Shown here in pieces: positions 1-64,000 of a DNA stretch of 64,000 nt. The stretch is from Dipodascopsis uninucleata var. uninucleata. Lineage: Eukaryota; Ascomycota; Lipomycetes; Lipomycetales; Lipomycetaceae. The stretch's first letter is position 1, and every line of letters begins with the position of its first letter. The stretch is from positions 124,001 to 188,000 of the forward strand of contig JAJLTO010000018.1 of assembly GCA_030568195.1 (NCBI GenBank), in the 5' to 3' direction. The notes beneath the pieces were generated by a model, which had not been told where the DNA came from, did not search any database, and was given only the letters and a program-made list of their open reading frames with translations. The translations under genes were made by a program, and so were the position numbers.

Positions 1-728
1 TTGCAGAAAAACTCAATAAGCTTAACGACTATCCTACCGCTATTAGATATTTGACTGATGCTCACCAATTAGCAGAGTCCTCATCAGTGGAGATTCCTGC
101 TAAAGCCACCACTCAATTGGTGAGCCTTGTTTTAAAAGAGAAATCGTTTCTCGATTATGATGCCATTACACGTATTAGTACTGTCAAGAAGTCAGTGCCA
201 TCTGAACTTTATACTCTTCTAGATCTTTTCGCTTCTGGTGTTCTCTCAGATTTTACTACTTTTAAGCTTTCTAATGGAGAGATTTTCGCAAAGTATGATC
301 TTGATATCGACATCTTGACAACGAAGATTCGGTTATTAACGTTGGCCACATTGGCCATTCAGGCGACTACCCTTACCGTCTCCTATAGCTCTATTTCTCA
401 AGCTCTTGATGTTTCTGCTGAGGAGGTTGAATTTTGGATCATTGACGTTATTAGAGCAGGCTTATTGGAAGGCAAGATGTCGCAGCTGGAACAGAAGCTG
501 TTCGTTCATCGCGTTACGCCTAGAACCTTTGGGTCTGAACAATGGAAGGAAGTTCAACGAAGTTTGGACGTCTGGAAATCCAATTTGAAGGAAGTTCTTA
601 CTGTTGTTCGCAATGCTCGTGTCCAGGTTGAAACGAAGCTTGCTGGTAAGGATGAAAAACACCAGCACCACCATCATCATCAAAACAATAGAGCTAACGG
701 AAACAAGGAATCTATTGAGGTCGCATAA
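1..728 (+). CDS. Translation initiation factor eIF3 subunit m, C-terminal part (5' end outside window)
   Basis: The frame is open from the left edge (from base 3) to TAA at 726-728, so the gene is cut by the window; the TTG at 51 is not a start. The roughly 240 visible residues are the end of a PCI domain, the helical/winged-helix module that holds eIF3, COP9 and the proteasome lid together. The stretch with FGSEQW, then SLDVWKSNLKEVL and VVRNAR, is typical of eIF3m, which helps recruit the 40S ribosome and mRNA in the cytoplasm. A His/Gln/Asn-rich tail (about residues 205-218 counted from base 51) follows, as in many fungal orthologues. Budding yeast lacks eIF3m, so its presence helps place the organism. 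COP9 subunit 7 is the main alternative but fits the FGxxQW...WK region less well. It is convergent with PRE1. Confidence 0.85.
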   Translation, partial: AEKLNKLNDYPTAIRYLTDAHQLAESSSVEIPAKATTQLVSLVLKEKSFLDYDAITRISTVKKSVPSELYTLLDLFASGVLSDFTTFKLSNGEIFAKYDLDIDILTTKIRLLTLATLAIQATTLTVSYSSISQALDVSAEEVEFWIIDVIRAGLLEGKMSQLEQKLFVHRVTPRTFGSEQWKEVQRSLDVWKSNLKEVLTVVRNARVQVETKLAGKDEKHQHHHHHQNNRANGNKESIEVA

Positions 729-1281
729 ATAATCCGTGCACTAGCTCATTCCTAGCCTTAACTGGCTTTGAACATAGAAAAAATCGTCATAATAGCGAAA
801 TGAGATAAGTGCATTCTTGTAGAATTCCTCAATTAAGCTGAGGTAAACGAAAATTGGCAGCCTACCAAAAAAGCTTTATGTTTTACTATTATATCTTTCG
901 TATTCTCTTGTATGTTTCGTTTGTTATCATGCTCAAATATTTCCTCTTTTTTAAATTGTACCGTCGGCTCTTGTGTTTTTGTTTGCCATAGTTATATGTG
1001 TTACGTCTTCTGTCAGATATTTATAATATTTTCACCTAATCTGTTAAACTGCTACTTCCATTTGTAATTCTCAGAATTGGATTCACCTATGGTAGATCCT
1101 AACTTCGGGACCTCTTCAATTTAACCCATGTATATACAATGAATGATAACAGTAATAGATCGAGTTACAATGATAGATAAATATATTTGTAAATACAATA
1201 CTCGATACTGTGAAACAATATATGTAATTGCTAGATATACGATTACTCCTTCTTCCACAGAGTAGATTACTACCTAATTTT
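729..1281. other. Intergenic, convergent 3' ends
   Basis: AT-rich spacer between two convergent genes (eIF3m on + and PRE1 on -). It holds only short random ORFs and T-rich runs suitable for 3' ends. I see no RNA gene or repeat. Confidence 0.6.
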
Positions 1282-2189
1282 CTACAAATCAAGAGTACGA
1301 ATGCCATCTTTATCAACGGCTTTGACCTATACAATTCGAGAAAAAAATGACAAGTTAGTATCTTCTGATGAAAACTATTCACAACATCAACTTCATTAAG
1401 CACATACCTGGATACCCTTGAAGTCAATGGGAAGTCTAGTACGTAATTCAGCAATGCACATATTCATAATCTTAATGCCCTCCTCCATAGATATATCCCG
1501 ACGATGCCAGCGATCAAGCAAAGATGAAACATAGAAAGCAGCATATCCATGGGCCGTGTAAGGAACTTCTGCTTTGGCGGCAAGATAGTCGACATAGTAA
1601 AGTTTTGGCATTGATTCCGTAACATCGTAGCCAGCAACCAGAAGATTTACCTGATATGGTTTCTACAAACAATAATCTATTAGATTTAATCTCTAAAATT
1701 TTCTTTCTTTCTTTAGTCATCTAATCTGTCACTTTTTCTGAGTTTTAAGGACAGCTGAGAGACGTGGTTTGAGAATCCATAATCGTTCTTTTACTAGTCT
1801 TCCTAAATCCATTAAAAGTCTTTACTCACACGACTCCGCAGACTGTTCGCAAGCTCACTTCTGATAAATGAACTGATGGCTGAAGTAGAAAGCTCCACCT
1901 CATTTCGCATTCCATGAAGTTGTATATTTGCTTGTGCGTATTCGGCAAATTGAACTACGTGTTTCAACTGTCAGCGTTCATCCAATCCAATCTCCAGTTT
2001 ATATAACCATTACACTCTCATGCACTTACCTGTATCACCAGCTTCACCTGTGAATGCGATCAACGTATGTGGTGCTACTATTCGTGTTTTATCATCGTCT
2101 GTTTTAAGGATCGAGACTCCTCGAACGGCTGCCATAGAGGTTGCGATTAGGACCGCATCTTTGGTTGTTATGCCTAACACAATATCCAT
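1282..2189 (-). CDS. PRE1: 20S proteasome subunit beta type-2 (beta4, Pre1)
   Basis: Four exons read on the minus strand: 2189-2030, 1954-1830, 1662-1408 and 1326-1282, giving 194 aa, close to the 198 aa of yeast Pre1. The protein starts MDIVLGITTKDAVLIATS, continues with FTGEAGDT/VQFAEYAQANIQLHG and YQVNLLVAGYD, and ends VDKDGIRTLDL, all colinear with Pre1. Beta4 is one of the inactive beta subunits of the 20S core, and there is no N-terminal Thr nucleophile prosequence. Introns have donors GTAAGT, GTGAGT and GTATGT and acceptors ending TAG; their lengths are 75, 167 and 81 nt. The middle intron is longer than most here. The gene is divergent from RRP9. The splice model rests on my reading but is supported at each junction by family alignment. 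Confidence 0.93.
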
Positions 2190-2584
2190 CTTGATACTTC
2201 AAATCAGTTTAATATCTCTAAGTACAATTTCTCTGATGAGCTTTCTAAATAATCACGAATCAAACCGAATCGCGATATCTATATATATATATATCTCTTA
2301 ACTACGTTGCAAAAAATGTCGACTTGTAGTCGGCGATGGTATGGTGTACACCAGACTACGCCGCGCGCTATGGTCACTACATTATCCATTTATGCAGGAT
2401 CATTCAATTTACCCGGAATTTTAAGAAATCATGTAATTTTTTTCAAAAAGCCAAAAAAAAATTTCTATTCTTTAGTCATGAGTGAAATTGAAAACTTTTG
2501 ATTCTTTGCACAGATTCTGATTTTGGTATATAATCGAGTAACCAGTGTGCTCGGCGTGTGTACTGCATTCATAGGCGACACATA
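2190..2584. promoter_or_regulatory. Shared divergent promoter region of PRE1 and RRP9
   Basis: The 395 bp between the two ATGs must hold both promoters. It contains an AT dinucleotide run near 2281-2296 and A/T tracts. I searched by eye for the proteasome element GGTGGCAAA known from yeast and did not find it. Confidence 0.5.
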
Positions 2585-4195
2585 ATGTCTGACCCGTTCT
2601 TCAGTAGGAAGCGTAAACGGGCCACTTCTGGGCTCTCCAATAATACAACGCATCAAAGAGGTGGACGGAGGGCTCGTCCGTCTCGGGCAGATAATCCAGA
2701 AGAAGATGCAATGGTGGATCTGTCAGGAAATGACGAAGTAGATAATGATGACGATATTATTGACAGTGATGAAGAAGATCTTGAGAATTCAGACATCAAA
2801 AGCTCGGATGAGGACGAAGATGTAGATGAGGACAATGCAGATGAGACAGCTGCTGAAAAGCGACGCCGACTGGCACTTCAGTATATCGAGAATCTTAAAA
2901 GCGATATTGATCAAACAGATGGATTCGATGCTCGTGATGTTGATCGTGATCTACTCGCTGCTAGGTTGCAGGATGATGTTGCAGCAGACCAAGGGAAACA
3001 GTATCGATTTATCGCTTCTTTGTTTTTCCCGGTGGACATTCAGAAGCGAACAGCGCCTAGACGTCAATTCCTATCATATAAAGGTATGAAGACTCCCAAT
3101 GCAATTGGCCACTTTGAGAATGTAATATATTCCATTGGTAAAGACCGTACACTATCTAAGTGGGATGCCATAAGTGGTAAGAGATTAAAATACAAGAAAG
3201 GAGATCATATCAAGGAGCCGCTCTGTTTGGCTGTTAGTGAAGACGGTAAATACATTGCAACTGGCGGTGTTGATCGCAGAATCAATATATATGACTCCAA
3301 TTTGGAACTTCTCAAGACATTCACACAGCATAGAGATGCAGTTACTGGTCTTGTTTTCAGACGTGGAACTCATACACTTTACTCTTCTAGTGCGGACCGA
3401 ACTGTTAAAAGTTGGTCTATTGATGGGCTTTCGTATGTCGAGACGCTTTTCGGACACCAAGATTCTATTAGTGGAATTACGGCTTTAGCACAAGAGAGAT
3501 GTATAACCACTGGATCGCGTGACAGAACGGCAAGACTTTGGAAGATCGTGGAGGAGTCTCAGTTGATCTTCCGATCTGCTGGTCCTAATAGTGCTAAGAA
3601 TCTTGGTTATGCGGAAGGCAGTCTTGATTGTATAGCAATGGTTGACAACCATATGTTCTTGACTGGCAGTGATAATGGCATGTTGTCTTTATGGTCTCTT
3701 CAACGTAAGAAGCCCAGTTTCTCGGCTGCTTTAGCTCATGGTCTGGAACCGCAACTTCCTGTATCTAGATGGAGCGCAGAGAAGGGTAATTCTACATTGA
3801 AGTCTCCAAAACCACAGCCAAGGTGGATAACCTGTATTTATGTGATCCCTTATTCTGATCTTGTTATTACAGGCTCTTGGGATGGGGCTAGAGTCTGGCG
3901 TATCGGTACAGAAGACGCTGCGGCCGGTTCCAAGGATGATGAGGAGATGGTGCCAGTGCGTGCAAAAGTAATGGATATTAACAAACGTCGATATTCCTTG
4001 GAGCAGGTTGCTGAGTTCTCCATTAGAGGTATTATCAATGCTGTGGATGTTGTAGAAGAGACAAAAGATGAGATCAAGATTTGTGTTTGCATTGGCGATG
4101 AACTTAAAGCAGGTCGCTGGATGAAGAAAAAGGGAGTTAAAAGTGGGATAACGATTTTGACTGTTAAAAAGGCGGAAATGAAAAGCATAGCGTAG
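2585..4195 (+). CDS. RRP9: U3 snoRNP-associated WD40 protein Rrp9 (U3-55K)
   Basis: This single exon encodes 536 aa from ATG 2585. An upstream in-frame ATG at 2558 would add 9 residues, but MSDPFFSRKRKR is the more typical Rrp9 beginning. Residues 1-95 are basic then very acidic (long Asp/Glu runs), usual for nucleolar proteins. About 150-470 form a WD40 propeller: the repeats with DRTLSKWD, DRRINIYDS, DRTVKSWSI, DRTARLWK, DNGMLSLWS and WDGARVWRI can be read directly. Rrp9 binds the U3 box C/D snoRNA and is needed for early 18S rRNA processing. The gene is divergent from PRE1 and convergent with URA6. Nothing looks broken. Confidence 0.93.
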   Translation: MSDPFFSRKRKRATSGLSNNTTHQRGGRRARPSRADNPEEDAMVDLSGNDEVDNDDDIIDSDEEDLENSDIKSSDEDEDVDEDNADETAAEKRRRLALQYIENLKSDIDQTDGFDARDVDRDLLAARLQDDVAADQGKQYRFIASLFFPVDIQKRTAPRRQFLSYKGMKTPNAIGHFENVIYSIGKDRTLSKWDAISGKRLKYKKGDHIKEPLCLAVSEDGKYIATGGVDRRINIYDSNLELLKTFTQHRDAVTGLVFRRGTHTLYSSSADRTVKSWSIDGLSYVETLFGHQDSISGITALAQERCITTGSRDRTARLWKIVEESQLIFRSAGPNSAKNLGYAEGSLDCIAMVDNHMFLTGSDNGMLSLWSLQRKKPSFSAALAHGLEPQLPVSRWSAEKGNSTLKSPKPQPRWITCIYVIPYSDLVITGSWDGARVWRIGTEDAAAGSKDDEEMVPVRAKVMDINKRRYSLEQVAEFSIRGIINAVDVVEETKDEIKICVCIGDELKAGRWMKKKGVKSGITILTVKKAEMKSIA

Positions 4196-4642
4196 TTGGC
4201 TCGACGAGCAGCCTTGTTATCGAAGTAAATATATCCTAATTTGGAAATTCATTGAGAGATAGATAAAAATAAGAGTCCTGTACAATAATTTATATGAGAT
4301 ATATATAGTACACAGGGAATGTTTTCCTATGTTTGTTCATATTGTATATAAATGCATATATCAATAACACGTTTTCTTGGAATACGATTTATTCCTTTGC
4401 GAGAGATTTTTAAAAAAATTAGAATACTTAACAAAATTAAATTAAGGACTATCATAGGATGCAACAGCGTATACAAGGAGCCATTAGCACAATTAAACTA
4501 GATTGATATGCCACAACGGTAGTCTATATTTCTAATATATAATAAACGTCTTCCAAAGAGCTTGTACAAAGAAAAACTAACAGTAAATATAATATAAGGC
4601 AAATGATGATTCGCGAACATAAGTTAAATATCCTCGGTTTCT
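4196..4642. other. Intergenic, convergent 3' ends
   Basis: AT-rich 447-bp spacer between the 3' ends of RRP9 and URA6. It has AATAAA-like and TATATA motifs that could serve 3'-end formation on both strands. No other feature seen. Confidence 0.55.
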
Positions 4643-5784
4643 CTATATGGTCAAACGATCTTTAATTTTTGATGTTACCAACTCATAAACCTCCTCCTTA
4701 GATTTCTCACAGGGAATAGTAATGACCTTATCCTTCGACTTGTAATAATCAATTACTGGCATCGAGGTGTCAACAAAGGTCTTAAAGCGCTTCTTAATAC
4801 TCTCGATATTGTCATCAGACCTGCCACTAGTTTCACTGCGCTTAAGAAGTCGCTGTAACATGACTTCCTCTGTACAATCGAAGTATAATGTGAACTCAGA
4901 TACGGCAACATCCTCCTCAAACTTGAGAGCTTGGTCCATTTTACGGGGAAATCCATCAATTAAAAACTTAGACTTGCCATTAGCAACCTCGGAAGCCATA
5001 GCATTCTTTAGAAGGGCAATTGTGATCTCCTGGGGTACAATCTTACCCTCACGAATGTATGTCGAAATTAGTTCACCGTATTCTGAACCCTCACGAGCCT
5101 GTTCGGCACGTAAGAGATCACCTGCTGACAAGTGAACAAAGTTGTAGTCTTTAACGAGATTAGCACATTGAGTTCCCTTACCAACACTATTTTCCGTTAG
5201 TACGTTTCATTGAGCCACGTTAAAATTCTAAATAGGTTCATGTACGCAACAAGACCCACCGCTGGTCGGATCCAGTTCGAATTCACATCTACTTACCCAG
5301 GGCCTCCGAGAACAAATATAACAGAGACTTGATCTCTGGAGAAGGCGGGTGATGAAGCTTGATTAATGGTCATATCGACTTTTGGTCCTTCAACGTCTAA
5401 TTTCATATCACGGCGAGTTTCGCGCGTCTTTTTCATAGAACGTGAGACGATGTAAAATATGAAGCTTGCGCCAAGTACGACAGCAATGAGCTTCTTGAAA
5501 TTTGGAGGCTCCCTAGATGGATCTGATGATGAAGAAGATGAGGAGTTTCCACCTACAATTGGCTGTGTACCTGATAGTCGTGGTAATGCTGATGAAAATG
5601 TGCGTCTGCGAATATCTCTTAATTGAAATCCGCCTCCTGTTCTTAATGTCGCTTCTGCACCCGAAGTCAAGGCTCTTCGAGATTGCGAAACACAATTGCT
5701 TATTCCTCTTCCAGTCAACGCTTTTCGAATTGCAAATCCAGTGCTGTACAACAGAAATAGCCTGTTACAATTGTAGATGCTCAT
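4643..5784 (-). CDS. URA6: UMP kinase Ura6 with mitochondrial/membrane N-terminal extension
   Basis: Two exons, 5784-5297 and 5186-4643, give 343 aa. The intron is GTAAGT...TACTAAC...TAG, and splicing restores the P-loop GGPGVGKGTQ. The kinase half has the lid/NMP-binding signatures HLSAGDLLRAEQ, FLIDGFPRKMDQA and SGRSDDNIESIKKRF, matching yeast Ura6, which phosphorylates UMP (and some dCMP/AMP) for pyrimidine nucleotide synthesis. The first 137 residues are extra compared with yeast: a basic, Ser/Arg-rich presequence-like part with RRRTFSSA near residue 60, then a hydrophobic segment at about 99-114 (LIAVVLGASFIFYIV). An in-frame ATG at 5373 (Met138) starts MTINQASSPAF, which aligns with the normal yeast N-terminus and would give 206 aa. 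Which start is used cannot be decided from sequence. Confidence 0.92.
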
Positions 5785-6363
5785 TTTAAAAAAAAAAAAA
5801 AGGTAGGAAACAGAATGTGTAAGTTGAATAAGCAATGACTTGCTTAATATTTTTCCTTTCCCTTCTTCATCCTCTCTGACCCAAATCTTATATGCAGTTA
5901 AAGAATGTAGGAAGCTGCGGCTGTACTACAACGCTCTACAGATTTAGCTACTTATGCCATAAATTAACTGTAACCATGTATTTGCCTATTTGGGATCTAT
6001 ATCTTCAGGAGCACTGATAACGCTAGCTACATTTCAAAAATAACTGGCGACATAGGGATAGCACTCTAGCATAAGCACAGTTATGCCGCATGGACCGCAT
6101 GTTCAGTGCTCTTGTGCCTCATCGTCACTGAGCCGCAGATGTCAACAATATCAGTAGGCATTTTCAGCCGCACGCAGGTCGCACAAAGATGCAATAGCCT
6201 GATAGAAACGCCGGCTTTTGTTTAACGATATAGACAGAGGCTCAATAATAGACTGGGAGGAGGGCAGTCGACGTTTAAACAAACAGGAAGTAAACAAAAG
6301 CAGTGGTAGGAAATCCTGTATAAAAGAAACTAAAGATATCCTGAAGCTTTCATGTCATTGTAG
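5785..6363. promoter_or_regulatory. Divergent promoter region of URA6 and the F-box-like gene
   Basis: A 579-bp spacer separates the two start codons. A 13-nt A run (5788-5800) lies immediately upstream of the URA6 ATG (on the minus strand a T run). No recognisable operator. Confidence 0.45.
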
Positions 6364-7430
6364 ATGGATCTCGTGGAGCGGACAGCAGTTCCGCAGTCTG
6401 TGGCAGACTATATCGAGATGGCTGAAGCTATTGTTCTTCATGACAAGTCTATGCAAACAGAGCAATTTTGCAAACTCACTTTGGATGGCAAGCAACAGGA
6501 CTTAGGTGCTAAAGCTTCAGGTCTATTAGTTTTGCTTACGTGTCCTCCTATTTTACCTATACTCTGCGAATGCATTAATGTGGCAGACCTTCGGAATCTG
6601 AGATTAGTGTGTACGCTTGCCAATGAGTGTCTCAACGGCTCTGAGCGGTATTACACTTATCTTTCAAGTCTTACAATCCCGTGCAAGGAAGCAACTTATA
6701 CTTGCTCGTCTGAAGTGTCATGCTGTATCCATTGTAGAGGTGTCGTCTGTCGGGTATGTGTTCTGAATACTGGTCGCGTCAATAGAACTCAACGGAGAAA
6801 ATGTATAGTCATGAAAAGACATGACGAATTGGCTTGACACACTATAATGTGTGAGTTTTTGGTCCTAAAATTCTTTTACTGATTTCTTGTTATATGTTTT
6901 CTCTAGAGTTGTATTCCAGGTGTTCCGAAGTCAGGTTATCCGAAGCGCTCTCGTCCTATTTGTGATACTTGTCGACCAAAGTTAATAACAGGAAGATGCC
7001 GATGTGGAGAAGTTCAAAGTGTGTACAACGATCCTCGTAGTATTGTTTATCTGCTATTGTGCAATACTCAATTTTACTGTTATTCTAAAAATTACTTGCG
7101 AGTATCTAATGTTGTAATCTTCTGAATATAGGATGGATTTGCAGATCTTGCCATCGAAAGGAAGTCGAGCAAGATCGTTTTGTGGAGTGGTCATCCAGAA
7201 ATCGGCTAGAATGCTACAAGTGCTACCGAGCATTAAAAGGGCAAGCATCAGGAAGCTGTTACGGATCTAGTACTATATTTTCTATGAAAGGTCCTTCGTC
7301 TGTGCTGACTCCTTTGGCTTTAAATCTCAACTTCCATGCACAGTTTAATTCTTTTGATTCCTTCACATCGCCTGTTTCCATGGTCTGCAGCTGGTGCAAT
7401 AAATGGATATCTACAGGTTATTCTAATTAA
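6364..7430 (+). CDS. Cys-rich zinc-binding protein with F-box-like N-terminus, function unknown
   Basis: I read three exons: 6364-6753, 6907-7018 and 7132-7430, encoding 266 aa. Donors are GTATGT and GTGTGT; acceptors are CTCTAG and ATATAG. Residues about 57-90 (PPILPILCECINVADLRNLRLVCT) look like an F-box: Leu/Pro start, then LRNLRLVC. The rest carries many paired cysteines: CCIHC, CRSC, CDTC, CRCG, CRSCH, CYKC and CSWC, enough for several zinc sites of treble-clef or RING-like type. An F-box joined to a zinc array would fit a substrate adaptor of an SCF ubiquitin ligase, but that is inference. The second intron's donor is the least certain junction. I do not recognise a named orthologue. 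Confidence 0.65.
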
Positions 7431-8047
7431 TAGACTTTCATACTATATGATTTTTGGTGCGCTCTGGGTATACGGATAATGTTTTGAGTTTACTATTATT
7501 GAATTAGCGATGCATAGTCATAGAATGCCAATTCTCCTGTCACAGTATTTCTTTAAATGATCTTTCTGTTTCTGCTATATCTTCTTCCATTCCTTTAGAA
7601 ATTTCTTGTGGGTTACTATTACATATGTGCCACTTGCTGGGAACGGTGTATATCTTATTTTTTACTACGATTGCGTAATTGAGGTTGATATAGTTTTTTT
7701 CCATTGGTGGGCTGGTTTTAGACACAAATTTTGGTTTCTGTACTGTTTTATTTCTCTCACATTCATACTTGTACTGATAGAGAATTAATTATTTCTAGAA
7801 TATAGATTTGGAGTTGTTCGCAATAAAAATTTTTTACTGCTTCATTGTAGTTGATATTTGTTCCAGAAAGTTTGTTATATTATGTATAAACGACGCCTCT
7901 TAACATGTATATCTGTCCATGCCAAAATACAGTAGTATCCACTTCTCCCACAAGAAAAGATCGTCTTGTTCTCTATTGTATTTGCACCATTGAGCGTCGC
8001 TGTTTTTATTGTCACCCATTTTAACTAGTTACACCAGATATTTAAAT
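7431..8047. other. Intergenic; 3' end of the zinc gene and promoter of the cyclophilin
   Basis: 617 bp, T-rich, with only short chance ORFs. No repeat or RNA gene seen. Confidence 0.5.
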
Positions 8048-9055
8048 ATGTTTAGTGGACTCTTTCTTTTTAGAATAGGATCTGTTATCCTCGCAATTGC
8101 CATTGCTTTTCTGTTTTTTGCTGGTCCTGAGGCCACTGCTGAAGCTGCCACTCTAAATCCTGAAGTCACCCACAAAGTAGGTCAATATCTCTGCTACTAT
8201 TTTTTTTATCTTGTTTTACTTCTAATTGCTAATTTTACTATTTAATAACAGGTATTTTTTGACGTTGAACAGGATGGCCAGCTCCTCGGTCGAATTGTTA
8301 TAGGTTTATATGGCGAGGTTGTCCCAAAGACTGTCGAGAACTTCCGGTATACATCATTTCTTTAGCGGACACTTTGATGTATTAATCGAAAAGTATACAT
8401 ATTGTAATAATATGACTTACATTATTGTTCTAGTGCCCTTGCTACCAATGAGAAAGGATATGGCTACGAAGGATCTAAATTTCACCGTGTGATTAAACAA
8501 TTTATGATCCAGGGTGGAGACTTCACTCGAGGAGATGGCACCGGCGGCAAGTCCAGTATGTATCTTCAGATAGTATTTTTGATTTTGACCTCGTAAGGAA
8601 TGGCATATCTGATTCTTACTATTTTAGTCTATGGTGCGCGTTTCCCAGATGAGAACTTCAAGCTTAAGTATGTGAAATGATATAAAGCTATGCGTATGAT
8701 AATAGCTTACTAATGCTGTGGTAATAGGCATACTCGCCCTGGCCTCCTTTCGATGGCCAACGCGGGACGTGATACTAATGGCTCGCAGTTTTTCATCACC
8801 ACAATTCCTACCCCATGGCTCGATAACCGTCACGTCGTTTTCGGCGAGGTTTTGGAAGGTTACGATGTTGTGACTAAAATCGAGAACACTGCTACTCGCT
8901 CTGATAAGCCCTTGAAACCAGTCGTCATTAAGAAGTCTGGGGAGATTCCTGTTGAGAAGGCTGTCGAACAGGAAGAGACAGCGTCTCCAACCACTGCTGA
9001 ATCCGTCACGGAATCCGCAACGGAGAAGGAGAAGGAAGTTAAAGATGAATTATGA
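8048..9055 (+). CDS. ER-lumenal peptidyl-prolyl isomerase, cyclophilin B type, KDEL-ending
   Basis: Five exons (8048-8176, 8252-8346, 8434-8555, 8628-8667, 8728-9055) give 237 aa. Residues 1 to about 35 are a signal peptide/anchor ([20 protein letters not shown]). The cyclophilin fold follows: [17 protein letters not shown], the catalytic segment with FHRVI and [32 protein letters not shown] and [12 protein letters not shown], so the Arg, Phe, Met, Gln and Trp of the active site are present. The C-terminus is extended by about 45 Glu/Thr-rich residues and ends in KDEL, the ER retrieval signal. It should catalyse proline isomerisation during folding in the ER. All introns are 60-87 nt with clear branch points (TACTAAT near 8708). 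It is convergent with enolase. Confidence 0.95.
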
Positions 9056-9576
9056 CTAAACCGCGATTCTTACTTCAATGCCTACACAGGTTTGGGATGT
9101 TTCTTAACAGCTGTAACGTTATATATTCTGTTCGGAAAAAAAGTACGAAGGACGATCTTTAGGTTTCTTTAGAAGTTAAGAGGTAGTAAAAAAACCATTT
9201 ATATACTATAAAATGATTTTAAATCAATTCTTGTATAATGGATAAATAAATACTATGTTTAGCAAATTCACATTAATTGCGTTGGTAACATTGCTCACTC
9301 TTCAAATCATTAAGTTTGTTACCTGTTAGTGTCCCGCACTAGCAAGTATATTTGAAGACAAGCAATTAATTTGTGACCATGCCAAAATGCCAGTTGCTGC
9401 TATCACCTAGTACATATCTTAGAAGGACAAACAAAAATCAAAAGCAGTAAATTGCAAATATTGAGAGACAGATCTGACTAAACATAAATTCGCGTCATAA
9501 TTCCCGGACAGAAATTGAACAAGCAAAATAATTATTCATCTTATTCAAATATCATCTTTAACTCTCTCTCCCAAAT
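9056..9576. other. Intergenic, convergent 3' ends
   Basis: 521-bp AT-rich spacer between the cyclophilin and enolase 3' ends. It contains AATAAATA at about 9243 and a similar signal on the other strand. Nothing else supported. Confidence 0.5.
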
Positions 9577-11307
9577 TTACAAGTTAACAGCATTACGGAA
9601 ACTAGTACCAGCGTAGATAGCCTTATCACCTAGCTCCTCCTCAATACGGAGAAGTTGGTTGAGCTTGGCAAGACGCTCAGAACGAGCTGGAGCACCAGTC
9701 TTGATCTCACCAGTCTGGAGACCGACAACAAGGTCAGCAATGGTGGTGTCTTCAGTTTCCCCAGATCGATGGGAAACCATAACAGCCCATCCAGCGGCGA
9801 AAGAGTCCTTGGCAGCCTGAATAGACTCAGTCAAAGTACCAATCTGGTTGACCTTCAAGAGAAGAGCATTAGCTGCCTTCTTCTCGATAGCAGTCTTGAT
9901 ACGAATAGGGTTGGTGACAGTCAAGTCATCTCCAACAATCTGAATATTGACAGTCTTGAAGAAATGAACCCAAGCATCCCAGTCGTCCTCTGCAAAAGGA
10001 TCCTCAATGGAAATAATTGGATACTCTTTGCAGAGAGAGGAGTAAAGCTCAGCAAGCTGCTCACCAGTGAGCCACTTGGATGGGTCAGAGTTTGGATTCT
10101 TGAAGTCAAGGTCGTACTTGCCGTCCTTAAAAAACTCAGAAGAAGCAACATCAAGAGCAATCTTAACGGAATCCTTGTAACCAGCAGTCTCAATGGCTTC
10201 CGAGATAAGGTCGAGCGCTTCCTTAGGAGTCTGAATATCCGGAGCAACACCACCCTCATCACCGACATTTCCAGCTGAGTGACCGTACTTCTTTGTGGTA
10301 AGCTTCTTAAGTATATGATAAACCTCAGTTCCTTGTCGAAGGGCTTCATGGAAGGAGCTAGCGCCAACCGGGGCGATCATAAACTCCTGGAAAGCCAGAC
10401 TACCACCAGCATGAGAACCACCATTGAGGACGTTCAAGAAAGGAACTGGAAGAACGACTGGGTTCTTAGAGCCAGCAAGCGAAGCAATGTGAGTATAAAG
10501 AGGAACCTTCTTCTCACCAGCGGCAGCTTTGGCAGCAGCAAGGGAAACACCTAGAATGGCATTAGCACCGAGCTTAGACTTGTTTGGAGTTCCATCTAAA
10601 GAAAGAAGTAACTCATCAACGGCCTTTTGATCCTTAATGTCAACATTAGCCTTGATGAAAGCTGGAGCAATGATGTCATTGACATTAGCAACAGCCTTGA
10701 GAACACCTAAACAAATTAGTCAGCAACATTCTTCTGCCACAATGCAAACAATAGTATTTTCACTGTAAACAAGATTTAATAGGCAATCAATCAACGGAAG
10801 CTCCGATTCTTGTTGTGGCCTGATATAGTACACAGCACACAATATTTAAATATACCGATAACAAGTACTGCTGTTCCTGAAGACCACTCAAAACCGTTTG
10901 GACTCTGAAGCAGCCAATCGTTATTCAATTTATTTAAAATAATAAAAATAATCTCACCCTTTCCGCCCCAAGCTTTCTCCTTGTCACGAAGCTCAAGAGC
11001 CTCATGGATACCAGTAGAAGCACCAGATGGAACAATAGCACGGTAAAGTCCGGTCTCGGTAGTCATATCAACTTCAACAGTTGGATTTCCTATAACCCGT
11101 TAGAATCCAATTTCAATTAATTAATTCATATTACAATAGACCAATCTCATTCTTACATGAGACCTCGTAAGAATATATTAAGAAGAATTGATCTCCTGTG
11201 GGACCAATCACTTTAATTATCTATCAAACTTTTTGAGAGGCTCACAACGAATCACACTTACCACGAGAGTCATAGACATAGCGCGCAAAGATCTTGGAAA
11301 CAGTCAT
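9577..11307 (-). CDS. Enolase (2-phosphoglycerate dehydratase)
   Basis: Three exons (11307-11262, 11089-10958, 10706-9577) encode 435 aa, the normal enolase length. It begins [23 protein letters not shown], has the mobile loop [11 protein letters not shown] and the metal/substrate residues in [34 protein letters not shown] and [10 protein letters not shown]. It interconverts 2-phosphoglycerate and phosphoenolpyruvate in the cytosol. The first exon is only 46 nt. Introns are 172 and 251 nt, long for this region; the second stays open in frame for about 46 codons before a stop, so retention would give a short inactive product. Codon use is strongly biased to C-ending and favoured codons, as expected of a highly expressed gene. 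It is divergent from RPT4. Confidence 0.97.
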
Positions 11308-11844
11308 TTTGATAGATGCTTGTTATTATACTACAAATAACAGAAGTTTTGCAAAAAGTAGCAAGACAAAAAGTCTGAAATGTAGAGTTGTAAAGAAGAA
11401 TTATTGAAGAAAAAGAAGTAGAAGGAAAAGGAAAATTTTTGACGTCCCTTTTGTATGTGTTGTGGTGCGTCTACTTGAAGGGTAAAAGTAATTGCTGTGG
11501 TTGGCTGTTTCGGATGCGTGTCGGATGATACGTAAATCTCGAATAATATTAAGTACATTTGAGAATTGTTGGATCAAGGGTATTGTATCGGCAAACGGTG
11601 CCCAATTTTGCTACACTTGCTCTAGGATTACAGTAGTTTTTTGTTTTCTATATCATTCGCAACATAACTCTAGGTGAAAGACGTCATCTAAAACATCGAT
11701 CGTGCATAATAATATTCAAATATAGTCCATCCGTGATTAAATAAAGCTATTTATCTAACGAAGACTGTCGGGACAGTAAAGTCATAAAGTTTTAGCGGTG
11801 GTGATAGAAGATTGCTCAGTAGTAGAAGATCCATTTTAAACATT
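11308..11844. promoter_or_regulatory. Divergent promoter region of enolase and RPT4
   Basis: 537 bp between the two starts. The enolase side (11380-11450) is a purine-rich run on the + strand, that is, a CT-rich tract just upstream of the enolase ATG, typical of strong fungal glycolytic promoters. No proteasome element was found on the RPT4 side. Confidence 0.5.
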
Positions 11845-13092
11845 ATGAGTGATCTGGGTGAAAGAGAGGCGTTGCTGGAGCACCAAGAGCCCACGTCGGC
11901 AGATGCAAGTGCTGAACCAACAGTAGATGAAGAACGGGAACGGGCAATGGAGGATTTTAAGCGAAAGTTGATGGAACATCGTGAATGGGACGCCAAACTG
12001 AAGGATATAAGGCAGAACGTCAAAGGACTACAAAAGGACTTCGAGAAGACTGAGGAAGACATAAAGGCATTGCAGAGTGTTGGACAGATTATCGGTGAGG
12101 TATTAAAGCAGCTTGACGAGGAGCGATTTATTGTGAAAGCATCATCAGGACCGCGATATGTTGTTGGATGCCGATCGAAAGTTGATAAGGAGAAGCTTAA
12201 GCAGGGAGTAAGGGTGGCTTTGGACATGACTACATTAACGATTATGCGGATGTTGCCCCGAGAAGTTGATCCTTTGGTCTACAACATGACTACATACAAG
12301 CCAGGTGATTTGTCATTTGCTGGAATTGGTGGTTTAGGTGAGCAGATTCGAGAGCTGCGTGAAGTGATCGAACTTCCACTCAAAAATCCAGAGCTCTTCT
12401 TGCGTGTCGGTATCAAGCCTCCAAAAGGTGTTTTACTGTATGGTCCTCCAGGTACTGGAAAAACACTATTAGCACGTGCAGTTGCTGCTACTCTTGGAGC
12501 AAATTTCATTTTTTCTCCTGCATCAGCTATTGTTGATAAATACATCGGAGAATCTGCCCGTTTAATTCGAGAAATGTTTGGCTATGCCAAAGAGCATGAA
12601 CCCTGCATCATCTTCATGGACGAGATCGATGCAATTGGTGGTCGTCGATTTAGCGAAGGTACCAGTGCCGACAGAGAGATTCAACGAACACTGATGGAAC
12701 TACTGAATCAGATGGATGGCTTCGACTATCTTGGCAAGACCAAGGTTATCATGGCTACAAATCGACCTGATACTTTAGATCCTGCATTACTTCGAGCCGG
12801 ACGACTTGATCGGAAAATTGAAATTGCATTGCCAAATGAAGTTGGCAGATTGGAAATTTTTAAAATTCATGCGTCTACTGTATCTAAACAGGGCGACATC
12901 GACTACGAAGCTTTAGTGAAGATGTCAGATGGTTTCAACGGTGCAGATATCCGTAACGTTGTTACTGAATCAGGCTTTTTTGCTATCCGTGATGATCGTG
13001 ACTATATTGTTCAAGATGATTTGATGAAGGCTGTTCGCAAAGTAGCTGAAGCAAAGAAGTTGGAGGGTAAGCTGGATTACGAGAAGTTGTGA
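11845..13092 (+). CDS. RPT4: 26S proteasome regulatory ATPase Rpt4 (S10b)
   Basis: This intronless gene encodes 415 aa from ATG 11845; the TTG further upstream is not a start. An N-terminal coiled coil (about 25-80, Glu/Lys-rich) is followed by an OB domain and the AAA module: Walker A GPPGTGKT near residue 200, Walker [11 protein letters not shown] near 255, the arginine-finger region with RAGRLDR, and the pore segment KYIGES. The strings [22 protein letters not shown] and [17 protein letters not shown] single out Rpt4 from the other five Rpt subunits. Rpt4 is part of the hexameric ring that unfolds substrates at the base of the 19S particle. It is divergent from enolase and its 3' end is 163 bp from that of the HAD gene. 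Confidence 0.95.
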
Positions 13093-13255
13093 AGTGTAAG
13101 AAACGAAAACGAATCCATATGTTGTTTGTTCAGATATACTTGCGCTTTAGTTTTTGTCTTTTTACTACATCTGCCTTTATTTTTGTATCTTGTAATCTTT
13201 CTCAAATTATGGTCATGTTTTATTTGACCAATAAATACATTCATTTGATCTATGG

Positions 13256-14149
13256 TCACTGTATAAGCATACTTTTTATTTGATTCCAGTGCTCAGAAAC
13301 GTAGATTAGAGCATCCTCATTTCTTCTATTAAGAGAATCTTTGGTGAATTCATTGATTTGATTATGGCTGCGCTCCGCCAAAGGTACTAATTGTACACCT
13401 ATGCGCTTGCAAGCTTCTATTACGGATGGCTTCTGAATTATGAGTACCCCTTCGACCGATGGTCGGCAACTTGTTAGTGGATCCAAGTCTCCTACCGAGT
13501 CTCCGATATAACATGCTCTCGATGCATTGCGTGCAACCATTTCCGACTTCACTACCGCAGACTTGTCAGTGCCAGTGAGAATATCCGCCTTTTGTCCGCT
13601 TGACGGAGGAATGGCTATCTCATTGGCATGAACTGCTGCAGGACGTATTCCATTAGCTTCCAAAACTGCAGTTACGAATGCCACACTCCAATTCACCGAT
13701 ACAATTATTAACGGTATTGACGCGGCAGCCGCAGCGAGAGCACAGTCGCGGAACCCTGGTCGTAATCGTATCTGTGCTGCTCTAGCAGACAAGTTGCCGA
13801 TTGTAACTCCAGCAAAAAGTCCCGAGTTTGCTACACGGGTGATGGATGCTGCTTCTACTTCGCGGGCACTCTTGGACGATAAAAAGGCTAGTTCTTCGGA
13901 TAAGGTCTTGGCCGTCGAAGGTCCGCCAACTTTAGCAAGCATCGCCGCATGGTCCTTAAGGTACGCGTCTACAAAGTAAGACCAGCGCGGCTTGAAGTCT
14001 GGACACACATCATCATAAACTACTGATGCCAGTTCGGACAGTGTATCACGTTCCGTAATTGTCTCGTCAAAGTCAGCAAATAGAATATCCATTGAAGTCA
14101 TTGTAAGGCTTGTGCTCATCGGTCGCAATTGTTCTCTAGTCGTAAACAT
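13256..14149 (-). CDS. HAD-superfamily phosphatase-like protein
   Basis: One exon, 297 aa. The HAD motif I reads FADFDETIT, with nucleophile Asp and a second Asp two residues later. Motif II is probably IVSVNWS, and motif IV is the GDSVGDLDPL string near residue 220, so catalysis looks intact. The layout (helical cap between motifs I and II, about 290 aa) resembles the fungal family containing yeast Cto1 (YCR015C), whose substrate is not firmly known to me; a phosphatase acting on a small metabolite is likely. Several Met codons lie near the start (residues 1, 11, 17, 20); Met20 is followed directly by the core strand, so the true start could be later. Divergent from the M20 gene, convergent with RPT4. 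Confidence 0.8.
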   Translation of the reverse strand: MFTTREQLRPMSTSLTMTSMDILFADFDETITERDTLSELASVVYDDVCPDFKPRWSYFVDAYLKDHAAMLAKVGGPSTAKTLSEELAFLSSKSAREVEAASITRVANSGLFAGVTIGNLSARAAQIRLRPGFRDCALAAAAASIPLIIVSVNWSVAFVTAVLEANGIRPAAVHANEIAIPPSSGQKADILTGTDKSAVVKSEMVARNASRACYIGDSVGDLDPLTSCRPSVEGVLIIQKPSVIEACKRIGVQLVPLAERSHNQINEFTKDSLNRRNEDALIYVSEHWNQIKSMLIQ

Positions 14150-14467
14150 GGGCTAGGTTACCAGGCGCTATCTGTGAAACACAACACAGGGTAACCTAAG
14201 AATACTATCGTCGTATAGGGTTACATTCGCTGTTCGACTCATGCGATAACGAGAGAAAAAAGTCAGAGAGGAAACGGGAACAGAAATTGAAACCACGGAC
14301 AGAAAGCGTGAGTAGAGATTGCTGCGCGAAACACAGCAATAACGAGCTCACGAAGAAGCTAAATAAGTTTAGCTAATCCGAAGATATAGATAGTCTGAGA
14401 TAATTGCCGGCGGTAATATAGAACGAAGTTTAATAAGATATTCCGACTGTACACGAGTAGCGAAAAT
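14150..14467. promoter_or_regulatory. Divergent promoter region, HAD gene and M20 peptidase
   Basis: 318 bp shared between two start codons. It holds related strings reading acagggtaacctaag (about 14185) and tatagggttac (about 14214). No known site could be assigned. Confidence 0.4.
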
Positions 14468-15688
14468 ATGCGTCCTAGAGAGTTGCTGAAAAGATACTCA
14501 GAAGTATATACAGTCTTCCTTCCATTGTGTGGACTGTTCATCGTCGTATTTACTGGATTTTCACTATTTGGAAGTTCAGTACCAATTCCACCTCGAGGAG
14601 ACGATGGCGATAGCGGTGTGGTCAAGGGTGGAGACCTCATCGGACTTCACAAGGCGCTGATCCAGCAGTCTAGCATAACCGGCCGAGAAATGGGAGTAGC
14701 TTCATTCCTTGGGGAGTATCTGGAAGACCAGGGATTTACGGTGGAGCTCCAGCCAGTGGCTGAGGAGCGGGTCAATGTCTTTGCTTATAAGGGAAAGAAG
14801 AGAGAGACTAGAATTCTGGTAACATCGCACATTGACACTGTCCCACCTTACATCCCATACAGTGTGCACGACGGATATATCTGGGGACGCGGTAGTGTTG
14901 ATGCCAAAGCCAGTGTTGCTGCGCAAGTCATTGCAGTTGAACAAGAATTGGCTGCCCAAGGCGCTGAGGAAGGAGACATTGCACTTCTTTACGTTGTAGG
15001 CGAGGAGACAGTTGGACTTGGCATGGAGACTGCTAACAAGCTAGGATTAGAATGGGAAACCGTCATCTTCGGTGAGCCTACCGAGCTCAAGCTCGCCGTT
15101 GGTCACAAGGGATTGATCATTTGCGATGTCAACGCGAAGGGATTAGCAAGTCACAGCGGCTATCCAGAACTTGGTATTAGTGCCACTGAGTATTTAATTC
15201 AAGCTCTCTACGATCTTTTGAAAGTTGACTTTCCAAAGTCAGATCTGTTGGGTAACACTACGCTTAACATTGGCACCATATCTGCGGGCGTTGCGTCGAA
15301 TGTTCTTGCAGCCAATGGTACTGCTAGCATCGCGGTGCGAGTTGCCGCTGATCTCGCTGGCGTTCTGCAGCAACTTCACGACACTGTGAAGAATGTTGAC
15401 CATGTTGATCTCGACGTAAGTCTGGCCTATGAACCAGCTTTGGCAGACTACGACGTGCCAGGATTTGAAACCGTTGCTGTTGCGTATGGCACAGATATGC
15501 CTCATTTACGCGGTGATCACAAGCGCTATTTGTATGGACCAGGATCAATTTTGTATGCTCATGCAGATAACGAACGCATTACGGAAGCCGAACTTTTTGA
15601 AGCTGTAGCTGGATATCGCACGCTGATTCAGCACAGTCTTGGACGGACTGCTATCGAGAGCCACCTTGTGATCAACGACAGGGAGTAG
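14468..15688 (+). CDS. M20-family metallopeptidase (ArgE/DapE/CPG2-like), membrane-anchored or secreted
   Basis: Single exon, 406 aa. Residues about 15-37 are a hydrophobic signal or anchor (VYTVFLPLCGLFIVVF), so the enzyme probably faces the secretory lumen or vacuole. The di-zinc M20 residues are all visible: SHIDTVPPY (His, catalytic Asp), GRGSVDAKASVAA (bridging Asp), VGEETVGLGM (catalytic Glu-Glu), FGEPTELKLAVGHKG (metal Asp/Glu region) and the C-terminal YAHADNERI (His). The dimerisation domain lies between about 215 and 320. Related fungal proteins are annotated as acetylornithine deacetylase-like or carboxypeptidase-like; the substrate cannot be told from sequence. It is the last gene before a gene desert of more than 5 kb. 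Confidence 0.88.
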   Translation: MRPRELLKRYSEVYTVFLPLCGLFIVVFTGFSLFGSSVPIPPRGDDGDSGVVKGGDLIGLHKALIQQSSITGREMGVASFLGEYLEDQGFTVELQPVAEERVNVFAYKGKKRETRILVTSHIDTVPPYIPYSVHDGYIWGRGSVDAKASVAAQVIAVEQELAAQGAEEGDIALLYVVGEETVGLGMETANKLGLEWETVIFGEPTELKLAVGHKGLIICDVNAKGLASHSGYPELGISATEYLIQALYDLLKVDFPKSDLLGNTTLNIGTISAGVASNVLAANGTASIAVRVAADLAGVLQQLHDTVKNVDHVDLDVSLAYEPALADYDVPGFETVAVAYGTDMPHLRGDHKRYLYGPGSILYAHADNERITEAELFEAVAGYRTLIQHSLGRTAIESHLVINDRE

Positions 15689-18600
15689 AAAAAGATATGG
15701 CGACATGCTCTGCAGAAAGTTCATAGTGTATAGAATAATCTTTTTTAGTTTAATCGTATAAATTCTTTTTGGAAATATATTTTTTACGAGTATTAGAATT
15801 AAAACTTCACTTTTTGCCTCTTTGGATGTACATGTCTGAGAATATCACGGACTACGAGAAGTAAGAGAGAAAAGTGGAAAAAAAGGAGTGCTTTTTAAAT
15901 CAAGCAACATAAGTAGGGAAATATCAATTTCCGAAATTAGAACTTTCTCTCGTCCTACTACAGTTATGAGTATAGTATATATTTGTAGTGCGCTCTACGC
16001 AGGTAAAGATGACGGTGGTGGCAGTATTAAGGCACGTACGCCCGATAAAACCTATGCAGCTAAAACTAGGGCAGAATCAAGAGAGCAGGCTATAGTATAC
16101 TTTTAAAAAACGGTAGGTATTCTGCGTAGTGATTTTTATCGTAGCTACTGACAAGGGAGATCAGTCTTGGACCATAGACTAACAGCCTAAAAAAGTCTGC
16201 CCAGCCATGCGTCTCTATTTGTATTGGACAAACAAGGCACATTTGGATATCGAACTGAAATAAGCTGTCCCTTATGTCTTTTACTACCTTCTTTTTCTTT
16301 ACTTTTGCGAGCCACTTCATTGCTTTTTCATATGACTTCTGCTCTACCGTTCATCATATGCTAACTTACCTACTCTTTCTAGAAATACTCTATTCCACCT
16401 AGGTTCTCGCATCTGCAAGTCTGCCACAGGTAACCTGTTCGTGCGCAAGACATGCCTGCTAACTTTGGCTCACCTCGAAGTCAAAAATACAAACAATAGC
16501 CGAGGTTAGGTCTCTGGCATTTGCGCCGGCAATGTAACAGACGCAAGTCGGTCGGGCGCGGGCACCGAAGCGTCGCAACGTGGAGCTGGGTACAGTGCAG
16601 ACGTTGGTCTTGCATTGCGACTGGTAGATACATGTGGAGATAAGAGGAAGTGAAGCTGGAGATGCATCCAAGTGAGTTAAAACAAGTGTAGAAAGCCATA
16701 CATGCCCAATAAATCACCCCAATTCCCTGTCGGTGACAAGGATTGCGAAACAAGTTTGTCTTCAGCCATAGCCAAACAGAATTTTTAGCCATCAGGCCAC
16801 GAGGAGCACGCGAGAAGCGCGTGGACAACGTGGGACTCCCGCGTGCAAACCTCGTGGGCCGCGTGGAAGAGTAGACGCAAGCACGCGAGAGCGCAATGGC
16901 AGACGAGGCAGAGCAAGACGAAAACCTAGCTCTAATGGAACCTTGGACTGCAGTAGTGCCGAAGCTTTTTTGCAACAAACTGCGTAGCCAGCCGCCTAAG
17001 GTTTGAATACTGAATTCTCTTTCAGCACGCAGACCAGCCAAAATTATCCAGCGCCGGTGTGCAATCATAAAGTCCTCGAGCAGGAAAGTGTTCAGAGGTA
17101 AAGTGGGCTGGTTCAAGAAATAGACAAGGCAGTCCACCGAGGATGGAAAGGAAGGTCTACATGTACAGGGATTGTACAGTGCGGAGCTAATGGGCCAGAT
17201 AAAAAGTAAATAAAAATGAAATAAAAAAGGGCACATCCACACTACTGCACCATAATCATTCTCCTATGCCGCTAATACATCCACCGCCAGAAGATTTGAT
17301 AAACCCGTCCCTAGCAACACCTTCGAATGGTAACGCCTAAGAAATACATTAGTAGTCAGCAGGCTCAGTCGTAATTAGAGTACGCAGCACTGGCTCTCAC
17401 AGCACGTCAAAAATGTAGAATTACCGTAGATACTGCTAGTGGCATATGACGAACTATCGCGCATGGCATACCGCAGATCGCTCAGAGACTGGCCGCTGAT
17501 TCTCCATAAATAGAAGAATATTGCATCAGAGTTTGGTCTCGTCTAGTCGAACCCAAAAAAGCATCCAAGACAGAACGCAGATGCTCGTAAGTAGAGCTGG
17601 CAGGTAAGCCCAAATCGCAGTCTGTATTCAACGGTACCGCGTCTGTAGCTCAGCGTACCTGGGGCCCTTTTACTCGGTATGTATGCTCGGACACTGGCGT
17701 GAAAGGAAAACAGGTATCCCTGCGGGCTGCCACAACTCGCCGCTTCTCCAAACAAGAACTGACAGGGATACTTATTACGGAGTCAGTGGTAAAACAGAAA
17801 ACAAACAAGGCAAGAGAACCTGTAGGTCTGGCAACGCTGAGTGTGCCGAGTAGCGTTCTACGGGAAACTCTAACAGCCGTCTAGAGTGCGGCCGTCTACG
17901 CACTAGAGTTTAGCGTTAATGCACGGTTAATTCCCATTCCAAGTCCAAATAGGCAGGTGCGATGGAGCTAATGTCCAGATATTTCCTAACAGGGTAGCTG
18001 TCAATGGCGCGCTGGCGTGCAGTCAAATTAAACTAAGACATGTCTTTGCGACGTTTCCTCTGCGGTAATTGCTTTTTCGCATCACTCTCGATGCTCCCAT
18101 TGCCTGTATTTCCGTTTTACAATACACTGCGCTCTGGCGCTCGAATGCCCTCTTTCTGCACGTACTGTCTCGTTAATCTACTCCTTTATGCTGCTCCTCG
18201 ACCAGGGAGTCGAATCCCTGTACGGCTTTGTGTGCAAGTCCGCCTCATAGCAAAGGCATTTAGTGATGCCATGCAGCTAGGCATAGGAGAGTCTTTCGTC
18301 TGCTCCTAGCAACAGTCGAGTCTGCTAGCTTATGTTTTGTCTTTCAGATCCATGGCTGAAATTACATGCCACACTCCTGCTTACGAAATCTGCACATACT
18401 GGTGTCTGCGCCCGTCTGAGCTCAACAACTACCTTGCTAGCTCTAGCAGAGCGCAACTGGGGCCGATTCGTACTTCGCGCACACATATACGCTCCTTTTG
18501 CTTATTCGCTCGCTTCTTTCGGGCGACCGAAGGCAGCTCGCTTCGTTTTCCTCAACTAGTTCTGGACGCACGCGGAGCCCGCGACGCTACTCTACGGAAG

Positions 18601-21132
18601 ATACCTTCCAGCTTAGCGAGCAGAGTAACTGTTTCAGCTCCTTCATTTGCCTCTCAGTCCAGCTAGCGAGCTTAAGTGCGCGATGGTCTCGCAGTCTGGC
18701 TCGACACTGCCCTCTGGTAGAAATTTGTGAATACGTATATCTCGGCTCATGCATTAGCAGCAGCTCCATGTTTTCTTCATATCATCCTGCCGCAGGATCC
18801 GAAAACCCAAAGAATAATGCAGCAAATGCCAGTCAACACAAAAAAACACAACCAGCTCCTAATAATTTTTTGGCCTCTCGCTGGCTAAGGGAAAATTTAC
18901 AGAAAATTTTAAATTATAATTTTGGTCTAAACTACCCAAAAGCTATGGGTCCTACACTCGCTAAATCTTTTAGAATGTTTATGGTGCCATTTTTAGATTT
19001 GCACAGAGGAAGTACTTAGAATAATCATACTTTTGGACATCCGTGATGGGTAATATTCAAATCATCGCAGTGCTCTGGTTGGTGATCCTCCGGCAAAAAT
19101 CAGCTCATTAAACAAAATTAAGCAGGACGAAACGATGCGCAGTGATCCAGTCATAACTGTAAAGCAGAAGTCCGAATCGTTTAGTCTAAACCATGGCCGT
19201 ACTCAGCAATATCGCACGCTCACCAACGGCCGCCTCGTCGCCGTGTGAGCCTTTTGTCGAAATGCTTACTGCTAAACGCTTCTATCGCAGTCTACAGACT
19301 CCCAAAGTGATCCGCCGAACACGCAAACACGAACAGGCTGCTAAGTGTCTGTGAAAGTGCGTAGCACAGACAGATGTTCCGCAGTATCTGCCTTTAGACT
19401 TTCATGTGAGGACACGAGATTAAATTCAAAAGAGCTCAATTGCCCATGAACGAGTGCACAGAAGAATAGACAGCGATGGCGCAGGAGAGTTCAGGTCAAA
19501 TGACATATATCTTACGTCTACACTAATTTCTAGTCGATGCGAGCTTTCCTAGCTGTGTCTGGCAGGGTGTAGCGATCCGAATAGAACAACAGAGAACACA
19601 GTGCTGACGACTTTTGACGATGCACGGCCTACCGCCAGTATTCGGAGAGCACATTTTGTGCACGTCACTGACTCTGAACCCTGGATTTCCACAGTCAACG
19701 GCCTACGAGGCATCTAACAAATATTCGAAGCGACAGACTGGTAGCTTACTTGCTAATGGAAGCGATCAGTTACATGATAGATAGTGCATATGACGTAACC
19801 TCGTATATTCATCTACAGCCAACTAACTGCTCCTGCTGTTCCGATCTCAGCTCTCATTTCACTTTTCGGCCTGCCTGTCGCTTATGCTTTGTGATTTCTT
19901 CTCACTTCTCCTATGATTTCATCCCGACTAATCTCCATTTAGTTCATGTTTACCAGCTAGCACAAAATAAACGAAAAGCTCATGTAAACATCTCAATGTT
20001 TTGAGTGCCCATTTTAAGTGAATTTTATCAGTTTTTACTTGATTTGGATGGATGAGGTCTCTGCACTGTCTACTGCTGCATGCAACTGGATCCTTTATCT
20101 CTATAATTCTTATTTTCTGCCAGCTACTCTGTCTGTTCTCATTCAGAATTGCTTTTTAATGGGACCGGTCTATCTCTATTTCCAAATTATTATTTATATT
20201 TTTTGGATTTACGTTTAAGAGCATTTATTTTTTGTGCAAACCTAGTTTAATATGTTTGCTTTTTGTATTATTTTAAAGTTTTCCCTCTGATTGTGGTTTC
20301 GTTCTCTTTACCTGGTCCCAGAAAGTATAATTTTATACTCCGCTTTGTATCTTTTATCGCATGTATTTGATTCTTGTTTCTCTACGGCAGTCCGTCCTTC
20401 CATCCAGTCGTTTTTCCCTCTCTGGATCTTAGCTTTCATAACTCTTTTTTCTTTTCTTTTTCGTTTGCCTCGGACTGCTTACGAACCGGTCTATACTAGC
20501 TAACTAGCTTATTAATTAATCTATTACCAAAAAACACTAGGTCATTGCAGCGTATATTAACATATATTAGTGTATTTAAATTTAGTGCCAGAAAAAAGAA
20601 AGAAATGTGTCATGAGATTCGTAACTGATTGTATCTCGTTCGTATACATGATACTCTTTGTATCATCTACTCTTTGGAAGTTTTTTTGTTAGCTGATTGG
20701 CATCTAATATACTTTATGTTCAATTCATTATTAGTCTTTTCGTGTTTTTTCCTCGTCTTATTCATTGCAGTCGTATCCGATCTCGAGCTTGTGGCAGAGC
20801 TATATAAGAGGCATCTCCTGTCTGTCAAAATGTTGTTGTTCTCTTTATTCTACAGAGAAAAACTTAGACCGCCGAAGATACATATTCATAGACATTCGGT
20901 ATAATTACATCATATAATATTTGCTTAGTATTGCATATATATATATATATTCTCTTTAGTCCAGACAATAATTCTCTGAATAATCTTAGTCCTTACATTG
21001 ATTTTCAAGTATTCGATTCGATCATTTGACATAGTATTCAAATAATTTGTGTTCTATATCAATTACTTTAGAAACTACTAGTATCACCAACTCAGCGTTT
21101 AACTATCTTACTAATATTTTGTATTATTCATA
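15689..21132. other. Gene desert with a GC-richer core
   Basis: No ORF here reads like a protein: the candidates (for example 16481-17242 minus and 18498-19019 plus) are low-complexity translations rich in Ser/Cys/Arg with no domain, and many lack a believable start. From about 16.4 to 19.7 kb the base composition is visibly GC-richer (CG-rich words such as cacgcg and cgcgtg) than both the AT-rich DNA on the right (19.7-21.1 kb, long T runs) and the usual spacers. I found no tRNA, rRNA or known snRNA. A 20-bp AT dinucleotide run lies at 20931-20950. It may be an untranslated transcript, a decayed element or a chromosomal structure; sequence alone does not decide. Confidence 0.55.
16795..16860. 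other. Possible structured RNA: three-way junction inverted repeats
   Basis: Bases 16795-16804 (ggccacgagg) pair with 16850-16860 with one bulged base, closing a stem of 10 pairs. Inside are two further hairpins: 16807-16812 with 16818-16823 (6 pairs, 5-nt loop) and 16829-16834 with 16838-16843 (6 pairs with one G-T, 3-nt loop). The fold is possible on either strand. The stretch is GC-rich, which raises the chance of accidental pairing, and I recognise no known RNA family. Confidence 0.25.
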
Positions 21133-21906
21133 ATGAAGTTCACTACTACTATTGCTATTACTGTCGCTGCTCTTACTGCTGCATCGAATGCTGCTCCAGT
21201 TGCAAGACCTGTTCCTATTGCTGACCCTGAAGCACTCCAATGGAAGGGAGCTCCTATTGTTAAGCGTGATCCTCAGCTTAACTGGGGTGGTTCTCCAATT
21301 ATAAAGCGAGAAGCTGAGGCAGAAGCCGATCCTCAGCTCAACTGGGGTGGTTCTCCAATTATCAAGCGTGAACCTGAGCCTCTTAAATGGGGTGGTTCGC
21401 CTATAGTCAAACGAGAAGCTGAGGCAGTGGCCGATCCACAGCTCAATTGGGGTGGTTCACCGATCATCAAACGAGAAGCTGAGGCAGAAGCCGATCCTCA
21501 GCTCAACTGGGGCGGTTCTCCAATTATCAAGCGTGAACCTGAGCCTCTTAAATGGCGTGGATCACCTATAGTCAAGCGTGCCATTGACTTACTTACTAAG
21601 CGATTTCCATTACAATGGAAGGGCTCTCCAATCGTCAAACGCGATCCTCAGCTTAACTGGGGTGGTTCTCCAATTATAAAGCGAGAAGCTGAGGCAGAGG
21701 CCGACCCCCAGCTCAACTGGGGTGGTTCTCCAATTATCAAGCGAGAAGCTGAGGCAGAGGCCGACCCTCAACTCAACTGGGGTGGTTCTCCCATTATTAA
21801 GCGAGAGGCTGATCCTCAGCTTAAGTGGGGTGGTTCTCCTATTGTTAAGCGGGAAGCCGAAGCCAATCCAGAGGCTCTCCAATGGAAAGGTTCACCAATT
21901 GTTTAA
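21133..21906 (+). CDS. Alpha-factor-like mating pheromone precursor with 13 Kex2-delimited repeats
   Basis: Single exon, 257 aa. Residues 1-20 are a signal peptide (KFTTTIAITVAALTAASNA). From residue 30 to the end there are 13 repeats, 12 of them followed by a Lys-Arg Kex2 site and preceded by XA/XP dipeptides (EAEAEADP, EPEP, EAEANPEA) of the kind trimmed by a Ste13-type dipeptidyl aminopeptidase. Predicted cores: LNWGGSPII (7 copies), LKWGGSPIV (2), LKWRGSPIV (1), LQWKGSPIV (2) and LQWKGAPIV (1). Trp followed by Gly-Ser-Pro recalls the W...GQP core of ascomycete alpha pheromones. Secreted peptides would act on a Ste2-type receptor on cells of the other mating type. Other Kex2-processed repeat proteins (for example RiPP precursors) are the alternative, but no UstY-type gene lies nearby. 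Residues AIDLLTKR between repeats 7 and 8 are a spacer with an extra Kex2 site. Confidence 0.82.
   Translation: MKFTTTIAITVAALTAASNAAPVARPVPIADPEALQWKGAPIVKRDPQLNWGGSPIIKREAEAEADPQLNWGGSPIIKREPEPLKWGGSPIVKREAEAVADPQLNWGGSPIIKREAEAEADPQLNWGGSPIIKREPEPLKWRGSPIVKRAIDLLTKRFPLQWKGSPIVKRDPQLNWGGSPIIKREAEAEADPQLNWGGSPIIKREAEAEADPQLNWGGSPIIKREADPQLKWGGSPIVKREAEANPEALQWKGSPIV
21220..21903 (+). repeat. In-frame tandem repeat array of the pheromone gene
   Basis: Thirteen units of 39-60 nt, each encoding (XA/XP)n-core-Lys-Arg. Neighbouring units are nearly identical at DNA level (for example those around 21310-21370, 21480-21540 and 21690-21790), so copy number has probably changed recently by unequal exchange or gene conversion. 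Read lengths must span the array for it to be assembled correctly. Confidence 0.95.
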
Positions 21907-21967
21907 GCGAGCCTTACGATCAGAATAGGGTCCCTTGGCTTTCGGAATTGTCCCTGTATCGATACGC

Positions 21968-21994
21968 TTGAGCGCCTCATTTAATGAGGCTCAA
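21968..21994. terminator. Hairpin 61 bp downstream of the pheromone stop
   Basis: Bases 21968-21973 plus 21976-21981 pair with 21983-21994: 12 pairs with a 2-nt bulge and a tight turn. It sits just after the stop codon and before A/T-rich DNA. A role in 3'-end formation or mRNA stability is possible; fungal terminators do not need hairpins, so this is a tentative label. Confidence 0.3.
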
Positions 21995-23003
21995 TTAGAA
22001 AATTTACCATGTTTAATTAGGGTTTTGACTTTATTTTTTCCTTTCTTAATTGTTACGTTGTATTGACGTTTAATTCCCGGTTGCTGGAATTGCATCCGGA
22101 ATTAAATCTTAAAACATGTTTGTCACTGATTATGTTATTATCTGGATTTATATTTTTTTTGTTAAGCTGCAAGTTTCATGATTTTGGTATTCTAATTGTA
22201 ATATTTTTGGACCGTTTTGAGAAGTTGTCCCTTTGGAGTTCTACAATTCTGCTTTGAATAAGTTTGAGACTAATGTATGGAAGGCATATTTCGATATTCT
22301 TGTTGCTTGCGAGAATATTGATTTTAAACTAGAAGCTGATTGACACTTGCAATCTGTAAAGTTTCGTGAGAATTTTGATCATGAAATGACAAGCAATGGT
22401 ATAATTTAGTTCTAGTCTCCCTCTTTCTATGATGAAATTTGGTCATGCGAGTATTCTGTTTTGATCTATTAGAGGGATGATCTCTATTATATTTATATTG
22501 TGACGCTTATCCCAAGCAATACCATTTATTGGACAAATCTAGGCATAGTTGGTGCTGGGTTATTTATCATTTGGCTTGAGTATACTTATCTTTGATTATT
22601 ACAGTAGTAGAAACTTCGCTGCATTCTCTTTTTTTGATTTTCTGTCTCTATTTATAGGCTCTACATATCAACCCTGATAGCACTCGTTTATACATGTATT
22701 AGAATGTTGGAATGTGCCTGAAATGTTTTTAAATTACGTCGCTCTTTTATTGATCGCAGTTGGTATATTTAGACAATTTTAAATTTTTAATTTTTTCGTG
22801 TCTTATCTTTTAATCGAATACGTGATCTATTTTCGGTATTTATATTGGTACGTAGAGCCTACATAAAATTCAGCTGTTAATATTTCAGAGGTAGTGTTCA
22901 TAGTGTTTTAGGAGAATTAGCCTATGATCAAGCGAGAGCAAAAATTGCGGTATTATGTATCGAGATTCAGTGCTCGGCTATATATCAAACAAAACCTTTA
23001 GGT

Positions 23004-23036
<33 letters not shown>

Positions 23037-23044
23037 GTATATAT
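23004..23044. repeat. AT / GTAT microsatellite
   Basis: An alternating AT run changes into four GTAT units and back to AT. Likely length-variable; no function implied. Confidence 0.9.
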
Positions 23045-24065
23045 GATCATCATGGAACTTTTTTGTAATGGAGCTAATTTCAAGACTATATACACTGTAG
23101 CACTGTAGCCAGCGGTATGGGTCTATTATCAGTGGCAGGAACTATAACTATCAAATTCATAGGGTTGTGTTGCCTCCCTCAGACAGCAACTTATCAGGTA
23201 GCCAGTCTTAAGATACAACATAACATAGTATTAAGCCACGATCTCACGGCGACTGAGAAATGAAGAAATTCCCTAGTGGAAACCCTTGATTATGTCGCTT
23301 TCCGAGCGTGGCTCTCGTTCGCAGCATTATCCAGTCACTAAATACTTAAATTGGAAAAGCACTATAGCATACCTCCAAATCACAACAGGCTTGTATCTCG
23401 TGGATAGTCTCATATTTGACCAGGTGTGGATGGCTGATACTAGCTTAAGCGTTTTCTCTTTCGCACTTATAATAAGACCTTATTTTCTTCCCACTTCCTT
23501 GGTAGCAAGTGTGGGAGGCCTAAAAGTGCACCGGCTTGTGCCTATCGTGGCTTGCGGCCTATCAGGCTCTGAAATGTTGACAGTAAAATGAACTATTTGG
23601 ACCTACTGCGCTTAAAGGTTTCGAACAGGGCGCCAATTTTATGAGATAATGACATCACAATCATGGGATATATTTGATAAACACATCCATCGATTGAGTC
23701 CACAATGCTCGCCTCTGCTCTTTCGCCAATTTCAATGGTAGCCCCTCATTTCAGATGATCGAGGCTGTTAAAGACGAGGCACCATAATTTCACCACGACC
23801 TTATATAGCGTAAGCGAGTATAGGTAAATTGCCTGCCAGTTTGGCTCGCTCTGATGATTAGCTGATAGATAGACTGAAACGTCCCATATCAGCTATGCTA
23901 GTCTAAATCTTGTAGCTTATTTAGATTCTTGAAGATTTGTGACTTCTATTCCCTAGTCTCTTGTATTTTTACAAACTAGAATTCCATTTCAGATCTGCAA
24001 GCAAACGGTGGAGCCATCAATTATTGTTCAGACTTAAAGAGTGCTTAGTCCTGAACTAGCATTTC

Positions 24066-24086
24066 GCTTCCAAATATTTTGGAAGC
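24066..24086. repeat. Short perfect inverted repeat
   Basis: Arms of 9 bp (gcttccaaa / tttggaagc) around a 3-nt loop, about 180 bp before the larger hairpin. Nothing else marks the site. Confidence 0.6.
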
Positions 24087-24260
24087 ACGTGACTTGGAGA
24101 AAGTAGGAAGTTTTTGTGTCAACCACTAGCAATATCTTTTTGATCAGGGAACAGGCAGAGCCTATCTAGTTCAATGCAGCACTTTAAAATCTGGGGATTC
24201 TTCTACACAATCCACTCTAACTAGGTATTTAAGCTTGACGGTAGTACGAGATTGGCACTC

Positions 24261-24298
24261 CAATTTAGAGGTACCACCATTACAGTACCTCTAAATTG
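24261..24298. repeat. Perfect 14-bp inverted repeat with 10-nt loop
   Basis: Arms caatttagaggtac (24261-24274) and gtacctctaaattg (24285-24298) are exact reverse complements around the loop caccattaca. It lies in gene-free DNA. It could be a fragment of a MITE, a small hairpin transcript or a protein-binding palindrome; no target-site duplication was obvious. Confidence 0.8.
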
Positions 24299-25856
24299 AT
24301 AGTTAAGGAATTCTGAGCCTCTGTCCACCGTACAGAGCGTGAGTCGAGAAGGACTAGATAAAGCAAGAATGTCCCTCTTGCTACGCTTTCAAGTATTACT
24401 TCTCTCGCAATTTCATTAGTAAGAATGCGTTTTCGATGTCTTGTCTTTAGCAATGCGCATGCTTTATTTTTTTTTTTTTCGTTGACGAAGCTGATGCCAA
24501 TGCCAATGCAAGCTAGTCAGCCACGTCCTGTCGCTAGCTCTAGCTTTCAGTTAGTTTCAATTGATCCTACTCAATTTTAAAGTCCTGTTCTCTTCTTATG
24601 CACTATACCAAGTTCTGATATTTACCAACGCATCATTTTTGTGTTCGTGTTATGTAGAACATCGTTGTCATAGTCTTTTGACACTTGATTATATATACAC
24701 CATAATTGTTACAAAGACTCATTTTTCGCCGTTATATAATTATACAGTGTACAATACTCTTGTCGTTTACTTCGCTCATTAGGTTTTCTATTATTATTCA
24801 TAATCTGCGGTCAACTGCGCAGCAATGCGGTCTAGAAGTTAATCGTTTGCTGTTATTCAGACTTGATTTGTGTAGTATTCGGAAATACAAAAGGAAACGC
24901 AAGTTTTGAGACGACTAATCAGGGACCTCTCGAATAAAAGACGAAAGTGCCTATATGTTTAATTTAGAACAGTGTCCGATAAGATTCTCGAGTAATTTAA
25001 CGTAGTCGAAAGGTTGGCTATTCCAGTATCTCAGTTGCAGCTAGATTTACCTATTACTAGCGACATCTGAAAGAGCACTAATGATAAGAGGTGCGGATGT
25101 AGCCTATTTTAGTTTCCATCTCCTCGTATGCCCAATTTACCATACCTTGATTAAATAGGCTGCTAGATCATATGTTTTATTTGCAGCGCGTCTAGTTAAC
25201 TCTTAATTCTCGTACGTTACTACTCGAGAGTAGCCTTTAGATCCCTCAAATACTCTGCGACCATTGCTTTTTCATTATTAGTTCTTAGATCATGTTATAA
25301 ATGATTTATCCCCTAGAAATTTTACCTAGCATCAAATATAGAGAATATGTGTAGTTTACTTAGTCACGATAATTTACTGTGCTTATTGATTCTGATACGA
25401 GCTGTATAATTTTAAAGCGCCAATAGACGGGAGACATGTAGAAAATGACATAAGCCTAAAAAGCAAACAATGTAATAAATATTCAACGAGATGATTAGCA
25501 TTTTATACTTGCATATAACTTTGAACGGCAATACAATAAAAACAAGTGAGCATAATATGCATAGTCTCATCACCAAATAAAATAGTGTAAGGCAAAAAAA
25601 AAGCACGAGGATATTTCAAAATAGCATGCATTATTTTGAATGGTTAAATACATATACTATCTAATACTCCTAAAAGATCGGTATAATATGTATATTGAAA
25701 GATATACTACATATATACTACCTAAATAATCACATATACTTTCCAATTGTAGTTTTAATAAAAAACATCATATAGATCATAAGCGGCTTGAAACTTCTGA
25801 GCTAAATCTAGCTTCCTGCAACCATTATTGTAGTTCAGAAAGCCTTAATCTCTAAC

Positions 25857-28058
25857 CTAATTTTCGATAACTTCCTCGGTCTCCGATATAATCTCTTCCA
25901 CAATCTCTTCAACGACTTCTTCATCATCTGGCGAATTACCACCCTGAGCTAATGGTAGAACACCATCACGCTCCTCTGCGATCTCAGACTCGACCTGCTT
26001 ACGCCAAGCACGCCATTCCTCCAATGCGCGGAGTCTAGCAGCAATAAGCTCCTTACTGGCCTGAGACTCTTCTGCAATATCTTCTTGTTCGAAGATTCTA
26101 CTATACTCTCGCAAATTTTTGCGAACATCTCGCTGCTGGTCCTTGCTTAGAAGAGTGGGTGGTCTTGGTCGCCACAAGAACTGCTTGAAACGCTCAACAT
26201 GCTCCTCTCTAACGAGTGATCCCCTAAGGTCCCAGATTCTGTAGCCAGTTTCAATTGCACGACCCCACATAGAAGATGAAGTGGCTACATACCGTCCCGT
26301 TGGGTCCCATGCAATGTCAGTCAACTGATAATGCTGACCAGACGCCATCAAAGCCAAATTTGCGGGAACGTCTTCTGATCCTTCAGCCATCTCCTGCTTT
26401 TCACCCTCGAAGTCAAAGTCCCAGAAATCAAGTTCTCCCGTGTTAGTAGAGGTACCACCAACAGAAGCAACAACAACAAATCGACCCTTTGGCGACCAGA
26501 AGATAGAATTACTAGACTTACGCTCAACTGTCTTTATTTCGTGAAACTCACCACTGGAGCCTTTAGATCTTTCAAGACCATAAAAGCACACGAAAGTCTT
26601 GCTTGGACCAGTAGGAGGCTTAATCATTGCAGCATTTGCTTGTCCCCGTGGACCTGCCATAGCAAGAGCTGCCATAGCAGCAGCCTCAGTACTGGAAATG
26701 AAGACGAAACGGTCTCCAGCTGGCTCCCAGGCAAAATTCACCACGGTCTCTTTCAATTCAACAACTTCAATAGGGATGTTCTTCTCATGCATGCGGAAAA
26801 ACTCAAGATTCGTGAATGTACTCTTCTTGGTCTTTGTGAAACGGACAACCTTCACACACAAAAATTGACCATCGCTCTGCCAGTGCAACCTACAGTCAGC
26901 GACATTAAACAAGTTACGTGTGCGCACGATCTCCTTGGATTTAACAGCCATAAGAGTCACACGAGCACTTTGGTTGTTAATCTCAGGTGTCCAGTAGCTG
27001 ATGATATGATCATCTTTACCCTTATACGGCGTTGGACAGAATTCAAAATCAACGACACCTTCAATCTTAATACTCTTTTTGTCCAAAAGACCCATTCCTG
27101 GAGTCTCGTATACAAAAATCTGTTGTCCTGGAACAACACGAGCTAAAAACTTATCATCGCAAGACCACTTGAATGCTGGCCAGTTAATCTTCTTATGACC
27201 AGCTGGACCACGATTAGCATCCTCACCAACACTAGCAGAGAATGTTCGCATTGGCAAACCAGTCTTAATGTTCCAAACAACTATGTGTTTACCCTCATCA
27301 GTAGAAGTGAATGGAAAACTTGCTCTCATAGGAGAATCTTCTGGTACCAATTGTATAGGTTCAGGAGAGTATGTAACAAGATAGTTCTCGCAAGGTGAAA
27401 AATCTAAAAGTTGAACTCCCGGATGTAAAAATCGTGACTTTCGGCTAAACTCTTCGCCACCCCAGAGCTGTACACCCTGGTGGTGAACCGAGCAAAGAAA
27501 AGTACCCAGAGGAGACCACGCAACGTATGCTTCAGTCCATTTGCTACGGTTAACAACGCTCTCTGGAGGTTCAGCCTTCCTGTTCCAATAAACACCAACA
27601 TCTTCGCCTTTAAACATGATAAATTGGTCTACACAGTTTGATTCCTTCAACCAACTTCGCAAGTGCTCCTGATCCTCGTAAGGTTCTTCGGCAGGCTCTT
27701 CAAAAGCTTCTTCACGTATATCCTCTTCATCTTGACTTCCATATTTTTCAATGTCGGTGAACTTGTTCACCAATAGAGTATGCTTGTTGTCCAATCGTTT
27801 GTTGTTCAACTTACGCACAGCAGCATTTGCTTGCTCTGGCGTCTCAAATCCAATGAAGACATATCCCTTTGACTTTCCATCAGGACCCATAGGCATGTGA
27901 AAGGCATCATCCCGTACACGACCAGCTTCGGAAAAAAGCTTTCGAAGTACCTTTGTTAATGCTTCAACTTTCCTATCTGTAACGATTGGAGCACCGTCAA
28001 CAACAACAACAGTATCCAGTCTTGCATCCTCTTCGTCCTGATAAACTCTACTAGGCAT
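25857..28058 (-). CDS. PRT1: Translation initiation factor eIF3 subunit b (Prt1)
   Basis: Intronless, 733 aa, the usual eIF3b length. An RRM covers about residues 18-115, with RNP-like GKSKGYVFIGFET and NKRLDNKHTLLVNKF. It is followed by an acidic linker and the nine-bladed WD40-like propeller (WTEAYVAWSPLGTFL, VQLWGGEEF, DFSPCENYLVTYSPE, IVVWNIKTG, WSCDDKFLARV, WSPKGRFVVVASV, YVATSSSMWGRAIETGYRIWD), then the helical C-terminus binding other eIF3 subunits (FLWRPRPPTLL, YSRIFEQED, then ALEEWRAWR). eIF3b is the scaffold of eIF3 on the 40S subunit; its RRM binds eIF3j. That partner gene starts 434 bp away on the opposite strand. Codon use is that of a well-expressed gene. Confidence 0.96.
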   Translation of the reverse strand: MPSRVYQDEEDARLDTVVVVDGAPIVTDRKVEALTKVLRKLFSEAGRVRDDAFHMPMGPDGKSKGYVFIGFETPEQANAAVRKLNNKRLDNKHTLLVNKFTDIEKYGSQDEEDIREEAFEEPAEEPYEDQEHLRSWLKESNCVDQFIMFKGEDVGVYWNRKAEPPESVVNRSKWTEAYVAWSPLGTFLCSVHHQGVQLWGGEEFSRKSRFLHPGVQLLDFSPCENYLVTYSPEPIQLVPEDSPMRASFPFTSTDEGKHIVVWNIKTGLPMRTFSASVGEDANRGPAGHKKINWPAFKWSCDDKFLARVVPGQQIFVYETPGMGLLDKKSIKIEGVVDFEFCPTPYKGKDDHIISYWTPEINNQSARVTLMAVKSKEIVRTRNLFNVADCRLHWQSDGQFLCVKVVRFTKTKKSTFTNLEFFRMHEKNIPIEVVELKETVVNFAWEPAGDRFVFISSTEAAAMAALAMAGPRGQANAAMIKPPTGPSKTFVCFYGLERSKGSSGEFHEIKTVERKSSNSIFWSPKGRFVVVASVGGTSTNTGELDFWDFDFEGEKQEMAEGSEDVPANLALMASGQHYQLTDIAWDPTGRYVATSSSMWGRAIETGYRIWDLRGSLVREEHVERFKQFLWRPRPPTLLSKDQQRDVRKNLREYSRIFEQEDIAEESQASKELIAARLRALEEWRAWRKQVESEIAEERDGVLPLAQGGNSPDDEEVVEEIVEEIISETEEVIEN

Positions 28059-28492
28059 TTTGTACGTAGTCGAATCCGCGAGTAGCTATCAAGTAACCTA
28101 GTTAATTATTATGTCACTGGAAAATGACTACCAAATTATAGACTAGAATTGACTGATGAGAGAGAGAGAAATAAATCAGTAATGGATTTATAGACTTATA
28201 TCTGCTCTTTCAGTTATGGTTAAAAGAAAAAACGCGAGATGAAAAAAATTTCTGAGTTGTCTTATTATTATTACTGCCCATTCTGGTTCGTATCGTACGG
28301 GTGATTGCAATGTAACTTTTCCGTTCATTCGTTACCATAAATATGTATCCGGGTAATTGAGCCACCATCGTTGGTTTTTTTCCATCAGATTGATCATTTA
28401 TTCCAGAATTTTGAAGTAGAAGGCAGCAAGAAGTTAGTCTTTGCTTCAAAAGTATTCAAAAAAAATTATAAAAACTAAATATAATTGAAAAT
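28059..28492. promoter_or_regulatory. Shared promoter region of eIF3b and eIF3j
   Basis: 434 bp separate the two ATGs of physically interacting subunits. It contains a GA-repeat (gagagagaga near 28159) and A-rich tracts on both sides. Any bidirectional element here would couple their expression; that is inference. Confidence 0.5.
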
Positions 28493-29348
28493 ATGTCACG
28501 CTGGGGTATGTATGAATTAGCGAATGAAAGTAGCTTAGAGATGGACGTATGACGGCCTTGTTATTTGCTAACTCAAAGGTCATGTAGACGACGAAGAAGA
28601 TGAGTCAAGTGTTACGAACCTTGCTCCCAGATCCAAATGGGATGACGAGGAAGATTCAGATACTCCTGTTCTAGATTCTTGGGATGCATCAGATGATGAA
28701 GAAAATAAGCCAGTAGTTCCAGCGCCACAGCCTAAGAAGAAAGTGCCGTTAAGTCAGAAGATAGCTGAACGAGAGGCGCAGAAGCAAATGGAAAAAGAGG
28801 AAGCATTAAGGAAGCTACGTGAATCCGAGACGCCTGAAGAGCGCAGAGCACGATTGCAGCAGATTGAGCTGGAAGCTGATCTGAACAATGCAGCGGACCT
28901 TTTTGGGACTTCTGTTTCGCTAAAGGATGATGGTGTACATGATGCTTTGACCGAACAGGAAGAGTTAGAGATGGAGAAGGCAAAGAAGGAAGTTGATCTA
29001 GAGTCACTATCAATTTTTCGACCTAAGACTAAGAGCGAGTTTGAAGCTTTGTCAGAAAAGCTTGGGTCTCTTTTATCTGCATTGTCACATAATCCCCATT
29101 ATAATACTGTGTTTCTTCCAACCTTTTTACGAACACTGGCACTACCATTGAACAGCGAACAGGTTCGCAAGAACTCTAGTATTTTGACTGCCATTTCGAA
29201 CGAAAAGATTAGAGAGGAACGTGCCGCAGACAAGCCAAAAACTAAGAAGAAGAGTAAGCCTGCTCTGACTAGTGCTTCGGCGAAGGTCGATGATTCCGTT
29301 GATACCACGAATTACTCGCGATATGACGATTTCGATGACTTTATGTAG
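28493..29348 (+). CDS. HCR1: Translation initiation factor eIF3 subunit j (Hcr1)
   Basis: Two exons: a 13-nt first exon (28493-28505, MSRW plus one base) and 28579-29348, giving 260 aa. The intron has GTATGT, a TGCTAAC branch and AAG acceptor. The N-terminus carries the acidic, Trp-containing motif (SKWDDEEDSD, then LDSWDASDDEE) that in other species docks on the eIF3b RRM. The middle is a charged coiled coil (LSQKIAEREAQKQMEKEEAL) and the C-terminus has KSEFEALSEKLGSLLSAL and ends in acidic DDFDDFM. eIF3j regulates mRNA entry into the 40S channel and helps ribosome recycling. It is head to head with eIF3b. Without the tiny first exon the protein would wrongly begin at a later codon. Confidence 0.93.
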
Positions 29349-30123
29349 TCTTGTAGTCATATCTAACGAATAAATGCGGACGTGTTCAGTTGTGTATATC
29401 ATTTGTGTTTTCTATTTTCTTGTAAAAATCTAGTTTGTACACAACAGCGGCTTTATGTATTAATAGCCTTACTGGTTTCTGCTCCTCTGTTTCGGTGAAG
29501 AAAGGGTGAAGTGTGTTGGAAGATAGTTAGCAACACCAAGTGTTTTACGTTTTCTATCTTGAAGTGTCTTTCTACCAGATTTATTAAGTTTGTAATGGTA
29601 GCTTTTTGAGGTGTCACGTCTTATATTAGTATTCCAGAAGTATAGTAATACGATCTGAAATATTCTAAGCATATTAGACGAGCTACATTAGGTCATCAGT
29701 GATGTGTCTACGATCACTCGATGAAGTTCATATCTAAGTGTTTAGAAAATAGAATAGATATAGAGCATCGACCCAAAACCGTATAAGAGTCACTAAAATT
29801 AAAAATGAAATTATAAAAGCAGCACGAAAGCATAACCAAAAATATAATATTAAAAGGAGATTAAATCAAGATTCGTGCAATCTTGCGATATTAGGCATAG
29901 CTCAGGCAAGATCAAATAACTACCAAAAAAAATCACTAGCAATATCTATAACTCAGAAAAGACCCCAAAAATAATTTGCCATAGTTTGTATCAATACTAG
30001 CCATTATAGTAATTATAGATACTGTTTGCAAGTGTAGGAGTGAATATGTAAATGGCGCGCTGACAATCCAAGCAAGTTCAGTTTAAGATATACCAGAATA
30101 GAGTATTCTCGCTCCGCCTCGCT
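29349..30123. other. Intergenic, convergent 3' ends
   Basis: 775-bp AT-rich spacer between eIF3j (+) and the unknown Cys-rich gene (-). A few short ORFs (under 90 codons) with no recognisable content. No RNA gene seen. Confidence 0.5.
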
Positions 30124-30945
30124 CTATTGGTCGTCTAGTAGTGAGAACTGGCTCTCTCGCTCGCTCACGCTCTCCATGGAACTAGCTTCTGAAAAACTTG
30201 AATGACTTGTTGGTCGTAAAGGTACTGACACTACAAAGTTATCTGGAACAATCTGAGCATCTGCGATTCCAAAATCTTCATATTGCTCTTGGTTTTCTTG
30301 CGTCCCTTGTGACCTGTCGACGCCGTCATATACAACGTTACCTGTACTACTATTGGCGCTTCTCAATCGACCACCAGATACAATCCGAGAAGGAACCAAA
30401 AAACTAGCAAGACTATCGGTAGATCTCAGTGATGCAGAACTGGGCTTACGAGTTGTCGTTCTCTCTCCCAAAGAATATATAGCTGTCGGCTTTCTTCGGT
30501 TACCTCCCAGACAGCTTATTCCACCAAATGACCATTTATTTTGGTTTTTGTAGTTACTTTCGTAACTGAGTGATCTTCCCCTTGATGAAAGCAGTTCTGA
30601 AAACTCATCCTCATCACTGTCCGTATCCAAATTGTCAAGGTTTGTATTTCTTGATTCACTTCGCTCTTCTTCCACTACTGCACAGCTGTTCATTCCAGCC
30701 TCTTCCTCATCGCCGTAATCCGATCCATCATAACCACTATCGTCTCCAAAGCTGCCGGGCCTTAAGTTACGTTCCCGAATCTGTTCCGCATAGAAATCAA
30801 AGTCCATATAATATGCGGGTGGTGCTCTTCGATCTCTTCCTTTCTTGCTCTTTTGGTTGCTCTTAGTTCTTGAGCCACAGCAACAGCAGCAGTAGTACCA
30901 ACAACAGTTCGTGAACCAGGCCGCTACCACATCTCCAGGCCACAT
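30124..30945 (-). CDS. Hypothetical acidic Ser-rich protein with Cys-cluster N-terminus
   Basis: One exon, 273 aa, not recognised. The N-terminus (residues about 8-23) is hydrophobic and carries a cluster of cysteines (NCCWYYCCCCCG) followed by a basic stretch (RTKSNQKSKKGRDRR): a layout suited to palmitoylation and membrane attachment. Then come YYMDFDFYAEQIRERN, an acidic region (GDDSGYDGSDYGDEEEAG; DTDSDEDEFSELL) and long Ser-rich parts with many possible phosphosites, ending FSLLDDQ. Acidic SLLDD-type ends are sometimes seen in adaptor- or clathrin-binding proteins, but I would not assign that. It is probably a real gene because composition is even along its length and the ATG is well placed; an upstream exon is possible. 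Confidence 0.6.
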   Translation of the reverse strand: MWPGDVVAAWFTNCCWYYCCCCCGSRTKSNQKSKKGRDRRAPPAYYMDFDFYAEQIRERNLRPGSFGDDSGYDGSDYGDEEEAGMNSCAVVEEERSESRNTNLDNLDTDSDEDEFSELLSSRGRSLSYESNYKNQNKWSFGGISCLGGNRRKPTAIYSLGERTTTRKPSSASLRSTDSLASFLVPSRIVSGGRLRSANSSTGNVVYDGVDRSQGTQENQEQYEDFGIADAQIVPDNFVVSVPLRPTSHSSFSEASSMESVSERESQFSLLDDQ

Positions 30946-31415
30946 TCTGCGCTCTCCACTCTAGTTCTTTTGCACACTGCCAGGATTCTATGGTTCACAG
31001 CTTCTGTTAAAGATCTATTTACTCTTGTCGCCCACATAAGTCTGCCGATCCGAATGTATGTTATATTTTTAACTAAAAATTCTACTTTATGGTGGGAAAA
31101 TAGAACGAGTCAGCTGCGCCAGCCCAAAAGAGTTAATTATTAAAAAAATTTACTCCATGTTTAATTTTTTAGGTATAGGGCATCATGCTGTTGCGGGAAA
31201 GGGTTAAATTAAGCATGCCATCCATCGTAAAATAGACATCTAAATTGTCATATGGTACTGGCAGAAAAATATATGCGCCAAGAACGACTAATCTACATGA
31301 TACAATGTGTATCTATCTATAAATCTAAGATCTCAATGTATATTGGTTATAGTTATGCGTGGCATCTGTGGATAAAAACTAGTAATCAAGATACCGTAAG
31401 AAGTAGATAGTTACC
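30946..31415. other. Intergenic
   Basis: 470-bp AT-rich spacer between two minus-strand genes, holding the promoter of the Cys-rich gene and the 3' end of the LYR gene. Nothing else seen. Confidence 0.45.
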
Positions 31416-32814
31416 TCATAACATCCAAGACATCAGAGGCCATCCAGGACGAATCTGCTTTGAAGATACTGCTGGTAGAATATTGGCCCGCCATATTCTA
31501 GAATCGCTACTGACATAAAGGATTGGCACCTTTTTTAACATATGTTTATATACCTGTCGAACGAAACGTCGACTTCGACTTTTCAACTTAAGGTGCGTGC
31601 CATCACTCGAGTTCTGGTAAACATCTTTCCATGACATGGAATCTTTATCGTAAAGCTTTCCGTGCAGCCTAAAGGACAAGTGATATCTGAACGTTGGAGT
31701 ATCATAAACTAACGATCCGTTGTCCATCATGCTAGGAACAACCGCATTTTGAGCAGCGTCAGCAATATGGCGAGGGACTGCTATCTTCATTCGAGCAATG
31801 TTTGTTTTAAAATGCTTACTATATATGTTATTCTGCCTTTTAACCGACAGTCCAATAGCACGTCGTCCTATACGAGGCTCAGGCATTACAATATTTGTGT
31901 CTAGCTTTGAAAACTGTAAAAGAGCACGAATTGGTCCCGAGTATCTTGGAATTTTTAGAATGCTGTCAGTGCAAGGAGGCCCAGACACCCCTTTATTTAG
32001 ATGGCGTTTTTCCAGGTCGACACCCACAATTCCTAAGTAGCGGGAATCAGCAGGACCATTCCATTTATTGAGCCGCATTTCGGCTCGGGCAACTAAATAT
32101 TCCACTGGTATGTGTTCAGTATACAGCACTGACGCTTCCCTTAGAGTGAGGGAATTTTCAGATTTTGCTTTATTTAAATATAAATCACATAACTTGTCCA
32201 TGAGACTACCTTCCTTAAATTCGTCACCTATAATTCCAGAAACCGGGCAATCATCTATCGAAATCGGAAATGGATCGTCTTGTGAATGCTTGATGAGTTG
32301 CTGTACTTAATTAGTAATAATCTCTCTCCGTAATTTGATCCATAATTTTCTGTACGATTTTGTCTTTAAGCTCTTTAATACTTACTTTTAAGTAGATCTG
32401 TCGCAGGGGTCCTCGTTGAGCCCAGGAGTATTCCATAAGAAGAACACAATGCTTGAAAGATCCAGCATTTGCCTTTCGTACTCGACGAAGATATTTATGC
32501 GCCTTTAAATAGAGGTGTTCTACTCGATCTATATCAGGCTCATTCTTGTACTTTCTAAACCCTTTCTTAACAAATTCCGATAAAACTTTTCTGGTGTTAA
32601 AATCAAAGAAGTACGCAATTTCTCCGAGAAAAGATTTATATAATTTTAGCCTATCCAATCTTGTTGAACGCCAAGATGATGATGATGATGATGATGATGA
32701 TGCAAAATCTGCTGCCCTCACACTTGTTGACAGAAATAACCTGTTATAATTGGAGCCATGTGATAAACGTGGCAATACATCTACTCTACTAACTTGTCCT
32801 TTGATCCATCCCAT
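31416..32814 (-). CDS. Mitochondrial LYR-domain protein, resembling fission-yeast Cup1
   Basis: Two exons, 32814-32386 and 32300-31416, give 437 aa. The donor is a perfect GTAAGT, the branch TACTAAT lies close to the acceptor ACAG, and the retained intron would stop the frame. The N-terminus is basic and Ser-rich with a run of nine Ser from a GAT/ATC repeat, fitting a presequence. Residues about 55-145 look like a LYR domain: RLKLYKSFLGEI, then a Phe and basic residues (VKKGFRKYK), and KAHKYLRRVRKANAGS. LYR proteins bind acyl-carrier protein and assist Fe-S or respiratory assembly. The long C-terminal half (RYHLSFRLHGKLYD, RSRRFVRQVYKHMLKKVP, IRPGWPL) resembles the fungal Cup1-like family, but I rate that assignment as tentative. 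Confidence 0.65.
32675..32702. repeat. GAT trinucleotide microsatellite inside the LYR gene
   Basis: Nine GAT units on the + strand, read on the minus strand as a Ser run near the N-terminus of the LYR protein. Length changes would stay in frame. Confidence 0.95.
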
Positions 32815-33282
32815 TATCAATATTTAAGTCTTGCCATCTGATAATGCACTTAATCATATTAATAGATGATAAAATACGACGAATTAATAGTAACATCCGA
32901 CTATCTTTCATAAAAAAAATTCCTACACGCCCTAATCAACAGCTGAAATTGAATTCTATATTTTGATATATATACACAAATTTGACGGAATCGCCAATCA
33001 TATCCCTCGTTGAGTTAATACAAGAACACTTTTTAATAATGAGACAGACGAATAATTGATAGATGCATCTTATAGATGTATGAGAAGTAAATGAACAATT
33101 TTCAATGAGATTATAAGTCAAATGGTAATCACTTCATAAAGGAGCTGTAAAAACTTAGAGAGTAAAATAAATGAAAATCATTTAGGAGCTCAATCCATAT
33201 TAGTATCTCTCCAGATACTATAAAATTCCATTTTACCAATGGCTAAAGCCTCCTCAGAAAAGTATGTATATCTTGATAGTAC
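32815..33282. other. Intergenic
   Basis: 468-bp AT-rich spacer between two minus-strand genes. One short ORF (32936-33121) with no protein character. Confidence 0.45.
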
Positions 33283-35094
33283 TTATTTTGCAACTCCGTT
33301 AGTCTTCAGTGGACGTGCCCAACCTGTTCTAAAGAGAGGTGCCATGTTGAACTTTGCAAATGGATGTGCTTCGGTGTTAAACACTACTTTCTCTAGATCA
33401 AGAATCGAATCGTCATCCTCAAAAAGCAAATAAAGATATTTGAGCGTTTCTGCAAGCCAAAATGATTCCATATCATCACGTCGAACAGCTGGAATCTTCT
33501 TTACATTTCCTAGTGATGTATATCCGGATCCATCCTCTAATCTTGCATATTTGTAGAATGCCTCGAAAATTTGCCATCCCCACTCCCTGTAAATTGGATC
33601 TTTTGTAATCCGCCACATAATAAATAATGACTCAACTGTCTCTGGTCTTTGCAAATTATGAGCGTCCATAGCCTTGATTTTAATATCTGGTGCGTTATGA
33701 TCCTCGGTATTGAAATACACGATCTCTGGAGCAATTCCGGTCTCAGAAACTTTATACATCTCCATACATGTCTTAGTGAGTTCCCTGGCTAGTTTCATAT
33801 CGGAAGCCTGACGAAGAGACCAGCTCAGTCTCTGCGCAACTTGAAGTGGTCGTCCTTCAGTTGCTCCCAAAGCCAGATTTCCAGGCAAGAAACAGACAAG
33901 ATGATCCATTTTTGGTGATAGAGGACCATCAATTCCGTTATCAAGTTCTGCCACAAAAGTGAACCCACTAGGTTTCGACTTCTGAATAAGCCTCTTTTTG
34001 ACTCCATCCATAGATTCATCATACATGTTACGGTAGACGGGTTCTTGATTGTTGGTCTGCAAGTACATTTTCAGCAAATACTCATAATAGGAGTCACCTC
34101 GAGATCCTAAACGAATTTGATTTCCATGGAACCTTCCCGTATCTGCATTGATGAAAATAGGAACAAGACCATCGACGGCATTATTTTTGTCTATCACTTC
34201 GATTACTTTTTCAGCTTTTTCCCAATACATTGCTTCACCTGTAAGCTTCGACAAATACTTGAACTCAAGTTGTAAACTAGCAGCTTCTGCCGTACTACTC
34301 GATCCTTGGTCAGCATGACTTCGTTTTGGCTCAGAAGTTCCAAGATTGACACTTGCGTAAGGGATTCCTGATGGTGTATCAAATGCACCTATCAGCCGAT
34401 TTGCAAGGTCGACAGCCTTTTCTAAATATACGTCATCATAGTTCGACAGAAAATGTGCCGATAAGAGACCACCAAGCATTCGAATTGTAGTTTCGAAAGT
34501 GTTCACGCTATAATCCATGTCATAAGTTAGATTATTAGCAATCCAATCACGAGCAACTTTAACTTGATCGTCCAATTTCATAATCATCATCGTATCAATG
34601 CAGTCAACTATGATCCATCCCAGACCATCAGGTCCCATGTTCTTGCCAGATTTTGAAATTGGAGCATAAATATCTTTACCGAATGCATGTTGCTCGTAAC
34701 CATTCCATGATTCTAAAAATGCTTGTCGGACCATTTCTTGTCGTTCTTTCCACACGTTCTTGCCACGCAAAGAAAACCAGGCGCCTCCACTATTTCCTAC
34801 GCCTGTAGTATTTTCACCATTTTTATCACTAGAAACACGATACGAAAAAAACGCAATTCCAATTAGTAAAGCCACTATACAAACCAAAGCTCTTCTTCGA
34901 TTTTTCGAACGCTGTTCACTATAGGAAGCACCGATCGGCTTGTCCTTGAACATAGGCAGCTCATCCTTTGCCCTGGTTCCAAATGTGCTACCATTGGACC
35001 CAAGGATCTCTGAAGTCTTCGAATAAACATAATCTTCTAACGATCTAGCAGACGTTGATAAGTCAGGTATGTTTTGCGGCACTCGAAAACTCAT
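33283..35094 (-). CDS. MNS1: ER class I alpha-1,2-mannosidase (GH47)
   Basis: One exon, 603 aa. It is a type II membrane protein: cytosolic N-terminus, one membrane segment at about 69-84 (ALVCIVALLIGIAFF), then the GH47 domain from about 110. Family hallmarks read directly: FLESWNGYEQHAFGKD, GWIIVDCIDTMMIMKL, ETTIRMLGGLLSAH, FHGNQIRLGSRGDSYYEYLLK, HLVCFLPGNLALG, RPETVESLF and the Ca-binding Thr in FNTEAHP near the end. The two disulfide cysteines (HLVCF and TKTCMEMY) are present. It trims one mannose from Man9GlcNAc2 on glycoproteins in the ER, a quality-control timer. It is close behind the GTPBP-like gene on the same strand (313-bp gap). Confidence 0.95.
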   Translation of the reverse strand: MSFRVPQNIPDLSTSARSLEDYVYSKTSEILGSNGSTFGTRAKDELPMFKDKPIGASYSEQRSKNRRRALVCIVALLIGIAFFSYRVSSDKNGENTTGVGNSGGAWFSLRGKNVWKERQEMVRQAFLESWNGYEQHAFGKDIYAPISKSGKNMGPDGLGWIIVDCIDTMMIMKLDDQVKVARDWIANNLTYDMDYSVNTFETTIRMLGGLLSAHFLSNYDDVYLEKAVDLANRLIGAFDTPSGIPYASVNLGTSEPKRSHADQGSSSTAEAASLQLEFKYLSKLTGEAMYWEKAEKVIEVIDKNNAVDGLVPIFINADTGRFHGNQIRLGSRGDSYYEYLLKMYLQTNNQEPVYRNMYDESMDGVKKRLIQKSKPSGFTFVAELDNGIDGPLSPKMDHLVCFLPGNLALGATEGRPLQVAQRLSWSLRQASDMKLARELTKTCMEMYKVSETGIAPEIVYFNTEDHNAPDIKIKAMDAHNLQRPETVESLFIMWRITKDPIYREWGWQIFEAFYKYARLEDGSGYTSLGNVKKIPAVRRDDMESFWLAETLKYLYLLFEDDDSILDLEKVVFNTEAHPFAKFNMAPLFRTGWARPLKTNGVAK

Positions 35095-35407
35095 TATTTA
35101 TCAAAAATCAATCTTCCTAATTGATATAACTAAAACTATACAAGCCAGTCAAAGTTAAAAGAGATATGATATTTATTGGGGGTGTCATTCTTGTGCTAAT
35201 GATGATGACATGCAACCAGGTTTTGGGTGGAGTGGTTTACATGTAAGCTTCTAAATCAAACATCATACCGATCGACTACAGCAATTATAGAAGATTCTGT
35301 ATAGATAAGACTTACATCACAATTTTTCAGGTGACATAAAGAAGTTTCTCAAATTTTAAGATACCTATACAATATTGTGGCCCTTTTTCCTTACAATCAT
35401 CCGTCTT
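35095..35407. other. Intergenic, promoter of MNS1
   Basis: 313 bp with no ORF of note; it holds the MNS1 promoter and the 3' end of the next gene. Confidence 0.45.
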
Positions 35408-36907
35408 TTACCAAATTTTTTCGACATAACCTCCGCAGTACTTTACTTCCTGTGGAGGTGCCATTACATCAAGATTCAGTAATGCTATAGTTATAATCTC
35501 ACCAATAGAGAAGTAGCAGTTATCTGAGGTTAGTCGTTCATGTGTTGAGATATCAAGGATAATCGTATTTGTGTACGTCAATATACGAACCATAATCGCA
35601 TAGGTTGTGATTCCTGGTCCAAAGTAAATCTTCAGATGTGCCTTCTCTTCGAGTCTGCCGAAAATATGGATAACATCGTCGTCAATGACTACAGATATAT
35701 AACGAGCCTTCTGTAGCCTTGCATGCTTTGAGAAGCTGACCATTCGCAGACCGCATCTTCCAGTTCCATGGATAGTTTGAATGTGCTTCAGACAGCTAAG
35801 GCTATCCTTATCGGAAGTTACAGTATTAAAGAGAATAATATATCCAGTTTCATTTGATGACAGAGAATCTACGAGCTCTCCAATTACGTTGTAGACTGAC
35901 TGAATTCTAACAAAGATCTCAGTTGTACTTGTATGCTGTGTAGTTTGCAGCGTTTGAATCAGATATCTGTTTCCACTCACAACACTGCCTTGGACGCCAA
36001 CGACACTCACGAGGCCAGCTGACGCGTCCTCATCGATTTCAAGAACATTAGAAATATAAAATAGGTCCCACTGTTCATCTGAACTAATGATATCTGGAGA
36101 GATACCGAATCTGCGCGACTCAAACATCATTGATTCGTTGCTATTCGTTTGCTCAAATTTATATTTTCTTATATTTGAGTCGTACATCTCAAGAAAGAGA
36201 TACAAACTTTTGATAGCTGCTTTATCATCCTCGGTCTTTAAAAAGACGGATAAAACGTTGCTTTCATAAGCATCTATAGAATTCTGCTCTGATTTTATCA
36301 GCGGAAGAGTACAGTTGTCTCCATGAATTTTAAGAATAGATGTAGAAAGCAGATGTTCCTTTAGTTGCCGCAAAACTTGTGAATGATGCTTTCTTTCTAG
36401 GTCCACGAAAAGCACTATTTTATATTTTCTCTGCATCTGAGCAATCGAAATTGCGCATTTATTTGCAGTAGTCAATTCTAGTGAACTAATTCGTATAAGG
36501 ACAACATGTGGTCGAAATAACATCAAAGATGAAATAATTCTTGGCGGTTTCGAATCGTGTTTCCGATTAGCAGATCCAATAAGATGAATTTTGCAACATC
36601 CATAAGTTGTATCCTGCAGACGACGGTCATAGCGAATGATTTCTATCGTGGAAGACTTTGTTCTATGTAGTCTAATTGTATTAAATATCTCCTTTGCGCA
36701 AATCAGCTGAAGAATATGATCTTCTCCTACGTACATAGCAGAGCTGTCTACAATTGCTAATCGTTCTGTGAATAATCCATCGATGGTGGACCCGCAATTA
36801 TCTACTGATCCACAGCCAATCGCAGCCGATCTTTCATTACCAAAGATCAGTACTCTAAGAGTTATCATCGTATCTCCATGGTCAGAGATTATATTATTCT
36901 GTGCCAT
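35408..36907 (-). CDS. Strongly diverged translational-GTPase-like protein (GTPBP1/2 type) without GTP-binding motifs
   Basis: One exon, 499 aa. Read end to end it follows the plan of GTPBP1/GTPBP2: an N-terminal Rossmann-like G domain (LRVLIFGNERSAA near 17-29; CCKIHLIGSANRKH near 105; HVVLIRISSLELT near 134; KYKIVLFVDLERKHHSQVLRQL near 165), a domain 2 beta barrel (LFYISNVLEIDEDASAGLVSVV and GSVVSGNRYLIQ at about 283-320), and a domain 3 barrel ending CGGYVEKIW. Where active family members have GxxxxGKS, DxxG and N/TKxD, this protein has GNERSAAI, HLIGS and FVDLE, so nucleotide binding is probably lost. The frame is open over 1.5 kb, which argues for function. The assignment is by pattern only; another diverged EF-Tu-like family is possible. 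Confidence 0.45.
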   Translation of the reverse strand: MAQNNIISDHGDTMITLRVLIFGNERSAAIGCGSVDNCGSTIDGLFTERLAIVDSSAMYVGEDHILQLICAKEIFNTIRLHRTKSSTIEIIRYDRRLQDTTYGCCKIHLIGSANRKHDSKPPRIISSLMLFRPHVVLIRISSLELTTANKCAISIAQMQRKYKIVLFVDLERKHHSQVLRQLKEHLLSTSILKIHGDNCTLPLIKSEQNSIDAYESNVLSVFLKTEDDKAAIKSLYLFLEMYDSNIRKYKFEQTNSNESMMFESRRFGISPDIISSDEQWDLFYISNVLEIDEDASAGLVSVVGVQGSVVSGNRYLIQTLQTTQHTSTTEIFVRIQSVYNVIGELVDSLSSNETGYIILFNTVTSDKDSLSCLKHIQTIHGTGRCGLRMVSFSKHARLQKARYISVVIDDDVIHIFGRLEEKAHLKIYFGPGITTYAIMVRILTYTNTIILDISTHERLTSDNCYFSIGEIITIALLNLDVMAPPQEVKYCGGYVEKIW

Positions 36908-37522
36908 AATGCTCTATTGACAGTCTGGTATTGCTTCTAGCTCTTACAATACAGCCAAAGACAAATACGACCATTGACAACTCTTGCTTATTGTTCAGGG
37001 CCAGGCTATAAACGCGAGACTTTTATTAACGCAATTTAAATAACAATTCTATTAAACAATTTATATAAGTACAATGATTTCAAAATTTTTGTCACCCAAA
37101 ATTTTTGCAGTTTTTTCGTACCGCTCTCTGTGTCGTAACACGTTTTGCAGTTTGTCGTTCCTATTCCTGTTCGCGGTATTATCACGTGCAAAAATATTCA
37201 TGCTTTGAAAATGCCAATTAAGTTTATTCATGTCTCAAGTCGTCTGACTAAATAGAAGCGGAATTTAACGAAGAGAAGAAGAATTCAACATTAATACCAA
37301 TATTCTATACTGTACAGTTAAAGAGTGGAATAAAAATTATCAAGTGAGTTTAAAAAGTAAATTGTGCTGGCCAGCATAATGAACAGAGTTGCAAAAAGGC
37401 TGTGCCTATCCAAAGAAAATAAAAAATATGAGCAAGCTTGTCTAAGTGACTAAATATCAAGATTAGACAATGTATATCTTACTGAAGCGGTATGACGTAA
37501 TGCCTGATGCGATACCTCAATT
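36908..37522. other. Intergenic
   Basis: 615 bp between two minus-strand genes. AT-rich; contains the promoter of the GTPBP-like gene. No repeat or RNA gene seen. Confidence 0.45.
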
Positions 37523-39328
37523 TCAGATTTTGCCGCGATCAAGAAACTTTTTAGGAAGTGGAACTACTTTAGATCGTAGATATTCACCGATACCTTTTCC
37601 AAGACCATCAATTCTTGAGCTAGAAGCAATACCACCGTCTAAAAAGTCAAGTACTCTGAAGTGGACTGCCCTAATATTTGGAAATTCGCATCGCTCAATA
37701 ACAGTTTCAGATGTAATGTCGTCTTCAAAAAGGGCACGTAACCTTTCTCGAGTCAAGAATGATTTCAGCCAAATATATTCATCATCTGCGCGGACAAAGA
37801 ATCCAACGTTAGAATTGTTTGCCTTGTCACCTGATCGTGCGTTCACTATGTAACCAAGAGGCGCATCCTCTGTCTCTCCAAACTCAGAAATCGAAACAGG
37901 TTCAGCAGTTTCGTAAGACTGGCGTTGAACTGGATAGCATTTTCCATTATTGGACAATGAGACAGGAATGACGGACCCATCATGAAGAACAACAGATTGA
38001 CTCAACATACTCACAGGAATAGTAGCTGGCCAAAGTTCCATAAACATTCTAGGATCCATCATTCTGAAGTCAAGATCCATGTGATAGCCCGGATATGACT
38101 GCATCCTAATAGCATAAATAGGAACTTTAAACTTTTCAAGACCAATCCCATCTTTAGTTGGTGCTTGAGCGAAAACCCTCAAAAGACAGGTTCCTGCGGA
38201 CTGGTTCTTCGGATTCTCAGTCGGAACACCAATCAGAGAAATAGTAAGCTTACTGAATTCCGAATTAGCAAAAGCATGCTCTAGCTGTTGACGCATCATC
38301 TCCGCCTTCTCTGCAACGTCTAAACCGTTAATGAAAAACAGAGCCTCAGCTTGATAACCGCCAATGCCACTAATTAATACTTTTGTAGTATCTGGAGGAG
38401 GTAGACCTTTGGCACCTGTAACTAAGACGCGATCCTTTCCAACCTGCTTGACAGTAATATCTTTTAAATTGGCTGTAACATCAGGATTGTAGTAAAGCTC
38501 ACCCTGAAGCTCGTAGAGGAGCTGTGCTTTAACATTGTCTTCAATAACGTAACCAGCTGAGTTAGGTTGCTTAGTAACTACAACTTCACCTGCAGCTCCA
38601 ATTTCTGCTATAGGAAAACCCAGGTCTACAAGGCCATTCAAGTACGGCTTAAATCCACTGAAGTTTGCTCCAGTCACATATGGCCCACATTCTATCAGAT
38701 GTCCCGCAACAAGTCCACCAGCTAGATGTTCAAAGTCCTGATCTAGATCCCAGTTGAACCACCAAGCAGCCAAACCAATCACAGGACTAGCATCCGTAAC
38801 TCGTCCGCAAATGACAATGTCAGAGCCAGCCTTAAGCGCCTGAACGATAGCTCGACATCCGATATAAGCTACACCAACAGCTGGAGTTTTATCCCATGTG
38901 CTAATGGGACTTTGGTGATCCAGATGAGGAAAATCATGCTTTGGTATGAGGTCTGTGATATTATCACCCAGGACGAGCGCGACCTTCAAGTCATACTTCT
39001 TTTCAGTGCATAGTGCCTTTATCTCGTTAACAAGCTGAGCAGGGTTCAGAGCACCAGCATTTGTCACGATCTTTGGACGCTTTGCGTAAATCAAATCGAT
39101 AGACTCTTTGAATTGTCGCAGGAAGCCTTTGTCGTATCCCGATAATGGATCTGTTTTCATTTCTATAGCATTCCACGCAATATTCATTTCTGATAACCAG
39201 TCACCGGTGATGGCATCAACGTCTGCATTTTCGAGCATACGCTTCATAGCATGAGGCGCGTCGCCAGTTGCGCCAGACACATTTGCGATTCTGATCGCAG
39301 ACTTTACAGTTCCTGATTCTGAGGTCAT
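37523..39328 (-). CDS. Acyclic terpene utilisation AtuA-family protein (DUF1446)
   Basis: One exon, 601 aa. The N-terminal two thirds match the AtuA/DUF1446 family: RIANVSGATGDAPHAM, DAITGDWLSEMNIAW, KIVTNAGALNP, DIVICGRVTDASPVIG, HLIECGPYVTGANFSG and KQPNSAGYVIEDNVKAQLLYE. The C-terminal 100 residues (APLGYIVNARSGDKANNSNVGFF and RVLDFLDGGIASSSRIDGLGKGIGEYLRSK) are the AtuA C-terminal domain usually found as a separate family, fused here as in most fungi. In Pseudomonas AtuA is tied to citronellol/geraniol catabolism; its biochemical role is unclear and in fungi unknown. No targeting signal. Conserved Gly- and Asp-rich motifs are intact. Confidence 0.88.
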   Translation of the reverse strand: MTSESGTVKSAIRIANVSGATGDAPHAMKRMLENADVDAITGDWLSEMNIAWNAIEMKTDPLSGYDKGFLRQFKESIDLIYAKRPKIVTNAGALNPAQLVNEIKALCTEKKYDLKVALVLGDNITDLIPKHDFPHLDHQSPISTWDKTPAVGVAYIGCRAIVQALKAGSDIVICGRVTDASPVIGLAAWWFNWDLDQDFEHLAGGLVAGHLIECGPYVTGANFSGFKPYLNGLVDLGFPIAEIGAAGEVVVTKQPNSAGYVIEDNVKAQLLYELQGELYYNPDVTANLKDITVKQVGKDRVLVTGAKGLPPPDTTKVLISGIGGYQAEALFFINGLDVAEKAEMMRQQLEHAFANSEFSKLTISLIGVPTENPKNQSAGTCLLRVFAQAPTKDGIGLEKFKVPIYAIRMQSYPGYHMDLDFRMMDPRMFMELWPATIPVSMLSQSVVLHDGSVIPVSLSNNGKCYPVQRQSYETAEPVSISEFGETEDAPLGYIVNARSGDKANNSNVGFFVRADDEYIWLKSFLTRERLRALFEDDITSETVIERCEFPNIRAVHFRVLDFLDGGIASSSRIDGLGKGIGEYLRSKVVPLPKKFLDRGKI

Positions 39329-40829
39329 TCTTATTTCTTGGTGATAATATGCCAGAACACTCTCGCGATATCAGATTTCAGAATTAGCTACTTCAAAATT
39401 TGTTAGCCAATAATCCACTTGCTTGTGCATTCGACAGTCATAACAATCCAAGGATCGCGCACTGCACACACTCCTTAGACAGAAGACTTACATGATGCGT
39501 AATAATCTAGTTGATCAACGTCTCAAAGCAAAATAAGATATTAGGAAGCAATTGAGATAGCAGGGCGTCTCATATGCTTAAGATGGGTTATGTTCACTAT
39601 ATTCTACTGTAACGCCAGACGTGATCATTGTCATATGCTTCACTATATCTTTATTTATTTCCCCGGTGTAAATAGTATTGTAATACAGTTTGCGATAGCA
39701 GCAATGTCTTCTCAGTATTATGTCCAAAGAAACTTTACACTACACTCGGTATGGCACCGAAACTCTAATAGACCCCTCAGCGGCGTTGGGGTCCGTTCTG
39801 GTATTTTCAGTCATGCAGTATATCCAAGACGGCATGTAATGCCGCTCCTATTATTTGTGTACCCCGCAATGGCGGAAGAACAACCCAGTTTCACCTGTGA
39901 CGCGCTATAAGCAAAGACTCGATCATGGGAAATAGTCAGAACGAAGTCAAAGCTTTAGACTAGCACACTATACTATGTTTGTATGCATTTAGAGAGAGGT
40001 GAATTTTATTTAGGCAGATGAGCTTTACACGCTCGCGAAATATATTTAATGACACCAAATCTCACCAGAACGATTACACATTACTTAGAGAAAGGTCGCT
40101 TCAGATACAAATAATAAGCCAATTGCTCTTATTAGCAAGAATATTAAGATTAGCAAGAGCAGCAATCAATTTATTTACCGTTGCTGCGCGAAAGAGCAGC
40201 TTGAATATATAGTTTGAACATCAGTAAGAAAGTTAGTACCAAAATAATATACTACACTTCTGAAATACCTACAATTGTAACGCAACTGATATCACCTGGT
40301 GAAAAATTATCAGAAATATCATAGCACTGATTGACTTATAAAAAAAGGTACTTTAGATATAGCTTTGCGGTGCTATTTATCTAGGTGAGAATTTTTGCAA
40401 AAGCATAGGAATATGTGCTGGTACCAAGAGAAATGACCAAGCTTCATGCTTGTTGTTTCCTGCCAGCTTTCGCGTGTCGTGCTTCACTTAAAACAGCTAA
40501 GCAAGCGCTTATGTATACATAATGCTATGGCTTACTGTCATCACTGCTATGAGGATATCCCTCTATTATTTTCTTTTTATTTATTTACTAACTGCGTTTG
40601 TATTACTCTTTAGTTTCCTCGTACTATTTCTCATCGAAAACTGTTTGCTGGCGAACACTGTTGAGTTTTAGCTTATAATACTACCACCGGTTGGTTTATA
40701 CGTAGAAGAGAGCTATCATTAGCTGTATTTAAGTCTATTCTTAAATACTACGCAAAAAGACAGGATTGCTTGAAATTAGCATTCCTTTATTGTTGTTTAT
40801 TGTTTGATCTTCAGTAGTCTGGTATTACT
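39329..40829. other. Divergent intergenic region
   Basis: 1.5 kb between AtuA (-) and the MFS gene (+), so it holds two promoters. ORFs here (39590-39910, 40018-40212) show no protein features. A T-rich tract precedes the MFS start (about 40780-40820). Confidence 0.5.
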
Positions 40830-42320
40830 ATGTCAAATACACACAATTTTTCTTCTGTCGACAGCGACGAGAGACATTCTGATGGTCTAATGGAAATGAC
40901 GAAGCCGACTAGCTCATTTTCAAAGGAGGGAATTGAAGCTCTCGAGACTGGACAGATTGCTGCTGCTGAGAATGCATACGTAAAGTCGTCCGGCTACAAT
41001 CCTCTCATAAGAAAGATTGACCTTCACATAGTTCCATCAGCTATGTTAATATATTTGCTTTGCTTTTTAGACAGATCCAATATTGGAAATGCAAAAGTTC
41101 TGAATGAAGATACAGGTGATTCATTGGTTCAGAGCATCAATTTGGTGGGCAATCAGTATGTCATTTCGCTTATGGTTTTCCTTATTGCATACACTATCTT
41201 CGAAACACCCTCAAACTACATGTTGAAAAAGCTGCGCCCTAACAGATGGATTGCAATTATCATGTTTGTTTGGGGTATGCTTTGCATGTGCATGGCTGCT
41301 GTCAAATCCTATGGTGCACTTACAGCGCTTCGTTTTTTGGTTGGAGTCTCAGAGGCTGGCCTCTTTCCTGGATTTGTCTATTTTCTCACTTTTTGGTATA
41401 GACCAGATGAACGCAGTTTTCGTGTCGCATTAATCTTAGCATCGGCGACTTTGGCTGGTGCCTTCGGAGGTGTCATTGCTTATGGCGTTGGAAAGATTAA
41501 TGGTCACCATGGACTTAAGGGATGGCAATGGCTATTTATTATTGAAGGTGCCCCATCCATATTTGCCTCTATTTTGACCTGGTTCTTTTTTCCATCCTTT
41601 CCTGAGCGTGCTTCATGGTTGACTCCTGAAGAGAAGGCCGAGGTAGCTCGTCGCCTGCATGGTGTAGCTTCGAGTGGAAAAGAAAAGGTGACCTGGGAAG
41701 ATACAAAGAAGACCCTCCTAGATTACCGTCTTTATTTGCACTACATTGCATATATTTGCATTTCAGTCCCTTTTTCCTCACTTTCATTATTTTCGCCAAC
41801 TATTGTATCTGGACTAAATTATAATGGGCTTAGAGCTCAACTTTTTACTGTCCCGCCTTATGCGTGTGCATTTGTTACTACCGTTGTTGTCGCTTTTACT
41901 GCTGATCATTATAATGAGCGTTCATTACACTCAATGGGAGGATTAATTGTCGGTGGTATTTGCTTTGTTATTCAAGCGTGTTTGGCAGACGATGCTTTTA
42001 AAGCTAGATATGCTATGTTATGTATTGGAGCAATGGGCTCATTCGCATGCATTCCTCCTCTACTTGGATGGCTTTCTAGCAACCTATTTAGTACTGGATC
42101 GATAGGACTTGCGGTTGCTATGAATGTTTCCTTCGGGGGACCAGGTCAAATTATTGGTGTGTGGATTTATAAAGCTAGCGAGGCTCCGGGCTATGTTACA
42201 GGACACTCTGTTAATGCTGCATTTTTGTTTTTCGGTGCGATATTAGTTTTGATATTGCGATTCATGTATGTAAGACGAAACAAGTCTATTCCAGATGGTC
42301 AGCGTAAATGGGTTCTTTAA
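40830..42320 (+). CDS. MFS transporter, anion:cation symporter (Dal5/allantoate permease-like) family
   Basis: One exon, 496 aa, about 12 membrane helices starting at residue 70. Signatures of the Dal5-type ACS family: LIRKIDLHIVPSAMLIYLLCFLDRSNIGNA, then FETPSNYMLKKLRPNRWIA, ALRFLVGVSEAGLFPGFVYFLTFWY, KGWQWLFIIEGAPSI and FFPSFPERASWLTPEE. Members carry small organic anions or vitamins (allantoate, nicotinate, pantothenate, sugar acids, dipeptides) with protons across the plasma membrane; the substrate cannot be told here. The N-terminal 65 residues are a cytosolic Ser/Glu-rich tail. A Zn2Cys6 regulator is the next gene on the same strand, 0.9 kb downstream, which often points to co-regulation. 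Confidence 0.9.
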   Translation: MSNTHNFSSVDSDERHSDGLMEMTKPTSSFSKEGIEALETGQIAAAENAYVKSSGYNPLIRKIDLHIVPSAMLIYLLCFLDRSNIGNAKVLNEDTGDSLVQSINLVGNQYVISLMVFLIAYTIFETPSNYMLKKLRPNRWIAIIMFVWGMLCMCMAAVKSYGALTALRFLVGVSEAGLFPGFVYFLTFWYRPDERSFRVALILASATLAGAFGGVIAYGVGKINGHHGLKGWQWLFIIEGAPSIFASILTWFFFPSFPERASWLTPEEKAEVARRLHGVASSGKEKVTWEDTKKTLLDYRLYLHYIAYICISVPFSSLSLFSPTIVSGLNYNGLRAQLFTVPPYACAFVTTVVVAFTADHYNERSLHSMGGLIVGGICFVIQACLADDAFKARYAMLCIGAMGSFACIPPLLGWLSSNLFSTGSIGLAVAMNVSFGGPGQIIGVWIYKASEAPGYVTGHSVNAAFLFFGAILVLILRFMYVRRNKSIPDGQRKWVL

Positions 42321-43214
42321 ATATGATGATTTATGGCGCTATTTGTTTTGGGATTGGGATCTGTTCCAGTAAGACTAGCTAGCGCATCATTATAGACTCG
42401 TGCTTTGAAATTTATTGTATAGATATTGCGAGTTATTTGTGTGGCCTTTCGTAACGGTAAGGATGAGACCGTGCGTATATCGCGCTGATATTAAGGAATT
42501 GTGGACCATGTTGTAAATAATTAGTTTCTAAGATAATATTGTTACTGTATTGCTTCTAACGAAAATTCCATAAGGTAGAAGATTATAGTATCTGTCTGAC
42601 ACGAGACTGAACTATAAATGGCATCAATCCTGAAAGTAAATAACTAGTCCCTGAAAAGGTCCTACAGATTATCATTGCCATGCTTCCCCGCAGCAACCAT
42701 AAGAATCTTAATGATAAATCTTAGTACCACGCTGTTAGATTATAACTTTATAATATATGGTACCTTTGACAACTATCTTCCTGAACGTAAATAAATATTG
42801 TCAACCCAAACCTCATAACAAGAAAAAGCGCTTTCTAATTGCATGCCAGCTTCTAGACAGATACTCGACAAAGCAATTCAACTACTAATTTGTTTGCTAT
42901 AACGAGTAGATCATGAGATAAAAGAAAACGCTTGGACTCACACTTTTCGTTTTAAAGCTCCATTAACAGGAAGTGCATCATCTAATATCTAAATGAGTTA
43001 TTAGTTTAGTCCACTCTGAATATATCGTAAGAATTCAAAGAAGCTCTAAACGATATCGAACACAGGTTGCAGATGGCGTCGAGGTCCGCTATTGAGAACC
43101 GAATCAATATACATAGTACTTTATCCTGAACTAGCAAGTCAATCAGTTGCTTTGCTGGCCATTTGGCGATTGTGCAGTTATAACGATACGTAGAGAAAGT
43201 TTTAGTGGCGACAA
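42321..43214. other. Intergenic, promoter of the Zn2Cys6 gene
   Basis: 894-bp AT-rich spacer, no ORF of note. An imperfect palindrome pair of the CGG type (the usual Zn2Cys6 target) was not evident by eye. Confidence 0.45.
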
Positions 43215-45716
43215 ATGCAGGCGTGCGATAGATGTCATACCCGTAAAATAAAATGCGATCGTCGACTGCCAGCATGCGGGCCATGCCTGAAAGCCGGGAA
43301 GACGTGTCAGCATACAGACAGGGTGAAGCAAAGGACGTATCCTCGAGGGTATATAGAACGTCTAGAGGATAAAATCAAGGCGCTTGAACTTTTAAACGGC
43401 TCACTTCAGAAACAATTATTACAGAATCAGCCTACTGAAGCAGATACAGCTTCTGGCTGTACTGCTAAGACAAAGCAGTCAATGGAGTACTGGTCTGACG
43501 ATAGAAATAATCAAAATACTTCTCATAATTGCCAATCTGAACATGAGGACGACAGAAGTGACCGAAAAAAACAGACTTTTGAGGATGAAATAGACGAAGT
43601 TACTTCTGTGGCAAGTTACCTCTCTTTAACAGCAGCTGGAGATACGCGGTATCTAGGTTCAAGCTCAGGAGTACTATTTGCGCAGATTGTTAGTTCGATG
43701 ATAATATCGTCAGCTAGGCGTCGTGGCCGTAGTCATACAGATCATATACTAGCTCCCCAGTTCGCTCCATTAGGATCAAGTACGGAAGATGAAGATGAGG
43801 ACGCCGACGGCAAATTAATGGATATCACGAATGATATCACCAATACTGATAGTGATGTCGGGAAATGTATTACTCCAGAACTTCCTCGTCGCTCTGTTGT
43901 CCAGCATCTTTTAAAAATATATTTCACGCACATACACATTTCTTTCCCTTTTCTCTCTGAACATGAAACTTTGGAAGCTATCGATAGAATCTATAACGAT
44001 ACCGGATATTATCGCAAAAACGTTTTTTGGTCTTTTGTTTTTGATATGATTTTGGCTATAGCTACGTCTACGGTCCAAAAATATGAATGGAATCTAGTTG
44101 CATCACCAGAGTCATACAGTCAGAGAGCAACTCAAAAGCTCAATCGAGTGCTTTGTCTAAAGGGCACTAAGCCTCTTATTGCTGTACTACTTCTGTCCGT
44201 TTATTCACTGATGCATGATACGTCAGCTAGTGTATGGCATCTTGTTGGCATTGCTGTTCGTTTATGTATGGAACTGGGATTGCATCGCGACTCTGGTCGC
44301 GAACAAGTAAGTTTCTTTGAAACTGAAATGCGAAGACGCTGCTTTTGGTGTGTTTTTGCGCTCGATCGAATGGTCAGTGTCACTTTAGGCCGTCCACTAG
44401 GAATAAACGACAACGATATTGATGTTTCGTTACCTACATCGCATACAGATGAATGCTTATGGTCTCGTAAGGAGATGCATAAAGGCGATATATTCGTCTG
44501 CACTTGTCCATCGTTGTCACCTTTTGTGCATATTCTTGGTATGCGCGATTTATCTGGAAAAATACTCTGTGGATTATATTCCAACTGTCCAGAAAAGGTT
44601 TTATCTTCTCACGAAGAACTTAGGAAGCGGTTAGACAGATTGCTAGAGAGTTGGAACGAAAACATCTCAATGCTAAATCTTTTAAAACCAATATCAAGTA
44701 CAGATATACATGACAATCCTGGTCCACCAGTCTCTTGTTTCGCTGACGAAAGCTGGTATCATTTGATATATTTTAATAATAAACTACTACTTCATCGTCC
44801 ATCGTTGGTGTTTAAGCATGCGAGTGACGAAACTATTTTCACAATTCTGGAGGCATCTCGGGGTTCTTTGAATATTTATTCGTCTCTACATCGCTCTCGA
44901 AGATTGAACTATTCTTGGTTAACTTTACATGCCGTATTCATGGCAGGTCTTTCCTACCTATACAGTATTGCAAAGTTGATGTATAACCCCAAAAATATGA
45001 AAAAGCTTCCTAGGAATCTTACCATCATAGATGAAACTAGATCATGTTCAAATGTCCTCACAGCAATTTGTGAGAGATGGAATTCTTCAAGAGATTGCCA
45101 GATTATCTTCGACAGACTCTCAGGACTTATCTTGGCGGAGGTTCTAGAGCGACAGGCAGCATATCAGCGTCAGTTCGGATCTAGCTCTTTTGAAGCAGCA
45201 TCGTCACCACCGTTTGATGGATTTTCTATGTCTGGAGACAATCTAGGGTCGTCAACCATATCTGACTTTAGCAAAGATACAGCCGCTGATTCAACTTCAG
45301 ATGTGCGCAGTCAAGAGCTACGCGACTGTCTGGGAGATCTACAGACTATATTTTCCAATGACTCGTTCTTCTCAGGATCTGGGGTTGTGATGTCAATGAA
45401 CAATGACTGGCTTGGTTTACAGTCGAACTATACTTCCAATAAATTCTCTCCGGAATGTAGTTCGCAGACATTAAATAATGTTGATACAGCAGTTATACAA
45501 CAGTCACACTCATTAGACTCATCTAATAGTCCCACTACGACCGCTTCGTCTGCGTCTATAAGAGCTGATAGTCGTGATGCGCAGAATTTGCCTTTTACTA
45601 TGCAGAATGCTGCAACTTCTTTCAACTACGATCCGCAGATGCTCAATACTGACATTGATGGTATTTTCAGTTCAGCGTTTGTAGGTGATTGGAAGTTCGA
45701 TATACTTGAAAAGTAA
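43215..45716 (+). CDS. Zn2Cys6 binuclear cluster transcription factor
   Basis: One exon, 833 aa. The DNA-binding cluster lies at the very N-terminus: Cys4, Cys7, Cys14, Cys21, Cys24, Cys31 with the basic HTRKIKCDRRLPAC loop, then a linker and coiled coil (GYIERLEDKIKALELLNGSL, about 45-66) for dimerisation. RYLGSSSGVLFAQIV near 140 and the fungal-specific regulatory domain (middle homology region) at about 230-480 follow: HLLKIYFTHIHISFPFL, SVWHLVGIAVRLCMELGLHRD and RRRCFWCVFALDRMVSVTLGRP. The C-terminal 180 residues are Ser/Thr/Asn-rich, a likely activation region. The target pathway is unknown; the upstream MFS transporter gene is the first candidate. Confidence 0.93.
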   Translation: MQACDRCHTRKIKCDRRLPACGPCLKAGKTCQHTDRVKQRTYPRGYIERLEDKIKALELLNGSLQKQLLQNQPTEADTASGCTAKTKQSMEYWSDDRNNQNTSHNCQSEHEDDRSDRKKQTFEDEIDEVTSVASYLSLTAAGDTRYLGSSSGVLFAQIVSSMIISSARRRGRSHTDHILAPQFAPLGSSTEDEDEDADGKLMDITNDITNTDSDVGKCITPELPRRSVVQHLLKIYFTHIHISFPFLSEHETLEAIDRIYNDTGYYRKNVFWSFVFDMILAIATSTVQKYEWNLVASPESYSQRATQKLNRVLCLKGTKPLIAVLLLSVYSLMHDTSASVWHLVGIAVRLCMELGLHRDSGREQVSFFETEMRRRCFWCVFALDRMVSVTLGRPLGINDNDIDVSLPTSHTDECLWSRKEMHKGDIFVCTCPSLSPFVHILGMRDLSGKILCGLYSNCPEKVLSSHEELRKRLDRLLESWNENISMLNLLKPISSTDIHDNPGPPVSCFADESWYHLIYFNNKLLLHRPSLVFKHASDETIFTILEASRGSLNIYSSLHRSRRLNYSWLTLHAVFMAGLSYLYSIAKLMYNPKNMKKLPRNLTIIDETRSCSNVLTAICERWNSSRDCQIIFDRLSGLILAEVLERQAAYQRQFGSSSFEAASSPPFDGFSMSGDNLGSSTISDFSKDTAADSTSDVRSQELRDCLGDLQTIFSNDSFFSGSGVVMSMNNDWLGLQSNYTSNKFSPECSSQTLNNVDTAVIQQSHSLDSSNSPTTTASSASIRADSRDAQNLPFTMQNAATSFNYDPQMLNTDIDGIFSSAFVGDWKFDILEK

Positions 45717-46973
45717 TCAGCTTTCTGTAACTAAAAATGGCAAGATAGGTCATACACGAAAGTCTCGTGATGTAATAAATTTTTAAGGTCTCGATATATA
45801 GATATGTTCCCTATTTGAATACAAGTTCACACATATATACGCATTGTATGTGTCTGTATACAATAACTCGTATAAATTAAAAATATTTTGTCCAGGTTCG
45901 CTATTCTATAAAGAGCAGCAGCTGAAGCTTGTTGTCCTACTCCCAATGAACTGGATCAATTAGAGAATTTGCTATGCGTTATTATCAAGGCATTATTTAG
46001 ATATGGCGCACTCTGGTATTTCTTGAAGTAAATTACTCACTAGATTATATGGTATCTCTTTCTACTACATCGTCAATCTGATATCGCATAATAATTACCC
46101 GTACATATTAAAAGATTAACTTTGGGATCTCGCTGGTACTACGTAAACCTAATGGGCATCAGGCATATCACGTGACTGATAATACAACGTCGTGTAACAA
46201 CACTGTTATTTCTGATTAACGTATTATAAGTTTAGGGTATTTCCAAGTACTCTCTCGTCTAAGAAAGGAACTGCGGCGATTTTTAAGTCTTACGCCAGCG
46301 AAAAGCAGCCTTTTCAGAGTCTTTAATTATTAAATTACGCACTATTGGCTCGCAGGTGTTTAGATATCTCTTTCGGATTATCATATCTGTTATAAGAGCA
46401 TAAATACGCCGAGAGCAGATCTTATATAATAGAATATAGAACGAATTGATCTAAACTAGCTCTAAGCCATCTTTGACAGGTAGATCTCTAGTTTATAATA
46501 CGTATATATATATATCGCTGCTTGTGAAGACTGCATTGTCTGAAGATCTTTAAGTGAATTTTATGTGCACTCAATCCAGAGATATATTTGTTCTTAACTA
46601 TATCTATCAACAGTAGGTCCAAATACTTTTTAGTTTGGCATTACCTGGCTGATTACTGGAGTCGTGGAAGAGCAATCTACCGGGTCAACTCGAGACAGAC
46701 CCTTATAGTGGTTGGGGTCTTTTTTCTACCGTGTACACAGATAGACTGGCTCTCACTTCTTCTCAGCTGTCTTTAGTGGAGACTTTCTTTCTCTGAAGCT
46801 GATATCGAAGCTGAATCTGCTCTTCGTTTAGTCTATCTTCTAGATATTAGTAGAGTATATTAAAGAAATTCCTGAAGGTTAGCTTTAACGAGCCTAACAA
46901 GTCTTCGCTGATCAGTGGTGGAGACATTACATCTTTCGGATTAGTTTTAAAAGTAAAGATTTCGCACATAACA
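45717..46973. other. Intergenic, long promoter/5' UTR region of the stress kinase
   Basis: 1.26 kb with no convincing ORF. The last 700 bp include TA-repeat DNA (about 46501-46514) and CT-rich segments. A long upstream region is usual for stress-regulated kinases. No RNA gene seen. Confidence 0.5.
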
Positions 46974-48789
46974 ATGATGCCTGTCATTGAGGTAAGTAAT
47001 TTCGTCATTAGAACATTTTATGTAGAAGTTGCAGATTAGTATATAAGGATGGCTACGATAAGTAGCTTGATAATAGCATTGTGGGGCTCCGTGATATGCA
47101 GGTGCTAACTAAGCACAACAGAATATTAGAAATTTTATTCGACATGGAAAGCAAGCGCAAACTCCTCTAGAGGATGACATGTACAGTAATGGTGAAAGTG
47201 CATTTGGAAATAGTGCTACATCTCAGGTGCAGATCAGTGCAACCGAGTTGATCGACAGCAAAGACAATTACGATGCAATTGTTCGTATAGTTGCAGAAGA
47301 GAGCGAGGAGAAATCAAAATTGCCTCTCTATCCTGGACTAGAGCGATGGAGGTTATTGGAGAAGATGGGCGATGGTGCTTTTTCAAATGTCTACAAGGCT
47401 CAAAATCGAGATACAAAGGAACTGGCAGCTATCAAAGTTGTTCGTAAGTACGACATGAAGGCTGAAACGCGAGGTAGACACCGGTTGGCAGAAGAAGCCA
47501 AGAAGCAGCAGAAAACTGTGGAGAGATCTAGTATTTTAAAGGAAGTCTCTTTGCTAAGACAGATTAATCATCCAAATATTGTATCTTTGCTCGACTTCTT
47601 TGAAAGTGAAGATTACTATTACATTATTATGGAGCTTCTTCCAGGCGGTGAGCTTTTCCACCAAATTGTCCGTTTAACTTACTTCTCTGAAGATCTAGCA
47701 CGTCACGTAATTGTACAGGTCGCGGAAGCTCTCCGGTATTTGCATGAGGAATGTGGCATTGTTCATCGTGATATTAAGCCGGAGAATATCCTTTTCTATC
47801 CAATACCATACATTCCTTCAAAAGAGATTAAGTTTCGTCCAGGAGATGAAGACAAAGCTGACGAGGGCGAATTTATCCCTGGCGTTGGTGGTGGTGGTAT
47901 TGGTAAAATAAAAATTGCTGATTTTGGCTTGTCCAAAGTTGTTTGGGACTCAAAGACCATGACGCCTTGCGGAACTGTCGGATACACAGCTCCCGAGATC
48001 GTGAAAGATGAACGCTATTCAAAGTCTGTGGATATGTGGGCACTTGGCTGTGTTCTGTATACATTGCTTTGTGGTTTCCCTCCTTTCTACGATGAATCAA
48101 TACAATCGCTAACAGAGAAAGTGGCTAGGGGACAGTATACTTTTCTTAGTCCATGGTGGGACCCTATAAGTAAAGGTGCAAAGGATTTGGTTTCTCACTT
48201 GCTCACTGTCGATCCTGAGAGACGTTATACCATAGAACAATTTCTTGAGCATCCTTGGGTCACGCAATCTAATGCTCCTACGGTTCCAGCTCATGACGCT
48301 CCTCCCATGACGTCTTATTCTGTTGATCTGCCAAGTCCAATGATTATGGACATTCTTGATACTCCTTTGGCAACTACAAGAGGTAACCGATCTCCAGTTG
48401 CAAATACACTTAAGGAAGTTTTTGATGTTTCTTATGCTGTACACCGTATGGAAGAAGAGGGTGCTCGAAAACTAGGTGGTGCTCAGAATCTGGGTCTTCT
48501 AAATGAAGAGGATGAGGACGAGGATGACGATGAATTTTCACTCTCAGTAGGTGCTGAGAGAATGAAGCAGGTCGAGGCAGGCTTGCTCAGCGTTCACATG
48601 AGTAATAATCATGGCCAAGTTCCTCTAGGTCAAGCTACTAATCGTCAGACCGTTGGTAAACATATCAGCAAGGCCCCAATCAATAAGCGAAAAGGTGGGT
48701 TTGAGCTATCTCTTGATGGAGCTACTCTTTTGGAACGACGACGAGCGAAAGGGGCACATATCGCTAAATCTCCGATAGCTGTTTCTTAG
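46974..48789 (+). CDS. Stress-activated Ser/Thr kinase of the Rck2/Srk1 (CaMK-like) family
   Basis: Two exons: an 18-nt first exon (46974-46991, MMPVIE) and 47122-48789, giving 561 aa. The intron has GTAAGT, a GCTAAC branch and a CAG acceptor, and adds NIRNFIRHGKQ, similar to the N-terminus of fission-yeast Srk1. The kinase domain (about 75-370) is intact: GDGAFSNVYKA, AIKVVRK, YYIIMELLPGGELFHQIVRL, VHRDIKPEN, an insert with FIPGVGGGGIGKIKIADFGLSK, and CGTVGYTAPEIV. The insert and the flanking words (FSEDLARHVI, RYSKSVDMWALGCVLY, ARGQYTFLSPWWD) are specific to Rck2/Srk1. The basic C-terminus (ERRRAKGAHIAKSP) resembles a MAPK docking site, so regulation by a Hog1/Sty1-type MAPK is likely. These kinases slow translation elongation or the cell cycle under stress. 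Confidence 0.93.
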
Positions 48790-49124
48790 TTTAAGGAATT
48801 GCATTTGAAAATTTGCATCGGTTCATTTATCATATATCTATATATTTTTCATATTTTTTCTTAAGTTGCGTTATTTGATTTAAGATATACAAATTATGTT
48901 TATTTTCTTGGCTTTTAGTTTGTTTGATTCTTCTTGTATCTCTTACCAAACTGTTCGCACATCTAATACTTTTTGATGAAATGATTTACTCTTTATATTT
49001 AAATTTTCGTATTTATTTTGGACTCCGATTACTTTAGTACATTGATTTTTCGATTCGATTATTGAAGAGTATTGGCACATTAATTCGGAATAATGTAATC
49101 AGATGCTAATAAGTCGATCTGAAG
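48790..49124. other. Intergenic, convergent 3' ends
   Basis: 335-bp very AT-rich spacer between the kinase (+) and the tannase (-). Nothing else seen. Confidence 0.5.
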
Positions 49125-50736
49125 TTATCTACATTCAAAACTTTCATGTAAATTGATATCTCCGCTCCCTTTGTATGTAGGAATATTTGGCCACGCACAG
49201 TATGGACGTGTACGTTTAATACCGTTAGAGACTATGTTGTTGTGATATTGGGTTGCTATCAGTTTATCTGGTGCTCGACCCTTCTCAAACCATTCGACAA
49301 CAGCCTCTACAGGGTCAAAAACGTTTGGCCCATATCCTCCTCCACAATGCCGCACACCAGGCTGAAAAAATATTCTCATACTATCACTCAGCTCTTGATA
49401 TGACATAGAGATGATTTTACTTACCTTGTCAAAGTACTCTATAACGAAGTCTTGAGCGTTGTACTCATCAGACCAGCCTTGATGAATAAGCAGCTTACCC
49501 CCATTGAGAATAAACGTAGAAATGTCAGGGTTTATATTGTCAATTTGACGTCCAACTATCGAATCATAGTTTGGAACGTCACTATGAAAATCAAATGAGT
49601 CTATGCCGTTGTAGTCTAATCCCTTTCCCCATAAATTTTGCATCAAGACTTCTGTGAAAGCTCTGTCTAGAACACCTTCTTGTACAACAAGTGCACCTTC
49701 ACACCCTGGAAAAAAACGGTTGTACAATCTGTCTCCCGTTATTGAGTCCATAGCCCCCTGATATATCTTCCACATGGCCTCTGCTTGGTTAATGCTGATA
49801 CAGGGTAATACCCGAGCGGAACTGTTATGTTTGCCTGTACTCGTATCACATACAAGATCGTAAGGGTTGAAGTCACAAGCTTCGGGATCTGATATAAGGC
49901 CGTCCTCGATTCCATCATACGAGTCGCACTTGGATATTGCCGCCATTTCTATGCCCTCAAGCTCTTTAGTAGTAAGGTACGCGGAGCCTTTTGTGACGAT
50001 AGTATTATAAAGGAAACTAAGGGCTAAATGAGAATAGTGTGCTCCAGGAGCTCCAGCTACTATACCATTAAAATCGTGCGGGTAATTTTGAACGAGGGCG
50101 AACCCTTGTGCTCCACCAGTAGAGCATCCTCTATAATAGCTTGTTCGTGGAGCAAGATTATAGTATTTCTCTATGAGATACTTTGATGCTAGTGCAGTAA
50201 AGTGAATCGAATTTTTGATCCAATCCGCAGTCTGAACTGAGTTGTGTAGGAAGTCAACCTGCACGCCCGCGACAGCAGAGAAGTTAGAAGGTAAATAATG
50301 ACCGCTATCACATTGAGATGTTGCATATCCATGATTAACACCATATGCCAATACTCCTGGGGTCACAGAGCCCGCTAAACCACCATTGCCCATCGCCAAG
50401 TATCGTTCATTCCAAGATGTACGATCTACCAGCCAAAGTTCGAATGTAATGTTCTGTGATGGAAGGTTGGATATAGAGCCAAACAGTCGACAAAACGCGT
50501 TCTGATTAAGCTCCCTTTCTCCTAAAGGAAAATTTGCATGATCAAGTTCTGTCATATTATGAGTCATAGCAGGATAGTACTCCGTTGAATGTACGGTCAA
50601 GTTGTGCATAAGAACGACATTCTTCACAAAATCTAAACAGTAAGATCTCTCGGTCCCCGCGATCGCCGTATCAACGTCAAAAACATAGAACGTAAAAAAT
50701 AATTGGAAGACTATCAATATGAGTACTATTTGAGGT
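49125..50736 (-). CDS. Secreted tannase/feruloyl esterase family enzyme (start exon not found)
   Basis: The coding frame is complete for the catalytic domain, about 530 aa. The CS-D-HC triad of the family is visible: RGCSTGGAQG (Cys-Ser), HQGWSDEYNA (Asp) and PGVRHCGGGYG (His-Cys). FELWLVDRTSWNERYLAMGNGGLAG and the Ca-site-like DSYDGIEDGLISDPEACDFNP also match. The N-terminus is hydrophobic (LILIVFQLFFTFYVF), like a secretion signal, but has no ATG: the frame continues upstream to a stop near 50749 without a Met. A TATATAG acceptor at 50737 suggests a small first exon further upstream that I could not place; 50736 is the inferred exon limit. Such enzymes cut gallate or hydroxycinnamate esters of plant material outside the cell. 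Several N-glycosylation sites (NLT, NMT, NIT) fit secretion. Confidence 0.85.
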
Positions 50737-53700
50737 CTATATAAAACTTCTTAGTTCAGCCAACTGAGCATCTTTCGTTTGCCTGCCTAAAATCAAGAAT
50801 AAATCCCAACTTGTCATTCTTTGGCTGTGGTCCGAATACAGGATTGGAATTTCAAATTTGAGATTTACTTACAGATAAAGAATCAACCGGAGTATTTTAT
50901 AATTTCTAGGAGACAGTACTTCCAGTTCTGCGTGTAAATTAAAATACACTCTTTCCTGTTCATTATTTACATCCACTTCTCCCGGGATCAGATCACAGTA
51001 AGTCGTCTCCAGGGACATCCCGCATTTCACTTTAGAAAATACTAGGAAACTTTTCTCCTACCAAAAATCTTTCTTCTAGTTCTTCCTTTATTAGATCTGA
51101 TAGTCCAGTTTGGATAATCTAAGCAATATTATTGATAATTCAAAGCTTCTGAAAAGTAAGCCAGCATGAAGCAATCTTCTTGTTCTATCTCTCCGGTAAC
51201 TGTAAGATAAATAAACTCTAAATGTGGTAGGGAGTTTACATATTGTTTATCCTGCATAATTTCTGAGTTAATACTTGTTTAAGCTTACCTGGTATAAAAC
51301 CATCTACCATACATTTACATCTCAATATTATACTAATGCTATATATACGTTATACATTATATATAACTCCTCGGATAAGACTAATGATATCTATAGAGAG
51401 TATGCTTGTTTTGATACGAAGCGAAATGATTTGATTTCCGTTCTGCTTTCTCTTTCTAAAACATACTAAGCAGTTAAGAATTATTAGTTTACTAATGGTT
51501 AATTTTCTTGGTCGATTGACTTAAATAAAGAACGTTTCTAACGCGAATCTCCACTGAGAGCCAAGTCTTTTAATAATAAGGCCTAATTGAGCAGCTAGCT
51601 TCAAATTCATATCTAAGAAGCTACATAAAATCAAGAAAGTCCCTTTTTGTGGAGTTACTGAATACAATAGCATCTAATTTATATGCTAATCGAACTATAT
51701 AGGGTTATTGTTCACGCGACTTGAATATAGCACAGCTGAATGTGATCGTAAGGTCAAAAATATTTGAGCGTATACGAGTATCGCATTACCCGGCAATTGA
51801 TTCTAAGATTTTGCACCAGTAACTCTAGAATCTAAAAAAGATTGTCGAGATATGATGAGGATGTCCTCTACTTCTGTGGACTTTCGATCTGACTGATCTG
51901 ACGGCTGGCACCGTGTGTTCTGAACTCTGCACCTTTTACTACTAGATGGTATTTATATTGGCCGTGTAGTCTGCATTGTTTCCAACTACTTCACAAGCAA
52001 TTGTCTTTCTTTTATTGTAGCGCTTTGCGTTGTTTGTGTAACCATCACACAAAGTATGCCTGTACCATATTCAACGTTTGACTTTCAGCTCATTTGCAAT
52101 GTTCAATTAACTTAAGTAATTCTTGTTTCTTCTAAATATTACAACTTGAATATCCAACTTTTGACAGCTACCAAACAATAAATTTCCCTTCTCAAATTCA
52201 TATTCCGCTGTTTTCAGGTGCATAGACGGTTGTAAACTATTGAATCATTCCTGTTTCTGTACATAGTTTGCTAAGCAACGCATTCTTTCTCATTTGACTT
52301 ATTATCCAGGTTTATCTTGAGTATCTCTTCCTACTCTATATTCTTTCTCTTCTAGCTTTGACATCGATATGACGTTTGACTCTTCTTTGGTACATGATAA
52401 ACATTCCGTATAGCCAGCTGGTTTTTTCAAGTGTAGCTCAGCTATTCCATTTCTATCTACTTTGGGGCTAAAGCTACCAAGTATCTGTACTCTTTGGCGG
52501 TCTTTCACAAATATGCTTTATCTTTAATTCTAGTATTTAGTTATTCTATTATTATGGTATGCTAGCAAAGCAATTTAATATATAATTTCATAAATAACAA
52601 ATCATAAGCATACAATACGATTATTTTTATTTCCTAATTTGAAAGCTAGTATCATTTCAAACTGAAACTTCATATGACCACAGTAAATGGTATTGGCTAA
52701 CGTAATGCAAAAAATCTACTTGTCCATACGTTAGGAACATTTCCATATCCGATGCTACATGTACTTCTTCTCCCGCATCCATCTCCCGTTTTGATATACT
52801 GCTTTTGAACTTCATATCTGCTCGCCTGAGATGCACCTTAGACTCATTCGCAAGCGTCCCGGTTGATTACACTTGTAACACCGCATCAACTTCTTTTGAG
52901 TTGACTCTGATTTTGAATGCATTTTCTTATCTTTATTTTGCCGTTCTGATTTCCTCGCTTCTTTCCACTTGCCAGATCTTTCTTGTGATCATGCATGTTC
53001 TACGCTCAGCACATCCATCTCAAGTAGTCACAATGGTCAGGAAATTAGCGCGCATTGTCTTTATGCGATGTAGTAGCTTCCTATCGTCAGTCCTGTTACC
53101 AGCTGATAGTTTGCTCTCATCCGTTCTACGCAACAATAACCAATTTGTGGTAGATACACTAACAGAGTATTCACCACTGGTATTTAAAAACATTCAGATA
53201 TTTATTAAATAGATCAACTATGTTATGTCTCGTCATTTGCGACCCGCTGGCGTTGTAATAGACAAATGATCGCCAAAAATACTCCAACCATGACCGCGAG
53301 CCGCTTAGCTACATTGCTATATCCGTGAAAATTATTCTGAGTGCAAACAGCTTTCTGAACCTCTTTGAAAGATATGTTCGGTTAATATTTTAAGCACTGC
53401 AAGTGCTATGATTGCCGGAGCATATATATAAATGATTGTCAATCTTATAGGGTCGCTATGCATATATACGTGATTGTATGTCACATATACGTCACATAAA
53501 TGTAATTATTGAATAGTCCTTATGGCACATATCACTGGTATGTGTGAAATATATGTATTGCGGGGGGGAGTGGAAGCATGTGATATATAACGTCATGCTG
53601 CATTTATATTGAATGACCGGATTCGCCGCCCACTATAAAAGCCAACTCCCGAAATGAACTTCCTCGGCAATAGCTGATGTCTCGTGAAGTAAAAAATAGT

Positions 53701-53971
53701 GAACAGCAATCTTACAGCATCTGACAGATCCGTAATAACCTCATCGATCAACACTCTCTCACCTGATCTAAGTACCGATGAGAAAGAGGGACTCAAAAAC
53801 TGTAACAAAGCAAATCGTATTGCCCGCATTTCAAATAGCCATATACAACAGCATATATTTTTGATATATCAATCACCATTTCTCTCTCCGATTTTACTTT
53901 CAATCTGCTTTAAACATCTCGTTTCGAACTTACTTCTTTTTCTCTAAGATCTTATAATATCAAGTCCTCCT
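50737..53971. other. Long divergent intergenic region
   Basis: 3.2 kb between the tannase (-) and the b5-ACAD gene (+). All ORFs (51275-51469, 52302-52508, 52805-53212, 53593-53829) lack protein features; the 135-codon one at 52805 is hydrophobic and Ser/Leu-rich but T-rich DNA gives such translations by chance. It probably contains the missing first exon of the tannase at its left end and the ACAD promoter at its right end. No RNA gene or transposon seen. Confidence 0.5.
53480..53667 (+). promoter_or_regulatory. Promoter elements upstream of the b5-ACAD gene
   Basis: Two copies of gtcacata (53480-53487, 53491-53498) lie 11 bp apart, one helical turn, with a further cgtca near 53591. A TATA box (ctataaaag, core 53634-53640) follows, and cctcgg, the word bound by the fatty-acid regulators FarA/FarB in Aspergillus, is at 53662-53667. 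The TATA is 332-338 bp upstream of the ATG, so a long 5' UTR is implied. The match to Far sites is a single hexamer and may be chance. Confidence 0.35.
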
Positions 53972-55633
53972 ATGTCGACTCAACATAATAATAATCAGAC
54001 GTTTACGGCAGATGATGTCGCTAAGCACAATACAGAAGACTCACTTTGGATAACAATAGATGGTGCGGTTTTTGATCTTTCAAAATTCCAGGATGAGCAT
54101 CCAGGTGGAAAAAAGATTTTGAAGCGTGTTGCTGGTAAAGATGCTTCTAAGATGTTTTGGAAATACCACAATGAAAGAATTCTAAAAAAATATAAACCAA
54201 AACTTCAGATCGGTGCGGTAGCTGGCACTGAAGCTGCGGCTGCAGCATCTTCTGGCTCTTCTAGTTCTGCAGGCACTGTTGCTCCTGTGGCCGCAACCAC
54301 GAAAGCTAATAGCGGCGAGGTTTCTGGACATATTTCTAGAACATTTGAGCCATTCGGTGATATGATCCCATATGCCGATCCCTCATGGTATCAGGGATAT
54401 GCTACTGCTTACTACGATGATTCACATGTAGCTCTTCGAAATGAAGTTCGCGCTTGGGTGGATTCTGACCTTGAGCCAAATGCAGAGGAATGGGAAGAAA
54501 ACAAAGAGGTTCCTCCGGAAGTATTTAAAGAAATGGGTCGACGTGGTTATCTTGCAGGAATGCTGGGTGTCAAATATCCTGTGGAGTACACCGATGTTCG
54601 ACCAAAATGCGTTGCTGCTGAGAAATGGGATCATTTCCATGAAATGATTGTGGTCGACGAGATCTCGCGAGCTGGCTCTGGAGGTTTAGTTTGGAACTTG
54701 ATCGGTGGATATTCAATAGGCGGCCCTCCTTTAGTGAAATTTGCAAAGCCAGAGGTAAAAAAGCGGATTTTGCCAGGTCTTTTGTGTGGCGATAAACGCG
54801 TTTGCCTCTGTATTACTGAACCTGACGCTGGGAGTGATGTGGCCAATATTACAACTACTGCCAAACTAACGGAAGATGGCAAGCACTTCGTTGTAAATGG
54901 TGAGAAAAAATGGATTACAAATGGTATTTGGAGCGACTACTTCACAGTCGCAGTGCGTACTGGCGGTGAAGGTATGGGTGGTATCTCATTGCTACTTCTC
55001 GAGAAGGATATGCCCGGTCTTAATGTCAGACGAATGGATTGCTCTGGCATGAGAAGCTCTGGAACAACATATGTGACTTTTGAAGATGTCAAGGTTCCCG
55101 TCGAGAATCTCATTGGAAAGGAAAATCAAGGATTTAAGGTGATCATGACAAATTTCAATCACGAGCGCATGGGCATTATTATACAAGCCAATAGATTTGC
55201 TCGTGTCTGTTATGAGGAATCGGTCAAGTATGCTCACAAGCGACGAACATTTGGAAAACGACTTATCGATCATCCAGTCATTCGAGCTAAGCTTGCAAAC
55301 ATGGCTATACGAATCGAAGGAACTCATAACTGGCTCGAGAACTTGATGTTTCAAACTGGTGCGATGTCTGAACAAGAAGCTATGTACCGCTTAGGTGGAG
55401 CGATTGCGGGCCTAAAGGCTCTTTCTACACAAACATTCGAGTACTGTGCACGCGAAGCTTCCCAGATTTTCGGTGGGCTTGCCTATTCACGGGGCGGACA
55501 GGGTGGTAAAGTCGAGCGTCTCTATCGTGAGGTCCGTGCATATGCCATTCCTGGAGGGTCTGAAGAAATCATGTTGGATCTCTCTATTCGTCAGGCATTA
55601 AAGGTTCACCAAGCACTTGGTGCCAGATTATAA
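53972..55633 (+). CDS. Cytochrome b5 / acyl-CoA dehydrogenase fusion protein
   Basis: One exon, 553 aa. Residues about 10-85 are a cytochrome b5 domain with both haem ligands: DEHPGGKKIL and KYHNERILKKY. An Ala/Ser-rich linker (85-115) leads to a full acyl-CoA dehydrogenase: N-terminal helical part (VALRNEVRAWVDSDLEPNAEEWEE), flavin/substrate strand (VCLCITEPDAGSDVANI, KKWITNGIWSDYFTV) and C-terminal helices (NFNHERMGIIIQANRFAR, RRTFGKRLIDHPVIRAKLA, IPGGSEEIMLDLSIRQ). Such fusions are common in filamentous ascomycetes; the b5 domain presumably takes electrons from the flavin or passes them on. No clear mitochondrial presequence, and the C-terminus GARL resembles a weak PTS1-like end, so location is uncertain (peroxisome or cytosol). 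Confidence 0.94.
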   Translation: MSTQHNNNQTFTADDVAKHNTEDSLWITIDGAVFDLSKFQDEHPGGKKILKRVAGKDASKMFWKYHNERILKKYKPKLQIGAVAGTEAAAAASSGSSSSAGTVAPVAATTKANSGEVSGHISRTFEPFGDMIPYADPSWYQGYATAYYDDSHVALRNEVRAWVDSDLEPNAEEWEENKEVPPEVFKEMGRRGYLAGMLGVKYPVEYTDVRPKCVAAEKWDHFHEMIVVDEISRAGSGGLVWNLIGGYSIGGPPLVKFAKPEVKKRILPGLLCGDKRVCLCITEPDAGSDVANITTTAKLTEDGKHFVVNGEKKWITNGIWSDYFTVAVRTGGEGMGGISLLLLEKDMPGLNVRRMDCSGMRSSGTTYVTFEDVKVPVENLIGKENQGFKVIMTNFNHERMGIIIQANRFARVCYEESVKYAHKRRTFGKRLIDHPVIRAKLANMAIRIEGTHNWLENLMFQTGAMSEQEAMYRLGGAIAGLKALSTQTFEYCAREASQIFGGLAYSRGGQGGKVERLYREVRAYAIPGGSEEIMLDLSIRQALKVHQALGARL

Positions 55634-56119
55634 ACTGATTTAGCTGGATATTCCCTGAAATTAATTATTGGATAATAACATACTTTCATTACATATAACA
55701 ATTAATTTATGAGTAAATATATTACATTAATCAAGCCACTGAATTAAGACTGTACTCTTCTCCTTTATGTTAAAAGAAACTCTGCAGAGCGATTGCAAAA
55801 TTCCATTAAATTACATTACATATATTAATCATTATCACCTTTCCTCGCTCATTAACACTTCCTCCTGTCATTTCACACCCTATGAATTTAATAATAATTC
55901 ATTGTGAAAATCATTACTGATGGTATTTATAAATTTAGTCCAAGTTATGTCATATTATCATTACTTCTCGTGAAAAGGTCATAAAATTGTCATGAGAAAT
56001 CATTAAAACCAGATATAAATGCAACAGTGCAAAAGAAAAACAAAAAACGAAATCAAAGACAGCAAATAAGAATAAAGCTCCAGTCTGCAAGAATTACTCA
56101 GTATTCCGTACACCATGAC
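55634..56119. other. Intergenic
   Basis: 486 bp of AT-rich DNA after the b5-ACAD stop. No feature supported. Confidence 0.45.
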
Positions 56120-56407
56120 CTATACCATATATTCAGGACAAGGTATGCTTTTTAAAAATATTGATGATTTCAGTCCATTATTATCAATGCTTGACTTCTC
56201 TTCTGCATTGTCACGGTATTGTATTAACATCGAACGATAAAGACAGTCATTGTCAACTAAGAGCTGCTCTTCAGTATAGAATCTAGCCTGTGGATCGAAT
56301 ACGGAATCAGTATCATTTGAAGATGAGATAACTAATATTATAAACGAAGCCAAAATAATGACTAAAATAAAGATAATCAACCGCGCTTCTGTATCCAGAT
56401 TTTTCAT
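56120..56407 (-). CDS. Possible small single-pass membrane protein (doubtful)
   Basis: A 95-codon ORF from ATG to stop. Residues about 8-29 (ARLIIFILVIILASFIILVI) form a clear hydrophobic helix preceded by a few charged residues and followed by a hydrophilic tail with three Cys. A type II or tail-out topology is possible. AT-rich DNA readily yields such Ile-rich runs by chance, and I know no relative, so this may not be a gene. Confidence 0.25.
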   Translation of the reverse strand: MKNLDTEARLIIFILVIILASFIILVISSSNDTDSVFDPQARFYTEEQLLVDNDCLYRSMLIQYRDNAEEKSSIDNNGLKSSIFLKSIPCPEYMV

Positions 56408-56515
56408 GACGATGCCAATAATTTCAATCAGTTTGTTTCTTAGCCTATCATGTATTTGTTAGAACTCTCTATCTATAATAATTTTTATTCTCCTATTCTA
56501 CATAGTTTAGCATTC

Positions 56516-56758
56516 TTACATATACATAAAATTCATCAACATATGCACAATATGAATCTGAATCTGAGATGTCTTCGAGAGGCTTGTTGCGAATGCAACA
56601 GACAGTCCCTCTGAACTGGTGAAAGAACTTTGCTTTGCCATGGTCGTCCCGATGATCAACGGCTCCATTGTGTCCGTCGAGTCAAATCCAAGTATAACTG
56701 ACATATTCTGGTACACATTCACCAGTAAATCACTAGAAATGTAGTCCTTGAGCTGCAT
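56516..56758 (-). CDS. Small ORF, weak resemblance to proteasome assembly chaperone 4
   Basis: 80 codons. The part MEPLIIGTTMAKQSSFTSSEGLSVAFATSLSKTSQIQIHI follows the strand-helix-strand order of PAC4/PSMG4, including a Thr-Ser-x-Gly-Leu before a helix with Ala-x-x-Leu-x-Lys. The end (VHMLMNFMYM) does not fit; a 51-nt intron from GTGCAT to TATGTAG after HI, giving NRRIKIIIDREF, would make a better ending but uses a poor donor. The frame also stays open upstream of the ATG to a TTTAG acceptor, so a first exon may be missing. Read as a possible multi-exon gene, low confidence. Confidence 0.3.
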   Translation of the reverse strand: MQLKDYISSDLLVNVYQNMSVILGFDSTDTMEPLIIGTTMAKQSSFTSSEGLSVAFATSLSKTSQIQIHIVHMLMNFMYM

Positions 56759-57428
56759 TTTATATACTGATTTTATCCAAAAGCGATCTAAACAAAATAA
56801 GCCAAATCACTTCAGCCAACTATTGAACCTTTCATAAGCTTTTAATAGATCTTCTGGTGACAGATGTAATTGACTACTATGAACACTTATATTTGTAAAT
56901 AACAGATGACAGCTGAGATAATCAAGAAGTCACTTTCCAAACGTCTCGCGTGTATTTATTTATTGATCCGCGGTAACGCGCCAGGTAAACAATCACATAA
57001 GTCGTCACAGATCTTACACTTCCATCTAATGGTAATATTGGGTGAGATCCACTTAATCCATAGAAAATAGCTAACGAGATTTTCTATAGGTATGAGAATC
57101 TCGCTTCAGCAGCGTTGATTACTCTCCCCCGTTTTGCTTTATGCTTTGTATTGTGTAACACGCGTGCGAATCAAGCTATTTTACATTGAGGCATCACAAA
57201 CAAGAGACATTAAATTTCGTGACATTGCTCATTCTGAAGCTAAACTTATGCATATATAACGTAGTCTCCATTATTTATAATGACCAACATTCATATATAT
57301 TTATACCTTACAGATTAGATTATATCCAATGCGCCGAACATGAGTTGTAAACACAGTTAATGAAAACCAAACAATAAACTAAGGATCAGAAAACTCTTTA
57401 TAGAGAATATTTAGATCTTACCTACCAT
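56759..57428. other. Intergenic
   Basis: 670 bp of AT-rich spacer with no ORF of note, containing the 3' end of the next minus-strand gene. Confidence 0.45.
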
Positions 57429-59801
57429 TTAGCACCAAATAAACCATTTAAAAACGGAATAAACTGAAACTACGATCCATCGGACAAGTCTAAAAACAGT
57501 AACTACTCCCCAAACGCCCCATAGCATGCACGTAACAAACTTCTCCAGCATAGCATAGCCAACACGCTCCAGTGCACTCTTCATGCGCTCCTTTCGACTA
57601 AACAGTGCGCCGCGTTTCTCAAGAGCTTCCAAACTCTCACTAATTTTACGTGCTTGAAGACTAAGAGTTGCGCTCACATCAGCAGCTAATTGATCTGCTG
57701 TTGAGATAGCAAAGTCAAATCTGTTTCCAATATCTGTCGATAACGTAGATGAGATATTATCGGCTCTTGACGATAACATAGCTAGTGTTTTATGACGGGT
57801 AGCAATAGTGGAATTGTTAATCTCATCTGCAACTACTAAAAAAGAATCGCCCAACGCCTTGAAACAATCGTTTTCTATATCACTCTCAGCAGGACAATTT
57901 TCACTTATAAGCCGCCTGTAGCGTTGAGTGTAAGAGTTACTAAGCATGTTGGCACGTACGCCACAAACGAGATAAGTGGTCTCGAGAGATTTCAGCTCAG
58001 ACATCAATTCATTTATATACTTGTTCGACGAGCAAACAGGAGGTATTATTTTATCGCTTTCCTGTGATATACTTTGAGCTGGTAGCTGCGGTTTCAATTT
58101 CGCTGACTTAGCGGACTCAGATGAGAGCTCCGAATAGCTTGAGGTACGACTTAAATAACTATTATCGCTTTGCTTGCGAGATTCATTCGTGTCTTTACCT
58201 GGGGACGGACCAGTAGCGGCAATAATTGGCACATCCAGCAAAGCTGAGTGGTTACTTGCAATATGAGTTAAATTCTGTTCGTCAGAAGGGAGAGGTGACA
58301 GGCGTCTGGACCTTGCCGGTGATATATTAGACGATACTGAGCTAGTATCTGTGATTACGGTCGGATTTCCCACGGTAAGCAAACGATCATCTTGAGCATC
58401 AACGTCCAGAGAGCCTACCTGTCTGCCAGAATGATGAACATGAATATCTGGATCAGACAGAGAAGAAGTACTATCAGAATCAGAGGCATCCTTAGGATTA
58501 GATAAATCAATCGTAATCGGTCGATCGTTAGAAATTAAATCATCATCATCTTTTTCATTCTGTTGTCCTACAAAGCGCTTTTTACGGCGAGGACGAGAGA
58601 AACGGTGTCTGTGGCCTCCAGAACTAGTTATAATTGATGTTTCAAATTCATTACCTATATCTTTCAAGTCCTTACTTTGCCCTTTCTTTGACCTGTAGCT
58701 ATGAAAGCGATCTCGGAGATGATGCTTTCGTCTTGAAGTTTGACTCAGAGAATCTTCTTCTTGCCCTTCTTCATCGTCATCCTCTGCAGAGCTCTCAAAC
58801 TCGTCGCTGTCATATTGCTCGTTCATACCACTTGTTCGAATACGAACATTTCGAAGTTCAGGATACAGAGGGTTACGATTGCGATCTACCATGAGTGGGC
58901 GATTCCGTTCTCGCCAAGCCCAATCGGCATAGAGTTCATTTATATCAATTTCCCACGCAATCCTTGCATTCGGAGACTGTTTACAGACAGTTGATGCTGG
59001 AATTATCATTGAAAGCTCCGGAATTTCAAGCTTGTGGTTGAGCTTGAGTCTGACTTCACGATTTCGCAGACTTTGTAAAGGATTATATACTCCATCCACG
59101 CCTGGATGGTAGGCTAAAGAAGTCGAACCGGAGTGAGGAACTCTTTGACACTGTATAATAAAAGCTGCATGGAGATCAAACCAGGCCTTTGTCCGGATAA
59201 TTCGTCGACGAGTTAGGGGAGAGATCACGTAGCGCTTGCCATCGATGACGAGTATTTCCTTGCCGTGATTCGAAATAGAACCTTTACTTTTTGCAATTAT
59301 TTGTGTATCATTATTCCTTGAATCTTTTAAGTGCATGACCATATTCGCAACTCTAGCAACTTCAGAGTCACTAACCGGTATGGATAATTTCTTACTTTGA
59401 ACGCCACTACTTCTTCGACTCTCAGATTGTGTCGCAGAGGATGATGTTGTCGCAGGTGAATTCTCCTCGCTAGGTAAAATATCATCCGAAATTAATTTTC
59501 CCGGAAATTCTTGATAATCATTATGGTTTCCAACAGTATCGCCTAGTGAAACGTTTGTGGTCTGCTTATATCTAGGACTGTTCACAAAAAAGGCTGATGA
59601 CTTATGTGCATCACTATTATGCCTTTGACGTGGTGAGAACAGCCCACTTGTCCTAAGACCGTTTCTGCTACCCTGTCTATTTATAGACTTATCAATGCCG
59701 TCTAAAGAGTCTACCGATCGCTCACGTTCAGAGGCATCATCATTGCTATGCTCGAAATTGGCGCTATCGCGAATGCTAGAGGCCGTTGATATTGGTGCCA
59801 T
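57429..59801 (-). CDS. Large fungal membrane protein of unknown function
   Basis: One exon, 790 aa. The first 160 and the middle (about 330-600) are Ser/Asp-rich and probably disordered, with many phosphosite-like RRSS/SxR words. A folded, conserved-looking core lies at about 190-320: RRIIRTKAWFDLHAAFIIQCQ, YHPGVDGVYNPLQSLRNREVR, KLEIPELSMIIPAST, AWEIDINELYADWAWRER. About 600-730 is helical (KYINELMSELKSLETTYLV, then several long helices), and the extreme C-terminus holds hydrophobic segments (CMLWGVWGVVTVFRLVRWIVV, then SVYSVFKWFIWC), typical of a tail-anchored ER or vesicle protein. I recognise the core as something seen in fungal hypothetical proteins but cannot name it. Confidence 0.8.
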   Translation of the reverse strand: MAPISTASSIRDSANFEHSNDDASERERSVDSLDGIDKSINRQGSRNGLRTSGLFSPRQRHNSDAHKSSAFFVNSPRYKQTTNVSLGDTVGNHNDYQEFPGKLISDDILPSEENSPATTSSSATQSESRRSSGVQSKKLSIPVSDSEVARVANMVMHLKDSRNNDTQIIAKSKGSISNHGKEILVIDGKRYVISPLTRRRIIRTKAWFDLHAAFIIQCQRVPHSGSTSLAYHPGVDGVYNPLQSLRNREVRLKLNHKLEIPELSMIIPASTVCKQSPNARIAWEIDINELYADWAWRERNRPLMVDRNRNPLYPELRNVRIRTSGMNEQYDSDEFESSAEDDDEEGQEEDSLSQTSRRKHHLRDRFHSYRSKKGQSKDLKDIGNEFETSIITSSGGHRHRFSRPRRKKRFVGQQNEKDDDDLISNDRPITIDLSNPKDASDSDSTSSLSDPDIHVHHSGRQVGSLDVDAQDDRLLTVGNPTVITDTSSVSSNISPARSRRLSPLPSDEQNLTHIASNHSALLDVPIIAATGPSPGKDTNESRKQSDNSYLSRTSSYSELSSESAKSAKLKPQLPAQSISQESDKIIPPVCSSNKYINELMSELKSLETTYLVCGVRANMLSNSYTQRYRRLISENCPAESDIENDCFKALGDSFLVVADEINNSTIATRHKTLAMLSSRADNISSTLSTDIGNRFDFAISTADQLAADVSATLSLQARKISESLEALEKRGALFSRKERMKSALERVGYAMLEKFVTCMLWGVWGVVTVFRLVRWIVVSVYSVFKWFIWC

Positions 59802-60319
59802 TTGACTCTACTTCTGGAGCAACTAAAGCACATAAACCAAGCCGCTTGCTCACTCTGTCAAAGTGATACAAGTAGATCGCTCTATTATAATTATGCTTAA
59901 AGATCCTGATGCTGGTACTTCGTAAACTATGTAAAACTATTATATTTATCATAAGTGCATCTGCCCAGGGTCTTCTATAATGATGAATTGGAAAATAGGT
60001 CTTTTATTATGGTCACTGAGGGGTTTGTAGCAACTGGGAGTCAAAAACTTTCCGATACAGCTCACCGTTTAGCTGCAGACACAATGGGTTCAGAAATGTA
60101 AACAAGCAGTAGTAATTACATGAGATTTTGCATTTCATTCTCTAATAAAACACAAAAGGAAAACTCATAGATTGATATGGCATATAAAGGTCTAAGCTAT
60201 ATATTAAGAAGCTTTCTAAGGATTCTGTTCCTAAGACTTGGAACTAGACAGGCAAATAGTACATTTGTAATTGGACAATTACGTTCATACATAACTAAAT
60301 TTAAAGGGCCAACGATGCT
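59802..60319. other. Intergenic
   Basis: 518 bp: promoter of the 790-aa gene and 3' end of the DCAF7 gene. No other feature. Confidence 0.45.
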
Positions 60320-61611
60320 TTAAAGTCTAACTGCTTGCACACCACGACCAGCGACAGCGGCAAGCCAATCACCGGTAGTGCTCCATGCTATATTGTTGAC
60401 TTCTGCCTGTTCCGTATATGCCAACGCAATCTCCGTCCGATTCATAGATACATCCCAAACTAAAACTTGGCAGTCATCCGCAGCCGTTGCGATAATATTC
60501 CGTTGCTGCGGGGCCCATTCTACTGCGTTGACATTAGATACGTGAGCATCTAGCTCTACTACAGGTGTTCCAGGAGATCTGATGTCAAGTACATGCACAA
60601 CACTTGAATCAGCCGCGAATGTAGCAAGAAGATTCGCATCTCTACTATTGGTGCTAATCCTGAGAAGAGGTGGCGGTGATACTGGTTCATATATGATAGT
60701 AGAGTGTTCGAGGCTTCGAAGGTCAAATACCCGAACTGAACCATCTGCACCAACAGAAGCAAAAACATCCACATTTCCCGCTGTAAATCTAGCGTCAAAT
60801 ACTTCTTTGTCATGTGCGATTAATTGCGTCTTCGCTACCGAAGTGTTCAGATCCCATATCGTACAAGTGGTATCTATGGATGAAGTAATCACTAACGAGT
60901 TGTCTGTGGAATTCCAATCCAGACTCGTCAGTGGTGCAGTATAGTCCGACTTCGTTTTCTTAAAAAATAATCTTATTAGTACTTTAAAACATAAATTCCA
61001 GCATCTACATACATTAGCCAATAGAGATCTTTGCCGTAAAATAGTCGAATCTGGATCGTATTCCCATATTCGGAGGAAGTCGCCAGCTGTTGCCAAGCGT
61101 TCAACACTTCCAGGCGACAACCCTCGCCTGGCTGGGTCCCACAATATTCTTGTACAAGGATAGGGATGGCCAGCCTCGGAAACCTGCCGCAGCTCAAGAG
61201 ATGGCACCTGTTGTCCAGAAGCATGCTGTTCGGAAACAGGTGTCGTTTGTAAAATTTGAATCTATGTTGTAAGTTCTGGTAAGTAAAATCTTACTTGCGC
61301 TCTTGACATCATCAACTGACCTTATTTCCCGAGTTCTCAGTACATGTAGCTACAGCTATCCTTCCACTATCACGCCCATAAGAAGATCTAGACCAGTCAA
61401 TGGAGTACAATGGCCAATGTGACTCAAAATATGCCGACCTACGGCTATGGTATGCTGGTCCCTTGTCCTCGTTCGTTGTGCTGTTGCGTGCTGTGTGGTA
61501 ATAGCCCGGAGACGATTGACCTGCATTTCCTGCAAAATTCTGACCCCCCTGTTGCGATTCCTCAGTGAGGATCGAAAATGAACTGCGCTTCGTTAAAGTC
61601 GGATATGCCAT
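60320..61611 (-). CDS. WD40 protein of the DCAF7/WDR68/AN11 family
   Basis: Three exons: 61611-61321, 61261-61013 and 60958-60320, giving 392 aa. Introns of 59 and 54 nt; the second has GTATGT and TACTAAT. The first uses an unusual donor GTCAGT, but splicing yields SGNKIQIL, which aligns with the NNKVQLV of animal DCAF7. Diagnostic runs are HPYPCTRILWDP, APLTSLDWNSTD, SSIDTTCTIWDLNT, KTQLIAHDKEVFDARF, FASVGADGSVRVFDLRSLEHSTIIYE, ATAADDCQVLVWD and EVNNIAW. The first 65 residues are a variable disordered tail. DCAF7 scaffolds DYRK-type kinases and is a substrate receptor for CUL4-DDB1 ligases in animals; the fungal role is less known. One blade (VSGHV region) is shorter than in animals. Confidence 0.92.
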
Positions 61612-63038
61612 ATGTTTGATCTATTATTGATACGACGTCTTTGAAGATCTTATTGCGATTTATCTCTCTGCAGATCTGTTATACTATAATATAAAACTTA
61701 TATTCACTTTGTTACAGGAAAGGCTGATCTGTCTTGCTATCTTTTAATTTAATTATTTCAGTTTATATTTTTTCGTAGTATCTTTTCGTAAGACAGCTTT
61801 GATGACTCCTGATTTTTCTATTAAGTACTGTTTTATTCAAACTTGACCTGTGATCTATTATCCAAATATGATTCCAATCAGTTCCTTCTAGATTAATTAT
61901 CGCTTTCTCATCACTCTTGACTGAAGCATAAATAATATCCTTGTATCCACTTCTTGTTTCAGTGCTCTCTACTAAGTACCGAGAGAAGCTAAGTGATGTA
62001 TCAAGTTCATCTATATCTACTTTTCTTGATCTAGAAGAGGCCCTGATCAATTCGGTCAGAATTTTGACTATAATTAGGGTTCATAGAACACATGTCTATT
62101 TCACTATTTTATAGGAATTCTGGTCTAACTGTAGCTTTTCTTGCTATGTACATGGGATGCTTCCAAGCTACCAATGGATTAGCTATTATATTCACTGTGT
62201 TTTTTTAATAAAAAAAAGTTTTAAATGTAATTCGATAGCGCAAAAATATCACGATCATGAAGGGATTACTCGTAGACCTGACTGCCTGGAGCTACTGATA
62301 TCTTCATTGATTATCTTAAGAACTTACATAACTCAATAGATGTCATATATCCTGAGATACATCCACAAGACTAAGCATATATTTCTCGTTTCCCTGTTTA
62401 GTCTTTCAGTGTGATCACAGTAACTCAAGTCTAATACTTGCTATCTGTTGTCCGTCTATCTACTCTTGGTGATCTCGATATCTCTTTTTAATACATTTGC
62501 GTATTCACGTATGCATGTCGTCATTTTCATGATTGCTTGTCGAACGTATTATAGCATTCTATCTAATGGCATATCACAGTTATACTAGAATCTTACTAGG
62601 TTAACAATGCGAACTTTGGTTTGTTTACTGGATAAGCTGGTGCTCAAATTTAAATCTCGTTTCTCTTAGTTTGGGTCTAATTCAGTTGTAAAAGAGATTT
62701 GAGATAACTATACATGATCATGTAAGTACTGTAGATAGTATATTATTTTCTATTACTTCGTTCTGATTAGTATCGGTTTCTTCCCAAAAACAGTCTGCTA
62801 AATGGTATAATCTTTCCTTAGGTCAGAAATATAGTTAAAAGTGTTCATAGCATCTCGAGCCGCACTATGTTTGGAATAGCCAATTTTTGCAGCAGCGTCC
62901 CCATTTCTTGTAAAACAATTTGTTCTATGCTTCTTTATATATATTTGTGGGGCCTAAAGTCCAGTCCATGGTCCAAATAGACGAATACAATTACATAGGA
63001 CTAGTAAAGGGATTAGGACAGGCAAAAAATATAAAGTC
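61612..63038. other. Divergent intergenic region
   Basis: 1.4 kb between DCAF7 (-) and the histidine kinase (+). It includes a 95-codon minus-strand ORF (61763-62050) with no domain and uneven composition, which I do not accept as a gene. A telomere-box-like ttagggtt lies at about 62075. No RNA gene seen. Confidence 0.45.
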
Positions 63039-64000
63039 ATGACGGATAGGCAAGGAAAAGTAACCTTTTCGCTATTCAATCAGTCGGAAAATGATTTCAA
63101 TGGTCATACATCTATCGGTGCACGAAATGGAAAGACTATTTGGGCACCATTAGGTTCATATTCACCTTCTGCTAAAGGCAGTTCAAAGTTACTGTTACCT
63201 GATGAATCATCTGTAGATCATATTGAAAGTCAGGCTCATGCGATACTCTATGCTTATCTTGATATTGTCATGGCCGTGCCGTTTCCAGCAGCGCTTTGCT
63301 ATGGGCCAGAGCTTCAATTAACATGGTAAGATATAGATCTTTTTTTTGGGAAAGATGTGAGATGATGCGATAAATTATGCGCTCATTATTGATGGCTGGC
63401 TAGTGAGGATATGAAAGTGGTATTAACTTCTAAATTCTTTTTCTTTACAGCAATCAAATGTTTACAGAACTTGCGGGAATCAATGACAACTTTGTCGACT
63501 CTTCTGCGCTTACATTTTCAGACGTCGTAAGTTGTCATGAGTCTGAGTTTGAACTTTCAGAAGCTGTGACGAACTGTATGACCAGGGGTATGCCAGTAGT
63601 GACTGATAATCTACTTGCATTTGTTTATAATACGAAGCGTGAAGATGAACTGTCGCATAAATCTGAATCTTATTTCACGTGGAAGATGGTGCCAATAATG
63701 GAGGAGAATGGAGATGTTTCTGGTGTTTTCATCACAGTGACAGAGACTACTGATACGGTTCTATACGAACGTCGAATGCAGGTTCTCAAGGAATTGTATG
63801 ACGCTACTGCATCAGCACTTATATTACCCGTCTTTTTCGTCCAGTCAGTGTCAGTACTACACAATCACTGCGCAGAAGATGTGGCTCTATTTGGTCTGTA
63901 CGTATATGAAAACTCCAGATCAAAAACGCTTCTGCATCGATGCGGATTCGGGCTTGTGGATTTCCCAGAAAGAGTAGCGTTCGATCCTAATCCTGCATTG
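63039..64000 (+). CDS. PAS-domain (hybrid) histidine kinase, N-terminal part, cut by window edge
   Basis: Exon 1 is 63039-63325 and exon 2 runs from 63451 to the window end without a stop (279 residues visible). The intron has GTAAGA and TTTACAG. The protein has a PAS domain of the type found at the front of fungal group histidine kinases: VPFPAALCYGPELQLTWCNQMFTELAGI, FSDVV, VTDNLLAFVYN, SYFTWKMVPIMEENGDVSGVF and TVTETTDTVLYERRMQVLKEL, then a second sensor region (GLYVYENSRSKTLLHRCGFG) that looks like the start of a GAF domain. The kinase and receiver parts lie beyond the window. Such proteins feed stress-response phosphorelays. The start ATG at 63039 could be preceded by more sequence. Confidence 0.8.

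What the first reader, a model, noticed from the sequence alone, without database searches (positions are those of the whole stretch)
21133..21906. Alpha-factor-like pheromone precursor of a divergent type, 13 copies
The gene has every part of an alpha-factor precursor (signal peptide, Ste13-type XA/XP leaders, Kex2 Lys-Arg sites, repeated cores), but the core (Trp-x-Gly-Ser-Pro-Ile-Val/Ile, 9-10 aa, no cysteines) differs from the yeast and filamentous forms I know (W...GQP). Thirteen copies in one precursor is high.
Basis: partly seen in the sequence, partly recalled or inferred. Interest (0 to 1): 0.75.

Follow-up and report, generated by a model that had tools for sequence, protein, structure and literature searches.

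The report
Fungal alpha-type mating pheromone precursor gene
A fungal gene encodes a secreted protein that is probably cut into thirteen small peptides resembling an ascomycete mating pheromone; it is a good example of a well-known kind of gene, with a peptide sequence that the searched papers did not show.

Summary
ORF 21133-21906 (+) encodes 257 aa: a signal-like N terminus, then 13 cores W-[G/K/R]-G-[S/A]-P-I-[I/V] with Kex2-type Lys-Arg sites and leaders made only of X-Ala/X-Pro dipeptides (40 in all; the stretch before the first core is seven of them in register). Predicted products: QLNWGGSPII (7), QLKWGGSPIV (1) and five 9-mers (LQWKGSPIV twice, LQWKGAPIV, LKWGGSPIV, LKWRGSPIV). Between copies, change per nonsynonymous site is a quarter of that per synonymous site. 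The gene stands alone between 15.7 and 25.9 kb, and no RiPP tailoring gene was found. Best reading: an alpha-factor-type pheromone precursor, probably of an early-diverging budding yeast with standard CTG=Leu code. 'Divergent type' is overstated: LQWKGSPIV aligns ungapped with Fusarium WCTWKGQPCW (W-K-G-x-P), although that match is not significant after correction. Thirteen copies is within the printed range (1-13 in Ceratocystidaceae, 2-18 in Leotiomycetes). The genome is not held, so receptor, proteases, mating-type expression and fungal relatives could not be tested; a non-mating Kex2-processed signal peptide remains the main rival. A new member of a known kind.

The parts
21133..21906 (+). 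Alpha-factor-type precursor gene, one uninterrupted ORF, 257 aa
21133..21192 (+). Signal peptide MKFTTTIAITVAALTAASNA, predicted cut A20|A21
   Evidence: Hydropathy peak 2.33 in the 9-residue windows starting at residues 6 and 7; Ser -3 / Ala -1 rule recalled; cut inferred, because it puts the next seven dipeptides in register; SignalP not available
21193..21234 (+). First leader AP-VA-RP-VP-IA-DP-EA, seven X-A/X-P dipeptides, no other pro-region
21235..21261 (+). Core 1 LQWKGAPIV
21274..21303 (+). Core 2 QLNWGGSPII
21334..21363 (+). Core 3 QLNWGGSPII
21382..21408 (+). Core 4 LKWGGSPIV
21439..21468 (+). Core 5 QLNWGGSPII
21499..21528 (+). Core 6 QLNWGGSPII
21547..21573 (+). Core 7 LKWRGSPIV
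21580..21603 (+). Odd segment AIDLLTKR, the only Kex2-delimited stretch without a core
21610..21636 (+). Core 8 LQWKGSPIV
21649..21678 (+). Core 9 QLNWGGSPII
21709..21738 (+). Core 10 QLNWGGSPII
21769..21798 (+). Core 11 QLNWGGSPII
21817..21846 (+). Core 12 QLKWGGSPIV
21877..21903 (+). Core 13 LQWKGSPIV, ends directly at the stop codon 21904-21906

Best explanation
It is the precursor of an alpha-factor-type peptide pheromone of an ascomycete fungus. The protein enters the secretory pathway by its signal peptide, which is cut after Ala20. A Kex2-type protease cuts after each Lys-Arg, a Kex1-type carboxypeptidase removes the Lys-Arg, and a Ste13-type dipeptidyl aminopeptidase strips the X-Ala/X-Pro leaders, stopping at Leu or Gln-Leu. 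Up to thirteen linear 9-10-mers are released, (Q)L-[N/K/Q]-W-[G/K/R]-G-[S/A]-P-I-[I/V]. They would bend at the x-G-S-P turn and act on a Ste2-type receptor of the partner (or of the same cell, if homothallic) to start mating or chemotropism. Shown here: the ORF, signal-like N terminus, sites, leaders, cores, constraint on the cores, isolated locus. Inferred: processing, turn, receptor, mating role, and the host being an ascomycete.
For: All architectural parts are present and in register. In a printed survey the Ste13 signature is 'generally only dedicated' to alpha pheromones in Ascomycota (PMC6339444) and absent from Rep1, the cyclic toxic peptides and epichloecyclins. pN/pS among core copies is 0.25, and 19 of 26 minimum changes fall at third positions. 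LQWKGSPIV aligns ungapped to Fusarium WCTWKGQPCW (W, K, G, P identical; shuffle p 0.0077 uncorrected); that K position is Arg in F. oxysporum and G, K or R here. The G-x-P-[I/V] string also occurs in the printed Pleosporales motif PYG[L/M]P[I/V]G. Fungal gene content; CTG at conserved Leu sites. No tailoring enzyme among 27 scanned ORFs, no other gene-like ORF between 15.7 and 25.9 kb.
Against: No Pfam alpha-factor model matched. Of 28 comparisons with printed peptides (14 peptides, two cores) two reach p below 0.05 uncorrected (Fusarium 0.0077; Sclerotiniaceae 0.047, in an out-of-register alignment) and neither survives correction. QLNWGGSPII, the commonest core, reaches 0.051 against Fusarium; S. 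cerevisiae alpha-factor is at chance (0.57-0.66). The usual GQ or PG turn dipeptide is missing (GS, once GA). In 2 kb upstream there is no CArG box, strict Q site, CTATTG or PRE; the loose matches (Mcm1-type 2, being both strands of one site; CAATGNC 1; ATTGTY 1) are near or below shuffled means of 1.2, 0.75 and 3.5. Basidiomycetes have the same precursor architecture without a known mating role, and I could not exclude a basidiomycete by sequence comparison. Receptor and expression untested.
Confidence: 0.8

Rival explanations
1. A Kex2/Ste13-processed repeat protein (KEP) whose linear peptides are a non-mating signal or interaction peptide (development, density sensing, interaction with other organisms), not a Ste2 ligand.
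For: KEPs with Ste13 signatures and no known mating role exist in basidiomycetes and are processed to peptides (PMC6339444; PMC9769878). No receptor or mating link could be shown here. No basidiomycete chain is known to me among the PDB matches used to place the host, so those comparisons do not exclude one.
Against: In Ascomycota the survey finds this signature generally dedicated to alpha pheromones. The cores keep a W-x-G-x-P frame as in Fusarium. The four genes compared are nearest to chains that I recall as ascomycete, and 8 of the 18 Pfam-matched ORFs run over 500 codons uninterrupted, which speaks against most intron-rich basidiomycetes (recalled).
Confidence: 0.15
2. A RiPP precursor of the dikaritin or epichloecyclin kind, whose cores are cyclised by UstYa-type enzymes.
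For: Same general layout: signal peptide, repeated cores, Kex2 sites.
Against: No Tyr or Cys anywhere in the 257 aa (the need for Tyr in dikaritins is recalled). Long Ste13 leaders, reported absent from cyclic-peptide toxin and epichloecyclin precursors. No UstYa/DUF3328, tyrosinase or other tailoring family among the Pfam names listed for 27 of 34 long ORFs (one table shows 25 of 27 families), and no other gene-like ORF between 15.7 and 25.9 kb. Small, intron-rich genes elsewhere in the window could have been missed.
Confidence: 0.03
3. A structural or antimicrobial repeat protein, e.g. Rep1-like cell-surface peptides or an apidaecin-like Pro-rich peptide.
For: The best of four Pfam matches, all below cut-off, is Apidaecin (E 0.0031, 18 bits against a cut-off of 23.1).
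Against: Below cut-off; its best stretch (aa 58-68) is on a spacer, not a core. Rep1 lacks Ste13 sites and gives longer peptides (recalled).
Confidence: 0.02

Closest known systems
Fusarium alpha pheromone (WCTWKGQPCW, F. graminearum; WCTWRGQPCW, F. oxysporum)
   Same: 9-10 aa linear peptide; W-[K/R]-G-x-P in the same register; beta-turn centred on the G-Q pair in F. oxysporum, matching G-S here
   Different: Here Ser/Ala replaces Gln in the turn, Ile-Ile or Ile-Val replaces Cys-Trp at the C terminus, and the N-terminal Trp-Cys is absent
Pleosporales alpha pheromones, motif PYG[L/M]P[I/V]G (PMC6339444)
   Same: No Cys in the motif; G-x-P-[I/V]
   Different: Tyr before Gly, ends in Gly; full peptides not seen, so not in the panel
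S. cerevisiae alpha-factor (WHWLQLKPGQPMY) and its precursor
   Same: Signal peptide, Lys-Arg sites, X-Ala leaders and last copy ending at the stop (precursor details recalled); no cysteines
   Different: No long glycosylated pro-region (recalled for yeast); 13 rather than 4 copies; core aligns at chance level
Huntiella alpha-factor (NSNGGLPGELL, DAWGGLPGELF)
   Same: Cysteine-free core with Gly-Gly; 6-12 copies
   Different: C terminus and turn differ; RR processing sites
Basidiomycete KEPs with Ste13 signature (e.g. Coprinopsis QYKAPSW, Pleurotus MSGVAADW)
   Same: Same precursor layout and processing
   Different: Unrelated cores ending in Trp; no known mating role

Membership tests
Ascomycete alpha-factor-type pheromone precursor | N-terminal signal peptide | tested here: met
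   Hydropathy and cleavage-site shape only; no SignalP available
Ascomycete alpha-factor-type pheromone precursor | Repeats of a conserved 9-14 aa core | tested here: met
   13 cores of 9 or 10 aa; definition from PMC10569646
Ascomycete alpha-factor-type pheromone precursor | Kex2 dibasic site after the cores | tested here: met
   12 of 13 cores followed by KR; the 13th ends at the stop codon
Ascomycete alpha-factor-type pheromone precursor | Ste13 X-A/X-P leaders before the cores | tested here: met
   13 of 13 cores, 40 dipeptides; 1 of 14 segments, AIDLLT, has neither leader nor core
Ascomycete alpha-factor-type pheromone precursor | Central turn, usually GQ or PG | tested here: inconclusive
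   GS (12 of 13) or GA (1 of 13) instead; a turn is likely but was not computed
Ascomycete alpha-factor-type pheromone precursor | Match to curated alpha-factor sequence families (not a defining trait, given the diversity of cores) | tested here: not met
   Four Pfam families listed up to E 10, all below cut-off and none an alpha-factor model; that Pfam holds such models is recalled
Ascomycete alpha-factor-type pheromone precursor | Ligand of a Ste2 receptor | not testable with these tools
   Genome not held; no receptor named among the Pfam matches of 27 of 34 long ORFs
Ascomycete alpha-factor-type pheromone precursor | Mating-type-dependent expression | not testable with these tools
   No expression data; promoter motif scan uninformative
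Ascomycete alpha-factor-type pheromone precursor | Host is an ascomycete | tested here: inconclusive
   Fungal gene content. eIF3b: 734 bits to 4nox (Chaetomium, recalled), next 512 (mammal-type, recalled), yeast-type 478. Enolase: 645 bits to 7vrd/7v67, 644 to yeast Eno1, 615 to 7rhv. GH47 and RPT4 nearer to yeast than to human chains. Organisms recalled; no basidiomycete chain identified among them
Dikaritin RiPP precursor | Tyr-containing core and UstYa-type genes beside it (definition recalled) | tested here: not met
   No Tyr; no such Pfam name for 27 of 34 long ORFs; no other gene-like ORF between 15.7 and 25.9 kb

The most novel reading that the evidence does not exclude
The precursor delivers two distinct ligands rather than noisy copies of one. 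Asn before the Trp always goes with C-terminal Ile-Ile (7 of 7) and Lys or Gln before it always with Ile-Val (6 of 6). The two kinds, 10-mers starting with Gln (which can form pyroglutamate and so resist trimming) and 9-mers starting with Leu (with one intermediate, QLKWGGSPIV), could differ in stability or receptor response, in a lineage whose alpha pheromone uses a G-S-P turn that I did not see in the printed cores I read.
Probability: 0.12. Interest if true: 0.5.

Novelty: new member of a known kind. Interest (0 to 1): 0.3.

Why it matters
A 2021 paper states that the pheromone-receptor interactions of Lipomyces starkeyi, an early-diverging yeast, have not been elucidated (PMC9292350, passages). 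If the host is of that group, which I infer but could not test, this gene gives directly synthesizable peptides for receptor de-orphanisation and strain crossing, and a W-x-G-x-P core that might help to link Fusarium-type and yeast-type pheromones. The find does not change how such precursors are understood.

Tried and rejected
Relatives in the held collections: scans with the precursor gave 5 pattern matches in viral contigs and 12 in bacterial and archaeal genomes, none confirmed by tblastn. This says nothing about fungal relatives.

Own genome: not held, so Ste2, Kex2, Ste13 and MAT genes could not be sought.

PDB sequence relatives of the precursor: nothing meaningful, best E 0.26. Rfam at gathering scores: none. 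tRNA: none.

Literature: 'GGSPI' is in 19 papers, none about a fungal pheromone by its title (listing only). 'alpha-factor' + 'pheromone precursor' + 'Lipomyces': 0 papers. 'Lipomyces' + 'pheromone': 19 papers, of which passages of PMC9292350, PMC7912804 and PMC6692504 were read. Other searches. That I found this peptide nowhere rests on these searches of an open-licence library only; larger pheromone surveys that I recall in subscription journals were not read, and supplements were not searched.

Promoter elements: uninformative.

Shuffle test of the leaders (2e-17): partly circular, since leaders were defined by the dipeptide rule; I use only the 13-of-13 register.

Codon scan: six of its 20 training genes were entered out of frame. 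It is replaced (18 training genes, all checked open); the conclusion became stronger. One search's numbers are not used.

A plasmid-collection search with the enolase gene (15 bacterial records, 5 listed) was of no use.

Full report
What is there. The ORF 21133-21906 on the + strand translates to 257 aa with a single terminal stop. It holds 13 matches to W.G[SA]PI[VI] and 13 Lys-Arg pairs. All 13 matches to W[GKR]G[SAQ]P in the six frames of the window are inside it. Among 211 ATG-to-stop ORFs examined it has the most KR pairs, 13 against 6 for the next.

Anatomy. Residues 1-20 look like a signal peptide by hydropathy. If it is cut after Ala20, which fits the -3/-1 rule as I recall it, what follows is AP-VA-RP-VP-IA-DP-EA and then LQWKGAPIV. 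The stretch before the first core is thus made only of Ste13-type dipeptides and there is no other pro-region. After the Lys-Arg sites the leaders are DP, EAEAEADP, EPEP, EAEAVADP, FP, EADP or EAEANPEA. Stripping X-A/X-P pairs removes 40 dipeptides and leaves a core starting with Leu or Gln-Leu in 13 of 13 cases. One of 14 segments, AIDLLT (aa 150-155), has neither leader nor core. The shuffle probability (2e-17) is partly circular and I do not lean on it.

Products. QLNWGGSPII 7, QLKWGGSPIV 1, LQWKGSPIV 2, LQWKGAPIV 1, LKWGGSPIV 1, LKWRGSPIV 1. Residues co-vary: Asn before Trp with C-terminal Ile (7 of 7), Lys or Gln with Val (6 of 6). Copies are related by duplication (TRF periods include 60 and 165 bases), so these are not independent events.

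Constraint. The 13 core DNAs (27 nt) have 11 distinct sequences but 5 distinct 9-residue strings. Summed over pairs, pS is 0.563 and pN 0.143, ratio 0.25. Minimum changes by codon position are 6, 1 and 19; against one third this gives p 7e-5, a rough test because copies share history. The peptide, rather than the DNA repeat, seems to be kept.

Context. The window is fungal: eIF3m, eIF3b, eIF3j, an RPT4-type proteasome ATPase, enolase, adenylate kinase, a GH47 mannosidase, a Zn2Cys6 transcription factor, a tannase, a cytochrome b5-acyl-CoA dehydrogenase fusion and others. Of 34 stop-to-stop ORFs of at least 150 aa, 27 were scanned with Pfam and 18 matched at E 0.001; the precursor was scanned apart and 6 were left out because they overlap or adjoin others. 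A codon-usage scan of 657 ORFs, trained on 18 other genes, gives the precursor 84.1 and no other ORF between the M20 peptidase gene (ends 15688) and the 3' end of eIF3b (25857) more than 14.0 (22221-22340). One search, an earlier run, had six training genes out of frame and is not used. CTG codons sit at conserved Leu sites of RPT4, such as [13 protein letters not shown] and [10 protein letters not shown] (conservation recalled), so this is not a CUG-Ser or CUG-Ala yeast.

Host. eIF3b is nearest to 4nox (734 bits; Chaetomium, recalled), ahead of mammal-type (512) and yeast-type (478) chains. Enolase is nearest to 7vrd/7v67 (645) and yeast Eno1 (644), ahead of 7rhv (615; Aspergillus, recalled). 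GH47 (451 against 410 bits) and RPT4 (687 against 643) are nearer to yeast than to human chains (organisms recalled). Eight of the 18 Pfam-matched ORFs run over 500 codons uninterrupted, so introns are few. I infer an early-diverging budding yeast, perhaps of the Lipomyces group. This rests on few comparisons, none with a basidiomycete that I can name, and no fungal genome was available.

What it works like. The printed description of an alpha-factor precursor is a signal peptide, repeats of 9-14 aa, X-A/X-P before and KR/RR/KK after (PMC10569646, passages). All are met. In the KEP survey the Ste13 signature is generally dedicated to alpha pheromones in Ascomycota (PMC6339444, section 8), is lacking in Rep1, toxic cyclic peptides and epichloecyclins (first part of section 12), and also occurs in basidiomycete KEPs of unknown function (section 9; PMC9769878, passages). 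In PMC9769878 some N-terminal Gln peptides were found as pyroglutamate, which bears on QLNWGGSPII.

Comparison of cores. Two of the six products were compared, without gaps, with 14 peptides copied from the papers read (28 comparisons). The best is LQWKGSPIV against Fusarium WCTWKGQPCW (PMC7329813, passages): W, K, G and P identical, shuffle p 0.0077, not significant after correction. LQWKGSPIV also reaches 0.047 and QLNWGGSPII 0.099 with the Sclerotiniaceae peptide, out of register. QLNWGGSPII gives 0.051 with Fusarium. S. cerevisiae alpha-factor is at chance (0.57 and 0.66). The F. oxysporum form has Arg at the K position (PMC7289986, passages), and here that position is G, K or R. The Pleosporales motif PYG[L/M]P[I/V]G shares G-x-P-[I/V]; it was not in the panel, as I saw only the motif. 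In F. oxysporum a beta-turn at Gly-Gln is needed for receptor responses; in S. cerevisiae a Pro-Gly bend orients the activating N terminus and the binding C terminus (PMC7570734, passages). G-S-P here would be the counterpart (inference).

What is ordinary. Cysteine-free alpha pheromones (Huntiella, PMC10182648, passages), 13 copies (1-13 in Ceratocystidaceae, PMC13037118, passages; 2-18 in Leotiomycetes) and lineage-specific cores are in print. This core I did not find in print (listings and passages only).

What is missing. The receptor, the proteases, the mating-type genes and expression could not be examined. Promoter motifs were uninformative. These are the steps from 'looks and should be processed like an alpha pheromone' to 'is one'.

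Noticed in passing
15689-25856: About 10 kb with no strong coding signal apart from the precursor (next best ORF 14.0 against 84.1), in a window otherwise full of genes. Unexplained: long regulatory DNA, or unrecognised RNA genes (Rfam found none at gathering scores).
   Followed up: partly
22221-22340: A 40-codon ORF with the second best coding score near the precursor (14.0); could be an exon or chance.
   Followed up: no
21904-21912: The precursor's TAA stop overlaps an out-of-frame AAG-CGA (Lys-Arg codons) directly after the last core (read), as if a further Kex2 site once followed in frame; or chance.
   Followed up: no
21580-21603: AIDLLTKR: the one Kex2-delimited stretch without a core.
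   Followed up: no
21304-21336: Sub-threshold Pfam match to Apidaecin, best at aa 58-68 on the dipeptide spacer; apidaecin precursors use similar EAEP-type spacers (recalled), perhaps a convergence of processing by dipeptidyl peptidases.
   Followed up: no
5293-5925 and 4643-5206, - strand: The adenylate kinase gene appears split by a short intron (a 110-nt GTAAGT...TACTAAC...TAG match), with a long N-terminal extension that by eye looks mitochondrial.
   Followed up: partly
35408-36913 and 57429-59807, - strand: Two long ORFs (501 and 792 aa) with coding-like codon usage (43.7 and 92.3) and no Pfam match.
   Followed up: no
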